Part shown: positions 1-55,300 of the stretch, piece by piece
Numbering within the stretch: position 1 is the stretch's first letter
Layout of the letters: each line of letters opens with the position of its first letter
DNA from: Candidatus Poribacteria bacterium
GTDB taxonomy: Bacteria > Abyssobacteria > SURF-5
Length of the DNA: 55,300 bases
Assembly: GCA_016215705.1 (NCBI GenBank)
Contig: JACRIR010000214.1
Span: 1 to 55,300 of the forward strand
Direction: 5' to 3'
The notes under the pieces: generated by a model
What the model was told of the DNA's origin: nothing
The model's input: only the letters and a program-made list of their open reading frames with translations
Database searches by the model: none
Program-made: the position numbers and the translations under genes

Positions 1-2
1 AG

Positions 3-578
3 ACGAACTTCCGTCTGACCGTGAACACGAGCTTGAGCGACAACTCGTGGAGCGCCGTGACCGCGGCGTTCGGCAAAGGCACCGTGCATCCTGATTGCAT
101 CGGGACGCTGAGCTATGTGTATGCCAGCTACATGCTCATGAACAACAGCGAACTGGCAGGTGGCCTTGCCACGTATAAGCTCGTTGATGCTGCGTTGGCG
201 ATCAGCGCTGCGAACACCGACGGCTGGCGTGACCGGAACGTGAACCTGGCGTCCTTCGGGTTCACCGGTTCGGGCAACGCAAGAAGCAGCACCGTGAACA
301 GGTTGTCCACGAGCGTTGACAGGTTCCTCGTCACCGATATCAACACGATTCTGACCGGCTCAGAGTCCGGCTCGAGCGTGATACCGGTCATGTGGGATCA
401 GATTTCAACGAACATCAGCGAGTTCAGCCATGTTCCCGCTGGCCAGAACGTGCTGTTCATGGACGGACACGTCGAGTTCTATCGTTATGACAGAGCCTCG
501 ACAAAGTTCCCGGTGTCGCCTCTGTATGCAGCTATCAATGGCGGCGTCAACGACAAGGCGGTTCCGTATTGCCCGTAA
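3..578 (+). CDS. H-X9-DG prepilin-like protein, 3' part (5'-truncated by window edge)
   Basis: The reading frame is open from the first bases of the window, so the true start and the N-terminal prepilin methylation segment lie outside. The visible 190 or so residues end with a segment reading HVPAGQNVLFMDGHVEF, which matches the C-terminal H-X9-DG motif of DUF1559 / prepilin-processing-associated proteins (here the spacing from His to DG is ten). Family members are secreted type II/IV pseudopilin-like proteins, common in planctomycete-like and candidate-phylum genomes. It is followed by a strong terminator and lies next to pilB on the opposite strand, which fits a pilus or secretion role, but the substrate is unknown. 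Family confidence is good; function is inference. Confidence 0.75.
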   Translation, partial: TNFRLTVNTSLSDNSWSAVTAAFGKGTVHPDCIGTLSYVYASYMLMNNSELAGGLATYKLVDAALAISAANTDGWRDRNVNLASFGFTGSGNARSSTVNRLSTSVDRFLVTDINTILTGSESGSSVIPVMWDQISTNISEFSHVPAGQNVLFMDGHVEFYRYDRASTKFPVSPLYAAINGGVNDKAVPYCP

Positions 579-620
579 TTCCGTAATCGTATAGTTCTAT
601 TTCCCCATGCGCTTCACCGG

Positions 621-655
621 AGGGGGAAGACAAAATGTCTTCCCCCTCTTTTCTT
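621..655 (+). terminator. Rho-independent terminator of the H-X9-DG gene
   Basis: A perfect 12-bp stem (AGGGGGAAGACA at 621-632 with its complement at 636-647) closes a 3-base loop and is followed by a T-rich run. It sits 42 bases after the stop codon of the plus-strand gene and before the convergent pilB end. Confidence 0.9.
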
Positions 656-715
656 ATTTGATTCAGGACGCGTCGCATCTGTTCCGCCGCAACACACGCT
701 TTGCGAGGACCTTGC

Positions 716-742
716 GTCATTCTGAGCGAAGCGAAGAATCTC
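716..742 (+). repeat. Dispersed TCATTCTGAGCGAAGCGAAGAATC repeat
   Basis: This stretch contains TCATTCTGAGCGAAGCGA followed by AGAATC, a short palindrome-like sequence seen in intergenic spaces of many environmental bacteria. Related copies in this window lie at about 24481-24513 and, inverted, at about 48507-48532. Confidence 0.6.
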
Positions 743-814
743 CTGTTGCATATGTTCCGCCGGAGTGCGCGCCTTTTCGGAGCCGCTGGTGAGTCGCTTG
801 CACCGGGGGAATGC

Positions 815-2710
815 CTATAACACGGTCTTCTCGGCGGGCTGTCGATCCTGCTGACAATACGGGCAGAATCGCCAGTTCTTTTCGATTTTTTGGCCACAAG
901 ACGGGCATTTGTCTTTTAGCGCAAAACCACATGATGGGCAAGCCATGTACGACTGCTCGGTTCTCTCACCGCAGTTCGGGCAGATTCCCGAGGAAATCTC
1001 TTCTCCAACAACGACGCTCCAGATTTCAGTCAACGCTGTCACGCCGGATGAGACTTTTTCGGCGAAATCGGTCAACAGCGGCTTCATTCCGCTCACGAGC
1101 GCCAATCTGCGTAAAACAGATTCGCCTTCCCGCATTTCAATGGCTTTTTTCGCTTCTTCAGTGATCGCGAACAATTCGGCCACGGCGATTCGGCCGGAAA
1201 AACCTCTTTGATTGCACTGTGGACATCCCTTGCCGATCTGCCACGGAAGTCTCCGCGCTTCCGGGAAAATGCGTTCTACCTGGCGAATCTGGCTGGGTGA
1301 GGGTTCTAGGGGAATCAGGCAGTTCCTACAGAGTTTTCGTATGAGTCGCTGTGCGAGAACATAGAGGAGCGTGGAGCCAATGAGGAATGGCGGCATTCCC
1401 AGGTTGACAAGGCGAGTGACTGCAGAGGGGGCATCGTTTGTGTGAAGAGTACTAAGCACAAGATGGCCGGTCATTGCGGCGCGCAGAGCAATTTCGGCGG
1501 TTTCCGGGTCCCGTATCTCACCTACCATGATAACGTCAGGGTCTTGCCTGAGAATGGAGCGCAGCGCCGTGGGAAATGTAAGGCCGGTCTTTGTATTGAC
1601 TTGGACCTGAGTTATTTTGGCCAGATCATATTCAACGGGGTCCTCCACCGTGACTATGTTGACGGCGGGGGTTCTTATCTCGTGTAGTATGGCGTTGAGA
1701 GTTGTGCTTTTTCCTGAGCCCGTGGGGCCGGTTACCAATACCATACCCTGCTTGCGGGAATTGAAATTGCGCATCTGGTCCAATTGCGACGAATTGAAGC
1801 CAAGATCATCCAGCTTCACGTCGCTTTCTTTCCTGTCGAGAACCCGTATGACGACCTTCTCTCCGAATATCGAAGGGAGTGTGGATATGCGGAGATCATA
1901 ATAGCGCGAGCCTACCGAAATGCGTACTTTGCCGTCCTGGGGCACTCTCTTTTCCGCTATGTCCATGTCCGCCATGATCTTGATTCGGGACACAACCGGC
2001 CCGTGTATCCAGCGCGGCAGTTGGTGCATTTCATAAAGCAGGCCGTCGATTCTGTCGCGAACAATCAATGAGTCCGCTTGAGGCTCGACATGTATGTCGC
2101 TGGCCCGCTCCTGGATGGCCTCATGAATGACGATATTGACTATTTTTATGACAGGGGCCTGCTGGCTCTGAATCTTCAGATCAGTCGCGTTTTCCGACTG
2201 GTCGTTTTCCGGATCGGAGAGTTTCATCACGTGGATGAGCCCACCGAGTTCCGAGAAGGAATCGGATAAGTCCGTAATGGTTTCGCTGCTGTTGCATTTC
2301 TTGATGGCTTTCTCTATTTGTTCAATATCTGCCACAGAGGGCTTTATCTCACGCTTCGTGATCAGATTCAAATCGTCGATTGCCTGAAGGTTCAGCGGAT
2401 CGGCCATCGCAACGATCAATCCTCCGGCCTCCTGCCGGATGGGCAGACACCCATACTTGAGCGCCAGTTTCTCAGGGAACAGACTGACTGATTCCATATC
2501 GATCTCGGTCTCGTCAAGGTCCAAGAAAGGAATCTCCAACTGAAGCGCAAGCATCTTGAGGAGGTCCGTCTTGGAGACACGGTCACTCTCCACAAGAATC
2601 TCGCCGAGACGCTTCTTTGTCGACAGCCGTTGTGTCTCAAGCGCTACTTTCAGCTCTTTCTCCGTGATAAGGTTATTGCTGACGAGCAGGTCACCCAATC
2701 GAACTTGCAT
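815..2710 (-). CDS. pilB: Type IV pilus / type II secretion assembly ATPase PilB (GspE family) with C-terminal zinc ribbons
   Basis: This hexameric cytoplasmic ATPase powers pilus extension or pseudopilus assembly. An N-terminal MshEN-type domain (about residues 1-150) is followed by the GspE core: Walker A GPTGSGKS, Asp box around VTVEDPVEY, Walker B DVIMVGEIRD and His box GHLVLSTLHTND. The internal CxxC...CxxC metal site (CRNC and CPQC) typical of PilB/GspE is present. Unusually, about 50 further residues carry eight cysteines in four CxxC pairs (CPNC, CPSC, CPSC, CPYC), i.e. a double zinc ribbon. I chose ATG 2710 because GGAGG sits 10 bases upstream and the protein then begins MQVRLGDLL; a GTG 102 bases further upstream also keeps the frame open. 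The gene converges on the H-X9-DG gene; no clear promoter was found upstream. Confidence 0.92.
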   Translation of the reverse strand: MQVRLGDLLVSNNLITEKELKVALETQRLSTKKRLGEILVESDRVSKTDLLKMLALQLEIPFLDLDETEIDMESVSLFPEKLALKYGCLPIRQEAGGLIVAMADPLNLQAIDDLNLITKREIKPSVADIEQIEKAIKKCNSSETITDLSDSFSELGGLIHVMKLSDPENDQSENATDLKIQSQQAPVIKIVNIVIHEAIQERASDIHVEPQADSLIVRDRIDGLLYEMHQLPRWIHGPVVSRIKIMADMDIAEKRVPQDGKVRISVGSRYYDLRISTLPSIFGEKVVIRVLDRKESDVKLDDLGFNSSQLDQMRNFNSRKQGMVLVTGPTGSGKSTTLNAILHEIRTPAVNIVTVEDPVEYDLAKITQVQVNTKTGLTFPTALRSILRQDPDVIMVGEIRDPETAEIALRAAMTGHLVLSTLHTNDAPSAVTRLVNLGMPPFLIGSTLLYVLAQRLIRKLCRNCLIPLEPSPSQIRQVERIFPEARRLPWQIGKGCPQCNQRGFSGRIAVAELFAITEEAKKAIEMREGESVLRRLALVSGMKPLLTDFAEKVSSGVTALTEIWSVVVGEEISSGICPNCGERTEQSYMACPSCGFALKDKCPSCGQKIEKNWRFCPYCQQDRQPAEKTVL

Positions 2711-3141
2711 GACCACGTTACCTCCGACGCCGGGACTATTTTGGGAAGCCGGCAACAAGGCGACCGACTTCATGCGATTCTCTTCCACTAAAGGAACAAA
2801 GCTCCGTGACACCGCGGCTATTTAAAACAGCCTCGATTTTGCGAAGAGATTGCCCATTTTCGTGCTCTGTCGGACAAATTGGGCAGGTCTCACCCCAACC
2901 TCATTCAAGTATCTATACGCTATGCGCCAAAAAGATAATGACAAGTGAGCGCTCTTTGAAGTTCCACGTGATCCTATGTTCTCAGGGTTGTAGTTTGTGC
3001 AAGTCCTGTGCCAATGGTCATCGACGGTGAAGACATGGACGTGCATGCCGATCACGAGAGGACAATATATTAAGCGAGGTGCAACCGGACATCAAGAAAA
3101 GGAAAGTTTTCGATTTGAGGCGGCTGCGGAAAAGGGCGCGA
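2711..3141. other. Intergenic spacer between the polyamine operon and pilB
   Basis: No convincing gene, terminator or consensus promoter is visible in this 431-base stretch. It must hold the pilB leader, unless pilB is transcribed from the polyamine operon. A degenerate direct repeat of about 20 bases around GCCGCAGCC spans the 3' end of the arginine decarboxylase gene and the spacer start. Confidence 0.4.
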
Positions 3142-3687
3142 TCAGAAAAGGAAGACGGCTGCGGCAAGGACTGTTGTGTAATCGCTTCCCTTGATCACTG
3201 CCGACTGAGTCACATTCGTGGTTCTGACTATCTTATTGCTGATGCGGAAGACTTCTTTCTTCTGGTCCCAGCTTACGTCTTCGTCGAACTCTATTCCGAG
3301 TGTCGAGGCGAGCATGGCTGCCGCAAGGTCCTCGGCATACTCGCCCGCGACTGTGTCAGTCTGACCATATGCATGATGCTCGCTCAGGTAGCCGTACATT
3401 GAACGATCTTGCGGAACGGCGCAGCCAACCGATGATGCGATCAGCCGGCGGGGCTCGTTACTTGCGCAGCGTGCCATAACGCAAAACGTCAGCATCCCCG
3501 GCTTGAGAAGCTTCACCCCTTCTCTACGACTTATTATCTTGCAGTTGGGAGGGAGAATGCTGGAGACAGACACCAGATTGCACATTTGTATGTCGGCGTC
3601 ACGGAGGGCAAGCTCAAACGAACGCAGTTCTTCTTTGTGAGTTCCGTGACCTTTCGTGAAGAACATTTTCTTGGGAACCAGTTCCAT
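3142..3687 (-). CDS. pdaD: Pyruvoyl-dependent arginine decarboxylase (PvlArgDC)
   Basis: Converts arginine to agmatine, the first step of polyamine synthesis from arginine. The 181-residue protein matches the small pyruvoyl decarboxylase family: the self-cleavage site reads [11 protein letters not shown], with processing expected between Ser42 and Ser43, so that Ser43 becomes the pyruvoyl cofactor of the alpha chain. Later family features such as SSVGCAVP and the GY-x-SEHHAYG segment are present. It is the third gene of a minus-strand set, 41 bases after the agmatinase gene, which uses its product. This form of the enzyme is best known from archaea and some bacteria and replaces the PLP-dependent SpeA. 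Confidence 0.92.
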
Positions 3688-3728
3688 CGGTGTTTCTCCT
3701 ATCCGGTAAACCTAATGTGCTGACCCGC

Positions 3729-4655
3729 TTACTCGGGCTTGAGCGCATACCCCCAAGTCTTATAGAGAAGACGAGCCCCCATGAACTCGGGATGGATAAG
3801 TCCCGGTATGGGCGCAAGCTCAACGAGGTCAAGCCCGACGACTTTTCGCTCATTGACTACCGAGCGCAGCACATTCAAGACCTCATCCCATAGCAGGCCG
3901 CCCGGCTCGGGCGTGCCGACCGCCGGCATAATGGATGGGTCGAAAGCGTCCGCGTCGATACTGACGTACACATGCGCCGTCAGATTCTTGAGGAGGCGCC
4001 GGATAAGTTCGCTTTGGTCTGCGGCGCCCCGCGATTGGCGAAAGTCTTGCGCCCACAGGGTGGTCACGTTTTCCTTGTCAAGCGCAAACGCCTCTTCCGC
4101 GCTCAGGCTTCTGATACCGGCCTGCACAAGCGGACACACTTCTGCGGCCCGCCGTGCGACACATGCATGGTTGTATTTGTTGCCATGATAACTCTCGCGG
4201 AAGTCTGCATGGGCGTCGAGAACCAGGACGCTGAGGTCCGAGTAGAATCGGCTCAAGGCTCGCACCATCCCGAGAGTGACAGAATGTTCCCCTCCCAGCA
4301 GTGTAACGAATTTGCCTTTTGCAAGATATGCGCCGGCCACGGAGTCGATACGCTTTACCATTTCTTCTGCATCGTCAACGACAGCCAGAGGCTTCGACGT
4401 GTGAATGCCCACTTCACAGGGTTCGCGCCGCAGCTCTTCGTCGTAGAGCTCCATGTTGGTGGACGCCTCTATGATGGCGGCGGGCCCCCTCCGGCAACCG
4501 GCGCTGTAGGTGGTTGTGGCCTCATAGGGAACAGGCAAAACGATGATCCTGCTCGTTTTCTCGTCGCAAAGTTCCGGCGGAAGCGCCCCGAAATTGCTGG
4601 AAGGGTAGAACCACTCTTCAGGCATCGAGCCGGAGTTTCTTATCGTATCGTTCAT
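3729..4655 (-). CDS. speB: Agmatinase (ureohydrolase family)
   Basis: Hydrolyses agmatine to putrescine and urea in the cytoplasm. The arginase-fold metal ligands are all visible: GGEHSVT, DAHADFR and SIDADAFDP, which bind the two manganese ions. Length 308 residues is normal. I start at ATG 4655, which overlaps the TGA of the upstream deoxyhypusine-synthase-like gene (ATGA), implying translational coupling; a longer open frame upstream lies inside that gene and lacks family similarity. The product of the downstream decarboxylase gene is the substrate of this enzyme. Confidence 0.93.
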   Translation of the reverse strand: MNDTIRNSGSMPEEWFYPSSNFGALPPELCDEKTSRIIVLPVPYEATTTYSAGCRRGPAAIIEASTNMELYDEELRREPCEVGIHTSKPLAVVDDAEEMVKRIDSVAGAYLAKGKFVTLLGGEHSVTLGMVRALSRFYSDLSVLVLDAHADFRESYHGNKYNHACVARRAAEVCPLVQAGIRSLSAEEAFALDKENVTTLWAQDFRQSRGAADQSELIRRLLKNLTAHVYVSIDADAFDPSIMPAVGTPEPGGLLWDEVLNVLRSVVNERKVVGLDLVELAPIPGLIHPEFMGARLLYKTWGYALKPE

Positions 4656-5683
4656 TTCTGTGGCCACTCGAGCCGCAGGCCGGGCGCCTTGCGTGAAGCT
4701 ATGAGGTCCGCGCTCCGCTGCGCAAGCGCGTGCAGGACGACCGGGAGCGCAATGGTTGCGTCGCAATAAACCGTTACCCTTTTCGCCTTCTCGGCTATCT
4801 TCCCCCATGATTGCGCTTCCTCGAAGGTGCATCCGCTGAGCCCCCCCCAGTGAGGAGGGTCTACGGAGAATTGGATTGCATAGGAATGTCCGGAGACCGG
4901 TCGCCCCATGAGTCCCGCCGTCACCTCAGTCTGCTGTATGAAGTTCTTCGGCGTGCCTCCCGCAACATATATTACACCCGTAGATTCGGCCTCGGCCACG
5001 AGGTTGGCCGACTCGACAACGTCAGCTATAACGTCCAGGCTCGGAATTTGCTTCCCTTCGTTTGCGGCGATCGCGAGCGCTATTCCTATCGATGAATCGC
5101 TTATGGCGGGGCAGTATACGGGCGTTCTGGAATCGTAGGCTGCGCTGAGGATACCGGTCGTTTTGCCTTCCTTGGACAGTTTTCCTCCGAGAAGGTAGAG
5201 GAATTCACGCGTGCTCAGCTTTCGGGCGCCGACCGAAACGGCAAAATCGGCCACATACCTGTCTACTCCCTGAAAGGCGCGCTCGCTTGCGAACACGTCA
5301 TATATCCTATCTATTCCCTCTTCTCTGAGCTGAACATCGTCAACGTGAGGAGAGCCCTGATAGTGAAAGCCGCCCAGGGTTTCATGGCAGTCGTGAAACA
5401 GGTTGGCGCCAGTGCTGACGAGGCAATCAATGAGTCTGTTCTTGATGAGGTAAACGACGATTTCTCTCATGCCGGCCGGGACCATTGCGCCTGCCAGTCC
5501 CAGGAATATAGTCACATTGCTCCGCAGCATTTCCGTCCACACATCGACGGACAGCGCCAGGTTCTTTCCTTGAAAGGCCGTGTTCCCCATTCGCCATAAC
5601 ATACCGCTTATGTCGGAGTCGGCATCAATCCGGATCGATTCGACAGGGTTATTCAAGACAAATTCGTTGTGTTTTTCCGTCAC
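4652..5683 (-). CDS. Deoxyhypusine-synthase-like aminobutyltransferase (putative homospermidine/spermidine-forming enzyme)
   Basis: 343 residues of the deoxyhypusine synthase fold. The NAD-binding segment (STGANLFHD), SDSSIG, and the SWGKI motif with the lysine that forms the covalent aminobutyl intermediate (about Lys295) are kept. The eukaryotic KHH segment reads KNF here, as I recall for bacterial homologues. Bacteria lack eIF5A, so the acceptor is probably a free polyamine such as putrescine, giving homospermidine; the exact product cannot be read from sequence. Start is GTG 5683 with GGGAGGT seven bases upstream. It leads an operon with agmatinase and arginine decarboxylase, which supports a polyamine role. 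Confidence 0.82.
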   Translation of the reverse strand: MTEKHNEFVLNNPVESIRIDADSDISGMLWRMGNTAFQGKNLALSVDVWTEMLRSNVTIFLGLAGAMVPAGMREIVVYLIKNRLIDCLVSTGANLFHDCHETLGGFHYQGSPHVDDVQLREEGIDRIYDVFASERAFQGVDRYVADFAVSVGARKLSTREFLYLLGGKLSKEGKTTGILSAAYDSRTPVYCPAISDSSIGIALAIAANEGKQIPSLDVIADVVESANLVAEAESTGVIYVAGGTPKNFIQQTEVTAGLMGRPVSGHSYAIQFSVDPPHWGGLSGCTFEEAQSWGKIAEKAKRVTVYCDATIALPVVLHALAQRSADLIASRKAPGLRLEWPQK

Positions 5684-5717
5684 TTGACCACCTCCCAATT
5701 TCCAGTCACAGCGCGTT

Positions 5718-5746
5718 ATGTTACCAAAAAAACTTCATGTCGTCAA
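5718..5746 (-). promoter_or_regulatory. Sigma-70-like promoter of the polyamine operon
   Basis: On the minus strand TTGACG and TAACAT are separated by 17 bases, 35 bases upstream of the GTG start of the deoxyhypusine-synthase-like gene. Confidence 0.6.
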
Positions 5747-5796
5747 TAACAAAATTCTTGATGATTGCCTTTGGTTCTCATGAAGATCACGAAATA

Positions 5797-5832
5797 AGAA
5801 AAAAGGGCGAAGCCAAGGAATGGCTTCACCCT
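5797..5832 (-). terminator. Rho-independent terminator after pilC
   Basis: Read on the minus strand, AGGGTGAAGCCA pairs with TGGCTTCGCCCT (one G-U pair) around a 5-base loop and is followed by six T. It lies about 90 bases after the pilC stop codon and ahead of the polyamine operon promoter, insulating the two units. Confidence 0.88.
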
Positions 5833-5923
5833 TTCATTCTCAAAAGCAGCCGCGTCTTCCCTTCGGCTGTGATTCTCCCTTTTCAAACAGGAGCAAACCG
5901 GGGCGCCGATGCGATCCGAAAGC

Positions 5924-7153
5924 TCAGATCAGGTCGCCCATGCTGAATATAGGCAGATACATCGAGATGACGATGAACCCGACGATTCCGCCCAGGATGA
6001 CCATCATCGCCGGCTCGAGCATCTGAAGCATACCGCCGATGGCGACTTCCACCTCCGCATCGTAAATATCAGCGACCTTCAAGAGCATCGAGTCGAGGTT
6101 ACCGGTTTCTTCACCCACGTCGATCATGTTCACGGCCATCGGGGGGAAAGCGCCTGATTCCTCGAGGGGGCCGGCAATTGTCTCACCCTCACGAATACTG
6201 TCATGCACTTCGCCGACCGCATTAGCAATCACTCGGTTAGCTATTGTTTCCTTCACAATACTAAGCGACTGGAGGATAGGGACGCCGCTGGTAATCAATG
6301 TGCCCAATGTTCGGGAGAAGCGCGCAACGCCGATTTTTCGCGTGAGCTGGCCAAAGATGGGCAGCTTCAACACTACTCTGTCTTTGATTGCCTGCACAAG
6401 CTCGATCTTGAATATCATTCTTATGGCAAAGATGGTGCCGACAATGCCTCCTACCAGCTTGAGGAAGGAATGCTTGAGCGCGTTGCTGACGTTGACCAGG
6501 AACTGAGTCGGGGCCGGTAGAGCGCCGCCGAGGTCGGAGAATATCTCTGCAAAAGTGGGAACCACTCTGATGAGCAGGAACGTGACGACGCCGCCGGCGA
6601 CCAGCATAACCATGATCGGATAAATCATGGCGCCCTTTACCTTTCTTGCAAGGGCCTCTCTGCGTTCCGCAAAGTCGGCCAGCCTGTTCAGAACGACTTC
6701 CAACATACCGCCGACTTCTCCCGCGCGGACCATGTTCACATACAGTTTATCAAATGCCTTTGGATGTTTAGCCAACGCTTCGGAGAAAGTTGTACCGCTT
6801 TGGACGTCGTTCACCATCTCGTCCAGTACGTTTTTGAGCTTTCCGGGTTTCTGCTGGTCATAGAGAATGGAAAGGCTTCGAAGGAGCGGAAGGCCGGCAT
6901 CGATCAAAGTCGCCAACTGCCTGGTCATCAAGGTGATTTGCTTCTTCTTTACGGACCCTCCAAGTGATATGCTGAACCCCTTGCCCTTGCCTTTCTGACG
7001 TCGGGCAAGCTTTCCCGCATCTTCTTTGACTTTGGTCGGAAAATATCCCAGGCTGCGCACCTGGTTGATGGCGAGAGCAAGGCTATCTGCCTCAACCATC
7101 CCTGTGACTTCTTGTCCCTTCTTATCAGTGGCTTGATAGGAGAAAATCGGCAT
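5924..7153 (-). CDS. pilC: Type IV pilus / type II secretion inner-membrane platform protein PilC (GspF family)
   Basis: 409-residue inner-membrane protein that works with the PilB ATPase to assemble pilin subunits. The start MPIFSYQATDKKGQEVTG is typical. Two T2SF domains (about residues 70-190 and 270-395) each carry the usual Leu-Gly-rich helices and the family phrases such as RQLATLIDAGLPLL and RTLGTLITSGVPIL; membrane segments lie near residues 170-190, 220-240 and 375-400. ATG 7153 has a GGGGGTAG ribosome-binding site. It has its own promoter and terminator, so it is a one-gene unit separated from pilB by the polyamine operon. Confidence 0.95.
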   Translation of the reverse strand: MPIFSYQATDKKGQEVTGMVEADSLALAINQVRSLGYFPTKVKEDAGKLARRQKGKGKGFSISLGGSVKKKQITLMTRQLATLIDAGLPLLRSLSILYDQQKPGKLKNVLDEMVNDVQSGTTFSEALAKHPKAFDKLYVNMVRAGEVGGMLEVVLNRLADFAERREALARKVKGAMIYPIMVMLVAGGVVTFLLIRVVPTFAEIFSDLGGALPAPTQFLVNVSNALKHSFLKLVGGIVGTIFAIRMIFKIELVQAIKDRVVLKLPIFGQLTRKIGVARFSRTLGTLITSGVPILQSLSIVKETIANRVIANAVGEVHDSIREGETIAGPLEESGAFPPMAVNMIDVGEETGNLDSMLLKVADIYDAEVEVAIGGMLQMLEPAMMVILGGIVGFIVISMYLPIFSMGDLI

Positions 7154-7203
7154 TTTCTACCCCCCATCTTTCAGTCCGGAAGACCTTCTGCCCGAATACT
7201 TTC

Positions 7204-7232
7204 AGTATACCATTCAGTATTGTTCAAGTCAA
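7204..7232 (-). promoter_or_regulatory. Sigma-70-like promoter of pilC
   Basis: Minus-strand TTGACT, a 17-base spacer and TATACT, 51 bases before the pilC ATG. Confidence 0.7.
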
Positions 7233-7336
7233 GCATGCGGCAGGGCATAGGGCAGTTCCGTCTTCGACTTGGCAGGGGGACCCCATACTTGCCCTTCTAA
7301 GTCGTTCATTCCACTATGGGTGGGATTATGCGCAGA

Positions 7337-8146
7337 TTACTGCTTGATAGCGATTAGCGACAGAGTGCGTCCTGTTCGGGAGCCCTGTTTTCGCGCGGAG
7401 AAATATTCATGGCAGTTGCAGGCCGAGCAGATTCCGAGTCGAATGATTCTTGTCTCTTGCAATCCACAGTCCCGGAGCTGAAGAAAGTTGGCAAGCCAAA
7501 GGTCCAGATGCCATTTTTGTGTGGCCGTCTTCTGAAACAGCGACGAGGCGTATTGGAAACTCGCGCCAAACGCGCTCAGAACGTCCTCGCCCACTTCATA
7601 ACAGCAAGGGCCGATGGATGGCCCGATTGCCGCCCATATATCCCGGGGGTTTGCGCCGAATTCCTGCGTCATTCTTTGCACTGTTTTGAATGTGATTTCA
7701 CGAACCGTACTCCGCCAGCCGGCGTGGATAACGCCTACCGCGGTCTTCGCGGGATCGTAAAGAAAGACGGGGACACAATCTGCAGTAAAGATGCCCAAGG
7801 GAATGTTCGGGACATCCGTGATGAGAGCGTCAGTTGCCGGTATGGCGTTGTCATAACAAAGCGCTCCCATCCCACGCTGGCTGGTAGTTACGCGTGCGAT
7901 GTTCTCGCCATGCACTTGCTTTGCCGCTGTCAGGGAGTCCGGGTCAAGTCCCAGTTCAGCAAAGATGACTCTTCGATTCTCAAGGACGCTGATCGGGTCA
8001 TCGCCGGTGTGCAGACCGGTATTCGAGCTTCCGAAAGGCGCCCTGGTATCGTTCGGGCGGCGCGTCGTGAAGGCTGCGATAATCCTGTCAAAGGGAGGTT
8101 CTTCCGGAAATGCGCGTCGAACGAGACTTGTACCACGTGCCGACAA
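7337..8146 (-). CDS. pgeF: YfiH/PgeF laccase-domain protein (purine nucleoside phosphorylase / peptidoglycan editing factor family)
   Basis: Single-domain multicopper-oxidase-like fold, 269 residues. The diagnostic motifs are all present: KQVHGEN, TADCVP, HAGWRS, GPSIGPCCYEV and the C-terminal SARKQGSRTGR, which supply the zinc-binding His and Cys residues. In other bacteria the family acts on purine nucleosides or edits peptidoglycan precursors with the wrong first amino acid. It is 40 bases downstream of hslU and is probably the last gene of the long minus-strand operon. The TTG start at 8146 is uncertain; its ribosome-binding site is weak. Confidence 0.9.
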   Translation of the reverse strand: MSARGTSLVRRAFPEEPPFDRIIAAFTTRRPNDTRAPFGSSNTGLHTGDDPISVLENRRVIFAELGLDPDSLTAAKQVHGENIARVTTSQRGMGALCYDNAIPATDALITDVPNIPLGIFTADCVPVFLYDPAKTAVGVIHAGWRSTVREITFKTVQRMTQEFGANPRDIWAAIGPSIGPCCYEVGEDVLSAFGASFQYASSLFQKTATQKWHLDLWLANFLQLRDCGLQETRIIRLGICSACNCHEYFSARKQGSRTGRTLSLIAIKQ

Positions 8147-8186
8147 TTCTTTCGATAATTCCTTTCTCGCATGGCCCGCAGCAATA

Positions 8187-9554
8187 TCAAAGTATATATC
8201 TGCTGAGGTCCTGGTCCTTGAGGAGATCCTTTAAGCAACGTTTCACGTAGTCGGCGTCGATCGTGATCGTGGCGCCCGTGTGCGCGGGCGCGTCGAATGA
8301 GATGTCCTCGATCACACGCTCCATGATCGTATGAAGGCGCCGTGCGCCGATATTCTCCGTTTGTTCATTAACCGACTCAGCGCTTCCGGCTATCTCTCTC
8401 ACAGCGTCATCGCTGAATACGAGGGTGACCCCTTCCGTTTTCATGAGTCCGACGTATTGCTTCACGAGTGCGTTTAGCGGTTCGCGCAGAATCCTCTCAA
8501 AGTCATCCGCCGTCAGGCTCGACAACTCGACGCGCAGAGGGAAGCGACCCTGAAGCTCGGGGATCAGGTCTGAAGGTTTCGTCATGTGGAACGCGCCTGC
8601 CGCAATAAAAAGAATATGGCGTGTATCGACCGGTCCGTACTTCGTTACGACGGTGCTGCCTTCGACCAGAGGAAGAAGGTCACGCTGAACGCCTTCACGC
8701 GACACGTCCGGCCCGTAGCCGGGTTGGCCGCGGCTGGCGATCTTGTCTATTTCATCGAGGAATATGATGCCGGCGTTCTGCGTCTTGTTCAGGGCGGTGG
8801 AGACGACTTCTTCCATGTCGATGAGTTTTTGGGCCTCCTCCTGCGCGAGGATTTTTGCCGCGTCCTTTATCTTAACTTTCTTCTTCTTTTGTTGCGAAGG
8901 AATGAGCTTGCCCAGAAAGCCCTTCAACCCTACGTCCATCTCCTCGAGACCGGAACCTGAGAAAATCTGCAAGGGCAGAGACGCTTGTTCCTGTACCTCC
9001 ACCTCGACATACCGCTCGTCCATTTCGCCGCTACGCAGCTTCTCCAGAAGTCTGTCTCTGGTTGTGCTCGGGGCCTTTATTGTGTCGGCGGGTCCGTGGC
9101 CCGCAAACGATTCGGCCTCGGCCCCCGCAGGGCGATGCTGCGGAGGAAGGATTATGTCCATCAGCCGTTCCTCCGCCAGCTTTTCGGCGACTTTCCTGAC
9201 GGCGGCAGTCCGCTGGGATTTGACCATATTGACCGCGATCTCTGTGAGTTCGCGAATCATCGACTCGACATCGCGGCCCACGTAGCCAACCTCGGTGAAC
9301 TTGGAAGCCTCCACTTTCAGAAAGGGCGCGTCGGAGAGTTTAGAGAGGCGACGCGCGATCTCCGTTTTGCCGACACCCGTGGGGCCGATCATGATGATGT
9401 TCTTCGGGGCTACCTCGTCCCGCAGGTCCTCAGGTAGATGCTGGCGGCGCCACCGGTTGCGCATGGCGATAGCCACCATTTTCTTCGCCTGATGCTGGCC
9501 AATGATATATTTGTCGAGTTCGGCCACTATTTCCTTTGGTATGAGCTCTTTCAT
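8187..9554 (-). CDS. hslU: ATP-dependent protease ATPase subunit HslU (ClpY)
   Basis: AAA+ unfoldase that normally caps the HslV peptidase. 455 residues with Walker [10 protein letters not shown]-domain (about 110-245), Walker B IIFLDEID, sensor region and the canonical extreme C-terminus DLSRYIL that docks into HslV. ATG 9554 is preferred over a TTG 15 bases upstream because the protein then begins [10 protein letters not shown], as in the family. hslV, usually just upstream, is not here: the upstream neighbour is a deaminase gene, so HslV must be encoded elsewhere or be missing. Confidence 0.97.
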
Positions 9555-9642
9555 GAATGTGCCTGACAATTCCTGTTGTGGCGCAACATTGGCCGCAGGG
9601 GCGCGCGGCGCCTCTGTTCAAGCAGTTGCCGGATAGATTCTT

Positions 9643-10098
9643 TCACGCCCTTTGCGTATCCTTGACGACTATCTGAATGGCTGCTTCCTCAAGCATTTCC
9701 CGGGATAGTCTATCCGGATACCCGCCGAGCACGACGATGCGCTCAACCCCGGCATTAATGAGCATCTTTGCGCAGAGAACACAGGGCTGGTTAGTGCAAT
9801 ACAGAATCGAGCCGCGGAGGCTAATGCCGAACTGGGCGGCCTGCAGAATCGCATTCTGTTCGGCATGGATGCCGCGACAAAGCTCGTGCCTCTCGCCGGA
9901 CGGTATTCTCTCGCGTTCGCGGATACAGCCGACCTCCTCGCAGTGCTTCAAGCCGCTGGGGGCGCCGTTATAACCGGTCGAAAGCACTCGCTTTTCTCTC
10001 ACGAAGACGGCGCCTACCGCTCTTCTCAGGCATGTGGATCGGCTTGAGACGAGCCTTGCGATTTCGAGAAAATATTCATCCCATGTTGGCCGTGTCAA
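9643..10098 (-). CDS. dCMP deaminase (ComEB-type cytidine/deoxycytidylate deaminase)
   Basis: 151 residues of the zinc-dependent deaminase family, converting dCMP to dUMP for thymidylate synthesis. Catalytic motif HAEQNA (His78, Glu80) and the zinc ligands in PCVLCAK (Cys106, Cys109) are intact; an additional Cys/His-rich segment (HCEEVGC near residue 52-58) matches the extra zinc site of dCMP deaminases. The start is TTG 10098, supported by GGAG eight bases upstream. It follows glyA by 32 bases, a linkage also seen in Firmicutes and other phyla. Confidence 0.92.
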
Positions 10099-10130
10099 AT
10101 CTTGGCTCCATCAGTTGTTGAGGGGGGCTC

Positions 10131-11441
10131 TCAGCAGACGTCGTCCGGCATCGGGAATCTGTCACAGAGTTCCCTCACTTTCGCTCGGATGTGCGAAAGA
10201 CGCGCTTTGTCTGACCGTGCGACCAAGGCGTCGTCAACAAGCCGGGCTATTAACGCCATTTCCTCTTCGCCCATGCCGCGCGTCGTCACGGCCGGGGTGC
10301 CCGGTCTGATGCCGCTGGCGACGGAAGGACTTCTCTTGTCGAATGGCACAGTATTCTTGTTTACGGTTATGCCCGCCTCATCCAGAATCTCCACCGCCTC
10401 TTTGCCGGTGAACCCCTTGCTGGTGAGGTCAATCAGCATCAAGTGGGTATCCGTGCCGCCTGCGACGAGTCTGAAGCCTCGCTCCTTGAATTCATCGGCG
10501 AGGCGAGCCGCGTTCCGGACGATTCGGCGCTGATAATCTGCAAACTCTTTTGTCATCGCTTCTTTGAGGCAGACCGCCTTGGCGGCGATTACGTGCATGA
10601 GTGGTCCTCCCTGAATTCCGGGAAAAACCGTGTGATCAACTTTGTGGGCGTATTCCTTCTTGCATAGCACCATGCCGCCCCGCGGCCCCCTCAGTGTCTT
10701 GTGGGTGGTAACCGTCACGAAATCGGCATGCGGAAAGGGCTGTGGGTGAACGCCCCCGGCGATAAGTCCGGCTATGTGCGCTATATCCGCCATCAGATAC
10801 GCTCCGACTTCGCGAGCGATTTCACCGAATTTCGCAAAGTCGATCTCGCGCGGATAGGCGCTGGCGCCGACGATAATCATCTTCGGCCTGCATTCCAAAG
10901 CCCGCTCTCGAAGAGCGGCAAAATCGAGTGTCTCCGTCCTGCGATCGACGCCGTAGGAAACGATCTTGAAGAATTGGCCCGAAAAGCTCGCGGGAGCGCC
11001 GTGAGTCAGATGTCCTCCATGAGAGAGTTCCATCCCCATTATGGTGTCTCCACGCTGCAACACGCTGAAATACACGGCCATGTTCGCTTGCGTGCCCGAG
11101 TGTGGTTGCACATTTGCATGCTCGGCGCCAAACAGTTGTTTGGCTCGCTCGATGGCGAGAGTCTCGACCTGATCGACATACTCGCAGCCTCCGTAGTAAC
11201 GGTGGCCCGGGTACCCTTCCGCGTACTTATTGGTCATTACGCATCCCTGGGCCTTGAGCACGGCGGCGCTCGTGAAGTTTTCCGATGGAATCAACTGCAA
11301 TCGGCCGCGCTGCCGCTCGTGTTCGCAGCTTATCGCTCGCGCGACATCGGGGTCAACTCTCTCGAGGACATCGGATCTCTCATCTGGCAATCCCAAAATC
11401 GCATTCCTTTCTCTTTTACCGGTCTTACGATTCACCGTCAA
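10131..11441 (-). CDS. glyA: Serine hydroxymethyltransferase
   Basis: PLP enzyme interconverting serine and glycine with one-carbon transfer to tetrahydrofolate. The PLP lysine lies in [33 protein letters not shown] and HSGTQAN are family hallmarks. The assigned length is 436 residues; about 15-20 N-terminal residues exceed the usual start, and the true start could be GTG 11435 or a TTG near 11393, which follows AAAGGA. The first option overlaps the end of rpiB by 17 bases. The rpiB-glyA-deaminase order is a conserved bacterial arrangement. Confidence 0.95.
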
Positions 11442-11859
11442 TCTTGCGTATTCTTCTGAGATGTCTTCCGCCTTCGAACGAAGTCTTCATCCACACGAGG
11501 AGTATGTCGCGGGCCGTGTCGGAATCGGTTATCCTGGAGCCGAGCACAAGTACGTTCGCGTCGTTGTGCGCCCTCGACATCTCAGCCATGTACGTGTTGA
11601 GACACAACGCGGCCCGGATTCCCTTATGTCGGTTGGCCGCGTAGCTCATGCCGAGACCAGTGCCACAGACCAGCACGCCGCGCTCAACGGTATTCGCAAG
11701 CAGCGCCTTGCACAGCTTCTGCGCATAGTCCGGGTAGTCACAGGACTCCGTCTCGTAGCATCCGAAATCTTCCACACTGTGTCCTTCAGATTCAAGATGC
11801 CGCTTAAGCTCTTCTTTCATCTCGAAACCGGCATGGTCAGAGGCTATCCCCAGCTTCAT
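11425..11859 (-). CDS. rpiB: Ribose-5-phosphate isomerase B
   Basis: 144 residues of the RpiB/LacAB family, interconverting ribose 5-phosphate and ribulose 5-phosphate. The opening [16 protein letters not shown] and the [20 protein letters not shown] segment with the catalytic Cys and phosphate-binding residues are typical. Start ATG 11859 follows AAAGGA at a spacing of five. Together with the two transketolase genes upstream it supplies the non-oxidative pentose phosphate branch from one operon. Confidence 0.95.
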
Positions 11860-11951
11860 CGTGTTCCTTTCGTCATAAGCAGTCAATCTCCTCACGGGCG
11901 CTCATCCGGGAACGTCATGCCGCACGGCGTTCCCCAATGAGCGTATCTCTC

Positions 11952-12605
11952 TTAGAAGTTCTCTTTTCTTTCGGCCCGGGCGATTACTGCCTTGATTCTG
12001 TCGGAAGGGACGGCGCCCTCTCTCAGTATTATTGCGTTCTGCCCCGTGACGTCTACTATTGTCGAAGGCGCCTCGGACGCGCTTGGGCCGCCGTCTACGA
12101 TCGCGTCGATCTCGCCTCTGAAATGTTCCAGGGCCTCATGGGCCGTGCGCGCCGGCGCGCATCCCGACGGGTTGGCGCTCGTTGCGATGACAAGTCCGCT
12201 GATACTGCCGGCCAGGGCTCGAGCGATCCTGTTGTCAGGCACTCTGACACACAGCGTCTTCCGTGAGTCCAACGCGTTGGCCGGAAGGATTGTGGGGCCG
12301 CTAACCACGAGTGACACGGGACCCGGCCAGAACACGTCCGCGAGGGCCGCCGCAGGCGGGCCGAGGCTAATACCCCATTGCGCAAGCCGTTGCGGATTGT
12401 CAATAATGTACGGGAACGGCTTGGCGCCCCCGCGTCCCTTCAGTATTCTTATCTTATGGGTCGATTCCGGATTGAACCCGTCGCCTCCCAGGGCGTAGAA
12501 CGTATCGGTCGGGTATGCAATTATCGCTCCCTTCCGGAGGAGCGAGGCGATCTCACTGATCAGATCAAGCTCTGGTTGTCCCGGATCGACCCCGAATATT
12601 TTCAT
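11952..12605 (-). CDS. tsaC: L-threonylcarbamoyladenylate synthase (TsaC/YwlC, YrdC domain)
   Basis: 217 residues of the YrdC fold, making threonylcarbamoyl-AMP for the t6A37 modification of tRNAs. Motifs AYPTDTFYALGGD, KGRGGAKPFP, and ATSANPSG are conserved. The extra Sua5 C-terminal domain is absent, so this is the short TsaC/YwlC form. ATG 12605 lies inside the 3' end of rdgB (41-base overlap). The tsaC-rpiB-glyA order matches the ywlC-ywlF-glyA neighbourhood of Firmicutes. Confidence 0.93.
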   Translation of the reverse strand: MKIFGVDPGQPELDLISEIASLLRKGAIIAYPTDTFYALGGDGFNPESTHKIRILKGRGGAKPFPYIIDNPQRLAQWGISLGPPAAALADVFWPGPVSLVVSGPTILPANALDSRKTLCVRVPDNRIARALAGSISGLVIATSANPSGCAPARTAHEALEHFRGEIDAIVDGGPSASEAPSTIVDVTGQNAIILREGAVPSDRIKAVIARAERKENF

Positions 12606-13221
12606 CTTTTGCCGGTTTTATCTCGAGCAGTCGCTCAAGTATGCGTCGGGCTTTCTTCAGCGCTTGCGCCCGGTGGCTGATCTGATTCTTGACCGGGGCG
12701 CCCAGACGGGCAAAGGTTCTGCTGTGGCCCTCGGGAATGAACACAGGGTCATAACCAAAGCCGCTATGTCCCGCCGAGCGTAGCGCTATTCTCCCTTCGC
12801 ACTTCCCCGTTGCGAGCCACATGCTCCTGCCGTCGGCTATGGCAATGGCGCAGACGAAGCGCGCGTTACGATTATCAGCCCTTACGCCGCGCATGAGGCT
12901 CAACAGTTTCTTCACGTTTTCAGAGTCCGAGGCGTTCTCTGCTGCGAACCTGGCTGACAGATAGCCGGGTTGTCCTCCCAGACAGTCGACCTGCAGACCG
13001 GAATCCTCTGAGAGCGTCAGCAGGCGCGTCTGCCGGAAATATGTCGTCGCTTTCAAACGAGCGTTTTCTGCAAAGGATTTCCCTGTTTCGCGGGCAGACT
13101 TGACGCCCTTCATATTCTTGAGACTGACGATTTCAAACGGCAATCCTTCAAGAATCTTTGTGATCTCGCGGACTTTGCCGGGATTGCTTGTCGCAATCAG
13201 CAGTTTCACAACTTGACGCAT
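12565..13221 (-). CDS. rdgB: XTP/dITP diphosphatase (non-canonical purine NTP pyrophosphatase)
   Basis: 218 residues of the Ham1/RdgB family, which hydrolyses XTP, dITP and ITP to keep them out of DNA and RNA. LLIATSNPGKVREI at the start, LSEDSGLQVDCLGG (metal-binding acidic residues), SGFGYDPVFIPEG and the SHRAQALKK tail are conserved. I choose ATG 13221 (GGA four bases upstream); a GTG at 13248 with AAGG is possible. The last 20 residues or so extend past the usual end and overlap tsaC. Confidence 0.94.
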   Translation of the reverse strand: MRQVVKLLIATSNPGKVREITKILEGLPFEIVSLKNMKGVKSARETGKSFAENARLKATTYFRQTRLLTLSEDSGLQVDCLGGQPGYLSARFAAENASDSENVKKLLSLMRGVRADNRNARFVCAIAIADGRSMWLATGKCEGRIALRSAGHSGFGYDPVFIPEGHSRTFARLGAPVKNQISHRAQALKKARRILERLLEIKPAKDENIRGRSGTTRA

Positions 13222-13265
13222 TTCATCCGTCTTTCGTTTTCGCCGCACGAAGACCTTTTCTCAAA

Positions 13266-14711
13266 TCATTTGCCACTCGGCGCTGCCTCTTCAGGAAGAG
13301 CTTTTTCGCTCTCTTCACCCGCGGCAGGTTTCTGCGATTTCTCGTCGGGTCCTTCTTCTGAAGGAGGCTCCTCTTGTCCCTTTGCCATCTTCACGTTCTG
13401 CTCGAGTGTCTTGAAGATGTCGTACCCCTGCAACAATTCAACGGCCCTTTGCAGTTGCACGTCAGTCATGACGGGTTTTTCTTTGCTTTCTTGGTCGGGC
13501 TTGGATTCGGTTTCTCCGTCGGTCTTGGTCTGGCCCTTGATAACGAGTGGCGCTGTCATATCAAGACCGCCGAGCAGATGAACAAACTGCTCTTTGCTGA
13601 TCTTTACTTCGATGTCGGGAATAATGCCCACGCCGTCTATCGAGTGTCCGCCCGGCGTGAGGTATTTGGCTGTCGTCAAGCGCAAGGCGGAGCCGTCAGA
13701 GAGCGGAATTATGCTCTGAACCGAGCCCTTGCCGAAAGTCTTTTCCCCGAGGACGACGGCCCGGTGCCAATCCTTGAGGGCGCCCGCAACAATCTCGGAG
13801 GCGCTGGCGCTGCCCTGGTTCACAAGCACTACCATGGGCGTGCTGGGGTCTACCGACGGATTCTTTTTCGATTTAAAGCGCAGGTTCTGCTCGGTGTTGC
13901 GCGATTCGGTGTAAACTATCAGTTTACCTTTATCGAGGAACTCTTCCGAAACGTCGGCGGAGACATTAAGCAAACCACCCGGATTGTTGCGCATGTCGAG
14001 CACCAACGAGCGCATTCCCTGAGACTTGAGGTCGATGATCGCCTTGTGCAATTCACTGGCGGTTCGCTCGCTGAACTCGACGAGCCGGATATAACCGATA
14101 TTGCTCTCGAGCATTCTCGATTTTACACTGGGTATTTTAATGTCGTCGCGAGTCAGGGTGAATTCAAGTTCTTCCGGAACTTTGCCGTCGGTTTCATGAA
14201 GTCTGATTACGCTGACCTTTACCTGAGAGCCCTTCGGGCCGCGCAACTTCTTAACAGCTTCTTCAAGCACCAGCCCCTCCGTGCTCGCGCCGTCGATCTT
14301 CATTATCTTGTCACCGGCTTGTACGCCGGCCTTGAACGCAGGTGTATCCTCGATCGGCGAGACGACCGTGAGAACCTTATTCTCGTCGAGGCTTATGACG
14401 ATCCCCAGTCCTCCGAAATGGCCTTCCGTTTCAACTTTCAACTCCTTGTAAGTCTCCGGCTGCATGAACTGGCTGTGCGGGTCAAGCTTGTCGAGCATAC
14501 CCTTGAGTGCGCCGTATATCAGCGTCTGAGTCGGGACTTCTTGTACGTATTCGCTTTGCACTATGCTCAGGGCGTCGGAAAAGACCTCAAGGTCCTTGTA
14601 AGGCGAACCTGTTTGAGCCGCCACGTATCCCGAAAGGCCGTTGCCGATTATAAGGCCCAGGAACAAAACCGAAAGAAAGAAGAAAAGAAACTCATTCCGA
14701 TTGCGTCGCAT
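13266..14711 (-). CDS. ctpA: C-terminal processing protease, S41 family
   Basis: 481-residue periplasmic serine protease with an N-terminal signal-anchor (residues 8-30), a PDZ domain (about 95-170) and the S41 core. The catalytic dyad is Ser303 in GSASASE and Lys328 in EKTFGKGSVQ; the substrate-gating MRNNPGGLL segment is intact. The acidic, Pro/Glu-rich tail is low-complexity. ATG 14711 overlaps the end of the ftsX-envC gene by 20 bases. The order ftsE-ftsX-envC-ctpA is widespread in bacteria, where CtpA proteases often control cell-wall hydrolases, which fits a role with the adjacent FtsEX module. Confidence 0.95.
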   Translation of the reverse strand: MRRNRNEFLFFFLSVLFLGLIIGNGLSGYVAAQTGSPYKDLEVFSDALSIVQSEYVQEVPTQTLIYGALKGMLDKLDPHSQFMQPETYKELKVETEGHFGGLGIVISLDENKVLTVVSPIEDTPAFKAGVQAGDKIMKIDGASTEGLVLEEAVKKLRGPKGSQVKVSVIRLHETDGKVPEELEFTLTRDDIKIPSVKSRMLESNIGYIRLVEFSERTASELHKAIIDLKSQGMRSLVLDMRNNPGGLLNVSADVSEEFLDKGKLIVYTESRNTEQNLRFKSKKNPSVDPSTPMVVLVNQGSASASEIVAGALKDWHRAVVLGEKTFGKGSVQSIIPLSDGSALRLTTAKYLTPGGHSIDGVGIIPDIEVKISKEQFVHLLGGLDMTAPLVIKGQTKTDGETESKPDQESKEKPVMTDVQLQRAVELLQGYDIFKTLEQNVKMAKGQEEPPSEEGPDEKSQKPAAGEESEKALPEEAAPSGK

Positions 14712-16731
14712 TTATGCTCCTCCTTTGAAGCCAATCAATTGGGTCAACGGGCGTCCCGTTCTCCCGTATCTCAAAATACAGAAAAGGCCCTTTCAGCGAC
14801 CCGGTTTCTCCGATGAGCGCTATGGCCTGGCCTGCCCGCGCCGTGGCGCCTCTGCGGACCATGATTTCGGAACAGTGCGCATATACGCTGCTGTAACCGT
14901 CGCCGTGATCCATGATTACCAGTTTGCCGTAACCCTTGAACCAATCGCTGTAGACCACTACGGCGTCATGAATCGCACGAATTTCCGTGCCTGCCGGAGC
15001 CGTGATATCAATTCCGAGATGCCGCGTGAACGTGGGCGAGTCCGAATTCTTCATCCTGCCGAATGGAGCAGAAACCTCACCCTTCACCGGCCACGGCAAA
15101 AGCCCTTTCATTTCCCTGAAGGGCGCAGAACCTGCGAGAAGAGGCCGCTGAACTCCGCGTTGCGCCTCTATTAAGTCCTGCAGCTTGTGAGCCGAGGCCT
15201 CTAGGTCACTAATGGCGGCGACGTAGAGGGTCTTCTTTTCGCTGAGTCCTGCCAGCAGCGCCTCGCGCTGCTTCCTCTTTTCCTTTGACTGCTCAGCGCG
15301 AAGCCGCGCCGCCTCTGTATAAATTGTATCTAATTCGATGCGTTTATTCAAATTCTGCTGCTCCCGCAGGACCGCCGCGCGAAGCCCCCTGGCCTGCTCG
15401 AAGGCATCGGTCTCCTTCTTCGCAAGCCTTGAAACCATTTCACGCCGCCGCGTCAGGTCCGACTGGGGGATATCGCAGAGAATGACCTCTATGAGCGTTG
15501 GCTCACGGTAGTTGCAGAGAAGCCTCAGCCACCTTTCCAATTCTTGCCTGGATTGCGCATATGCGGACTCATGCCGTCCGAGCTCAGTCTGTATCCTCGC
15601 AGTTGCCGCCTTGTTCAATGCGACGCTGGTTTCGCCTGACCTGATTTCGCGCGAAAGAGAATCGAGTTTTCTGTCCGTCGCCTCGAGTTCGTCGACGAGC
15701 GCTCGTTCCTGCATCCCGATTTTTTCCCTCCCCGCGCGACTCTGTTCCAGCTCGAGTTCGAGTTCTCTCAGCTTTTGCTGATACCGGGCGACCTCCGCAT
15801 CGAGAGAGGGTTCCGTCTGCGCCAAGACGCTCCCCGAAACGATAATGAAGAGCGCGGCGGCGGCTGCGGTGACGGCCAGCGCGGCTCTGAATGAAAACCA
15901 GGCTGCAAGAATCGCTACCGCGGGGCCAACCGCAAATGCGAGCGCAAACACGCGAAGCGGCGATTCAATAGTACCGCCCGTCTTCATCGAAACGAGGGCG
16001 ACCGCGGCCACTAACGATGCCACGCCCACGGTTGACCCGGTCAGTCCTTGCGCCACGCTTTCGGCGGTAAGCATTCTTCTTAGAAATGTTGTGCTGGCGC
16101 CCAGCGTTCTAAGCGTCCTGACTTCGTTCTTGCGAGCGGTGGCGGCGAGGCCTGCTATATTAACCGTGATCACTCCAAAAACCAAAACCCAGAAGATGCT
16201 TGTCGCGACCGTGAAGCTGGCGACGTGGCTTCGGAATCGGAGGTATCTCTTGAGCAGCATTTCCTCGAACTTGACTTCGTCCACTCCGTTGATTGACGCC
16301 ACTTGCGAGGCCACTTGTTTAGCCACTGCGAGGTCGCGCTTATCCGGGGATAACTTGATGATAATCGACGCCGGCAGCACTTCGTCGAGGGGCGTTTCCT
16401 GCAAATCCAGCGAATCTCCCACATCGGAGAAAAGCTCTTCCCATGACATGCGAGCGCTCACCAGTCTGGCGTCGCTCACTTCGGGGATAGCCCGAACCTT
16501 CTCGATCGTCTGCTGCGCTTCGCTCTCTTTGAGATTGTGCGAGAGGAAGGCGACAAGCTCGACCCTCCGTTCCCATCGCTCCAACAGTGAGCTGATGTTG
16601 TGCTTGAGGAGCCCGAACACGCCGACGGCAAAGACGGAGACCGCAACACATCCCGTCATGGCCAGGCTGAGAGTGCGCTCGCGCCAGGAATTTCGGAGAC
16701 CTTCCTTTATTGCCAGCCGGTAGCTTTCCAT
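14692..16731 (-). CDS. ftsX: FtsX-EnvC fusion: cell-division permease joined to a degenerate LytM/M23 activator
   Basis: A single 679-residue frame joins two proteins that are normally separate. Residues 1-280 are FtsX: membrane segments near 21-42, 171-196, 226-249 and 258-279 with the large periplasmic loop between the first two. Residues 284-303 form a fifth hydrophobic segment ending SVLA-Q, which resembles a signal peptide with a possible signal-peptidase site after Ala304. Residues 305-530 are charged coiled coil as in EnvC/PcsB, and 545-672 a LytM (M23) domain. The first zinc motif HLGID (His571, Asp575) and His619 are kept, but the essential HxH is replaced by F-L-Y (650-652), as in the catalytically dead E. 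coli EnvC, so it is probably an amidase activator. An in-frame stop lies just before ATG 16731, excluding a longer start. Confidence 0.93.
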   Translation of the reverse strand: MESYRLAIKEGLRNSWRERTLSLAMTGCVAVSVFAVGVFGLLKHNISSLLERWERRVELVAFLSHNLKESEAQQTIEKVRAIPEVSDARLVSARMSWEELFSDVGDSLDLQETPLDEVLPASIIIKLSPDKRDLAVAKQVASQVASINGVDEVKFEEMLLKRYLRFRSHVASFTVATSIFWVLVFGVITVNIAGLAATARKNEVRTLRTLGASTTFLRRMLTAESVAQGLTGSTVGVASLVAAVALVSMKTGGTIESPLRVFALAFAVGPAVAILAAWFSFRAALAVTAAAAALFIIVSGSVLAQTEPSLDAEVARYQQKLRELELELEQSRAGREKIGMQERALVDELEATDRKLDSLSREIRSGETSVALNKAATARIQTELGRHESAYAQSRQELERWLRLLCNYREPTLIEVILCDIPQSDLTRRREMVSRLAKKETDAFEQARGLRAAVLREQQNLNKRIELDTIYTEAARLRAEQSKEKRKQREALLAGLSEKKTLYVAAISDLEASAHKLQDLIEAQRGVQRPLLAGSAPFREMKGLLPWPVKGEVSAPFGRMKNSDSPTFTRHLGIDITAPAGTEIRAIHDAVVVYSDWFKGYGKLVIMDHGDGYSSVYAHCSEIMVRRGATARAGQAIALIGETGSLKGPFLYFEIRENGTPVDPIDWLQRRSINATQSE

Positions 16732-16758
16732 GAACCAGTATGCATCCTTGGGCGGGAC

Positions 16759-17430
16759 TCACGCGGCGGTAGTCTTCGTCATGCGGCCAAGCGAGCTCCT
16801 GTCCAGCGCAATGACCCGCTTGCCCGATTGCCGCGCGAATTCAGCGTGGTGCGTTGCAATTACTACAGTGGAGCCGCGCAGGTTCGCGTTCTTGAACAAT
16901 TCCATCGCTTTCTCGATGGATTGCCGGTCAAGCCCTTCATACGGCTCATCTGCAAGCACGATTGCGGGCCTGCGCGCCAGAGCCCGGCAGATTTTGAGCA
17001 TTTGCCTCTCATTCTCAGAAACGCTGTTCGGGAACAAACTCGCCTTGCCGGGAAGGCCGAGTTCCCTCAGATAAACTATTGTTTCCTTTTTGGCGTCCGC
17101 CGAGCGCCAGCCCGCAAGTTCGAGTGAAAAGGCGATATTCTCGGCAAGGGTCCGGCGCGGCAGAAGCGCGTCATCCGGAAATATCACTCCAAGTCGGCGC
17201 AAATACTCAGGCACTCTATGGCGTGAAATCCTCGTAACATCGATTCCATCTACTATTACACGTCCGCCGGCCGGGGACTGCTGAAGGGAGAGAATCCGAA
17301 GCAAGGAGGTCTTCCCTGACCCTGCCTGCCCGCACACGAAAACAAACTCACCTTTTTCGATGTGCAGATTCAGGCCGTCGATCAACTCGTGGTCTCCGGT
17401 TCGCAGGCACAGGTCAAGCGTGATGATCAC
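16759..17430 (-). CDS. ftsE: FtsE-like ABC ATPase with atypical Q-loop and signature motif
   Basis: 223-residue ABC ATPase that should pair with the FtsX part of the next gene, 27 bases away, to drive septal cell-wall hydrolysis. Walker A GQAGSGKT (34-41), Walker B AIVLADEP (156-163) and the H-loop THH (193-195) are intact. The Q-loop, VIFQD in FtsE of other bacteria, reads VIFPDD, so the glutamine is lost, and the LSGGEQQ signature reads VSENERQ. These changes could lower or alter ATP hydrolysis. The GTG start at 17430 overlaps the TGA of the transketolase gene (GTGA), so translation is coupled. Confidence 0.88.
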   Translation of the reverse strand: MIITLDLCLRTGDHELIDGLNLHIEKGEFVFVCGQAGSGKTSLLRILSLQQSPAGGRVIVDGIDVTRISRHRVPEYLRRLGVIFPDDALLPRRTLAENIAFSLELAGWRSADAKKETIVYLRELGLPGKASLFPNSVSENERQMLKICRALARRPAIVLADEPYEGLDRQSIEKAMELFKNANLRGSTVVIATHHAEFARQSGKRVIALDRSSLGRMTKTTAA

Positions 17431-18377
17431 TTCGTCACAGCCTTTCTCGACAGGACCTCGCGGGCTGCATCCACAATGCTTTCCCTTGTGAGGCCATAGA
17501 CGGCCATCAATTCGTCCGCCTCGCCCGACCGGCCAAAGCAGTCTCTTATGCCGACTCTTACAACCGGCGCGGGTGAGGTCTCACAGACTATCTCCGCTAC
17601 CGCGCTACCTAGACCTCCGATAACGTTGTGTTCCTCGGCGGTAACGATAGCGCCTGTTTCGACGGCCGCGGCCGTTATCGCGCCGGCGTCAATGGGTTTA
17701 ATCGTGCTCATATTCAGCACGCGCGCATTGATTCCGTCACCGGCCAGCGCCTCTGCTGCGCTGAGCGCAACGTGCACCATGGTCCCGGTCGCAATTATGC
17801 TGACGTCGGACCCTTCGCGCAGAACCGATGCCCTGCCGATACGGAACTCGAATCCCTCATCGTAAATGGCGGGAACAGCCGAGCGTCCCAATCGCAGGTA
17901 TGCCGGGCCCGAAGTCTCGACAAGGGCGGTGACCGCTTTTGCAGTCTCGACGCCGTCGGCGGGTACGATGACTTTCATATTAGGGATGACCCGCATGAGC
18001 GCAATATCCTCGATTGACTGGTGTGAGGAACCGTCGGGTCCGACGGCGATACCCGCGTGTGACGCGGCAATCTTCACGTTCAAGTTCGTGTAGCAAATGG
18101 AATTTCTTATCTGTTCCCATGCGCGTCCGGTCGCAAAAATCGCAAACGTGCTCGCAAAGGCGATCTTCCCCGAGGCGGCAAGTCCCACGGCAGTTCCCAT
18201 CATATCAGCTTCGGCGATGCCCATATCGAAAAATCTTTCAGGGAATCGTTCCTTGAATTTTATGGTTTTGGTTGATTTCGCCAGATCGGCGTCGAGAACG
18301 ACGATGTCGGCATTCCGCTCCCCGAGCCGGACCAGCGCATCGCCGTAAGCGTCGCGCGTCGCGATTTTCCTAGCCAT
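17427..18377 (-). CDS. Transketolase, C-terminal (pyrimidine-binding) subunit
   Basis: 316 residues carrying the Transket_pyr and C-terminal transketolase domains. ThDP-cofactor Glu lies in FFDMGIAEADMMG; the phosphate-binding and closing segments (GPDGSSHQSIED, AEEHNVIGGLGSAV) are conserved. It is the second half of a split transketolase, 22 bases after the N-terminal subunit gene, an arrangement common in archaea and many bacteria. The pair moves two-carbon units in the pentose phosphate pathway, in step with rpiB in the same operon. Confidence 0.93.
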   Translation of the reverse strand: MARKIATRDAYGDALVRLGERNADIVVLDADLAKSTKTIKFKERFPERFFDMGIAEADMMGTAVGLAASGKIAFASTFAIFATGRAWEQIRNSICYTNLNVKIAASHAGIAVGPDGSSHQSIEDIALMRVIPNMKVIVPADGVETAKAVTALVETSGPAYLRLGRSAVPAIYDEGFEFRIGRASVLREGSDVSIIATGTMVHVALSAAEALAGDGINARVLNMSTIKPIDAGAITAAAVETGAIVTAEEHNVIGGLGSAVAEIVCETSPAPVVRVGIRDCFGRSGEADELMAVYGLTRESIVDAAREVLSRKAVTK

Positions 18378-18399
18378 GTAGGTCGTTTTTCCTTCTGCT

Positions 18400-19230
18400 C
18401 TACGCTCGATCGAGCTCCGCCAGCGCGTTTACGCATTCCTTATCCGTTGGCGCCACTCCATGATAATCGACCACGTTCTCCATGAAAGATACGCCTTTTC
18501 CCTTTATCGTTCGCGCTATCACTACTGTGGGCCTGCCTTTGATCGATCGAGCTCGTTCAAATGCGCCAAGGATTTCGCGCATGCTGTGTCCATCAATCTC
18601 TATAGCGTTCCACCCAAAGCTTTCCCATTTTGTCGGTATCGAGCCAAGCGACTTAATCTCGTCTACCCGGCCGTCGATCTGTAGGCCGTTATTGTCGACC
18701 ACGGCGCACAGGTTGTCCAGCTTGCGGTGGGCCGACGTCATTGCCGCTTCCCACACCTGGCCCTCCTGTATCTCCCCGTCGCCGAGCAGCACGTACACCC
18801 GGGAATCCCGGCCGTCGAGTCTGGCGGCAAGAGCCATGCCGTTCGCGATTGACAATCCCTGACCGAGGGAGCCGCTGGACATTTCAACACCCGGGGTCTT
18901 CAGCATGTCCGGATGCCCCTGGAGCGGACTGTCAATTTTCCGAAGCGAATCCAGCCATTGCGCCGGGAAATAGCCGGCTCTCGCAAGCGCCGCATACCAC
19001 GTCGGCGCGCAGTGACCCTTTGACATGAGGAATCGGTCTCGGTCAGGCCACGTGGGAACCCGCGGATCGTGTCGCATCACGTGGAAGTAAAGAGCAGCCA
19101 CGATGTCGGCGCACGACAAGCTACCACCCGGATGGCCCGACCTGGCCATGGTCAACATTCTTATGACGTCGTATCTGATTGTTCTTGCGCGCTCTTCAAG
19201 AGTCGATATCAGGGACTTGTCAAAGTCCAT
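18400..19230 (-). CDS. Transketolase, N-terminal (ThDP-binding) subunit
   Basis: 276 residues of the Transketolase_N domain. SGHPGGSLS, MSKGHCAPTWYAAL, SLGQGLSIANGMALA and the ThDP/Mg motif GDGEIQEGQVWEAAM...NN are all present. Two starts are credible: ATG 19230 (MDFDKSLIS, with GGAG seven bases upstream), which matches the usual family start, or ATG 19251 with GAAGG. First gene of the long minus-strand housekeeping run. Confidence 0.93.
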   Translation of the reverse strand: MDFDKSLISTLEERARTIRYDVIRMLTMARSGHPGGSLSCADIVAALYFHVMRHDPRVPTWPDRDRFLMSKGHCAPTWYAALARAGYFPAQWLDSLRKIDSPLQGHPDMLKTPGVEMSSGSLGQGLSIANGMALAARLDGRDSRVYVLLGDGEIQEGQVWEAAMTSAHRKLDNLCAVVDNNGLQIDGRVDEIKSLGSIPTKWESFGWNAIEIDGHSMREILGAFERARSIKGRPTVVIARTIKGKGVSFMENVVDYHGVAPTDKECVNALAELDRA

Positions 19231-19277
19231 TTCAGGGCTCCACATGACCATAAGAAACCTTCGGGAAACAACATTTT

Positions 19278-19306
19278 AGTTTACCAGATCGGCGGGAAAA
19301 TGTAAA
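19278..19306 (-). promoter_or_regulatory. Promoter of the transketolase-ftsEX-ctpA-rpiB-glyA run
   Basis: Minus-strand TTTACA, 17-base spacer, TAAACT, about 48 bases before the preferred transketolase start. It is the only good promoter seen upstream of this gene-dense run. Confidence 0.55.
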
Positions 19307-19323
19307 CCGGATTTTGCGCGTGA

Positions 19324-20694
19324 TTATAACCGGATGTCGTACTTCTTGATGCGGTACTGAAGCGTTTTGTACGTCATCCCGAGAAGTTTCGACGCCTTCA
19401 GGATATGTCCGCCCGTGCGAGCGAGGGCGTCGCAAATAAGCTTCTTTTCCACGTCCTCTATCGAGAGGCCTTCTTCCGGCAGGCGCATTCCCTCGAGTTG
19501 CTGAGTGGCGATCTGAGGCATCAGCACATTACGAGGCAGGTCCGATACCTCGATTCTCTCCTTGTCAGTGAGCACGAGCAGCCGTTCAAGGGTGTTCTCC
19601 AATTCCCGAACGTTACCGGGCCAATAGTATTCCATAAGTTTGTCGACGACAACAGGGTCCATGGCCGGGTATTTCCGCTGGAATTTTGCCGAAAGCTTCT
19701 TCTGGAAGTGGTCGATGAGCGGCGGTATGTCCTCCAGCCGTTCGCGCAAGGGCGGAATCTCGATCAATATTACGTTCAAGCGGAAAAATAAGTCTTCGCG
19801 AAACTGTTCCTTGGCGACTTCCTGCTCCAGGTTCTTATTAGTGGCGGCGATCACTCGAACGTCGATGGGAATCAGTTCGGTGCCGCCGACCCGCTCGATT
19901 TGCATCTCCTGTAATACGCGAAGCAGTTTGGCCTGCAGGTCGAGTGACATGTCGCCGATTTCATCAAGAAAGATCGTTCCCCCGTCGGCGAGCTCGAACT
20001 TCCCTTTCTTGGTCTGAATTGCCCCCGTAAAAGCCCCCTTCTCGTGACCGAAGAGTTCACTCTCGATAAGGTTCTCCGGGACAGCGGCGCAGTTTACGGC
20101 GATGAAAGGGTTTGTCTTGCGGGGGCCATTATAATGAATACTGCGCGCCACGAGTTCTTTACCCGTGCCGCTTTCACCCTGAATCAATACAGTACTGTTC
20201 ACCGGAATGGATCTCTCGACGAGTCTGAAAAGCTTCTGTATCTTCGGGGAGGCGCCGACAATGCCGCCGAGCGTGAAACGCGTTTCCACCAACTCTCGAA
20301 GTTCGATGTTTTCCTCGCGAAGCCGTTTGTGCTCGAGCGCTCTTTGCACCGAAACGAGGAGCACGTCCTTGTCGAACGGCTTGGTTATGTAGTCGTGAGC
20401 GCCCTCTCGCATAGCCTCGACTGCGCTCTCGATGGAGCCATATGCCGTCATCACGATCACTTCAGTCTCGGGAGAAAGACGCTTGGCTTCTCTTAAGACG
20501 TCAATTCCGTTGCCGTCCTCCATTTTGAGGTCGGTTATTATCAGGTCGAGGTGGTTTTGGGTCACTTCCTCGATGGCCTCGGCGGTGGACGAAGCTTGAG
20601 CAACCCCATATTTCGCCCTCGTGAGAACGTCCGATATAATCTGACGCTGTGTGTCGCCGTCATCCACAACCAGTATTTTTGCCAATGTTCTCAT
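19324..20694 (-). CDS. NtrC-family sigma-54-dependent response regulator
   Basis: 456 residues: receiver domain (1-120; phosphoacceptor Asp in LIITDLKM), AAA+ sigma-54 interaction domain (about 140-385; Walker A GESGTGKE, the GAFTGA loop that contacts sigma-54, Walker B GGTIFLDEIGD) and a Fis-type helix-turn-helix ending ...GMTYKTLQYRIKKYDIRL. Its ATG overlaps the TGA of the histidine kinase gene (ATGA), so the two make a two-component pair. The targets cannot be told from the window; the unit lies beside a polysaccharide deacetylase on the other strand. Confidence 0.95.
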   Translation of the reverse strand: MRTLAKILVVDDGDTQRQIISDVLTRAKYGVAQASSTAEAIEEVTQNHLDLIITDLKMEDGNGIDVLREAKRLSPETEVIVMTAYGSIESAVEAMREGAHDYITKPFDKDVLLVSVQRALEHKRLREENIELRELVETRFTLGGIVGASPKIQKLFRLVERSIPVNSTVLIQGESGTGKELVARSIHYNGPRKTNPFIAVNCAAVPENLIESELFGHEKGAFTGAIQTKKGKFELADGGTIFLDEIGDMSLDLQAKLLRVLQEMQIERVGGTELIPIDVRVIAATNKNLEQEVAKEQFREDLFFRLNVILIEIPPLRERLEDIPPLIDHFQKKLSAKFQRKYPAMDPVVVDKLMEYYWPGNVRELENTLERLLVLTDKERIEVSDLPRNVLMPQIATQQLEGMRLPEEGLSIEDVEKKLICDALARTGGHILKASKLLGMTYKTLQYRIKKYDIRL

Positions 20695-22103
20695 ATGTTT
20701 TCCGCTGGCAAAGTGACGGTCACCAAAGTGCCTTGTCCTTGCCGACTTTCAATCGCTATTTCACCGCCATGTTTTTCAACGATCGTTTTTGTGAGCGAGA
20801 GTCCGAGCCCGGTTCCGGAGGATTTCGTCGAAAAATACGGGTCAAAGACCCGGTCGATCACATCCGCCGGAATTCCCTCTCCTTCGTCCTCGATGCGTAT
20901 TACGAACTGCCCATCCAACTTCTCCGCAGTTACGTCGATGGCGCTTCCTTCCCCCGAGGCTTCCATGGCGTTTATCAGGATGTTGAGGATGGCGCTTTTA
21001 AGAAGCCGGGGATCAATCATTGCATCCTCGGTGAACCGTTGGATATGCGCCTGGATACTCACCTCTCTTCGCTGGGCGTCCTTTTCGATCAGGCGTATTG
21101 CCTCTTTCAGGAGTCTTTCCATACTGTATCGCCGCAAGGAAAGCTCGCGTTCTTTGGCGAGTGTGAGAAAATCCTTCACGATAGTGTCGAGCCGATTCAC
21201 CTCACTGATAACCGTGTCCGCATACCGGTTGAAAGATGGCTCGTCAAGCTCGCGTTGCGAGAATAAATCCTTCAGATGCGAGATGGTGAGCTTGATTCCG
21301 TTGAGCGGGTTGCCGATCTCGTGGGCTACGCCTGCGGCCAGGTTGCCCAGGGCGGAAAGCCGCTCCGCCTGCACGAGCTTCTGCTCCATTTGGGCCTTGG
21401 TCTTGAGGGCCTCGACCATCTCGTTGAATTTCATCTCCAGAACCAGTACCTCACTTGCGTTGGGCTTGATATCGATCTGGTGCAGATTGCCCTCGCTGAT
21501 CTCGTGACAAGTCTCCGCCATTGCGTGCAACGGCCTGAGCAGCTTGAAGATGAAGAAACACAAAGCCACAATCGTGCCCAGAAACAGGAGCACCAGCGCA
21601 ACAAGGACTTTGCTCCGGAGAGCCTTGACCAGGTGAGTCTGTGGCTCAAGCGCAAGGAGAATCTGGACAGAACCGACAGGCTTGGAGCCCACCGTCAGAG
21701 GAAACACCTGGTAATATAAAACCCTCTTCTTCCCTCCCGCCGGCATCATCTCAACAATACGCGCTTTGTTGGGCGTGCCAAACTCCAGAAGCGGCAGGTT
21801 TTCCGATTGGACACTCGAGATGACTTTTCGCTCGGAATCGTACAGGATTATTCCGTCAACTCTGTGCTGAGTCTTAAGGTCCGAGAGCCGGCTCTCGAGA
21901 ACTTCCTTCGGCGCTTGTTCCACCTCGAGGTCAGTGAGTTTGACGACAATCCCGCGCAATATTTCGGAGCTCTTCTCTTCCATTTCCGAAAGAATACTCT
22001 GCTGATAACGGAAGAGTACGCCGAACACGCTCCCGACCAGGCAAAGGACAAGCACGACACAACAAAAAATTATCTTGAATACAAGGGATTTATACCACTT
22101 CAT
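20691..22103 (-). CDS. Membrane sensor histidine kinase (NtrB/ZraS-like)
   Basis: 470 residues: membrane segment (about 8-31), periplasmic sensing region with a Cache-like look (35-165), second membrane segment (168-190), HAMP linker, HisKA with GVAHEIGNPLNGI (phosphorylated His), and HATPase_c with N box ILINAMEAS, DEGEGIP and GTGLGLSL. Partner of the downstream NtrC-type regulator through a four-base overlap. It has a near-consensus promoter back to back with that of the divergent deacetylase gene. Confidence 0.94.
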   Translation of the reverse strand: MKWYKSLVFKIIFCCVVLVLCLVGSVFGVLFRYQQSILSEMEEKSSEILRGIVVKLTDLEVEQAPKEVLESRLSDLKTQHRVDGIILYDSERKVISSVQSENLPLLEFGTPNKARIVEMMPAGGKKRVLYYQVFPLTVGSKPVGSVQILLALEPQTHLVKALRSKVLVALVLLFLGTIVALCFFIFKLLRPLHAMAETCHEISEGNLHQIDIKPNASEVLVLEMKFNEMVEALKTKAQMEQKLVQAERLSALGNLAAGVAHEIGNPLNGIKLTISHLKDLFSQRELDEPSFNRYADTVISEVNRLDTIVKDFLTLAKERELSLRRYSMERLLKEAIRLIEKDAQRREVSIQAHIQRFTEDAMIDPRLLKSAILNILINAMEASGEGSAIDVTAEKLDGQFVIRIEDEGEGIPADVIDRVFDPYFSTKSSGTGLGLSLTKTIVEKHGGEIAIESRQGQGTLVTVTLPAENI

Positions 22104-22134
22104 TGGGCCTTACCTGGGGACACACTCAATCTTA

Positions 22135-22163
22135 AGTATATCCTCTTCAGTTGGTTCTGTCAA
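22135..22163 (-). promoter_or_regulatory. Promoter of the histidine kinase / regulator pair
   Basis: Minus-strand TTGACA, 17-base spacer, TATACT, 32 bases before the kinase ATG. Confidence 0.75.
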
Positions 22164-22179
22164 TTCTGGTTAGAACCGT

Positions 22180-22209
22180 TTGACAGTGCTGCCGATACTG
22201 CGGTAGAAT
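22180..22209 (+). promoter_or_regulatory. Promoter of the polysaccharide deacetylase gene
   Basis: TTGACA, 18-base spacer, TAGAAT, 42 bases before the GTG start. Its -35 box lies only 17 bases from the -35 box of the divergent kinase promoter, so one bound protein could affect both. Confidence 0.7.
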
Positions 22210-22250
22210 GCGTTCTACGAGAGAGACACTGGCCGAACGGGGGACTTGCA

Positions 22251-23102
22251 GTGCGTCGATTGACCGCGCTTTCGATCGATCTCGAGGATTGGTATCATCC
22301 TGAGCTCGTTGTCCGGGCGGGCGGAGTCGCCGAGCCGACCCCACGCATCGAGCAATCGACCGGTAACATTCTCTCATTACTCCGAAGGAAGAGTCGAACA
22401 GCCACCTTCTTTGTTTTGGGCGAAGTGGCCGAACGACACCCTGAATTGGTGAAACGGATACTCGCCGACGGACACGAGATCGCCAGCCACGGAATGTCGC
22501 ATAAGCCTCTATGGCGGCACGACGCTCAAAGTTTTGCCAAAGAACTGGGGCGATTTGAAAACGTGATCCACAGTATTGTGAAGAACGTTCCCATAAGAGG
22601 GTTCCGCGCCCCCACCTTTTCGCTTGATTTCTCGACCGCGTGGGCGCTCGATGTGCTTGCTGACAATGGATACGTATACGATTCAAGTGTCTTTCCGATG
22701 AAAAACAGGCTCTACGGAGTGCGTGGCGCTCCCCTGGGAATATACAGGCCCTTGACTGCCGACCTCCGCCGACACGATGAAGCGGGAAGACTCATTGAAT
22801 TTCCACCTGCGGTATTACAGGTGGGACCTGCAAGGATTCCCGTCGCCGGGGGCTCTTATTTCCGGCTGCTGCCCACAAGACTGTGGCTGAGACTTCTGCG
22901 CGCAGTCGAGTCGAAGAGACCCGCCATGATATATGTTCACCCCTGGGAGTGCGATCCTCTCACTCCGCGCGTTCCTCTCGCAGCGTTCCCGCGATTTGTG
23001 ACGTACTACGGAATCCGAAAGGCCTTCACAAAACTCGAGATGCTCTTGGACAGGTTCCATTGCGCTCGTATCGACGAGGTGCTCGGCATTGAACGAGATT
23101 GA
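22251..23102 (+). CDS. Polysaccharide deacetylase, XrtA-system / DUF3473 type
   Basis: 283 residues of the NodB-homology family. The opening LTALSIDLEDWYHPELV holds the catalytic and metal Asp pair, and SHGMSH gives the metal-binding HxxxH. RGFRAPTFSLD is the third motif. The C-terminal part with MIYVHPWECDP and a TYYGIRKAFTKLE segment matches DUF3473, found in deacetylases of exopolysaccharide loci linked to the exosortase XrtA/PEP-CTERM system. Start GTG 22251 follows GGGGGA by six bases; the frame is open upstream but runs antisense into the kinase gene. It overlaps the next gene by 14 bases. Confidence 0.9.
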   Translation: MRRLTALSIDLEDWYHPELVVRAGGVAEPTPRIEQSTGNILSLLRRKSRTATFFVLGEVAERHPELVKRILADGHEIASHGMSHKPLWRHDAQSFAKELGRFENVIHSIVKNVPIRGFRAPTFSLDFSTAWALDVLADNGYVYDSSVFPMKNRLYGVRGAPLGIYRPLTADLRRHDEAGRLIEFPPAVLQVGPARIPVAGGSYFRLLPTRLWLRLLRAVESKRPAMIYVHPWECDPLTPRVPLAAFPRFVTYYGIRKAFTKLEMLLDRFHCARIDEVLGIERD

Positions 23103-23754
23103 AAAATACTTTGACGAGATGGCGGGCCGTTTCGACGACTATTATGCCGACAGGAACGCAAGCATCTTTGACAGACTGGTTCACAGTCTCTTACGCGAGC
23201 CCGGAATGAAGCGGCGGTTCGACGCAACGATTGAGTTGCTCGGCCATGTCAAGGGCAAACATATTCTGGACGCAGGCTGCGGGACCGGCGTGTACGCGAT
23301 TTATCTTTCACGGCTGGGGGCGTCGGTCTGCGCCATTGATATCTCGGAAGGAATGCTCGATCGCACTCGCGCAAATGCCAGGGCGGCAGGCGTCGAGCTT
23401 GCCCAAATTCTCAGGGCCGATCTCATGCAGCACAGTTTTGGTGAGAGGTTTGATTGCGTCCTCGCAATAGGCGTGTTCGACTACATTCCGCCCTGGCGCC
23501 AGCCCGAATACCTCGAGCGACTGATGTCGTTGACAAAACACAGCGTCATAGCGACAATGCCGAAGCTGTTCACTCCTCAAACGCCTCTGAGGAAACTATG
23601 GTTTGTAGGGAAGAGGGCAAAACTGTATCTCTATACGGCCCGAAGAGTCAGAAGCCTCGCCGCGCAGGCGGAAGCGAATTGCAGGTTCGTAAATTGCGGA
23701 CCCATCTGGACTGTCGAATTCACGCTCGGCACGAGATGTTCTCCATCCTGCTAA
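23089..23754 (+). CDS. Class I SAM-dependent methyltransferase
   Basis: 221 residues. The SAM-binding motif I reads ILDAGCGTGVYAIYL, followed by AIDISEGMLDRTRANA (motif II acidic residue) and a DCVLAIGVFDYI post-I segment. Resembles small-molecule or ubiquinone-type (UbiG/UbiE-like) methyltransferases; the substrate is unknown. The start is TTG 23089 with GAGGT eight bases upstream, overlapping the deacetylase gene. The coupling suggests a role in the same glycan pathway, but that is inference. Confidence 0.85.
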   Translation: MNEIEKYFDEMAGRFDDYYADRNASIFDRLVHSLLREPGMKRRFDATIELLGHVKGKHILDAGCGTGVYAIYLSRLGASVCAIDISEGMLDRTRANARAAGVELAQILRADLMQHSFGERFDCVLAIGVFDYIPPWRQPEYLERLMSLTKHSVIATMPKLFTPQTPLRKLWFVGKRAKLYLYTARRVRSLAAQAEANCRFVNCGPIWTVEFTLGTRCSPSC

Positions 23755-23941
23755 CGCCCAAGAGCGTGAATTCTCGCCGCAGTTTCTTTGCGATAATTGC
23801 GCAGAAACAATGCGAATAAGTTCGTAACTGCAAGGGCACAATCATTTCCACCCCTACAGACACAAAACAAAAAATCCTGCGGGGGCACGATTCATCGCGC
23901 CCAATGTACGCTGCTTGGTTGCGGCTGCGCCGTGAAAAGAT

Positions 23942-24340
23942 TCACGAACGCGATATCCGGCGGGAACTGCCGCGCGTTTCAAGAGCTCTCCTGGCGACGT
24001 TGAGAATCTCCTGCCCCTTCACCGGCTTATTTATGTACTCGAATGCGCCCAGGTTCATCAAATCCATGTAGGATTCCACCTCACCGTAAGCCGTGATGAA
24101 TATTACTGGGACATCCAGTTTCTCCTTCTTGATTGCTTCCATCAATTCCATTCCGTTAAGGTTCGGCATTCTCAAGTCAGAGATGATGAGGTCGAATACA
24201 CTTTTCGAGAGAGTTTCCAGGGCCTCACGCCCGTCAGCGGCTACGGTAACGTCGTAGCCGGACTTCTCGAACATCTTCTTCATCGCCTTGCGAAACTCTT
24301 GATCGTCATCAACAAGAAGTATCGACTGCTTTTCACTCAT
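23942..24340 (-). CDS. Stand-alone CheY-like response regulator receiver
   Basis: 132 residues made of one receiver domain: acidic pair VDDDQEF, phosphoacceptor Asp in LIISDLRMP, the Thr in FITAYG and the Lys in INKPVKG. There is no output domain; about ten basic residues follow. ATG 24340 follows AAGGAG at a good distance; the ATG six bases upstream is too close. No kinase is adjacent, so it may take phosphate from a distant kinase or act in a phosphorelay. Confidence 0.92.
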   Translation of the reverse strand: MSEKQSILLVDDDQEFRKAMKKMFEKSGYDVTVAADGREALETLSKSVFDLIISDLRMPNLNGMELMEAIKKEKLDVPVIFITAYGEVESYMDLMNLGAFEYINKPVKGQEILNVARRALETRGSSRRISRS

Positions 24341-24363
24341 CGGCATCACTCCTTTTTGCTATT

Positions 24364-24392
24364 ATTATATATCGTGATTGCCCAAGTGGCAA
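24364..24392 (-). promoter_or_regulatory. Promoter of the receiver gene
   Basis: Minus-strand TTGCCA, 17-base spacer, TATAAT, 24 bases before the ATG, giving a very short leader. Confidence 0.7.
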
Positions 24393-24434
24393 CTGGCCAG
24401 GGTTTTTCCCATCGGGCGGTGTCAAATCTCCTGC

Positions 24435-24543
24435 GGCCTGTTGCCCAAATGAAGTTGCGCTTCATAGTGTTGTCGGGATTGTCATTCTGAGGAGCGAAGC
24501 GACGAAGAATGACAAACGGCTATTACCATTTGGGCAACAGGCC
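24435..24543. repeat. 109-bp nested palindromic (MITE-like) element
   Basis: Perfect 17-bp terminal inverted repeats (GGCCTGTTGCCCAAATG and its complement) bound the element. Inside lies a second palindrome, GTCATTCT...AGAATGAC at 24481-24513, related to the dispersed TCATTCTGAG repeat seen elsewhere in the window. There is no coding capacity. Confidence 0.75.
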
Positions 24544-24545
24544 GT

Positions 24546-24584
24546 CCTGTCAAATACATGCCGACCAATGCTATAATTGACAGG
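24546..24584 (+). promoter_or_regulatory. Extended -10 promoter inside an inverted repeat
   Basis: TGCTATAAT (24569-24577) is an extended -10 box without a good -35. An exact 8-bp inverted repeat, CCTGTCAA and TTGACAGG, encloses the region from about -35 to just past -10, so a repressor dimer could bind there. Confidence 0.5.
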
Positions 24585-24617
24585 AAACGGTTCATTAAGG
24601 TTCTTGGTGGAAGACTC

Positions 24618-25385
24618 ATGAAAATAATCTTTATGGGAACCGGAACCTCGCTCGGGGTTCCCGTCATAGGCTGCAAATGCAAGGTATGCGTCTCGTGCAA
24701 TCCGAAAAACAAGAGAACGCGCGCCTCGATCTGCGTTCAGACAGCTTCGGGCAAGAACGTGCTCGTTGACACGGCAACCGAACTGCGCCTGCAAGCCGTC
24801 CGAAATGACGTATCATCGGTTGAGATGATTTTGTTCACCCACTACCATGCCGACCATATTCATGGGCTGGATGATGTGAGAAAATTCAATCAGAGTTCCC
24901 GGGGAACCATACCATGCTACGCGGATGAGGCGACGATTGAAAGAATCCAACGAGTCTTCTTCTACGCATTTGACCACGATTACTCATGGGGCGCAATTCC
25001 GCACATAACGCTGAAGCCAATGCCGCCGGAGCTTTGGTTGGAAGAAGTGCGCATTACGCCGGTGAACTTGCATCATGGAAAAGCGCAGATACTCGGCTTC
25101 CGTTTCAACGACGCGGCCTATCTAACGGATTGCAGCGCGATACCACCCGAATCGGTCGAGCGGTTAAAGGGCCTCAAACTGCTCATAATTGACGCGCTTC
25201 GCTACAAAGAACATCCGACTCACTTCAATCTCGAAGGCGCCCTGAAGGCGATCGAGGAGATACGTCCGGAACGGGCTCTGCTGACGCACTTAAGTCATGA
25301 GTTCGACCACGAACAGGTGAATTCCGGTCTGCCTCCTCACGTTGCGCTTTCTTATGACTCGCAGGTCGTCGAGGTCACGGATTAG
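24618..25385 (+). CDS. PhnP-like metallo-beta-lactamase-fold phosphodiesterase
   Basis: 255 residues. The opening MKIIFMGTGTSLGVPVIGCKCKVC with further Cys and the RTRAS segment is the PhnP signature, where the cysteines hold a structural zinc; THYHADHIHGLDD is the metallo-beta-lactamase motif and later His/Asp (LHHG, TDCS, THLSHEFDH) complete the site. PhnP itself cleaves phosphoribosyl cyclic phosphate in phosphonate breakdown, but no phn genes are nearby, so the substrate may be another cyclic phosphodiester. Start ATG 24618; an earlier ATG is closer to the promoter but the family start fits here. The next gene starts 11 bases after the stop. Confidence 0.88.
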   Translation: MKIIFMGTGTSLGVPVIGCKCKVCVSCNPKNKRTRASICVQTASGKNVLVDTATELRLQAVRNDVSSVEMILFTHYHADHIHGLDDVRKFNQSSRGTIPCYADEATIERIQRVFFYAFDHDYSWGAIPHITLKPMPPELWLEEVRITPVNLHHGKAQILGFRFNDAAYLTDCSAIPPESVERLKGLKLLIIDALRYKEHPTHFNLEGALKAIEEIRPERALLTHLSHEFDHEQVNSGLPPHVALSYDSQVVEVTD

Positions 25386-25396
25386 GGAGGTTGACA

Positions 25397-25660
25397 ATGA
25401 AGCTGTACCACCTGTGGGCATGTCCCTACTGTCGGCGTGTGCGACGAAAGCTCAAACAACTCGGCGTCAGACATGAAAGGCGGTGGGTGGGATTCCATCC
25501 CCGAAGATGGCTCGAAGTGGAACGGCTGACCGGGAAAGCGATGGTTCCCGTGCTTGTGGACGGCGATAAGGTAATCAATGAGTCCGAGGTGATTTGCGAT
25601 TACCTCGAGAAAACCTACGGAAAACGCCGGGGAACAAAAGGGGACAGGCCGGTCGGGTAA
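25397..25660 (+). CDS. Glutaredoxin / GST-N-type thioredoxin-fold protein
   Basis: 87 residues beginning MKLYHLWACPYCRRV with the redox motif CPYC, a cis-Pro in MVPVLVDG and a final ESEVICDYLEKTYG helix, as in glutaredoxins and the N-terminal half of glutathione S-transferases. There is no C-terminal GST domain. ATG 25397 follows GGGAGG. It is probably co-transcribed with the PhnP-like gene. Confidence 0.85.
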   Translation: MKLYHLWACPYCRRVRRKLKQLGVRHERRWVGFHPRRWLEVERLTGKAMVPVLVDGDKVINESEVICDYLEKTYGKRRGTKGDRPVG

Positions 25661-25693
25661 GGGGTGTGTTTGCGCATGCGCCTGCTCCTTCCG

Positions 25694-25723
25694 TTGCTCC
25701 CGCCGCGCAATGCGGTGTATAAT
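25694..25723 (+). promoter_or_regulatory. Promoter of the Fe-S flavoprotein gene
   Basis: TTGCTC, an 18-base spacer and a perfect TATAAT, 23 bases before the GTG start. Confidence 0.55.
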
Positions 25724-25746
25724 TGTATTTGAAAGGGGATAGACAA

Positions 25747-26364
25747 GTGTCCGGTGTGCTGGCGATTGCATCAAGCCCGCGCAAAAAGGGAAATTCTGAG
25801 ATTCTGCTCGACGCCTGCCTCGAGGGAGTGGCTGAAGCAGGAATCACCTTCGAGAAGATTCGCGTCTGCGAATTGAAGATATCTCCGTGCCTGAACTGCG
25901 GGGGATGTGAGGCGACGGGCGTCTGCGTCATAAACGACGATATGCAAGCGCTCCACAAGAAATTCTCGGAGTCGGAGATATTGATTGTTTCTTCGCCCGT
26001 CTTTTTCATGGGACTGCCCGCCCAGTTGAAGGCGATGGTCGACAGGTGCCAGGCCATTTGGGTTCGCAAATACGTGCTCAAACAGCGCATGGCGAATATC
26101 GAGAGGAGACGCGCGCTTTTCATCCAGGTCGGCGGAATGAAACGTGAGAACGTGTTCGAGGGCGGCTTGATGACCATCACGGCCTTCTTCGCCACGCTTG
26201 ACTACAAATTCTCGGAAAGACTGCTACTGAATCGAATAGACTCGAAGGGCGCAGTGGCGACCCATCCTTCAGCGCTTGCGCGAGCCCGGCAGATGGGGTT
26301 GGATATTGCGCGGGGAGAGTCCGTCATCGAGGAGCGGAGCAACAGGCTCGGCAAAGCTGACTGA
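25747..26364 (+). CDS. Iron-sulfur flavoprotein / NADPH-dependent FMN reductase family
   Basis: 205-residue flavodoxin-fold protein. ASSPRKKGNSEILLD binds the FMN phosphate, and CLNCGGCEATGVC is the compact CX2CX2CX5C cluster motif of iron-sulfur flavoproteins, which bind a [4Fe-4S] cluster. SSPVFFMGLPAQLKAMVDR is the second flavin-contact region. It probably moves electrons or reduces quinones or metals; partner unknown. The GTG start (25747) has GGGGAT six bases upstream. The DHH gene follows after 11 bases. Confidence 0.88.
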   Translation: MSGVLAIASSPRKKGNSEILLDACLEGVAEAGITFEKIRVCELKISPCLNCGGCEATGVCVINDDMQALHKKFSESEILIVSSPVFFMGLPAQLKAMVDRCQAIWVRKYVLKQRMANIERRRALFIQVGGMKRENVFEGGLMTITAFFATLDYKFSERLLLNRIDSKGAVATHPSALARARQMGLDIARGESVIEERSNRLGKAD

Positions 26365-26375
26365 AGGAGGCTGGA

Positions 26376-27413
26376 ATGGATAGGAGGAAAACACGCGCAA
26401 CCGCGCGGAAGGTGGAGAAGCTCCTCCAGTTCCTCTCCGGAAAGAAAAAAATCCTGGTTGTCTCACATGACAACCCCGACCCGGATACACTGGCAAGCGC
26501 GCTTGCGCTTCGCGACCTTGTCCTGAAGAAGCTCGACGCAGATGTCACCATCGGATTCACCGGAATCGTAGGAAGGGCGGAAAACAGGGCCATGATTCAG
26601 CACCTCGGCATCCCCCTGAAGAGGCTCGATGATTTGGACCTTTCGCAATTCGAAGCGACGGTGCTGGTTGACAGTCAGCCGCATTCAGGGCGGCTCGGTT
26701 TGCCCTATGCCGTCAAGCCTGACGTCGTAATTGATCATCATCCGCTTCATCCCGAATCACGAAGGGTCGGATTTCATGACATCCAATCGCGCATCGGGGC
26801 GACTTCGACAATAATCACCCAATACTATATGGCGGAAGGCATCGATATGGAGCCCCGCGTCGCAACCGCGCTCTTGTACGGCATCAAATCGGACACGCGT
26901 GATTTGGGCCGGGAGACGAGCAAGTATGACCTCGAAGCATATCTCTATCTCTATCCTCGCGCGAATCTGAAACTTATCTCAAGAATCGAGTATGCGGAAG
27001 TGCCTGCGGAATACTTCCAAATACACAACAAGGCCATAGATAACGCGATGAGTTTCGACGGTGTTGTCGTCAGCTTCATCGGAGACATCAACAATCCGGA
27101 CATAGTGGCCGAGATGGCGGACACGCTCGTGCGGCTCGAAGGCGCGCATTGTGCGCTTGTGGGGGGATACTACGACGGCCAGATATTTATATCCGTGCGA
27201 ACCAAAGACTCCGAAATCAACGCCGGAAAACTCGTGCAGCGTGTCGTCGGAAAGATGGGTCCTTCAGGCGGACACGGCAGTATGTCAGCCGGCCGGATAA
27301 AACTGGAATCCCAGTCTGAGAAGCAAAAAACATCGGTGGAGCGCGCAATCATCAATCGGCTCAAACGCGCCATGAAGTTAAGAGGCGTGCGTGGGAGGAA
27401 ACTTGTCGACTAA
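26376..27413 (+). CDS. DHH-family phosphoesterase (NrnA-like)
   Basis: 345 residues of the DHH/DHHA1 superfamily. The metal-binding motifs SHDNPDPDTLASALAL, VDSQPHS and VIDHHP are intact, and the C-terminal DHHA1 substrate motif reads GPSGGHGSMSAG. Relatives degrade short RNA oligonucleotides (nanoRNase), pAp or cyclic dinucleotides; sequence alone does not decide which. A strong AAGGAGG ribosome-binding site precedes the ATG. Probably the second gene of a two-gene operon. Confidence 0.88.
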   Translation: MDRRKTRATARKVEKLLQFLSGKKKILVVSHDNPDPDTLASALALRDLVLKKLDADVTIGFTGIVGRAENRAMIQHLGIPLKRLDDLDLSQFEATVLVDSQPHSGRLGLPYAVKPDVVIDHHPLHPESRRVGFHDIQSRIGATSTIITQYYMAEGIDMEPRVATALLYGIKSDTRDLGRETSKYDLEAYLYLYPRANLKLISRIEYAEVPAEYFQIHNKAIDNAMSFDGVVVSFIGDINNPDIVAEMADTLVRLEGAHCALVGGYYDGQIFISVRTKDSEINAGKLVQRVVGKMGPSGGHGSMSAGRIKLESQSEKQKTSVERAIINRLKRAMKLRGVRGRKLVD

Positions 27414-27486
27414 CAACATCGCAAGGTCGAACCCATGCTTCGAGGCTGTCCCTGTCCTGCAATACCGGGTTATGGACGCCCCCCAC

Positions 27487-27515
27487 TTGACAAGGCGTCG
27501 GTTGTTTGCTATTTT
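27487..27515 (+). promoter_or_regulatory. Promoter of the TetR gene at 27548
   Basis: TTGACA, a 17-base spacer and TATTTT, 32 bases before the ATG. Confidence 0.7.
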
Positions 27516-27547
27516 TACTCTTGGATACAACTGGGAAGGCGCCCGTG

Positions 27548-28222
27548 ATGAATGAGAAACGCGATCAAAATACCCGAGAAGCCATAATAGAAGCTTCCAT
27601 GCGTCTTTTTGCAAAACGTGGCTACCATGGCACCTCAGTTGCGCAAATCGCCGAAGCGACAGGTCTTACGAAGGGCGCCCTTTATTGGTATTTCAAGGGA
27701 AAAGAAGACCTGTTTCTCACAGTCCTGGATTACATCAAGGACAGATGGCAGAATAGCATCTTGAGCAAGGTTGACGCCTCGCAAGGCGCTGTCGAAAAAC
27801 TGGAAAGGCTTTTTGACGCCAGCTCCGAGATGGTAGCCTCTACTACGAACCCGTATTCCATGCATTTGTTCCTTGTGTCGGCGGGCGCTCAGCCGGAGAT
27901 GGGCGACTTCGAAAACGCCATCAGAAGCGCATACGCGGGCTATGTTGAGTCTCTAGCCGGGACAATAAGGGCAGGGCAGGAGGATGGCGAAATAAGAAAG
28001 GACGCCGACGCCGAGTCAATCGCGGTCGGAATCATCGGCTGTCTCGAGGGCATTGTGCTGCAGGCGCGTCTCCATTCGCCCTCGACCATAGCAGCGGCGA
28101 TAGCTGAGATGAAGCGCCACTTCATTCGCTCGCTCTGCGCTTCTCCCACCCGCGCTCCAAAGAAGGAGCCACGTCCCGTTGTGATTCCCCCTCTCGGCGC
28201 CGACCAGCTTTCCCTCTTCTGA
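27548..28222 (+). CDS. TetR/AcrR-family transcriptional regulator
   Basis: 224 residues. The N-terminal helix-turn-helix (about 10-57) reads TREAIIEASMRLFAKRGYHGTSVAQIAEATGL and ends in KGALYWYFKGKEDLF, the classic TetR domain; the rest is the ligand-binding core. The protein ends ...GADQLSLF, which matches the QL[S/D]LF beta-clamp-binding pentapeptide, an odd tail for a TetR. No efflux pump or other obvious target is next to it; the orphan sigma-54 activator lies 250 bases downstream. Confidence 0.92.
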   Translation: MNEKRDQNTREAIIEASMRLFAKRGYHGTSVAQIAEATGLTKGALYWYFKGKEDLFLTVLDYIKDRWQNSILSKVDASQGAVEKLERLFDASSEMVASTTNPYSMHLFLVSAGAQPEMGDFENAIRSAYAGYVESLAGTIRAGQEDGEIRKDADAESIAVGIIGCLEGIVLQARLHSPSTIAAAIAEMKRHFIRSLCASPTRAPKKEPRPVVIPPLGADQLSLF

Positions 28223-28474
28223 TTTCAAACCAATTGAATTCCGACTGAGATGATGTTATACTTCTGCTAAATCCAAGCGCTGTTCTATCCAAACGTAATT
28301 TCGAGAAATGCAAAATTGCCCTGCAAATACGTCCATTCATCTCGGGATATTTTCGCATCATTGAGAGACTGCGCTGTGATCGGGTGGTCGCCCACTCGGT
28401 CGCATTTGCGACACGAGAAAGACTCAGTCCCGATTTCAGATCCAATTCTGAGTCGCTAAAGGCATAAGATAGAA

Positions 28475-29878
28475 ATGACAACGCACCAAATAATGATCGT
28501 CGAAGACGAGGACATACAGCGAAGACAGTTGGTGCGGGTTTTATCCGGCGACGAGAGGGCGATTTTCGAGGCGCGTTCCGGCGAAGAAGCGCTGACGCTC
28601 CTCGCAACTCAGCGGTTTGACCTGGTCATATCCGATTTGAAAATGCCGGGTATATCGGGTCTTGATCTGGTGAAAAAAATCAAAGTTGCTTTTCCCCATA
28701 CCTCGCTCCTGCTTATTACTGCCCATGCAACCGTGGATTCGGCCATTCAGGCGATGAAGATAGGGGTGGAAGACTACCTGGCAAAGCCGTTTGGCAGCGA
28801 GGAGTTGAAGCTGGTCGTCGAGAGAATTTTTGAAAAGCGTAACCTGCTTGCTCAAAACGTCCTGCTCAGGGAACAGCTCGAGTCGCAGTTCAGCTTCGGA
28901 AACATCATAAGCAAGAATCACCGAATGCGCAAAATATTCAGCACCGTCGTCTCCATAGCGCCGACCGACAGCACGGTATTGATACAAGGAGAGACGGGAA
29001 CCGGAAAAGAGCTCATAGCAAAAGCGATCCACTTCAACAGCCCCCGGAAGGAGAAACGCTTTGTACCGGTCGATTGCGGCGCGTTGCCTGACACGCTGCT
29101 CGAGGCCGAACTGTTCGGTCATGAGAAAGGCGCATTCACAGGCGCCGTAAGCCGCAGAGTCGGAAAACTCGAATACGCCAACGGGGGGACATTGTTCCTG
29201 GACGAGGTCGGCAACATGTCCTCCGCCATGCAAGTGAAAATATTGAGAGCCCTCGAGGAAAGACTGTTTCAGCGAATCGGCAGCAATGACCCCGTCGCCG
29301 TTGACATCCGACTCATCGCCGCGACCAATATAGATTTGCTCACGCTTGTCCGCCAGGGCAGATTCAGGGAAGACCTCTACTACCGACTGAAAGTCATACC
29401 ACTCGAGATTCCACCGCTCCGAGAACGGCTGGAAGATATTCCTCTGCTCGCCCGTCACTTCCTCAAAATCTATCGCGACCGCATGGGCAAGAATGTAAAC
29501 GAGATTACTCACGCCGCCGTCAAGAAACTTATGACATATGCCTGGCCAGGTAATGTGCGTGAGCTCGAAAACATCATTGAACGCACTGTAGCCACAATAA
29601 CAGGGAATTGCATCGACGAAATCGATCTGCCTGAACTCGGAGAAGCCAGGAACCAGGACCCCCTCGCGAATCAGTCGCTCATCGATATCCCCCTCTCACA
29701 AAGGACTGCGGAACTAGAGAGAAAGTATCTCTTTGAACTCCTGAACAGGATCGGCGGCAATACTCCACTTGCGGCGGAAATGGCGGGGCTCGGTCTCAGA
29801 ACACTCCAAAGAAAACTGAAAGAACTCGGAATAAAACCAGAGGATTTTAAGAGTCAGTCCTCACAATTTGATAAATGA
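28475..29878 (+). CDS. Orphan NtrC-family sigma-54-dependent response regulator
   Basis: 467 residues: receiver domain with VEDEDIQ and the phosphoacceptor in LVISDLKMPG, AAA+ domain with GETGTGKE, GAFTGA and GGTLFLDEVGN, and a Fis-type C-terminal helix-turn-helix around LRTLQRKLKELGI. No histidine kinase is adjacent. It is clearly a different protein from the other NtrC-type regulator at 19324-20694. Ribosome-binding site weak (AAGG 12 bases upstream); ATG fits the family. Confidence 0.94.
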   Translation: MTTHQIMIVEDEDIQRRQLVRVLSGDERAIFEARSGEEALTLLATQRFDLVISDLKMPGISGLDLVKKIKVAFPHTSLLLITAHATVDSAIQAMKIGVEDYLAKPFGSEELKLVVERIFEKRNLLAQNVLLREQLESQFSFGNIISKNHRMRKIFSTVVSIAPTDSTVLIQGETGTGKELIAKAIHFNSPRKEKRFVPVDCGALPDTLLEAELFGHEKGAFTGAVSRRVGKLEYANGGTLFLDEVGNMSSAMQVKILRALEERLFQRIGSNDPVAVDIRLIAATNIDLLTLVRQGRFREDLYYRLKVIPLEIPPLRERLEDIPLLARHFLKIYRDRMGKNVNEITHAAVKKLMTYAWPGNVRELENIIERTVATITGNCIDEIDLPELGEARNQDPLANQSLIDIPLSQRTAELERKYLFELLNRIGGNTPLAAEMAGLGLRTLQRKLKELGIKPEDFKSQSSQFDK

Positions 29879-30185
29879 GTAATCACGCGCGTCATTCTTG
29901 TCGTCGCCGACAGAGGACCACCTTCTTTTAAGTCATTGCCACTCCAATAGTTAACTCGTCTTTTCAGAATTCTGGCGTCATTCTTGTCGCCGTTGCGAAA
30001 AGCTTTTCCCCCCAATCCGTTTCTACTTCTCAACACATAACTCCTTCATGGATATTGAGTTACGACTCAGGCCGGAATCATCATTCCCAACTGGCCCATG
30101 AATTGCTTAACCAAGAAAGCACTTGCCAATGTTTCACTCTCAACAATTCGTGAAAGGTTTGTATCGACTCAGGAGGGACAGGTAA
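29879..30185. other. Intergenic spacer before the small-protein pair
   Basis: No promoter of good quality is visible. The 15-base sequence GCGTCATTCTTGTCG occurs twice, near 29889 and 29974, a remnant of the dispersed TCATTC-type repeats. I looked for a TPP riboswitch because the next gene resembles thiamine-binding proteins and saw none. Confidence 0.4.
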
Positions 30186-30416
30186 ATGGTTTTTGAGTTC
30201 ATTTTCCCGTATGTTAAGAATGGAAATGGATTTTCCAGCTACGTGGAGTCCCTGGCTCCGGAAAGCGGAGTCGATCTTATCGAGAATTGTCCTTCGGCGA
30301 CGGTAGTCGAAGGCGACTGGGAAACTGCGATGGGCTTCCTTCGGCATTGTCAAGAGTACATTGCAGAACATGCCATCGGTTCGCTTGTCCCCACAACGAT
30401 ACACATTCACTCTTAA
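30186..30416 (+). CDS. Small protein resembling the MTH1187/YkoF thiamine-binding family
   Basis: 76 residues. The stretch SSYVESL, PSATVVEGDWETAMGFL and the closing PTTIHIHS resembles the MTH1187/YkoF family, in which TTIEGD and a final TTIKID strand are typical; the fold binds thiamine or its pyrimidine in some members. The protein is shorter than usual (about 100 residues). A strong GGAGGGA ribosome-binding site seven bases before the ATG argues that it is a real gene. Assignment rests on weak similarity. Confidence 0.5.
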   Translation: MVFEFIFPYVKNGNGFSSYVESLAPESGVDLIENCPSATVVEGDWETAMGFLRHCQEYIAEHAIGSLVPTTIHIHS

Positions 30417-30443
30417 GGAAGTGCAGGAAACAATTGATTTTCT

Positions 30444-30677
30444 ATGGAATCTCCGGATTCAAAGCAAGGGAATGACGGTAACACCATGAATGATACTGCG
30501 AAGTTGCGAGCGCCCATGTGCCCGTACATGCGCCTTTGGCCGGTGCCCTCTTGCTACGCCAAGAGAAGCGGAATACATATACCATCCGACGAAACAGTAG
30601 AGAACATGTGCACCAGCGTGATTCATGAGAGATGTCAGCTTTTCCAACAGAGACCGGAACTTGCGTCCGCACAATGA
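30444..30677 (+). CDS. Small Cys-rich protein, uncharacterised
   Basis: 77 residues (or 63 from the ATG at 30486). The four cysteines are arranged CPYM-(8)-SCYAKRSG-(...)-MCTS-(...)-RCQLF. This layout resembles the short metal-binding CPY...C...C...C segments found in many deltaproteobacterial-type small proteins. It follows the previous small gene by 27 bases and may be co-translated with it. Function unknown. Confidence 0.4.
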   Translation: MESPDSKQGNDGNTMNDTAKLRAPMCPYMRLWPVPSCYAKRSGIHIPSDETVENMCTSVIHERCQLFQQRPELASAQ

Positions 30678-31046
30678 ACATTTCAGGCGTGGACCCACGC
30701 GTCGGGGCTTTGCCTTACATGAATTCGATCTCAATCTCGCGCCCAGTGCATGCTTCCTCCCGATGCATGCCTTCTCCCTAAATGTGGCCGGCGACGCCGG
30801 TTTTTCTCGCCTTTAACCGGCGTCGCTGCCACACTCCCTTTCGAGTTGTAGTCCTCCTGGCCCTTACCCGTAACACCGATATATGTTTTTACATCACCTT
30901 CACTCCGGGAAGCTGAAGGAAGAGAGCACTTGCAAAGCATCCGGGAAAGTAGTATCATCTCGCATTATGGCCGCAATCTCACTTGCGTGATTGGGCCAAG
31001 TAAACCCCGGCCCTACGGAATCATCCAAAAGAGGAGACTTCAAATC
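30678..31046. other. Spacer with a large imperfect hairpin, before the aminotransferase
   Basis: An imperfect inverted repeat at 30784-30832 (GTGGCCGGCGACGCCGGTT and AACCGGCGTCGCTGCCAC) can form a stem of about 17 pairs. Its left arm alone forms CCGGC-GAC-GCCGG followed by TTTTT, which could be a terminator for the small genes upstream. The rest is unremarkable, apart from the promoter given separately. Confidence 0.5.
30930..30958 (+). promoter_or_regulatory. Promoter of the class III aminotransferase
   Basis: TTGCAA, 17-base spacer, TATCAT; about 88 bases before the ATG. Confidence 0.45.
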
Positions 31047-32276
31047 ATGGCAAAATTCGACAAGTCCTACCATCTCTTCGACCGCGCTTCAAAAGTCATC
31101 CCCGGGGGGATACCCGGTCACCAGAGCCCGATGCTTTTGGTGTTCGGCGCGTCGCCCTGTTTCATCGAGCGTGCGGAGGGAGCGCGCTTCTGGGACGTCG
31201 ATGGAAACGAATACATCGACTACATGTGCGCCTATGGACCGATGGTGCTCGGCTACAACCATCCAAAAGTCGAGGCGGCTGCGCGCGCACAGGGCAAGAA
31301 GACAGATACCGGGAACTTGCCCACTGAGCGGTATGTCGAACTGGCCGAGAGGCTGGTTGGAATAGTGCCCATCGCTGACTGGGCCATTTTCGGCAAGAAC
31401 GGCTCCGATGTGACGACGTATGCATGCCGGGTTGCCCGCTATCAGACGGGGCGCAACAAGATTATCATGATTGATGGCTGCTACCATGGAATAGGCGCCT
31501 GGTGTACTCCCATCAGTGCCGGAATTACCGCCGGCGAGACAGCCGATATGCTGACGTTCAATTACAACGACATCGAACAATTCAAACGCATTGTGGCGGA
31601 GAACAAAGATGATGTCGCCGGAGTGATTCTCACGCCATTCCGTCATGAAGCTCTCCATGATTCCGAGATGCCTGCGCCGGGCTTTCTCGAAACTGTCCGC
31701 AAAACCTGCGACGACATCGGAGGGGTGTTCATCGTGGACGACGTTCGCGCTGGGTTCCGCATGCACATGGGGGGCTCACTTGAAAAGTTCGGCGTCAAAC
31801 CTGACCTTATCTGCTTCTCGAAGGCGCTCGGCAATGGCCACCCCATATCTGCGTGTGTGGGAAAAGAGTCTTTGAGAAGTGCGGCCTCCCAGGTGTTTTT
31901 CACCGGCTCGTTCTTCACGAGCGGCGTGCCCATGGCGGCGGCGCTTGCCACGCTCGATGAAATGGAGGCCACAGGCGCAATCGAGATAATGTACAAAAAC
32001 GGTGAGATGCTTAAGGACGGCATGCTCGACCAGGCTGACACCTACGGTCAGCAGGTGAATTACACCGGCCCCGAGACAATCCCCTTCATGACCTTTGCCG
32101 GCGAGGACGGTTGGGACAAAGCGAAGGTTTTCTGTGAAGAGTGCTACCAGCGAGGAGTGTTCTTCCATCCGTTCCACAACTGGTTCATCTCGTCCGCTCA
32201 CACCGAGGAGGACATCAAGAAAACGCTTGATGCCACCGACGCAGCCTTCAAGCGCGTGAAAGAAAAGATGGGCTGA
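31047..32276 (+). CDS. Class III PLP aminotransferase / aminomutase (HemL-like)
   Basis: 409 residues of the aminotransferase class III family, closest in style to glutamate-1-semialdehyde 2,1-aminomutase: PGG near the start, DVDGNEYIDYMCAYGPMVLGYNHP, IDGCYHG, the VDDVRAGFR segment and the PLP lysine in FSKALGNGHP. It may not be true HemL: that enzyme's usual EPV/GNMG-type segments are altered (for example LTPFRHEALHD), and no heme genes are near. Start ATG 31047 with GAGGAG ten bases upstream. It converges on the GT-C gene at 32507. Confidence 0.85.
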   Translation: MAKFDKSYHLFDRASKVIPGGIPGHQSPMLLVFGASPCFIERAEGARFWDVDGNEYIDYMCAYGPMVLGYNHPKVEAAARAQGKKTDTGNLPTERYVELAERLVGIVPIADWAIFGKNGSDVTTYACRVARYQTGRNKIIMIDGCYHGIGAWCTPISAGITAGETADMLTFNYNDIEQFKRIVAENKDDVAGVILTPFRHEALHDSEMPAPGFLETVRKTCDDIGGVFIVDDVRAGFRMHMGGSLEKFGVKPDLICFSKALGNGHPISACVGKESLRSAASQVFFTGSFFTSGVPMAAALATLDEMEATGAIEIMYKNGEMLKDGMLDQADTYGQQVNYTGPETIPFMTFAGEDGWDKAKVFCEECYQRGVFFHPFHNWFISSAHTEEDIKKTLDATDAAFKRVKEKMG

Positions 32277-32319
32277 TCCGGTTTTTCCGGTAAATCTCGT
32301 TTCGATTTAATATTTGCAC

Positions 32320-32347
32320 GTAGGGGCACGGCGCGCCGTGCCCCTAC
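32320..32347. repeat. Perfect 28-bp palindrome of the AGGGGC...GCCCCT dispersed family
   Basis: GTAGGGGCACGGCG is followed directly by its complement. A partial copy follows at about 32403-32420, and relatives lie at 51222-51247, 53104-53123, 53153-53178 and 54978-55006. It sits between convergent genes, where it could act as a bidirectional terminator. Confidence 0.8.
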
Positions 32348-32506
32348 AACTTTTGCGGGATATGTTTCGTCGAAATTTGTGATTCCATAGATCACGTCCT
32401 GCAGCGCGCCGTGACCCTACAGCTTTTGGGGAATATGCTCTGATTGATGACTTCTTGAGCGCCTCTTGCCGATTCCTCGGCAGGTTGGAACCAGAAACCC
32501 GCTCTG

Positions 32507-34237
32507 TCAGGAACCAGAAAGCATGTCTTTGGCGGCGAGAACCTTTAGCAGCACAGTGATGTGAAGGACGAAATACGATGCCGCGAGCAAGACAAGGAGA
32601 CCAGCGGACACAGGTATGAGTTCGCCGGAAGTCAAACGGTTGAAAACCTCGGCCATAGAAGCCAGGGTTCGACTTTCAGGGTAAATTGTGCCCCATCCGT
32701 CGGGTGATGGAAGAGCCAGGCCCATGTAATAAGGCCCGAGCACCATCAGGAATCCATGGGCCTCAACCGCCATAATCCCGAGATAGAGTGCGGCAAAATA
32801 AAAACGGGCGACCCGAACAGATGCCTGTCTGATGCCGAGGGCGACGGCATAGCTTATGGGAACAACGAGCGCATAGAAGTACCACCCTCCCGGCCCACCA
32901 ATGAAGCGCACAGTCGCATACGTATTGACCGCGTGATACGCAACGCCAAGGACAAAGAAGCCGATCAAGCATACAGCGGGGATCAACCCAAAACCCGTTT
33001 CACCGAACGCTGGTTGTTGGCTTCGCGAGGAAAGTCCTCTGAGCAATCCAAAAACGGCGACGGCGAACGCGGCGGCAAAGACCACGTATGCAGGCTTGGG
33101 CAGGTGGAGAAAACTCCAGCCGCTGACCCATGAAAAAGTAACAAAAAGATTCTTCGCGATGAGCCCCCATGGAACGATCATGGCTGCTTGAATTCGCTCT
33201 GTAACGCCCACGGACGGGAAGTACATCGTTTCCTGCAACCCTGCAAAAGAGCCGTAGAGCCGGTAATTGCGCAGATACCACCAACCTCCGATAACTGCCC
33301 CACACGACAGCGCAAGACAAATCTCAAGGAGAATCTGCCTCCATCGATCCTTTTTCCTGATCGCGAGAAATGCAGCGAACAACATAAGGGCCGGTATGGC
33401 GGGCAAGAAGTAGGCCTTTGTGAGAAGTCCGAACCCCAGCAAAACCCCCAGAGCGACCGCATCCCTCATAGCCGTTCTGGCGCCGAAACGCACCATGAAC
33501 AAGAAGATGAACGAGTAAACAGCGACACCCAGGCAGTCATTGCCAACTCTCGCAATATCGATATATAGGCATGGCCAAAGGGCGACAATTCCGCCCAGAT
33601 AAGCAGCAAAAGACGAATACGTCCGCAAATCTCGGCCGACGCTTGGGGGGACGGACCTCTGCAGGCATGACCCCCTCGTTGGGGCGGCTTGCGAACCGCT
33701 CCCGCTGATAAGGGCAGCCGCTACAATGCACAAAGAGGCAAGGAACGCCGAGAAAAAGCGGGTCGCATAGACCTTCTCCACGATGCTTCTCCCATCGAGC
33801 GCACAATAAAGAGGCGCGCATAGGGCATAATATAGAGGGGGATGTTGGACCTGATACAATTGTACCGAAGACGGCGAGAATCGGTTTGAGCTCGCCTGCA
33901 AGCGGCGAAGCTCAATATGAAACATTTCCCGCCTGGGCTTTTCCAACCGCCAATAATCACGGTAGGACAGTTTTTCAAAGCCGGGAGCAAGCTGGGGCAT
34001 TAGTCCTGCTAAGGGAGTGTAGGCGGTAGATTGTGCTATTTCGGAATCAATGAATGTCCGTCCCCATACCGGCAGCGAGCGTGTGGAAACCAGGGAATGG
34101 ATATACGCAAAATGAAAGAGCTCGTCGAATCCTTCCCATATCGGTGTGAGCGCGATATATGTGATCGACTTCACGATGAAAAGGAGCCAGACCAGCAGAA
34201 AAAAGGATCGGCGCGAGCATAAACTGCCTGGTGTCAT
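32507..34237 (-). CDS. GT-C fold membrane glycosyltransferase (ArnT/PMT-like)
   Basis: 576 residues with about eleven to twelve membrane segments and a periplasmic first loop. The acidic motif TPIWEGFDELFHFAYIHSL near residues 31-50 (with D-E...H) and QHPPLYYALCAPLYC match the glycosyltransferase family 39-like/ArnT group, which uses polyprenyl-phosphate sugars outside the membrane. No donor or acceptor can be named. ATG 34237 follows AAAAGGA. It lies 36 bases after the histone-deacetylase-like gene, so the two are probably one operon. Confidence 0.8.
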   Translation of the reverse strand: MTPGSLCSRRSFFLLVWLLFIVKSITYIALTPIWEGFDELFHFAYIHSLVSTRSLPVWGRTFIDSEIAQSTAYTPLAGLMPQLAPGFEKLSYRDYWRLEKPRREMFHIELRRLQASSNRFSPSSVQLYQVQHPPLYYALCAPLYCALDGRSIVEKVYATRFFSAFLASLCIVAAALISGSGSQAAPTRGSCLQRSVPPSVGRDLRTYSSFAAYLGGIVALWPCLYIDIARVGNDCLGVAVYSFIFLFMVRFGARTAMRDAVALGVLLGFGLLTKAYFLPAIPALMLFAAFLAIRKKDRWRQILLEICLALSCGAVIGGWWYLRNYRLYGSFAGLQETMYFPSVGVTERIQAAMIVPWGLIAKNLFVTFSWVSGWSFLHLPKPAYVVFAAAFAVAVFGLLRGLSSRSQQPAFGETGFGLIPAVCLIGFFVLGVAYHAVNTYATVRFIGGPGGWYFYALVVPISYAVALGIRQASVRVARFYFAALYLGIMAVEAHGFLMVLGPYYMGLALPSPDGWGTIYPESRTLASMAEVFNRLTSGELIPVSAGLLVLLAASYFVLHITVLLKVLAAKDMLSGS

Positions 34238-34273
34238 CCGTATTCCTTTTGAACAGACACGATGGCAATTCGT

Positions 34274-35188
34274 CTATTCGCCCTTTAGATCTTTGTCGTC
34301 CGCGAACAAGCGCAGGCAAGTATTGTAATGTATCCTCACGGTATCCCGCACGTCCCGAGAATATCCGCCCGCAAGCACGACACACAGGGGAATATCGGCG
34401 CCACAGAATGTCCCAACGACCATCTCGTCCCGGCGCTTGAAGCCTTCGTGCGTCAGTTCGAGCGAGCCGAGTTGGTCATCCTCGAACGGGTCTGCTCCTG
34501 CAAGATAGAACACATAATCAGGCCTGAATTCCTTCTGAATCTGCTCGATGGCGCCGCCAAGCCTCTTGAGGTATTCATCGTCGCCAACCCCATCATCGAG
34601 CCCGATGTCGAGGTCGCTCGTCTGCTTAATCGGATAGTTGTTTTCCTGATGAATGGAGAATGTGAAGACATTCGGCTCGTCTCTGAAGATGTAAGCGGTC
34701 CCGTTTCCCTGGTGAAGATCGCAATCGACTATCGCGATCCGCGTGGCTTTCTTTTCCTTGAGAAGCATTCGGCAGGCCATCGCCACGTCATTGAAGAAAC
34801 AGAAACCTTCAGCATGATCAGGAAAAGCATGGTGGAACCCACCCCCGAGATTGACGCTCTTCTTGGTCGTTACCGCGCTTTCAGCCGCGACCAGCGTGCC
34901 GCCGCTGCTCAACAGAAAAGCCTCGACCACCTCTCTCCTCATAGGTAGCTCGGAGCTGAACGTGGAAGGCGTAATCCTAAAACCGAGAACGTCGTCCAGG
35001 TATTTGTCTTCGTGGACAAACCTCAACTCGTCACGTGTCGGCATCCTCGGCTGAAGAATCTGCACTGACGGAGATTGCAGGTAGCCGTCCTTCCCGATCT
35101 CATCGTAAACAAGCCTGTATTTCTGAGCCGGGAAGACGTGGGGTCCTATGTTGGCGAAGTATTTGTCAGAGTAGACAATAGTCGTCAT
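34274..35188 (-). CDS. Histone-deacetylase superfamily protein (class IV/AcuC-like)
   Basis: 304 residues of the arginase-like zinc deacetylase fold. GGGFHHAFPDHAEGFCFFNDVA carries the tandem catalytic His pair, DCDLHQGNGTA and GADPFEDDQLG the zinc ligands, and the closing LAGGYS is conserved. The short form with HAEGFCFFND is like HDAC11/class IV bacterial deacetylases. Bacterial members act on acetylpolyamines or acetylated acyl-CoA synthetases; the polyamine operon in this window makes an acetylpolyamine substrate conceivable, but this is inference. ATG 35188 has GAGGGGT upstream. Confidence 0.88.
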   Translation of the reverse strand: MTTIVYSDKYFANIGPHVFPAQKYRLVYDEIGKDGYLQSPSVQILQPRMPTRDELRFVHEDKYLDDVLGFRITPSTFSSELPMRREVVEAFLLSSGGTLVAAESAVTTKKSVNLGGGFHHAFPDHAEGFCFFNDVAMACRMLLKEKKATRIAIVDCDLHQGNGTAYIFRDEPNVFTFSIHQENNYPIKQTSDLDIGLDDGVGDDEYLKRLGGAIEQIQKEFRPDYVFYLAGADPFEDDQLGSLELTHEGFKRRDEMVVGTFCGADIPLCVVLAGGYSRDVRDTVRIHYNTCLRLFADDKDLKGE

Positions 35189-35774
35189 AGGCGACCCCTC
35201 GCTGTTTCACGTTGAATCTCGGCAGGCCGTGTTTGACTCTGACCACAACAGACACAAACCCGACACGACAAACCACTCGTGTCAGCGAAGCCTCTTGATA
35301 TGCGCCTTTCTTATTTTGGCCAGTCAGTCAAAATTCAGCTTATTATAGGTTCTGTCCTCAAAACTTGTCAAGAGACCCAATTTGCCGGAACAGCATAGGG
35401 GTCAGACCTACACATTCACAAAGCCAATCCGTCCTTGAAGCTTTCGGAGCCATCCTTACCCCTCAAGACAACCCATGAACCCATGATTAGAACATCATTT
35501 CGTTCCCTTGGTGGTGAGATGCTTCTTCTTTATCCGCGTCCATCTGCGTTCATCTGCGGTTAATAAAGCCTCTTTTTTGTGATTTCCTTAAATTCATAAC
35601 CCATGCGTATCATTCGTGTTCCAAAATTCGCCCTAAAAATTAACAAAAAGTTCCTTGCTCGACTTTTCCTCACCATGTACCATAGCCTCAGAATGTGGAT
35701 TGACATGCGCAGTTGTCCTTGTCAAACCTTCAAACTGTCAAACTGACAAACCTACTCTCTTAAGGAGGCAAAAT
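35189..35774. other. Spacer with the deacetylase leader and repeat fragments
   Basis: A 153-base leader of the deacetylase gene (to the promoter at 35342) contains a 7-bp perfect stem (GACACGA...TCGTGTC). The rest has fragments of common dispersed sequence (GGGGTCAGACC near 35398, CATCTGCGTTCATCTGCGG near 35541, ATTCGTGTTCC at 35612) and the ribosome-binding site of the primase remnant. No further gene is visible. Confidence 0.5.
35342..35371 (-). promoter_or_regulatory. Consensus promoter of the histone-deacetylase-like gene
   Basis: Minus-strand TTGACA, an 18-base spacer and TATAAT: exact consensus hexamers. The start codon lies about 150 bases downstream, so the transcript has a long leader. 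Confidence 0.75.
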
Positions 35775-36621
35775 ATGACTGCAAATAATCAAGCCGCTCA
35801 ACAACAACAAATCGAAAACCTTGTCACAAGAAAAACTCCCACCACAACAGGAGCTTTCTCATTTAACGACCTCTATCACGCCCGCAAACTCGTCGAGTTC
35901 CACGGGCAGCACATTCGCCACTGCCCCAAGCTCGGAGGATTCTTCATCTGGAACGGCCGGCACTGGACACCCGACGAAGAGGGACATCTCTGGAGATGGA
36001 CCATCCAGACCGCCGCGCATGCATACAACGCCGATTTCTCCAAAGCCGCCAACAATGAACGCGTGCGCCTTAACAAATGGATCACTCGCGCCCAATCAGG
36101 CGCCAGCGTCCAACAAACTCTCAAACAACTCCGGACGCAGCCCGAGATCATGGTCACACCCGACCACTTCGACCGCGACCCCTGGCTCTTCAACGTCAAC
36201 AACGGCACAATCGACCTGCAAACCGGCAAACTCCGCGAGCATCGCCCGCAAGACCTCATCACGAAGCTCGCGCCCGTCAAATTCAATCCGGCCTCGCCTG
36301 CGCCCGAGCGCTGGCTGCAATTCCTCAACGAAATATTCGGCGGCAATGAAAACCTCATCAATTTCGTCCAACGCGCCTGCGGATACGCGATCACCGGACT
36401 CGTTACGGAGCAAAAACTCTTCCTCCTTCTCGGGACTGCGTCCCATGGGACCGGCGCGAACGGCAAATCCACCTTCCTCGAAACACTCATGTTCATCATG
36501 GGCTCCTCGGGACCGAGTTCCTATTCTCAGACCCACGGGTCAAGCGGAAAAAGCGGGTGGAAGGCGAAGGTGAGAAAAGGATTTCTTGAACCGGAACAAG
36601 ACGAGCATTGTTTGCTCAGAG
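35775..36621 (+). pseudogene. Phage/plasmid P4-type primase-helicase, truncated after Walker A
   Basis: A well-formed start (AAGGAGG then ATG 35775) leads into about 245 residues of the D5_N region of P4/D5-type DNA primases (FFIWNGRHW, NGTIDLQTGKL, LNEIFGGNENLINFVQRACGY) and the Walker A segment GTGANGKSTFLETL. Shortly after, near 36500-36530, similarity stops and the frame continues into unrelated sequence, so the SF3 helicase half is lost. The codon use is C-rich at third positions compared with neighbours. It is a remnant of an integrated phage, satellite or plasmid. Confidence 0.85.
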
Positions 36622-36630
36622 ATGGCGAAT

Positions 36631-37050
36631 ATGGAAATTAGACCGTTTGACCTGCGTGATGAGGAGGCAGTAGTCCAACTGTGGACTGTCTGCGGGCTCG
36701 TTGTGCCGTGGAATAATCCCCATCGTGATATCCAGCGGAAACTCAAGGTGCAGGCGGACATATTCCTGGTCGGATGTTTGGGCGGGAAGGTCATAGCGAG
36801 CGTCATGGCTGGATACGATGGCCACCGTGGTTGGATCAACTATCTTGCGGTTCATCCACATCACCAACGCGCTGGGATTGCCAAGCAAATGATGGATGAA
36901 GCCGAGGGCCATCTTCGGGCAGCAGGCTGCCCGAAAATCAACTTGCAGGTGCGCAGCACGAATGCTGCGGTGATTGAATTCTACAAACGCATTGGGTTTA
37001 ATACCGATGACGTCGTGAGTCTAGGCAAACGGCTGGAACCAGATGAATAG
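36631..37050 (+). CDS. ypeA: GNAT-family acetyltransferase, YpeA type
   Basis: 139 residues closely following the E. coli YpeA layout: MEIRPFDLRDEEAV at the start, the VVPWNNPHRDIQRK segment, the GGYDGH-like stretch AGYDGHRGWINYLAVHP, the acetyl-CoA loop HQRAGIAKQMM and the closing VSLGKRLEPDE. It transfers an acetyl group from acetyl-CoA; the natural substrate is not known. The ATG at 36631 gives the family start; an ATG at 36622 is also in frame. Lies directly after the truncated primase and may have come with the same foreign DNA. Confidence 0.9.
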   Translation: MEIRPFDLRDEEAVVQLWTVCGLVVPWNNPHRDIQRKLKVQADIFLVGCLGGKVIASVMAGYDGHRGWINYLAVHPHHQRAGIAKQMMDEAEGHLRAAGCPKINLQVRSTNAAVIEFYKRIGFNTDDVVSLGKRLEPDE

Positions 37051-37090
37051 CAGAACCATGAGGTCCATGCCATCATTGCTAAAACGACAA

Positions 37091-37238
37091 GGAGGCAGGT
37101 CTTAATGCTGTTCACTTAACCATCGCCGTCCTTGCTGGCCTGCCGCTCTCTTTGGCCGTTTTTGGACCGTGCGGTGTAGTCCTATACAGAAAAGCTGGCA
37201 GATTTCCCATTAAGTGAACAGCAGTAAGACCTGCCCCC
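37091..37238. mobile_element. 148-bp MITE with 29-bp inverted repeats
   Basis: The ends at 37091-37119 and 37210-37238 are inverted copies of GGRGGCAGGTCTTAMTGCTG followed by TTCACTTAA, differing at two of 29 positions. The centre has no coding capacity. The terminal sequence (CAGGTCTTA...CTGTTCACTTAA) resembles ends I associate with full-length transposons in related environmental genomes, but no transposase is here. Confidence 0.8.
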
Positions 37239-37288
37239 TGTGCTTTTCAAGTTCCGGAGGACCCGCAGTTTGCGTGAGAGTTCCGATA

Positions 37289-40200
37289 TTAATTTCCAGA
37301 GGACTCGCAGTCAACGTATTCGTCCGATCCGATATCCGGTAGCAGTTGCCACACTGCCACGGGCCTCGGATCGCCGTCTACGTCATCGTCCGGGGCTCCT
37401 ACGAGCGTTCCCATGTCGATACATGAAGAGAAGACATCTAAATGGTAGTCTCCCTCGGTCCATGTCGCCCCTGCCCAAAAGCCCGGCTGGACGAAAGACG
37501 GATTCACGTTGGATAGGTTAGTCGAATCGTAAGTGTATGAGCAGGTTGTGCAAGCCGGATCCTTGAATATTGAACTGCTCCCGTACTCGAAATCGCTGTA
37601 GCTGATCGCGGCAGATGATTGTGCTCCCACTATTGACATTGAAGGCCCATAGGCCGCAATATTGCTCCACATGATGCAGTTTTTTTCGTTTATCTGCGAA
37701 GAGAAGCACGTTATTCCGCCGCCATGGCCCGTGGCCAAGTTTCCGACGATGGTGCTGTTTAGAAGTGAAGGGGTGGCAGGTGCTGTGTTGGAGTAGGAGT
37801 AATACAGTCCCCCACCATATGTAGCCACATTTCCGCTGATATCGCAGTTGGTCAGAGACGAAGGCGGTGTGTACGAGTAGTAAAGTCCACCGCCAACGTA
37901 TCCGGAATAGTTTCTACTGAAAGTGCATTTTGTGATTGTGGGAGACCCTGCATATACTTCACCGCCACCCCCGGCAACGGATGCGGAGTTGTCACTGACG
38001 GTGCAGTTGCTGATATTCGGCGCAGGAGTCCCGCAACAGTAAATACCGCCGGCATACGTAGCCTCGTTTCCGGTAACGACACAGTTACTGATTGCTGGAG
38101 ATGCGACCTGGCTAAATATGCCGCCACCCGCTCCACTGCCGCCAGTTGTGGAGTTTTGGCTGATGGCGCAGTTGATGATGGTTGGAGAAGGCGTATTCAC
38201 GCAGTAGATTCCGCCTCCAAGTGTGGCCGTGTTATCAGTGATAACACAATTGGTGATTGTTGAGGACGTACTTTGAGCATATATCCCCCCGCCATTGTTA
38301 GTGGTACCATTATCAGTGATGACACAAGTACTGATTGTTGGAGAGGCGATTTGGGTTGAAGATGAGCTCAGGATATAAATACCACCGCCGTTGTTGGTGG
38401 CCGTGTTCCCTGTGATGACACAATTACTAATTGTTGGTGATGTTGGAGACGTGATTTCTGCTGGAGACGCGATACGTATACCAGCTCCAGTGGCATAGGA
38501 ACCATTCGTAATCGTGAATCCATCCACGACCGTATCTTGCGTTTCGCCGTTATTGAATTTGAATCCTCTGCAGTTTGCAGTGTTCTGGCAATCGATGACG
38601 CACTTCTTAGGCCCGTGTTCCGAGAGGAGCGCTATGCTTTTTCCTCCGAAATTGTCAATGTTCGTATTGAACGGGCCAGTGTAAGGTTCATTTTCGGCGC
38701 TGTCATGGACGATTATTATGTCGCCGTTGCCGCAGGCTGCAATTGCCTCTTTAATGGCAGTATAATCGGAGGGCACATATTTTGCCCCATGATATTTAGG
38801 AACCCAATGAACGCTCCCACCGGCGGTGGCAACATAGAGGCGCTCGCGCCAATAGGGGTCAGAGGTTATTTGAATGATTTCCGGTATGGGTAGGCCGTCC
38901 TCTCTGTGGGTCCACGTGCCTCCTCTGTCAGTCGACTCGTACAGCCCGTTGATGCTGCCTGCAAAGACTATCCTGCTTACGAACGGGTCAATAAGAATAT
39001 CTGTGAAGATGACATAGTCGAAGTTGACATCGACGGGCTGAAATGACTTCCAAATATGCGGGTGAGGCGGATTCTCCTCATCTACTTCATAGACAAAGAT
39101 CCCTCTGACTGTTGCGGCATAGAGGATATCGTTGGCACTATCATAGTCTAGCGCCATGACGGCTGGATCGATTTCGTCGGGAAGATTATCGATTCCAGAT
39201 GGAATCTCGAGTTTGTCCCATCCTTGTCCGGCAGTGAATTTGTAGACCCCGCCTTTTTCTTCGGCTCTGGGCACCCAATTCTTGACAGGCCGGGGTACTA
39301 TTTCTGTTTCGTCGGGCCATATCCATGATTTGCCGCAGGATGTGCGTTGTGCAGCAAAAAGCGGCTCACCGTTTGCTTCCAGAACAAGATCGGTTATGCT
39401 GATGACATCAGTAAGCGAGAGTGGCGGGTCTGTATAAATCTCAATCGGGGACAGGCCCGTATTAAGCGGCGTCCACGTCTCACCGTCATCGCACATGACT
39501 AGGATTCCATCTTCTTGACACGCGGCGTATATCTTGGATGGAGCCGCGGGGCTTGTTACCACCCTCCACACACCTTTGTCCAGGAGAATCTGCTCGCCTG
39601 GGCAACACCAGTTACCACATTCCTGCTCGGGTTGGCTGCCCACGTCGGTCCGATATATGCCACGATTGGTACTGCCATTCTCACCCCATGCTGGGTTCCC
39701 GGTGCTATAGAAAACTTGAGTCGGGTTGTTGAAGTCCTGCGCAAAAGACCATGTGTAGAGACCACTTGCGGCCGCTTTTTGTTTTTCCCATTCGGTAGAA
39801 TCGCCATCCTCATTTCGAAATATTCCGGCCTCGGCGCCAGCATAGATGACAGTGCGGTCATTGGGCGAATTTGGAAGAGCATAAACGGCATTTACGAGCA
39901 AAGAATGGATGCCATTGATGATCGGATCAAATTGCAAGTGCAACTGGTCATTTATTTGACCATCGATGCTTTTTTCGACACAACTAGCGCCACCGCTGGT
40001 TATGTAAGAGAACTTCGACCGTGTAATTGCACCTAATCCAGGGATGGGATCACTGGTGCTTTCAGAAGAATCGAATGTCTGTCTGAAGATAGGAGTAAAA
40101 TCCCACACCCAATTAGCGCCGCCGTTGAAGGTGGTGTATAGCCCGGCGCCGCACGCCTGTTGGACCAAGGGTTGGAAAAATGGCTGTTCTGGCGAGTTTG

Positions 40201-41128
40201 ATATGTCATTTGCCCTTATAGTGATCAAACCCGGGTTGTGGGGATCCACTCCTATAAAGTAAACCAAAGGAAAGGCTGAAGATCCACACAGATATAGCAT
40301 GTTTTGCAGTTGCTGTGGCGGCTGAATCTGGGTCCAACTTACGCCGGAATTCGTGCTTTCATAAACCCACGACGATTCCGTGCCCAGGAAGAGATGATCG
40401 GCGTCCATCGGGTCATGGGCAAGAAAGGTTGCGCGCAATGCCTCCTGCGGGAGATTGCCGTTGTGCGAGGCCCAACCGCCTTGATCGAGCCGGAACACGC
40501 CGCCTCCGTAAACCATCGCCCACAGTTGGTTCCCCTCACCTTTTGAGAGGAAGACGCTCACTGGTTGGCACGGTTGTTGGGGGACAGTGAAACCTAGCCC
40601 GTCGGCAGCGGGCTGCCACGTTGCTCCTCCGTTGTTGCTTGAGTATATCCAGGCGGGAGCAGGAGTAATGTCAGTTTCGGTGATGCCAGCGTACAGAACC
40701 CCGTCCGACCTGATTTCTAGGGAGGCAATCTTCACATATTCGTTTTCGGAAACTGCCGGCAAGCCGTTGCTGCAACATACCCATTCCTGGCCGCCATTAA
40801 TGCTTTTCCATATTCCATGTTTTTCCGTTCCCACAAATATCGCCCGCGGACTGTCATTAGTAAATACCAATGATGACACCAAGCAGTCCGTCGCAAATAT
40901 TCGTGTCCATTCTTGGTCAGAATTGGTCCATTTGTGGATGCCTTGGAGCCCGTACACATATAGTATCTGGTTGTTATCCGGGTCTATTCTCAAGTCGAAA
41001 CGGTCACCGCCGTCCGGGCCGATAGACCCGGATTGTGTTTGCGCAGAACTGCCTGCAGGAATCAATGACAATGCTAGAAACGTCGCTGCCACTATGCAGA
41101 CCATGGATAGCACGTTGAGTCGCCGCAT
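37289..41128 (-). CDS. Secreted beta-propeller plus right-handed beta-helix protein (choice-of-anchor Q type)
   Basis: 1279 residues with a clear signal peptide (cleavage expected after SSA, residue 29). The first 750 residues contain repeated Asp-box/BNR motifs (SINGGQEW, SSNNGGATW, STNSGVSW, TTFNGGANW, STDRGGTW), typical of sortilin/sialidase-like propellers. From about residue 840 comes a beta-helix of repeats of the form ISNCVITGNTATNNGGGIY, and the end (CIDMGT...DVDGDPR...PDIGSDEY) matches the choice-of-anchor Q domain. Probably a cell-surface or exported glycan-binding or adhesive protein. ATG 41128 follows GGAGGAGG. Confidence 0.88.
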   Translation of the reverse strand: MRRLNVLSMVCIVAATFLALSLIPAGSSAQTQSGSIGPDGGDRFDLRIDPDNNQILYVYGLQGIHKWTNSDQEWTRIFATDCLVSSLVFTNDSPRAIFVGTEKHGIWKSINGGQEWVCCSNGLPAVSENEYVKIASLEIRSDGVLYAGITETDITPAPAWIYSSNNGGATWQPAADGLGFTVPQQPCQPVSVFLSKGEGNQLWAMVYGGGVFRLDQGGWASHNGNLPQEALRATFLAHDPMDADHLFLGTESSWVYESTNSGVSWTQIQPPQQLQNMLYLCGSSAFPLVYFIGVDPHNPGLITIRANDISNSPEQPFFQPLVQQACGAGLYTTFNGGANWVWDFTPIFRQTFDSSESTSDPIPGLGAITRSKFSYITSGGASCVEKSIDGQINDQLHLQFDPIINGIHSLLVNAVYALPNSPNDRTVIYAGAEAGIFRNEDGDSTEWEKQKAAASGLYTWSFAQDFNNPTQVFYSTGNPAWGENGSTNRGIYRTDVGSQPEQECGNWCCPGEQILLDKGVWRVVTSPAAPSKIYAACQEDGILVMCDDGETWTPLNTGLSPIEIYTDPPLSLTDVISITDLVLEANGEPLFAAQRTSCGKSWIWPDETEIVPRPVKNWVPRAEEKGGVYKFTAGQGWDKLEIPSGIDNLPDEIDPAVMALDYDSANDILYAATVRGIFVYEVDEENPPHPHIWKSFQPVDVNFDYVIFTDILIDPFVSRIVFAGSINGLYESTDRGGTWTHREDGLPIPEIIQITSDPYWRERLYVATAGGSVHWVPKYHGAKYVPSDYTAIKEAIAACGNGDIIIVHDSAENEPYTGPFNTNIDNFGGKSIALLSEHGPKKCVIDCQNTANCRGFKFNNGETQDTVVDGFTITNGSYATGAGIRIASPAEITSPTSPTISNCVITGNTATNNGGGIYILSSSSTQIASPTISTCVITDNGTTNNGGGIYAQSTSSTITNCVITDNTATLGGGIYCVNTPSPTIINCAISQNSTTGGSGAGGGIFSQVASPAISNCVVTGNEATYAGGIYCCGTPAPNISNCTVSDNSASVAGGGGEVYAGSPTITKCTFSRNYSGYVGGGLYYSYTPPSSLTNCDISGNVATYGGGLYYSYSNTAPATPSLLNSTIVGNLATGHGGGITCFSSQINEKNCIMWSNIAAYGPSMSIVGAQSSAAISYSDFEYGSSSIFKDPACTTCSYTYDSTNLSNVNPSFVQPGFWAGATWTEGDYHLDVFSSCIDMGTLVGAPDDDVDGDPRPVAVWQLLPDIGSDEYVDCESSGN

Positions 41129-41463
41129 ATGATCCTCCTCCTGCCCGGTGACGTTTTGGTTTATGCAAAGACAATACTGTTTAGTCAAATATCGAAAAAA
41201 CTAATTTATCATATCTCTATGGCAATGTCAAGCACTATTTTTTCAGATAAAGCCCGCAGATGAGGAACGCTCAGTTCAGATATGATCTCTCAGCCTTGTT
41301 TTGCGACTTCTTGACTTGTTGCTCAATAAAGGTATCCTCAAGCAAGATTTACCGGAAGCCTGACCAGATGATACTCAGTGCTTCCGCTCAGATGCGCTGC
41401 ATCAGTCGGACACTGGCAATCTCTATGCGCGCATTCTAGTTTTCAGCGCTCAACATGAGGCGT
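41129..41463. other. Spacer with the promoter of the large secreted protein
   Basis: Apart from the minus-strand promoter at 41203-41231, the stretch shows no gene or repeat. Its right end runs into the reverse transcriptase remnant. Confidence 0.45.
41203..41231 (-). promoter_or_regulatory. Promoter of the large secreted protein
   Basis: Minus-strand TTGACA, 17-base spacer, TAAATT; 75 bases before the ATG. Confidence 0.55.
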
Positions 41464-41800
41464 GTTTCGGGCGGCATGGGCGAGGGTGTATGCCAACAAA
41501 GGCGCGCCAGGAGTGGGCAGAGTAACTCTTGAGAGCATCGAGCGGGGTGAGGGAGAAGTAAATGCGTTTCTCAGGGAAATCTAGCGAAATCCGCGAGAAG
41601 CCCCAGAAGCCTACCGCGGCGCAATGCGTGTACATAGCGAAGGCCAATGGCAAGATGAGGCCGTTGGGGATACCGACGGTGCACGACCGCCTGACGCAGA
41701 TGGCTGTGCTTTTGATTCTGGAGTCTATGATGGACTCCGCCCGGAACATTCGGGGTATCAGGCGCTATGTAATGCGTGGGGACATCTGAAAGCAGGGTAT
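41464..41800 (+). pseudogene. Group II intron reverse transcriptase remnant (frameshifted)
   Basis: Three frames carry pieces of one reverse transcriptase N-terminus in order: [21 protein letters not shown] up to an in-frame stop (41464-41584), then [20 protein letters not shown] (about 41637-41700), then [17 protein letters not shown] after a second shift. The order and spacing are those of group II intron-encoded RT domains. The catalytic YxDD region and maturase part are missing. No intron ribozyme was recognised nearby. Confidence 0.8.
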
Positions 41801-41859
41801 TGCGCAAGTCGCGTCCTGCTGTGGCTGGCGGCCAAAGAAACTAGTGTGGAGTTGATTGC

Positions 41860-42237
41860 TCACGATGAGCCTGCTTTAGGGGTTCCCTGACGACTATTTC
41901 TCAAGACGCGACCTGTTCCCGCCGAGAGCAGGCGGCCCTCTCTCACGACATGTTGTCCGTTGACGAATACGTGATGAATCCCTTTTGGATGCTGGGGCGG
42001 GTCGTCAAAGACCATGAGGTCGGAGTGGCTGTGACTGTCAATGAAGTCGGGGGAGATGGCCAGGTTGGAGCAGTCAATGACAAGCGCGGCGGTGGTGTTC
42101 TTCAGGGCGACTATTGCGGCAATTGTGTCGCCGGTAATTCCAATATCTGAACGGAACCACGGAGCGCCGGTTCTGTAGTAGACGCGGCCGTTGAGGAGGA
42201 GTATGGCGCATCGCACGTTCGTCATATTCGTCTTCAT
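41860..42237 (-). pseudogene. N-acyl-D-amino-acid deacylase with a large internal deletion
   Basis: The frame starts at ATG 42237 with AAAGGA upstream and gives the D-aminoacylase opening (TGAPWFRSDIGITGDTIAAI...ISPDFIDSHSHSDL with the first metal ligands), then jumps near 42000 directly to the family C-terminus (QHPKGIHHVFVNGQHVVREG...GRVLR). Some 400-450 residues of the barrel are missing without a frameshift, so the product of about 125 residues cannot be an active enzyme. It begins just after the M20 peptidase stop, within one transcript. A complete relative is at 53218-54870. Confidence 0.8.
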
Positions 42238-42257
42238 AGATGGGAATCCTTTCCAAA

Positions 42258-43478
42258 TCAGAGAGAATCTGCGCAATCCGCGGATTCCAATAGTTCCACT
42301 GCCAGAAGCGTATACAGTTTCGTCGCCTCGATAACTGCTGCGACCGATACATATTCGTCGGGAGTGTGCGCAAGTTCGGCGACGCCTGGGCCGATGATGA
42401 TCGTGGGAATTCCCTTATCTGCGAAAAAGCGGCCGTCGCTGACCTGCTGATAGCCGACCGGCTGCGGATTCAGTTCCATGAGTCTGCAGACATTGGCGGC
42501 GGAGTTCACGAGCGGGCTGTCCGCGTGAGTCTCGAATGCGTTTGCGCGGTAAACAACAGAGAACTCCGCATCGAATGTCGGGTCAGTTTTCTTAACGCGT
42601 TCGATAATTCCCGCGATTTCCTGTTCGGCTTCGTCGAGCGATTCGCCGGGGATGGTTCGCCTGTCCATTGTGAGACGGCATTCATCCGGCACGACGTTAA
42701 CGGCCACTCCACCCTCGATGAGTCCGAAGTTGAAAGAGGGCGGGGGAGTAAGGGAGTGGCGTTTGTGTTTGAATGATTCGCCGAGAGTGTTTTCAATTTC
42801 ATTGATAAGCTTCGCCATTTTGCTGATTGCGCTGACGCCTTCCCACGGAGTGCTGGCGTGCGCGGTGCGGCCGTGAGTGGTCAAGCTGAGAATGAGGAGG
42901 CCTTTTTCGGCTATTGCGATCCGGTTCGAGGTGATTTCGCCGGTGACCACAAGGTCCGGTTTAAGGAGTCCGGCGTCGAGGACATATTGCGTGCCGATGG
43001 AGCCTGCGGTCTCTTCGTCGCTGACAATAGCTACATCGAGGCCGCCGTTGAGTTGAATGCCCGCTTTCTCAAGTACACGCGCAGCCATCAGCATGGCGGC
43101 TGCGCAGCCTTTCGCGTCGGCGCTGCCGCGGCCGTATAGTTTGCCGTTGACAATCTCCGCGCCGAACGGGTCGTGCTTCCACTTGCTGATATCGCCCACG
43201 GGAACCGTATCCATATGCGAATTGAAACAGACACTTTTGCCTTTGCGATTGCCCGCCCGAAGGATGATGTTTGGTTTGTCGTCGTCGAACGAGTGAATCT
43301 CGTACGGGTTTTTGAATTCCTTCAGTTTCTCCTGGATGACCGCTGAGGCTGTGATTGTGTCTCCGGGCGGATTTATGGATTTCGCGCGAACAAGCTGCGA
43401 GAGGAAGTCGATTATTTCGGACTCCATTCCGCTTACGGTCTGACGGATGAGATTGAGAACGCCGGTTTCAATGGTCAT
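42258..43478 (-). CDS. M20-family metallopeptidase/deacylase (ArgE/DapE/ACY1 group)
   Basis: 406 residues. The two-zinc site is visible: HMDTVPVGD, GRGSADAKG, DEETAG and the late His in AELAHTPDEYV; a dimerisation lid region lies about 180-295. Members remove acyl or succinyl groups from amino acids or cleave dipeptides; the exact substrate cannot be told. ATG 43478 has AAAGGAG four bases upstream. It shares the transcript with the decayed D-aminoacylase, which suggests a former acyl-amino-acid use pathway. Confidence 0.9.
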   Translation of the reverse strand: MTIETGVLNLIRQTVSGMESEIIDFLSQLVRAKSINPPGDTITASAVIQEKLKEFKNPYEIHSFDDDKPNIILRAGNRKGKSVCFNSHMDTVPVGDISKWKHDPFGAEIVNGKLYGRGSADAKGCAAAMLMAARVLEKAGIQLNGGLDVAIVSDEETAGSIGTQYVLDAGLLKPDLVVTGEITSNRIAIAEKGLLILSLTTHGRTAHASTPWEGVSAISKMAKLINEIENTLGESFKHKRHSLTPPPSFNFGLIEGGVAVNVVPDECRLTMDRRTIPGESLDEAEQEIAGIIERVKKTDPTFDAEFSVVYRANAFETHADSPLVNSAANVCRLMELNPQPVGYQQVSDGRFFADKGIPTIIIGPGVAELAHTPDEYVSVAAVIEATKLYTLLAVELLESADCADSL

Positions 43479-44280
43479 AAATCTCCTTTTGAAAAAGAAG
43501 AAGCCTGGAACACGAATATCACGAATAAAAAGGGACGAATTTGGCGAATCAAACAAACAAAGAAACTTGAATCACGGATATCACGAATCAGACGGATTGC
43601 ACGGATGAAAAGAACCAGTGAACCAAGGACCTTGCCGGGGCAGATTATACCACATCGGTTCCGTCTCCGATTCTGAATTGAGGCAAAGAACGGGAATCGA
43701 ATTGCGGATGAAGACTGACCGCGCAAGGCGCGGGGTTCTTGGTTTCTGGTAAAAGAAAGGAAAAGGGAACAGTTTCTGAATGATGAACGATGAACGATGA
43801 ATAAAGAAGAGGACAAGAAGAGATGGAAGACGAATCAGGCGAATCGTGACGAATCACGAATGGAGAAAAAGAGGAGTTGGATCGCGAATGGCACGAATCA
43901 GGCGAATTGCGCGAATGGAGACATCCGTCCATCCATTCTATACAGAACGCCATGAATAATTGCGCATGTTTCTCACCGCAATTATTATGGATTCCCGCTT
44001 TCGCGGGAATGGCGGCTAGTCAGGGCTTTCCGTCATACGCAATGACTTTTGACGCCATGTATAAGCATGCGAAGCACGCCATGAAGCATCAGATTTGCGG
44101 CCGCATAGTGTGTACGTAAAGTAGGTTCACGGTTCACAGCATGCGGTTCATGGTTGACCCTAACAAACCGTGCTATTGTTTCCATAATTTGGGGACACGA
44201 TGAGGCATCATGTCCCCGAATTATGGCGCGTTTCCGGCCCAATCAATCCCGCGCAGAGGGGGTCAGCCTCCTTCAGGTTG
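43479..44280. other. 802-bp non-coding stretch rich in CGAAT repeats and palindromes
   Basis: Between 43507 and 43930 the words CACGAAT, GGCGAAT and related forms recur at short, irregular spacing on an A/G-rich background; frames through it are low-complexity and are not genes. At 43990-44020 lies the common hairpin ATTCCCGCTTTCGCGGGAAT. A separate palindrome is at 44182-44226. The motif GGAACACGAAT at 43507-43517 precedes the M20 gene. Confidence 0.6.
44182..44226. repeat. 45-bp palindrome, CCATAATTyGGGGACA ends
   Basis: Sixteen-base arms (CCATAATTTGGGGACA and TGTCCCCGAATTATGG, one mismatch) flank GATG...CATC. The GGGGACA...TGTCCCC core is of the kind found at ends of small transposons or REP-like elements. 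It lies 55 bases after the radical SAM gene stop. Confidence 0.7.
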
Positions 44281-45363
44281 TCACTTTCTATAGTATTCGA
44301 CTGCCTCCGGGTTAAGCCAGCATTTTGGGTCAGAGGCGGTGATGTCGCCGGTGTAATAGAGAGCGCTCGCGCGGCAACCAAAGCAGAGATCGTTATTGGC
44401 GCAATCGCCGCACATGCCCTTCGGAGTGAAGTTGAAAAACAGCTTGTCACGATGTTTCTCGACAACGTGTTTCAAGCCTTGCTCGAATACGCTCTCAGTC
44501 TTCAGGTAGTCGCGTATCGCAAGGCACGGATGGGCGCGGCCGTTCACGTCGACACAGAATGTGGTCCTGCAATAATAGATAGAGGCCTCGCTGGCGCCCA
44601 GCCGGAGCCAATGTTCTCCCATCTTGCTTGCGCGATATTTTATAGCGCGCGCGACGTCGGTCGTTGAAGGCTCCAGATGCGCCGTCTCCTTGCCGAACCC
44701 TTCTCCCTTAAAGACCATCAGGCAGACGAAGATGGCGCGCATCTCGTCGTAGAACCAGTCGAGTGTTTGCTCGATGGTTCGGAGAGAAGGGGCCGTCATC
44801 GTGATGAGTCCCCAAGTCTTGTACGGAGGGTATCCGCTGTCGAGCAACCGTTTGAAGCCGTCCATGCGCCCGCGCCGCGTGTGCGGCTTGCGGTGTAATT
44901 CAGCGTAGGCGCCGGGGTCTATCGTGTCGAGATGAACGCCAAGGAAGAGGTTGTCTTGATATTCATTGAATAGCTCGATGTGTTTTTTCGAGAACAGTCC
45001 GCTTGTGGGCATCTGCATGACGATGCCGAGGTTTGTGGCGAGTTCGAACAGGTCCCGTATGTGAGGGTACAGTTGTGGGTCACCGCCCATCCAGGTCACC
45101 GCTTTTACGCCGAGATCGTGCGCCTCTTCGATCACGCGTTTGACACTCTCCAACGGCATTTCCTCGGTGCGCGCGGAGGTAGATGAGGCGCAGCAGAACC
45201 GGCATGAGGCCGCGCATTTTGTGGTCAACTCAAGCTCCATCTGCGCCGGCTTGAGTTGTTCCACTTGTTCGGCGCGGGAAGTATCGCAGAGCATCTGGAA
45301 GATCGGGTCATCGGGCAAACCGGTCAGGCGCGGTGGGAATTGACAAGCAGAAGCGTGGCTCAT
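44281..45363 (-). CDS. Radical SAM protein with SPASM-type C-terminus
   Basis: 360 residues. The [4Fe-4S]-SAM motif is CAASCRFC, and WMGGDPQLYPH plays the role of the GGEP segment. The C-terminal SPASM-like region has cysteines at CRTTFCVDVNGRAHPC, then CGDCANNDLCFGC and a last Cys in DPKCW, enough for auxiliary clusters. Such proteins often modify peptides or act as anaerobic maturases. No small precursor peptide gene is obvious next to it: the flanks are repeat-rich. ATG 45363, AGGAG 11 bases upstream. Confidence 0.88.
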   Translation of the reverse strand: MSHASACQFPPRLTGLPDDPIFQMLCDTSRAEQVEQLKPAQMELELTTKCAASCRFCCASSTSARTEEMPLESVKRVIEEAHDLGVKAVTWMGGDPQLYPHIRDLFELATNLGIVMQMPTSGLFSKKHIELFNEYQDNLFLGVHLDTIDPGAYAELHRKPHTRRGRMDGFKRLLDSGYPPYKTWGLITMTAPSLRTIEQTLDWFYDEMRAIFVCLMVFKGEGFGKETAHLEPSTTDVARAIKYRASKMGEHWLRLGASEASIYYCRTTFCVDVNGRAHPCLAIRDYLKTESVFEQGLKHVVEKHRDKLFFNFTPKGMCGDCANNDLCFGCRASALYYTGDITASDPKCWLNPEAVEYYRK

Positions 45364-45465
45364 TGATGGGCCCTTCTCCTAAGAAACTAGGTCTACGGTT
45401 CACGGTTTACAGTCCACGGTCCGACAATCACCCTTCTCCTGTTCCCTCTTTACAGAAGCGAAGAA

Positions 45466-45540
45466 GGGGGGATTTTCCACTATCAAGGCTTAGGCCTGTT
45501 TCTTCTGCAATTGACCACGTCCGCCGTGGGCAGAAGCTCT
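45466..45540 (+). repeat. Diverged dispersed repeat, copy 1
   Basis: About 75 bases starting GGGGGATTTTCC and including CCTGTTTCTTCTGCAATTGA are similar, at an estimated three quarters of positions, to the reverse complement of 48701-48774. Confidence 0.6.
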
Positions 45541-45624
45541 TATGAAAGTAAAAAGTCAAAAGCAAGAAAACCTGAGGCTCTTTCTCCCAGAATTAACTAT
45601 GTCAAAGGCGTGGTCGGGTCCTCC

Positions 45625-46275
45625 CTACTTTGCGTTGGCTTTCCCCTGCTTTTTCCGGATGCTATCCAGGAAAAAGCTGGTGGCTTGGTTGACGTTGGCC
45701 TCGAGTGGCGGGTTCAGTGTTTCTGTCTTGTTCAGCATCACGAGTCCGATGATTTGCGCGAAGAAGATATCTCCCATTGCCATCCGGTCGCGCGGATCGA
45801 ATTCTCCCTTCGCGACTCCTTCGCGGAACACGTCATGAAAGATATTGTCGAGTTCCTTCGTTTTGGACTCGAGCCGGTTCGCGAGATCGTCTCCGAGGTA
45901 CGGGCCAGCTTCGGAACGTGTTATGAAATACAGATGAAAGAAAGCCTGGCGACGCCGAACAAAAGAGAGGAGAGTATCTTTGAGCGCCTCGATCTTGGCG
46001 GAAGCGGTGGAAGCTTGAGAGGTTGCCTTACGCGCCTCTGCTACCAGAGAGTCCATTGCGCGTTCGAGTATGGAGACGTAGATCATTTCCTTGGCCGGGA
46101 AGTAGTTGTAGAGCGAGGCGCGGCAGAACTCGGCTGCCTCACCGATGTCGTTCATTGTTGTCGCTCCGAAGCCTTTCTGGAGGAAGAGCTTTTCGGCGGC
46201 GTCGAGGATGAGTTCGATTCGGGCCAGTCTTTCACGGTCGCGCCGGGAGTATTTGTGTGTGGTCGTTTTCAGCAT
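45625..46275 (-). CDS. TetR-family regulator with an adjacent operator
   Basis: 216 residues. The N-terminal helix-turn-helix region (about 20-65) reads ILDAAEKLFLQKGFGATTMND and ends in SLYNYFPAKEMIY; the rest is a TetR core with DIFFAQIIGLV near the C-terminus. A perfect operator palindrome overlaps its promoter (46361-46379), so the protein most likely represses itself. No divergent target gene is evident; targets may be elsewhere. Several rare-looking features are absent, so this is an ordinary TetR. ATG 46275. Confidence 0.9.
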   Translation of the reverse strand: MLKTTTHKYSRRDRERLARIELILDAAEKLFLQKGFGATTMNDIGEAAEFCRASLYNYFPAKEMIYVSILERAMDSLVAEARKATSQASTASAKIEALKDTLLSFVRRRQAFFHLYFITRSEAGPYLGDDLANRLESKTKELDNIFHDVFREGVAKGEFDPRDRMAMGDIFFAQIIGLVMLNKTETLNPPLEANVNQATSFFLDSIRKKQGKANAK

Positions 46276-46780
46276 GTTAGATCAGTGTTGTCAAAAACAG
46301 ATCTTCTCACCGCAGAGGCGCAAAGGGCGCTGAGAGCAACATTAGACATTAAGTCGTTTTATTAGACAATATGTCTAATTATACCATTGGGGAGGCTTTC
46401 CGTCAAGGGGGCGAGCGCAGATATTGGAAAAGGAACAGGAGTGACGGGGAAAAGGGAAAGAGGAAGCGGGACACGAATGAATCGTATGAGGAAAAAGGAA
46501 GGGTTGGACCACGATTGTTCATCTTGAACATGATTTACAGGATTCTTCATAGTCACGAAGCATCAAGTTTGCGGCAGCACAGCGGGATGATGGGGGGCGA
46601 AGGTTTTCATGGCGCAAGACCAAAGGTTCAAATGCGAAGATGTCAAATGTGGGAGTATTGGAAACTCCCTCATTAGGGTTCCAAATGGTCTTTCGAAGAA
46701 CGGCTTCTTAATTGCAGCAGTCATCCTAAACATATACGTGCCTACTCTCCACTCAACGGTGAAAAAGTCTTTGCCCTTTC
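46276..46780. other. Spacer between the TetR gene and the PhoD-like gene
   Basis: It contains the TetR promoter/operator (46361-46406). The rest includes a CACGAAT word near 46471 and a dispersed TTGAACATGATTTACAGGAT-type sequence near 46523; no gene is supported. Confidence 0.45.
46361..46406 (-). promoter_or_regulatory. TetR promoter with a 19-bp operator palindrome
   Basis: Minus-strand TTGACG (46406-46401), 17-base spacer and TATAAT (46383-46378) are followed at once by the perfect palindrome ATTAGACATATTGTCTAAT (46379-46361), overlapping -10 and the expected start site. A further half-site ATTAGACAT lies at 46341-46349. This is the classic layout for autorepression by a TetR dimer. Confidence 0.85.
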
Positions 46781-48460
46781 TTAGGAACGTTTCAGTTCCA
46801 GAACATGAAAGGGCTGTAGGGTGTCGATGGTCTCGACGGGTTGGGGAGGTTTCCAGCCGTAGAACATGATGGTGATCTTGTCGGGGGTGAAATCGGCGAT
46901 GACGAAGCCGTTATTCTCGGCGCAGGGGAGGTCCTCGGTGAGCTTCAAGTCGGTCGGTGGTTGGGCGATCATTTTGCGGAGATCGCCGGATGGAAAACCT
47001 CTCGCGCCGGTTCCAAGCGAGCCGGATACGACGACGTTCACCGGATTAGCTGAAAGGTCCAATTGGCGGCTACGGAGAATTCTTCCTGCCGCCTGGCTGT
47101 GGAGGTCCCCGCAAATGAAAAGAGGAAAGCTTTTCTTCATACCGGAGGCGGCCTGAAGCAGGCGATTATGCTGAGCAAACCATCCCTCCTGCCAGAGATA
47201 TTTGGGTTCGCGCGTAGTGAGTTTGTTGCTTTCACCCCTGACGTCCGGATACCATTCCAACCATTTGCCTGCGCTCCACCCGAAAACGACGGCAGGTATG
47301 TTGACTACATGGATTGTTTCCTCGGCGCGCATTCGGTCTATCAACCACTTTTCTGCCGCTGGCGGAATGAAAACGGCGTCCGTGCCGGTGAGCGTGACAT
47401 AGCGTCTGCTCTCGAAGAGGAGAGCCTCCACGAGATTGCCGTAGCGCAGAGTCCCATAGCATTCCGATGTTCCCTCGGGTCTGTCCGGGGCGCCGGAACC
47501 GGGCAAATCAGACGGTCTCGAGTCATCCGGCAGGAACTCGGGCAGATAGAGCTTCTGCACGGTGCGTCCGAGCTCGAGGTCGAACTTGTCTGGCGGGAAA
47601 GAAACCCCCGCCTTGATGATCGGCGAGCGCCATCCCAAGAAGAGGTCCTTCAGGTTATAATCATCCTTCGCACGAGCCTCGTCGTTCTCGAAGTAATCGT
47701 GGTCGTCCAGGAGAAAGAACGTCGGAATCGAACGGCAATAGACGCTGTAGAGATATGCGATTTGCGGGTCGGACGCCTTCTTGAGCGTTTCCTCATTCGG
47801 TGACCCTAGAGGAGGCAGCGAGCGGTCGAATTTTCCGGCATATGCAATGGACTCGGGCGAATTCCCCATGTATTTTGGACTTCTTCCGAACGTCAAATCA
47901 TAATAAATCTGGTCGCCACTCGAAATGACCGCGTCGGGTTTGAGCGAAAGAGCTTTCCCCAAGAGCCTTCTTCGCACATCCAAGGGCAACGGCCCCGTCT
48001 TGCGCCATGTGATGTGGGCATCGTGTCCGCCCGCTCCCGTGTAAATCAGCAGCCGCAAGCGTTCAGGCCGCGCGTCGGGTGCAGGGAAGGTTGATAGCGG
48101 CCAGTGGTCGCAGAGGCTCTCGCCCGCCGCGCTTTTGAGGGTTAGTTGGTAGGTCGTTTGCGGTTGAAGATTGGGGGCGTCGAAACACCAGAAGCGCCCC
48201 TCCGTGTCCGTTCGCAGGCCCGGAAAGGAGCTTTCGGCGACGCGCAGGTAGGGCGGTTCGGAGAGTGGTCTTGTGAATGAGGCTTTTATAAGAATCCGGT
48301 TGTGACTGACGGTCGGGAGCAGATGCGCCACGAGACCCGAATTCCAGTTCAGGTTTGGCGGAGGCGGCTTGATTTCGACGATCGTATGTCTGTCATATAA
48401 GATAATCGCGAGGGCGAGAATAGCGAAGGCAAGAAGCGATTTTGTTAGGTATTGTTTCAT
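46781..48460 (-). CDS. PhoD-like metallophosphatase (alkaline phosphatase D family)
   Basis: 559 residues with an N-terminal membrane anchor or signal (about 8-24). An N-terminal beta-sandwich region (40-135) is followed by the calcineurin-like core: SSGDQIYYD, DDHDYFEND, FGWSAGKW and CGDLHSQAAG supply the metal ligands. The layout matches PhoD-type phosphodiesterases, which are usually exported and act on phosphodiesters such as teichoic acid or phospholipids; no Tat twin-arginine motif is seen here. ATG 48460 has only a weak ribosome-binding site. Confidence 0.85.
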   Translation of the reverse strand: MKQYLTKSLLAFAILALAIILYDRHTIVEIKPPPPNLNWNSGLVAHLLPTVSHNRILIKASFTRPLSEPPYLRVAESSFPGLRTDTEGRFWCFDAPNLQPQTTYQLTLKSAAGESLCDHWPLSTFPAPDARPERLRLLIYTGAGGHDAHITWRKTGPLPLDVRRRLLGKALSLKPDAVISSGDQIYYDLTFGRSPKYMGNSPESIAYAGKFDRSLPPLGSPNEETLKKASDPQIAYLYSVYCRSIPTFFLLDDHDYFENDEARAKDDYNLKDLFLGWRSPIIKAGVSFPPDKFDLELGRTVQKLYLPEFLPDDSRPSDLPGSGAPDRPEGTSECYGTLRYGNLVEALLFESRRYVTLTGTDAVFIPPAAEKWLIDRMRAEETIHVVNIPAVVFGWSAGKWLEWYPDVRGESNKLTTREPKYLWQEGWFAQHNRLLQAASGMKKSFPLFICGDLHSQAAGRILRSRQLDLSANPVNVVVSGSLGTGARGFPSGDLRKMIAQPPTDLKLTEDLPCAENNGFVIADFTPDKITIMFYGWKPPQPVETIDTLQPFHVLELKRS

Positions 48461-49002
48461 ATCATGCAGGTTTAAGGTTTAAGGTTCAAAGAAGTAAAGG
48501 AGAGATTCTTCGTTTCGCTCAGAATGACATTACTCATCTCTTGCCTCCTCGCCCTGCAACTTCTACTCTAATTCATTAGAGGAGGCTGTCTCAACTATCT
48601 TGGCACAGAGGGGCCGCACCTTTGTTCCACAATTGACCACAGCCCGCCCTGATAAGGCGCTTCTGAGTGACAGTACCAAAACGAATCAGTTCTTGTCAAG
48701 GAGCACTCTGCCACGACGGGGCGCGGTTGATTGTGGAAGAGACAGGATTAATCCTGGATAACGGGAAAATCCCGCTGACCCCTTTTGCCAAAGGGGGAAT
48801 TCGGTCGTCGCTCCATCCAAATAGTTGGAAAGGCGGTAGACGATGCATCTCGCGAGATACGGAGTCGGCTGTGAATGATGAGTAATGGATGAGTAATGAC
48901 GGGCGGTCCGCGAACCGCGCCTGCGAGAAATCGCGACAAAAGTATACAATTTCGAACATGAGCAATACAGATGAACACGGATTTGGAAGGAGTGGCAATT
49001 GT
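48461..49002. other. Repeat-rich spacer upstream of the PhoD-like gene
   Basis: It holds an inverted copy of the TCATTCTGAG repeat (48507-48532), imperfect inverted repeats around TTCCACAATTGACC (48626) and GGTTGATTGTGGAA (48725), the hairpin CGGGAAAATCCCG (48762) and CCCCTTTTGCCAAAGGGGG (48779). No gene is supported. Confidence 0.5.
48701..48774 (-). repeat. Diverged dispersed repeat, copy 2
   Basis: Read on the minus strand it gives CGGGATTTTCCCG, then CCTGTCTCTTCCACAATCAA and an end in GCAGAGTGCTC, aligned to the plus-strand copy at 45466-45540. Confidence 0.6.
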
Positions 49003-49848
49003 TCATCGCAGGCCGAGCTTCTTGAGGGTTCTATCCAGCGCATGGAGGCTGGCGATGGTGTTGGCGCGGGCGTCGCCGGGGGCTTCGCACTCGATGGAGA
49101 GGTAGCCGGCGCAGCCGGATTGGTGGAGGATGGTGAGAGAGCCCTCGAGGTCGAGGTCGCCCTGGCCGACGATTGTGGGAACGATTATTCTGCCGTCCTT
49201 GGTAGTCAGAGCGTCTTCGGAATCGGATTCGGCGACAATGCGAAAGTCTTTGATGTGGACGTGGACGGTGAACGGAGCGAGGGCGCGGATGCCGTCGAGG
49301 GGATTCTCGCCGACGAGGAGGAAGTTGCCGATGTCGAGGAGGATTCGGAGGTGATCCGAACCGACTTCGTTCAGAATATCCAGGAGTTCCACCGATGCGT
49401 TGCCGATGTAGCCGTGGTTTTCGATTACGAGAATCACGTTCTCTTGTTGGGCGTATGCGACCAAGTTCTTGAGGACGGGAATGAGCCAGCTCTTGATGTC
49501 CCAATATGTCTGATCGAAAAGGAACCAAGTGATGAAGATTCTGACGAATTTGATTCCAAGGAGGGCGGCGTTGTCGATTGCGTGTTCGATGAGGCCGCAT
49601 TGGAATGCGATGTCGGCGGGATCGGACGAATTGAAATCGTTTCGGCAGATGTATGCGCCGAGTTGCAGATTGTATTCTTTTGCCCAGTTGGGGAGCAGTA
49701 GAAGCTCTTCGGATTCGTCTTTCCAGTAATAGCCGACATCGACGGCTTCGACGCCGGCCTCAGCGGAGAAGTTGAGAAAACCACGGACGTCCATTGATTC
49801 GTTCCGGAAGGCTCTGTCGAGGCTGTAGATTGTGATGCTGCGTTTCAT
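49003..49848 (-). CDS. Xylose-isomerase-like TIM barrel protein (sugar phosphate isomerase/epimerase family)
   Basis: 281 residues of the AP endonuclease family 2 barrel. Metal ligands are seen in VIENHG (Glu), LLDIGNF (Asp), VHVHIKDF (His) and SIECEAPGD (Glu). Members isomerise or epimerise keto-sugars or inositols. The next gene upstream is a Gfo/Idh/MocA oxidoreductase on the same strand, a pairing common in sugar and inositol use. ATG 49848 has AAGGAG eight bases upstream. The motif ATTCGTGTTCC lies 15 bases before the start. Confidence 0.88.
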   Translation of the reverse strand: MKRSITIYSLDRAFRNESMDVRGFLNFSAEAGVEAVDVGYYWKDESEELLLLPNWAKEYNLQLGAYICRNDFNSSDPADIAFQCGLIEHAIDNAALLGIKFVRIFITWFLFDQTYWDIKSWLIPVLKNLVAYAQQENVILVIENHGYIGNASVELLDILNEVGSDHLRILLDIGNFLLVGENPLDGIRALAPFTVHVHIKDFRIVAESDSEDALTTKDGRIIVPTIVGQGDLDLEGSLTILHQSGCAGYLSIECEAPGDARANTIASLHALDRTLKKLGLR

Positions 49849-50006
49849 AAAAGAGGCTCCTTGGAACACGAATCAATCGATTTTGGATTTTGGATTGCGG
49901 ATTTTGGATTGAACAAAACGCTGAATGAAATCATGGATTCTCACGGATTTTGTTATCCGCAGATTGCGCAGATTTTCGCCGATTGAATCTGTGCAAATCA
50001 GCGTAA

Positions 50007-51029
50007 TCAGCGGATTCGTTTTGATGATTCATAGATTTCGAGAATCAGGTCAACGGCTTTGCGACCTTCTTCGCCGGGGATGAAGGGGGAACGATTGTCG
50101 GTTATGGCGGCGACAAGATCGGCGACGAGCGCGCGATGGCCGTCGTTCCAGCCTTCTTCCTGTTCAAGGATAGCCTTTTCCTCGGGCGAGGCGGTTTGGA
50201 GCTTGTCGATGAGGCTGCCGTCGTCGTTCCGGACTTGCCAGCGGACGACTCGTTCTTCCTCGATCAATATCGAGCCGCGGTCGCCATGAATCTCGAGCCG
50301 ATGCGGCATTTCGGGTGGATAGGCGGCCGTAGTCGCCTCGATTACTCCGAGCGCGCCCGAGTCGAATTCGAGGATCGCAGTCGCGGTGTCCTCGGCCTCC
50401 ATCTTTCTAGCGAGTGTGGCTATTCTCCCGTGTACAGATTTCACCGATCCCATGAACCACAACAACAAGTCAATCATGTGAATGCCTTGAATCATGAGAC
50501 AGCCGCCTCCATCGAATTTCCACGTGCCGCGTGAGGGTGCGCTGTCGTAGTAGTCCTGGTCGCGGAAGTATTTCATGTAGACGCTTGCAAGAACGATCTT
50601 GCCGAGTTGGCCGCTTCTGGCAATCTCTTGCACGAGCTTGAATTTCGGGATTGCGCGCCGCTGAAAGACAACGCCGAGCTTGACTCCGGCTTTCTTGCAC
50701 TCGGCGATCATCCTGTCCATATCGGCATTGGTGATGGCCATTGGTTTTTCGGTGAGGACGTGTTTGCCCGCGCGCGCGGCCGCGACTGCAATATCGGCAT
50801 GAAGTGAACTGGGGGTGCAGATGCAAACGACGCTCACGTTTTTGTTAGTCAGCATTGTGTCAACGCTTGAATAATAGGGGACCTTATACGTTTCGGCGAA
50901 GTCCCTCGCTTTTTCTTCGGATGTGTCGCAGAAAGCTGCGACGAATGCGCCGGGAGTTTCATTGATGGCGTCAACATGCTGATTGCAGATGATTCCGCAG
51001 CCGATAATTCCGAAGCCGATGTCGGGCAT
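50007..51029 (-). CDS. Gfo/Idh/MocA-family oxidoreductase
   Basis: 340 residues: N-terminal Rossmann domain with GFGIIGCGIICNQH and the catalytic EKPMAIT segment, then a C-terminal alpha/beta domain with GGGCLMIQGIHMIDLLLWFMG (catalytic His/Asp region). Such NAD(P)-dependent dehydrogenases act on sugars, inositols or their derivatives. ATG 51029, AGAGAG six bases upstream. Together with the TIM barrel gene it may make a small sugar-interconversion unit, though 158 bases separate them. Confidence 0.9.
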   Translation of the reverse strand: MPDIGFGIIGCGIICNQHVDAINETPGAFVAAFCDTSEEKARDFAETYKVPYYSSVDTMLTNKNVSVVCICTPSSLHADIAVAAARAGKHVLTEKPMAITNADMDRMIAECKKAGVKLGVVFQRRAIPKFKLVQEIARSGQLGKIVLASVYMKYFRDQDYYDSAPSRGTWKFDGGGCLMIQGIHMIDLLLWFMGSVKSVHGRIATLARKMEAEDTATAILEFDSGALGVIEATTAAYPPEMPHRLEIHGDRGSILIEEERVVRWQVRNDDGSLIDKLQTASPEEKAILEQEEGWNDGHRALVADLVAAITDNRSPFIPGEEGRKAVDLILEIYESSKRIR

Positions 51030-51221
51030 TTCAGACTCTCTTTCTATCCGCAGATTTCGTACAGATGACAAAAGAAGCTTGGGGAACACGAATGCCACTA
51101 ATCGCGCAAGGCGCGAGACGAATGATACGAATAGAAAAGAAGATTTGGATCACGGATGTCACGAATTATACGAATTTCGCGAATAAACAGGTCGTGAATT
51201 CTTGTCATGATTTCTTTTTGT

Positions 51222-51247
51222 GAGGGCGACCCGCCGGGTCGCCCCTA
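51222..51247. repeat. Palindrome of the GGGCGACCCG dispersed family
   Basis: Ten-base perfect arms around a single central base; the same family member, slightly longer, occurs at 54978-55006. Confidence 0.75.
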
Positions 51248-51434
51248 CGGAAACAGATCCTCATTGAGAACGATAAAGAAACTCGCAAGTTATCCCATGA
51301 TAACCAAAGCGAGCAAAAGTATCAAGGTCAGGTGTTAGGTGACTATTGGGAATCTCGCCGTGCCGCCTGAACCACTATTAACGTCGCACACCCTGTTAGG
51401 TCCTGCGTTTTTCGCGCGCTTTTTGGCAAAAGTG

Positions 51435-51443
51435 TGGTATAAT
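51435..51443 (+). promoter_or_regulatory. Possible extended -10 promoter for the esterase gene
   Basis: TGGTATAAT matches TGnTATAAT; there is no good -35 box, and it is 213 bases from the start codon. Confidence 0.35.
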
Positions 51444-51655
51444 ATAAATGTCCACCCCATGTAAGAGTTCAAGTATCTCCCCTTATTGTCCCGTCTTATC
51501 TCCCAGCGATACGGCCCTCTTATCCCAACCACAGTGTTGACCTTTGGAAGCGGCTGAACCGGCAGACAGCGCCGGACCATCCCTGGTTTGCATGCGCTCT
51601 TGAAGGTTGATAAATAGTGCCGGTCACGCTCCGTGAGAGTGAGGAGAAATGCGTC

Positions 51656-53038
51656 GTGAGTAAGCGCTTCATTCCGCTAATGTTTATTCTTGTGATCTGC
51701 TGTTGTAACCAGGACATTCGCCAAGCGAATGAGCCTGCCGGATCCGGAACAATCTCGGGCGAGGTACGCGCGAAGAAATCATCTGATTCGGTTATATACG
51801 TCGGCCTTGGGACAAGCCTCGACGAAATATCTTCCGGGAAGTGCGTCAAGTTCATAGCTCTGAGAAAGCCCGGCCGGTTCCATATGGAGGACGTTCCTCC
51901 GGGCAAATATTGCCTGAGCGCATTTATCGACCTTAACAGCGATGAGAGGCCCGATATTCTTCTAGAACCCTACTACATACACCGAACCGAGATTCTGGTT
52001 GCTCCCGGCCAGAAGATCAGAGACATCATCGTGGAAGGTTTCTTTAACGAGCGCGATCCATCGTTCAAGACGGCCGAGCGAACAAAGGAGTATTCTGCGC
52101 TCAGAGACAGCGCGAGTGTGGCGATCGAGAATGCGTATCGGAAACTAAGGGCTGAAGGAGGCGCTTTGTTCGCTGAATTGATGCCGACCTTGCGGGCTAT
52201 GGTTTTTGAGGCGGAAGAGACGTGGGCGGTTGCCGGGAATGACGCCGACTGGGAACACATAAGGGCATTGCTCGAACCTCTTCCCGAACTTGCCTCGGAC
52301 GCGGCCAGAGGCATCGACGGGACAAATTTTCTCCGCGGATGCTTCCTGCGCGCGTATCTTTCGGAACTGGATGGAACCGTTCAGCGTTATGCCATTCACG
52401 TGCCTGAAGAGTACGACGGCTCGCAGCCGTTCCCGCTTGTGATTGCGCTTCATACGTCGGGAGGAGACCACTGGTCCGGTCTGAAACTCGTCACCGGGTA
52501 CAGCAACATTCTCAGAAGCGCTGATGAAGCCAACCGTCACTTTTTTCCCGCAAAGCTTCCATCGGATTTTATCGTTGTTTCTCCTAATGGCTATGGCTTC
52601 GAGGGGCCGGGGTATCGAGGTCCGGCCGAATATGATGTCATGAAAGTGCTTGAGGAAGTGGAGTCTCACTATAAGATCGATAGGAGTCGCATATATCTTA
52701 CGGGCGCTTCCAAAGGCGGGCAGGGGACCTGGGAGATAGGGCTCAAACATCCCGAATTGTTCGCCGCGATTGCGCCGGTTTGCGGCGCAACGGGCGGTGT
52801 TCGGACGATGGCAAGCCAGATCGGTCGCGTGCCCATATTCGTATTTCACGGGGCCAAGGACAGAATCACGTCGGTGAATGAGTCACGCGTAATGATTGCC
52901 GCAGCGCGACGACTGGTGAAGCCGCCCAAATACCAATACTTCGAGTATCCGGAATGGGGCCATTTTGCGACGTATCGGGTTTATGAGAACGGCGCGATTT
53001 TCGACCTGTTCAGGGGAGAATCACGTCCGAGCGCGTGA
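51656..53038 (+). CDS. Secreted alpha/beta-hydrolase esterase (PHB depolymerase / feruloyl-esterase-like)
   Basis: 460 residues with a short hydrophobic N-terminus (RFIPLMFILVICCCNQ) that may be a lipoprotein-type signal. Residues 30-130 form a beta-rich, carboxypeptidase-regulatory-like domain (EDVPPGKYCLSAFIDLN). The catalytic domain has GASKGG (nucleophile Ser), GAKDRIT (Asp) and EWGHF (His). Similar to LpqC/poly(3-hydroxybutyrate)-depolymerase-like esterases. Start GTG 51656 with GAGGAG nine bases upstream; an in-frame ATG at 51617 would place the hydrophobic stretch too deep. Converges on the D-aminoacylase gene. Confidence 0.85.
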   Translation: MSKRFIPLMFILVICCCNQDIRQANEPAGSGTISGEVRAKKSSDSVIYVGLGTSLDEISSGKCVKFIALRKPGRFHMEDVPPGKYCLSAFIDLNSDERPDILLEPYYIHRTEILVAPGQKIRDIIVEGFFNERDPSFKTAERTKEYSALRDSASVAIENAYRKLRAEGGALFAELMPTLRAMVFEAEETWAVAGNDADWEHIRALLEPLPELASDAARGIDGTNFLRGCFLRAYLSELDGTVQRYAIHVPEEYDGSQPFPLVIALHTSGGDHWSGLKLVTGYSNILRSADEANRHFFPAKLPSDFIVVSPNGYGFEGPGYRGPAEYDVMKVLEEVESHYKIDRSRIYLTGASKGGQGTWEIGLKHPELFAAIAPVCGATGGVRTMASQIGRVPIFVFHGAKDRITSVNESRVMIAAARRLVKPPKYQYFEYPEWGHFATYRVYENGAIFDLFRGESRPSA

Positions 53039-53080
53039 AAAGTCCCGAAATTGAGGAACTACTGAAACAGGCACGACAGA

Positions 53081-53202
53081 GTGTCCCGTAATTGCCATTC
53101 CGAGGGCGCAGCATGCTGCGCCCTTACAAGAAATGCTGATTTTGCGGGGTGTTAGGGGACGGCGCGCCGTGACCCTACAGTTGATCCACAATTACGGGAC
53201 AC
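53081..53202. mobile_element. 122-bp MITE-like composite between convergent genes
   Basis: Perfect 14-bp terminal inverted repeats (GTGTCCCGTAATTG at 53081-53094 and its complement at 53189-53202) enclose two further palindromes: GGGCGCAGCATGCTGCGCCC (53104-53123) and a TAGGGG...CCCTA one (53153-53178) of the family seen at 32320. No coding capacity. It lies between two converging genes. Confidence 0.75.
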
Positions 53203-53217
53203 CCTCGCGAGGGGCAT

Positions 53218-54870
53218 TTACTTGCGCAGGACCTTTCCGTGCAACTGGCCGGCTTTGTAGTCGCCTTTGTCGACAACCATATGTCCGTTCAGCATGACGT
53301 ATTCGATTCCGACCGAGTCTTCGGTTGGTCGCTTTAGTGTGGCGCGGTCTGCGACCGTGTCTGGATTGAATACTACAATATCGGCTGCATATCCTTTTTT
53401 CAGAAGTCCCCGATCGTTCAGTCCCGTGCGGTTTGCGGGAAGGGATGTCATTTTACGGACTGCTTCCTCGAGAGGCATGAGCTTCAGTTCACGTACGTAA
53501 TGGCCTAGGATTCGAGGATAATTGCCCCACGAGTTCGGGTATTGCCAGCCCTGGCGCGTGATTATGCAGTCGGTCTCGAACGAGTTCAACGGATGCGCCA
53601 GCACGCGTCGAAGCACCGACTCATCCTGCGCGTTTCCGCTGTATTGCGCGAGGAATATGCGCGCCAGTCCCTTACTCTCCACCACCAGATAGCAGTATGC
53701 GTCGAAGGGGTCTTCACCACGCGCCTCCGCAATCTCAAGCACATTCATTCCTTCATATCGCGTGAGAGCGGGAGATGCTCCCCACATCAGCATCAAGTCT
53801 TCGTAGCCGAACTGAAGCATTCCCTTTGCCATATCCAATTCGCCGCGGATTCGCTCGCGGATTTCCGGATTCTGCAGATTGTTCACAAGGTCCGGCAACG
53901 CCCATGCGGGGAATATCACGGCGATGGTCGAGATTCCGACAGTATAGGCATAGGCGTCGAACCCGACGTCGATCCCGCGCCGGACGGCGGTTTCAATCTC
54001 ACCGAGGACGGCGTCGGCTGTCTCCTCCCAGGTTTTCCGGCCGACGAAAATCAAATGTGATATTTGAAGAGGCTGACCGGTCGTCTCTCCTATCTTCAGG
54101 AAATCCTTGACCGAACGCAGATTGTGTGGCTCGCCGCCAATTTCCTCATATGCCGGCGAAACCCAACTATATGCCTGCAAATGTGCGGGGAACATGGCGT
54201 CGTATTCTTTTGCCAGCCGGGCAAACTCAATGATTTCTTCCGGCGGGCTGAATATGCCCGGAGAGTATCCTAATCCGGTGGAAACGCCGAAGGCCCCTTC
54301 CTCAAGACTCCGGCGGGCCAGTCGCTTCATGGTTTCGAGTTCATCACGGTTCGGAGGGCTTGTGTCTTCTCCCTTTACGGCGACGTGCAGAGTCGCGTGT
54401 CCCACGAGTTCAGCAATATTGAATGCCACTCCTTGTCGTTCGATGTGGTCGAGGAATTCACCCATCGATTTCCACGGAAACAGCAGATCGATGCGCGCGG
54501 AATCTGACGATTCGCCCATGAGTTGAAGCATAGCCCTTCGCATTGCCACTTCGCCGAATTCCTTTGATAACGGGGCAGGGGAGAAGCCGCAGTTGCCGGT
54601 TACCATCGTAGTTACACCCTGCTTGACAAGTGGACAGAGGAGATCGCTATGAGCGGGATCAATGACCGGCCAATCGAAATGAGAATGGATATCGATGAAG
54701 CCGGGTGAGACTACCATCCCCAAGGCGTCAACCGTTCGATCAGCTTGAACTCCCGACAGGTCGCCAACAACCGCTATTTTTTCGCCTATGATGCCGAGGT
54801 CAGACCTCAGTGCTTGCTTGCCGCTTCCGTCCATTAGATTTCCATTGCGGATAATTACATCAAAATTCAT
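53218..54870 (-). CDS. N-acyl-D-amino-acid deacylase (D-aminoacylase)
   Basis: 550-residue amidohydrolase that removes acyl groups from N-acyl-D-amino acids. The first metal site is in GFIDIHSHFDW; GNCGFSPAPL, ELVGHATLH, GVSTGLGYSPG, ISHL, DAYAYTVG and LPANRTGLNDRGLLKKGYAADIVVFNP are family landmarks. Length and both ends are normal, in contrast to the deleted relative at 41860-42237. ATG 54870 follows AAAGGA. It faces the esterase gene across the MITE-like element; the motif ATTCGTGTTCC lies 32 bases before the start. Confidence 0.93.
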   Translation of the reverse strand: MNFDVIIRNGNLMDGSGKQALRSDLGIIGEKIAVVGDLSGVQADRTVDALGMVVSPGFIDIHSHFDWPVIDPAHSDLLCPLVKQGVTTMVTGNCGFSPAPLSKEFGEVAMRRAMLQLMGESSDSARIDLLFPWKSMGEFLDHIERQGVAFNIAELVGHATLHVAVKGEDTSPPNRDELETMKRLARRSLEEGAFGVSTGLGYSPGIFSPPEEIIEFARLAKEYDAMFPAHLQAYSWVSPAYEEIGGEPHNLRSVKDFLKIGETTGQPLQISHLIFVGRKTWEETADAVLGEIETAVRRGIDVGFDAYAYTVGISTIAVIFPAWALPDLVNNLQNPEIRERIRGELDMAKGMLQFGYEDLMLMWGASPALTRYEGMNVLEIAEARGEDPFDAYCYLVVESKGLARIFLAQYSGNAQDESVLRRVLAHPLNSFETDCIITRQGWQYPNSWGNYPRILGHYVRELKLMPLEEAVRKMTSLPANRTGLNDRGLLKKGYAADIVVFNPDTVADRATLKRPTEDSVGIEYVMLNGHMVVDKGDYKAGQLHGKVLRK

Positions 54871-54977
54871 GGCGCATTCCTTTCGCTAAGGGGAGAAGGT
54901 TGGAACACGAATGAGTTGCAGGAAATATGCACACCGAACGTTTAGCTTCTTGTTTCCCAAGTCCGATGACGTGTTTT

Positions 54978-55006
54978 GTAAGGGCGACCCGTCGGGTCGC
55001 CCTTAC
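54978..55006. repeat. Perfect palindrome of the GGGCGACCCG dispersed family
   Basis: Fourteen-base arms flank one central T; same family as 51222-51247. Confidence 0.8.
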
Positions 55007-55142
55007 GGAGGGTGCAGAGGGATACGTCATCGTATTTGTGAGAACCCAGCACGGCCCAATGGCCACTCGATTATAGTCGAGTTGTGAAGAAAATGGAAGT
55101 GTTCAGGCAAGCGGGGGAGAGTAAAGCTGAACGAACAATCAT

Positions 55143-55178
55143 TAGATGTCGTTTTTGCTTTAGATGTCGTTTTTGCTT
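55143..55178. repeat. 18-bp tandem duplication
   Basis: TAGATGTCGTTTTTGCTT is present as two perfect, adjacent copies. Confidence 0.9.
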
Positions 55179-55300
55179 TTGTGAAAGAGTCCGATACTGA
55201 GGCGTCGGGTTTGATCGTTTTCTGCTGGAACAAGGACTCATTCTGTTTGGTGGAAAGGCAGAATCCGTGAATATGATCATAGAAGGTAAGTAATTTAAAT

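Follow-up and report, generated by a model that had tools for sequence, protein, structure and literature searches.

A single-chain FtsX-EnvC fusion in Candidatus Abyssobacteria and its possible cleavage by signal peptidase I

We found that, in Candidatus Abyssobacteria, FtsX and its periplasmic partner EnvC are joined in one protein encoded by a single gene. The gene lies on the minus strand of the window, the whole 55,300-nucleotide stretch of DNA analysed here, where a 679-codon frame without an internal stop begins with an ATG at 16731 and ends at 14692. The initial annotation had described one uninterrupted FtsX-EnvC frame at this place without naming its strand, and searches with Pfam and NCBIfam confirm it. 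The fusion represents a new variant form of FtsEX-EnvC, for which a polyprotein mechanism is plausible and testable. The gene, its parts, and its neighbours are listed below.

14692..16731, minus strand: ftsX::envC single-chain fusion gene, 679 aa; one open frame with Pfam FtsX_ECD, FtsX, and Peptidase_M23, and the same frame in genomes G001 and G002
15883..16731, minus strand: FtsX part, residues 1-283 (TM1, periplasmic domain, TM2-TM4, and tail S-F-R-x-x-L), from Pfam, NCBIfam, hydropathy, and alignment of the tail to the C-termini of separate FtsX proteins
16273..16563, minus strand: FtsX_ECD, residues 57-153 (PF18075, 1.1e-10), the domain to which the EnvC hairpin binds in known systems
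15820..15882, minus strand: segment 5, residues 284-304, former EnvC signal peptide in an internal position, with a predicted cut after Ala304 (VLA↓Q), from hydropathy, a position equal to that of separate EnvC signal peptides, and conservation
15517..15804, minus strand: EnvC coiled-coil helix I, residues 310-405, from matches to EnvC chains 8i6o, 8tzk, and 6tpi and a helix in the AF2 model (pLDDT about 75-85)
15466..15516, minus strand: coiled-coil hinge, residues 406-422, a loop between two long helices in the AF2 model
15157..15465, minus strand: EnvC coiled-coil helix II together with the counterpart of the restraining arm, residues 423-525, from structure-chain matches and the AF2 model
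14719..15111, minus strand: degenerate LytM (M23) domain, residues 541-671 (PF01551, 1.2e-30; EnvC LytM structures 4bh5 and 8c0j)
14776..14784, minus strand: F-L-Y at the catalytic H-x-H site, residues 650-652, from an alignment of 72 LytM sequences
16759..17430, minus strand: ftsE, the cognate ATPase gene, 27 bases upstream of the fusion (TIGR02673 FtsE, 2.7e-54, below the curated cut-off; same order in G001 and G002)
17008..17022, minus strand: FtsE signature VSENE in place of LSGGE, from an alignment that included G001, G002, and about 45 FtsE-type sequences of other genomes
13266..14711, minus strand: S41/PDZ C-terminal processing protease, whose gene shares 20 bases with the 3' end of the fusion (Pfam; same neighbour in G001, G002, and L009)

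The fusion gene and its distribution

Both halves of the protein were recognized independently. All three Pfam matches exceeded their gathering scores: FtsX_ECD, the FtsX permease (PF02687, residues 178-285, 9.7e-9), and Peptidase_M23 (residues 570-664). The two FtsX domains were above cut-off in all three species examined below. Among NCBI models, FtsX_Gneg (TIGR00439) covered residues 7-273 (7.8e-32) and EnvC PRK11637 covered residues 436-670 (6.3e-31). The TIGR00439 score was 110.6 bits, where the curated cut-off is 255. Because these scores are far from chance yet under equivalog cut-offs, we consider the two halves divergent members of their families. Among solved structures, the first 265 residues matched FtsX, and the C-terminal 360 matched full-length EnvC of FtsEX-EnvC complexes (8i6o, 8tzk, and 6tpi), with chains 8i6o_E and 8tzk_E covered over their full length (2.9e-29 and 3.3e-28).

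Hydropathy resolved TM1, TM2, TM3, and TM4 as well as a fifth segment, and TM4 was a distinct peak in both sister proteins. A canonical FtsX has four spans and a cytoplasmic C-terminus, but here segment 5 and about 375 more residues come after. The remainder has the EnvC order of a coiled-coil hairpin followed by LytM, although its signal-like segment is internal rather than at the N-terminus of a separate secreted protein. The coiled coil and EnvC-type LytM domain proposed initially are borne out by the structure matches and the Peptidase_M23 score. In an AF2 model built from two sequences, mean pLDDT was 50, and only the helices at residues 310-405 and 423-525 were fairly confident. By analogy with solved complexes (PMC7668044, PMC11627006), the hinge between them probably corresponds to the tip of EnvC that FtsX domains hold between them. 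The reported replacement of H-x-H is also correct: F650-L651-Y652 occupies the site in the window, with F-L-Y and Y-L-Y (the latter in G001) in the other species, while H571, D575, and H619 are retained in the window domain. Given these substitutions in the catalytic motif, the LytM part appears to be a regulator rather than an enzyme.

The unbroken frame was present in all three genomes of the phylum that the analysis covered, each a different species: the window genome, G001 (668 aa, 47% identical to the window protein), and G002 (680 aa, 56% identical). The initial annotation had asked whether the architecture recurs in a clade and had named a frameshift, or split genes in relatives, as findings that would overturn it; the architecture recurs, and we saw neither a frameshift nor split genes. 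Although the window genome is a fragmented draft of 270 contigs, the idea that an assembly or sequencing error deleted a stop and created an apparent fusion has a negligible chance of being right and was rejected, because the same layout recurs in two sister species as divergent as these. Each genome carried a single FtsX of the fusion type. The other matches were LytM paralogues, and a second full-length EnvC was not found in any of the three among the matches listed. In a scan of GTDB 220 contigs that rested on two short patterns, only SURF_17 (Candidatus Abyssobacteria; G002; QZKI01000111.1) matched over the full length. SURF_17 and SURF_5 both come from the deep subsurface at the former Homestake mine (PMC6121073).

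Beyond this phylum, we surveyed about 390 genomes (386 counted) from across Bacteria, representing >260 families. Among the matches listed, no unbroken FtsX-EnvC match over residues 1-677 occurred outside the three Ca. Abyssobacteria genomes, in a survey from which a fusion with very divergent halves could escape. At loci with long open frames, an FtsX profile and an EnvC profile were run separately against all frames of the DNA. Long frames in G173, G176, G103, G139, G219, G262, G029, G391, and others resolved into separate genes that either occupy different frames or are divided by a stop, and joined matches in G059, G355, G361, G307, G258, and G245 were read-through of stops. Further searching in the phyla of G355, G361, and G109 found no fused gene. 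The phylum of G059 is represented by one genome, and a second domain-wide sample centred on it mostly repeated the first and added nothing new. Searches of viral contigs found no relative, and in the open-access literature (most subscription papers fell outside the search) we found no earlier report of an FtsX-EnvC fusion. The statement that FtsX and EnvC are elsewhere separate agrees with the 55 other genomes (52 + 3) in which we inspected adjacent ftsX and envC, all of which had a stop codon between the two. On present evidence, the fusion is restricted to one small phylum.

Several of the separate pairs share one frame and are kept apart by just one stop plus a few codons (L042, L044, L048, L052, L058, L071, L075, L081, L082, L099, and L100). 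Judging from their sequences, one or a few mutations could fuse such pairs in several other phyla, and same-frame neighbours separated by one stop would be an obvious route to a stop-loss fusion.

The junction and the fate of the chain

The junction has the anatomy of a stop-loss fusion: FtsX is complete to its basic tail and then runs straight into the former EnvC signal peptide. Separate FtsX proteins end in a tail like GS..S[VL]xRFL(K/R), and equivalents are kept in the fusions as SFRAAL, SVRNAL, and ISRKAL (the pattern S-x-R-x-x-L matches the C-termini of separate FtsX). The tail is followed, with no new start, by a hydrophobic core of 13-16 residues, a c-region containing G, S, or P, and Ala at -1 in all three species. 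Segment 5 ends in VLA↓Q, GFA↓Q, or LRA↓N, and the conserved LxxEVxRY of the coil comes right after. Separate EnvC proteins have signal peptides that align with segment 5, which argues that segment 5 is EnvC's old signal peptide and that the arginine of the FtsX tail now occupies the position of its basic n-region. Hydropathy and this alignment support the embedded, signal-peptide-like segment noted initially, and the proposed topology, in which the extra segment would return the chain to the periplasm, is workable. Segment 5 was also the least conserved of the hydrophobic segments, with 24-33% identity compared to 32-67% for TM1-TM4, and in this respect it looks like a disposable signal.

We consider it probable, though by a modest measure, that the fusion is a 1:1 FtsX-EnvC polyprotein precursor, which signal peptidase I would cleave at Ala304↓Gln305, a predicted A-x-A-like site deduced from three sequences. 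Signal peptidase I (Peptidase_S26) genes were present in all three genomes. The FtsX half would insert with four spans, and R282 of its tail would provide the signal's n-region. Segment 5 would then form a tight TM4-TM5 hairpin that delivers the EnvC part to the periplasm, where signal peptidase I would cleave after Ala304, with segment 5 remaining on FtsX. The EnvC hairpin, free but still held locally, could then be gripped with its hinge down between two periplasmic domains of FtsX, the arrangement of known FtsEX-EnvC. A conformational change in FtsEX would raise the restraining arm, allowing the inactive LytM domain to activate an AMIN-Amidase_3 amidase and split the septal wall. Amidase_3 genes occur in all three genomes as candidate amidases, and one in the window genome has the AMIN + Amidase_3 arrangement. 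EnvC-part binding to FtsX and amidase activation are assigned to the fusion here by analogy.

The main competitor, which we think rather unlikely, is that the fusion stays whole as a permanently tethered FtsX-EnvC machine, with segment 5 serving as a fifth transmembrane helix. The chain has no stop and no conserved internal start, segment 5 is sufficiently hydrophobic to reside in the membrane, and the fusion is fixed in three species. However, segment 5 keeps a signal-peptide c-region with Ala at -1 and is poorly conserved. An uncut chain also implies a 2:2 ratio of FtsX to EnvC, compared to one EnvC per FtsX dimer in known complexes (PMC7668044, PMC11627006). In the E. coli crystal structure, two periplasmic domains of FtsX grip one EnvC (2:1; PMC7668044), and P. 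aeruginosa FtsEX-EnvC is a 2:2:1 complex in which the hinge of the hairpin points down and touches FtsX TM1-TM3 (PMC11627006). In these complexes, the LytM domain lies well away from the membrane, close to the wall (PMC7668044, PMC11627006).

Geometry adds a further difficulty for the tether. Helix I spans about 96 residues and, with 1.5 A for each residue, would be about 140 A long; its hinge end must sit at the membrane. Since only about six residues link segment 5 to helix I, an uncut chain would pin the start of this helix, the end far from the hinge, at the membrane as well. Combined with hinge-down binding, this would require tens of helix I residues to unfold. On the other hand, the uncut chain could reach if helix I were unfolded in its N-terminal stretch. 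Still, cleavage by signal peptidase I would remove both the pinning of the far end and the stoichiometry problem. Of the two fates named in the initial annotation, we therefore favour cleavage over the tether on the strength of the EnvC signal-peptide alignment, the Ala that every one of the three species has at -1, and the poor fit of an uncut chain to the hinge-down 2:2:1 structures.

Two other readings are much weaker. The whole chain may be cut by another protease, such as the neighbouring S41/PDZ processing protease, whose gene touches or overlaps that of the fusion in each of the three species. This we regard as very improbable: the same neighbour adjoins separate ftsX and envC in L009 and so is not specific to the fusion, and S41 enzymes usually trim from C-termini. 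Slimmer again is the prospect that EnvC is additionally made alone from an internal start in the 3' end of the ftsX part. Both G002 (codon 278) and G001 (codon 274) have an in-frame GTG ahead of segment 5, but these positions are not conserved, no candidate has a Shine-Dalgarno-like sequence, and the window genome (G000) lacks any start between codon 261 and segment 5. A conserved in-frame start with a Shine-Dalgarno sequence was thus not found at the junction in the three species.

FtsE and the neighbouring genes

The ftsE gene lies immediately upstream of the fusion in all three species, and its product departs from the usual sequence in each, a feature absent from the initial annotation. 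The signature motif is [VI]SENE instead of LSGGE, and the D-loop reads DEPYEGLD instead of DEPTGNLD. Walker A, the catalytic Glu, and the H-loop are kept, while the Q-loop Gln is replaced by Pro in the window species. By contrast, nearly all of the roughly 45 FtsE-type sequences from other genomes have LS[GA]GE, with few exceptions, such as LSSSE in L084. Since all three species share the change, we read it as an altered motif rather than as decay, and FtsE in this lineage is possibly an altered ATPase. In pneumococcal FtsE, ATP is pinned across the dimer by the LSGGE motif (PMC7468199), and cell separation in E. coli requires FtsE ATPase activity (PMC7668044). Given the non-canonical signature, the ATP-driven step may differ from that of E. 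coli, which counts against the mechanism proposed above.

A stronger version of this idea is that the whole phylum uses an uncut FtsX-activator chain together with an FtsE whose ATP cycle is changed or abolished, so that wall splitting is controlled by a built-in tether rather than by EnvC recruitment. We consider this combination improbable.

Unusual FtsE-like ATPases were also seen elsewhere. In L076 and L078, those beside separate ftsX-envC have Glu in the Q-loop and lack the H-loop histidine (TTR), which suggests from sequence that FtsE degeneration occurs in other lineages too. In the unrelated genome L009, the S41/PDZ protease gene directly follows envC (49-1425, minus strand), and the pairing of envC with this protease may be functional. 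Elsewhere in the window, a 1299-codon frame (37289-41188, minus strand) has a secretion-like N-terminus, a Sortilin-Vps10-like match below cut-off (1.4e-7), and one Chlam_PMP repeat; its product is a putative large surface or secreted protein.

Comparison with known systems

A natural covalent link between FtsX and EnvC fixes both their partnership and their dose. Two questions thereby become testable: the number of EnvC molecules that work with each FtsX dimer, and whether clamping and release require a free EnvC. Cleavage of the chain would make it a bacterial polyprotein of the division machinery, one whose internal signal peptide begins with the C-terminal arginine of FtsX. With an altered FtsE signature alongside, one may also ask whether FtsEX in this lineage runs on the normal ATP cycle at all.

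The fusion resembles FtsEX-EnvC of E. coli, P. aeruginosa, and V. cholerae in combining FtsX_ECD and the permease with an EnvC coiled-coil hairpin and degenerate LytM domain, in having ftsE directly upstream, and in the Amidase_3 amidases of the genome. However, those are separate proteins that bind 2:1, whereas the fusion is one chain, and the Ca. Abyssobacteria FtsE has an altered signature motif. The separate ftsX-envC pairs of the 55 inspected genomes share the gene order, and some have an adjacent S41 protease (L009), but a stop always intervenes and EnvC has its own start and signal peptide.

A parallel to the predicted processing is the FbcH polyprotein of Bradyrhizobium, in which cytochrome b is joined to c1 and the chain is cut at an internal signal sequence. 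Both proteins place a multi-span membrane protein before an internal signal peptide and a periplasmic partner in one chain. FbcH belongs to a respiratory complex and its cleavage has been demonstrated, whereas cleavage of the fusion is predicted only. FtsEX-RipC and FtsEX-PcsB likewise pair FtsX with a coiled-coil periplasmic partner under trans-membrane control (PMC11627006, PMC5061712). Their partners, however, are separate proteins and are themselves hydrolases (NlpC/P60 in RipC, PMC11627006), in contrast to the inactive LytM domain built into the Ca. Abyssobacteria chain.
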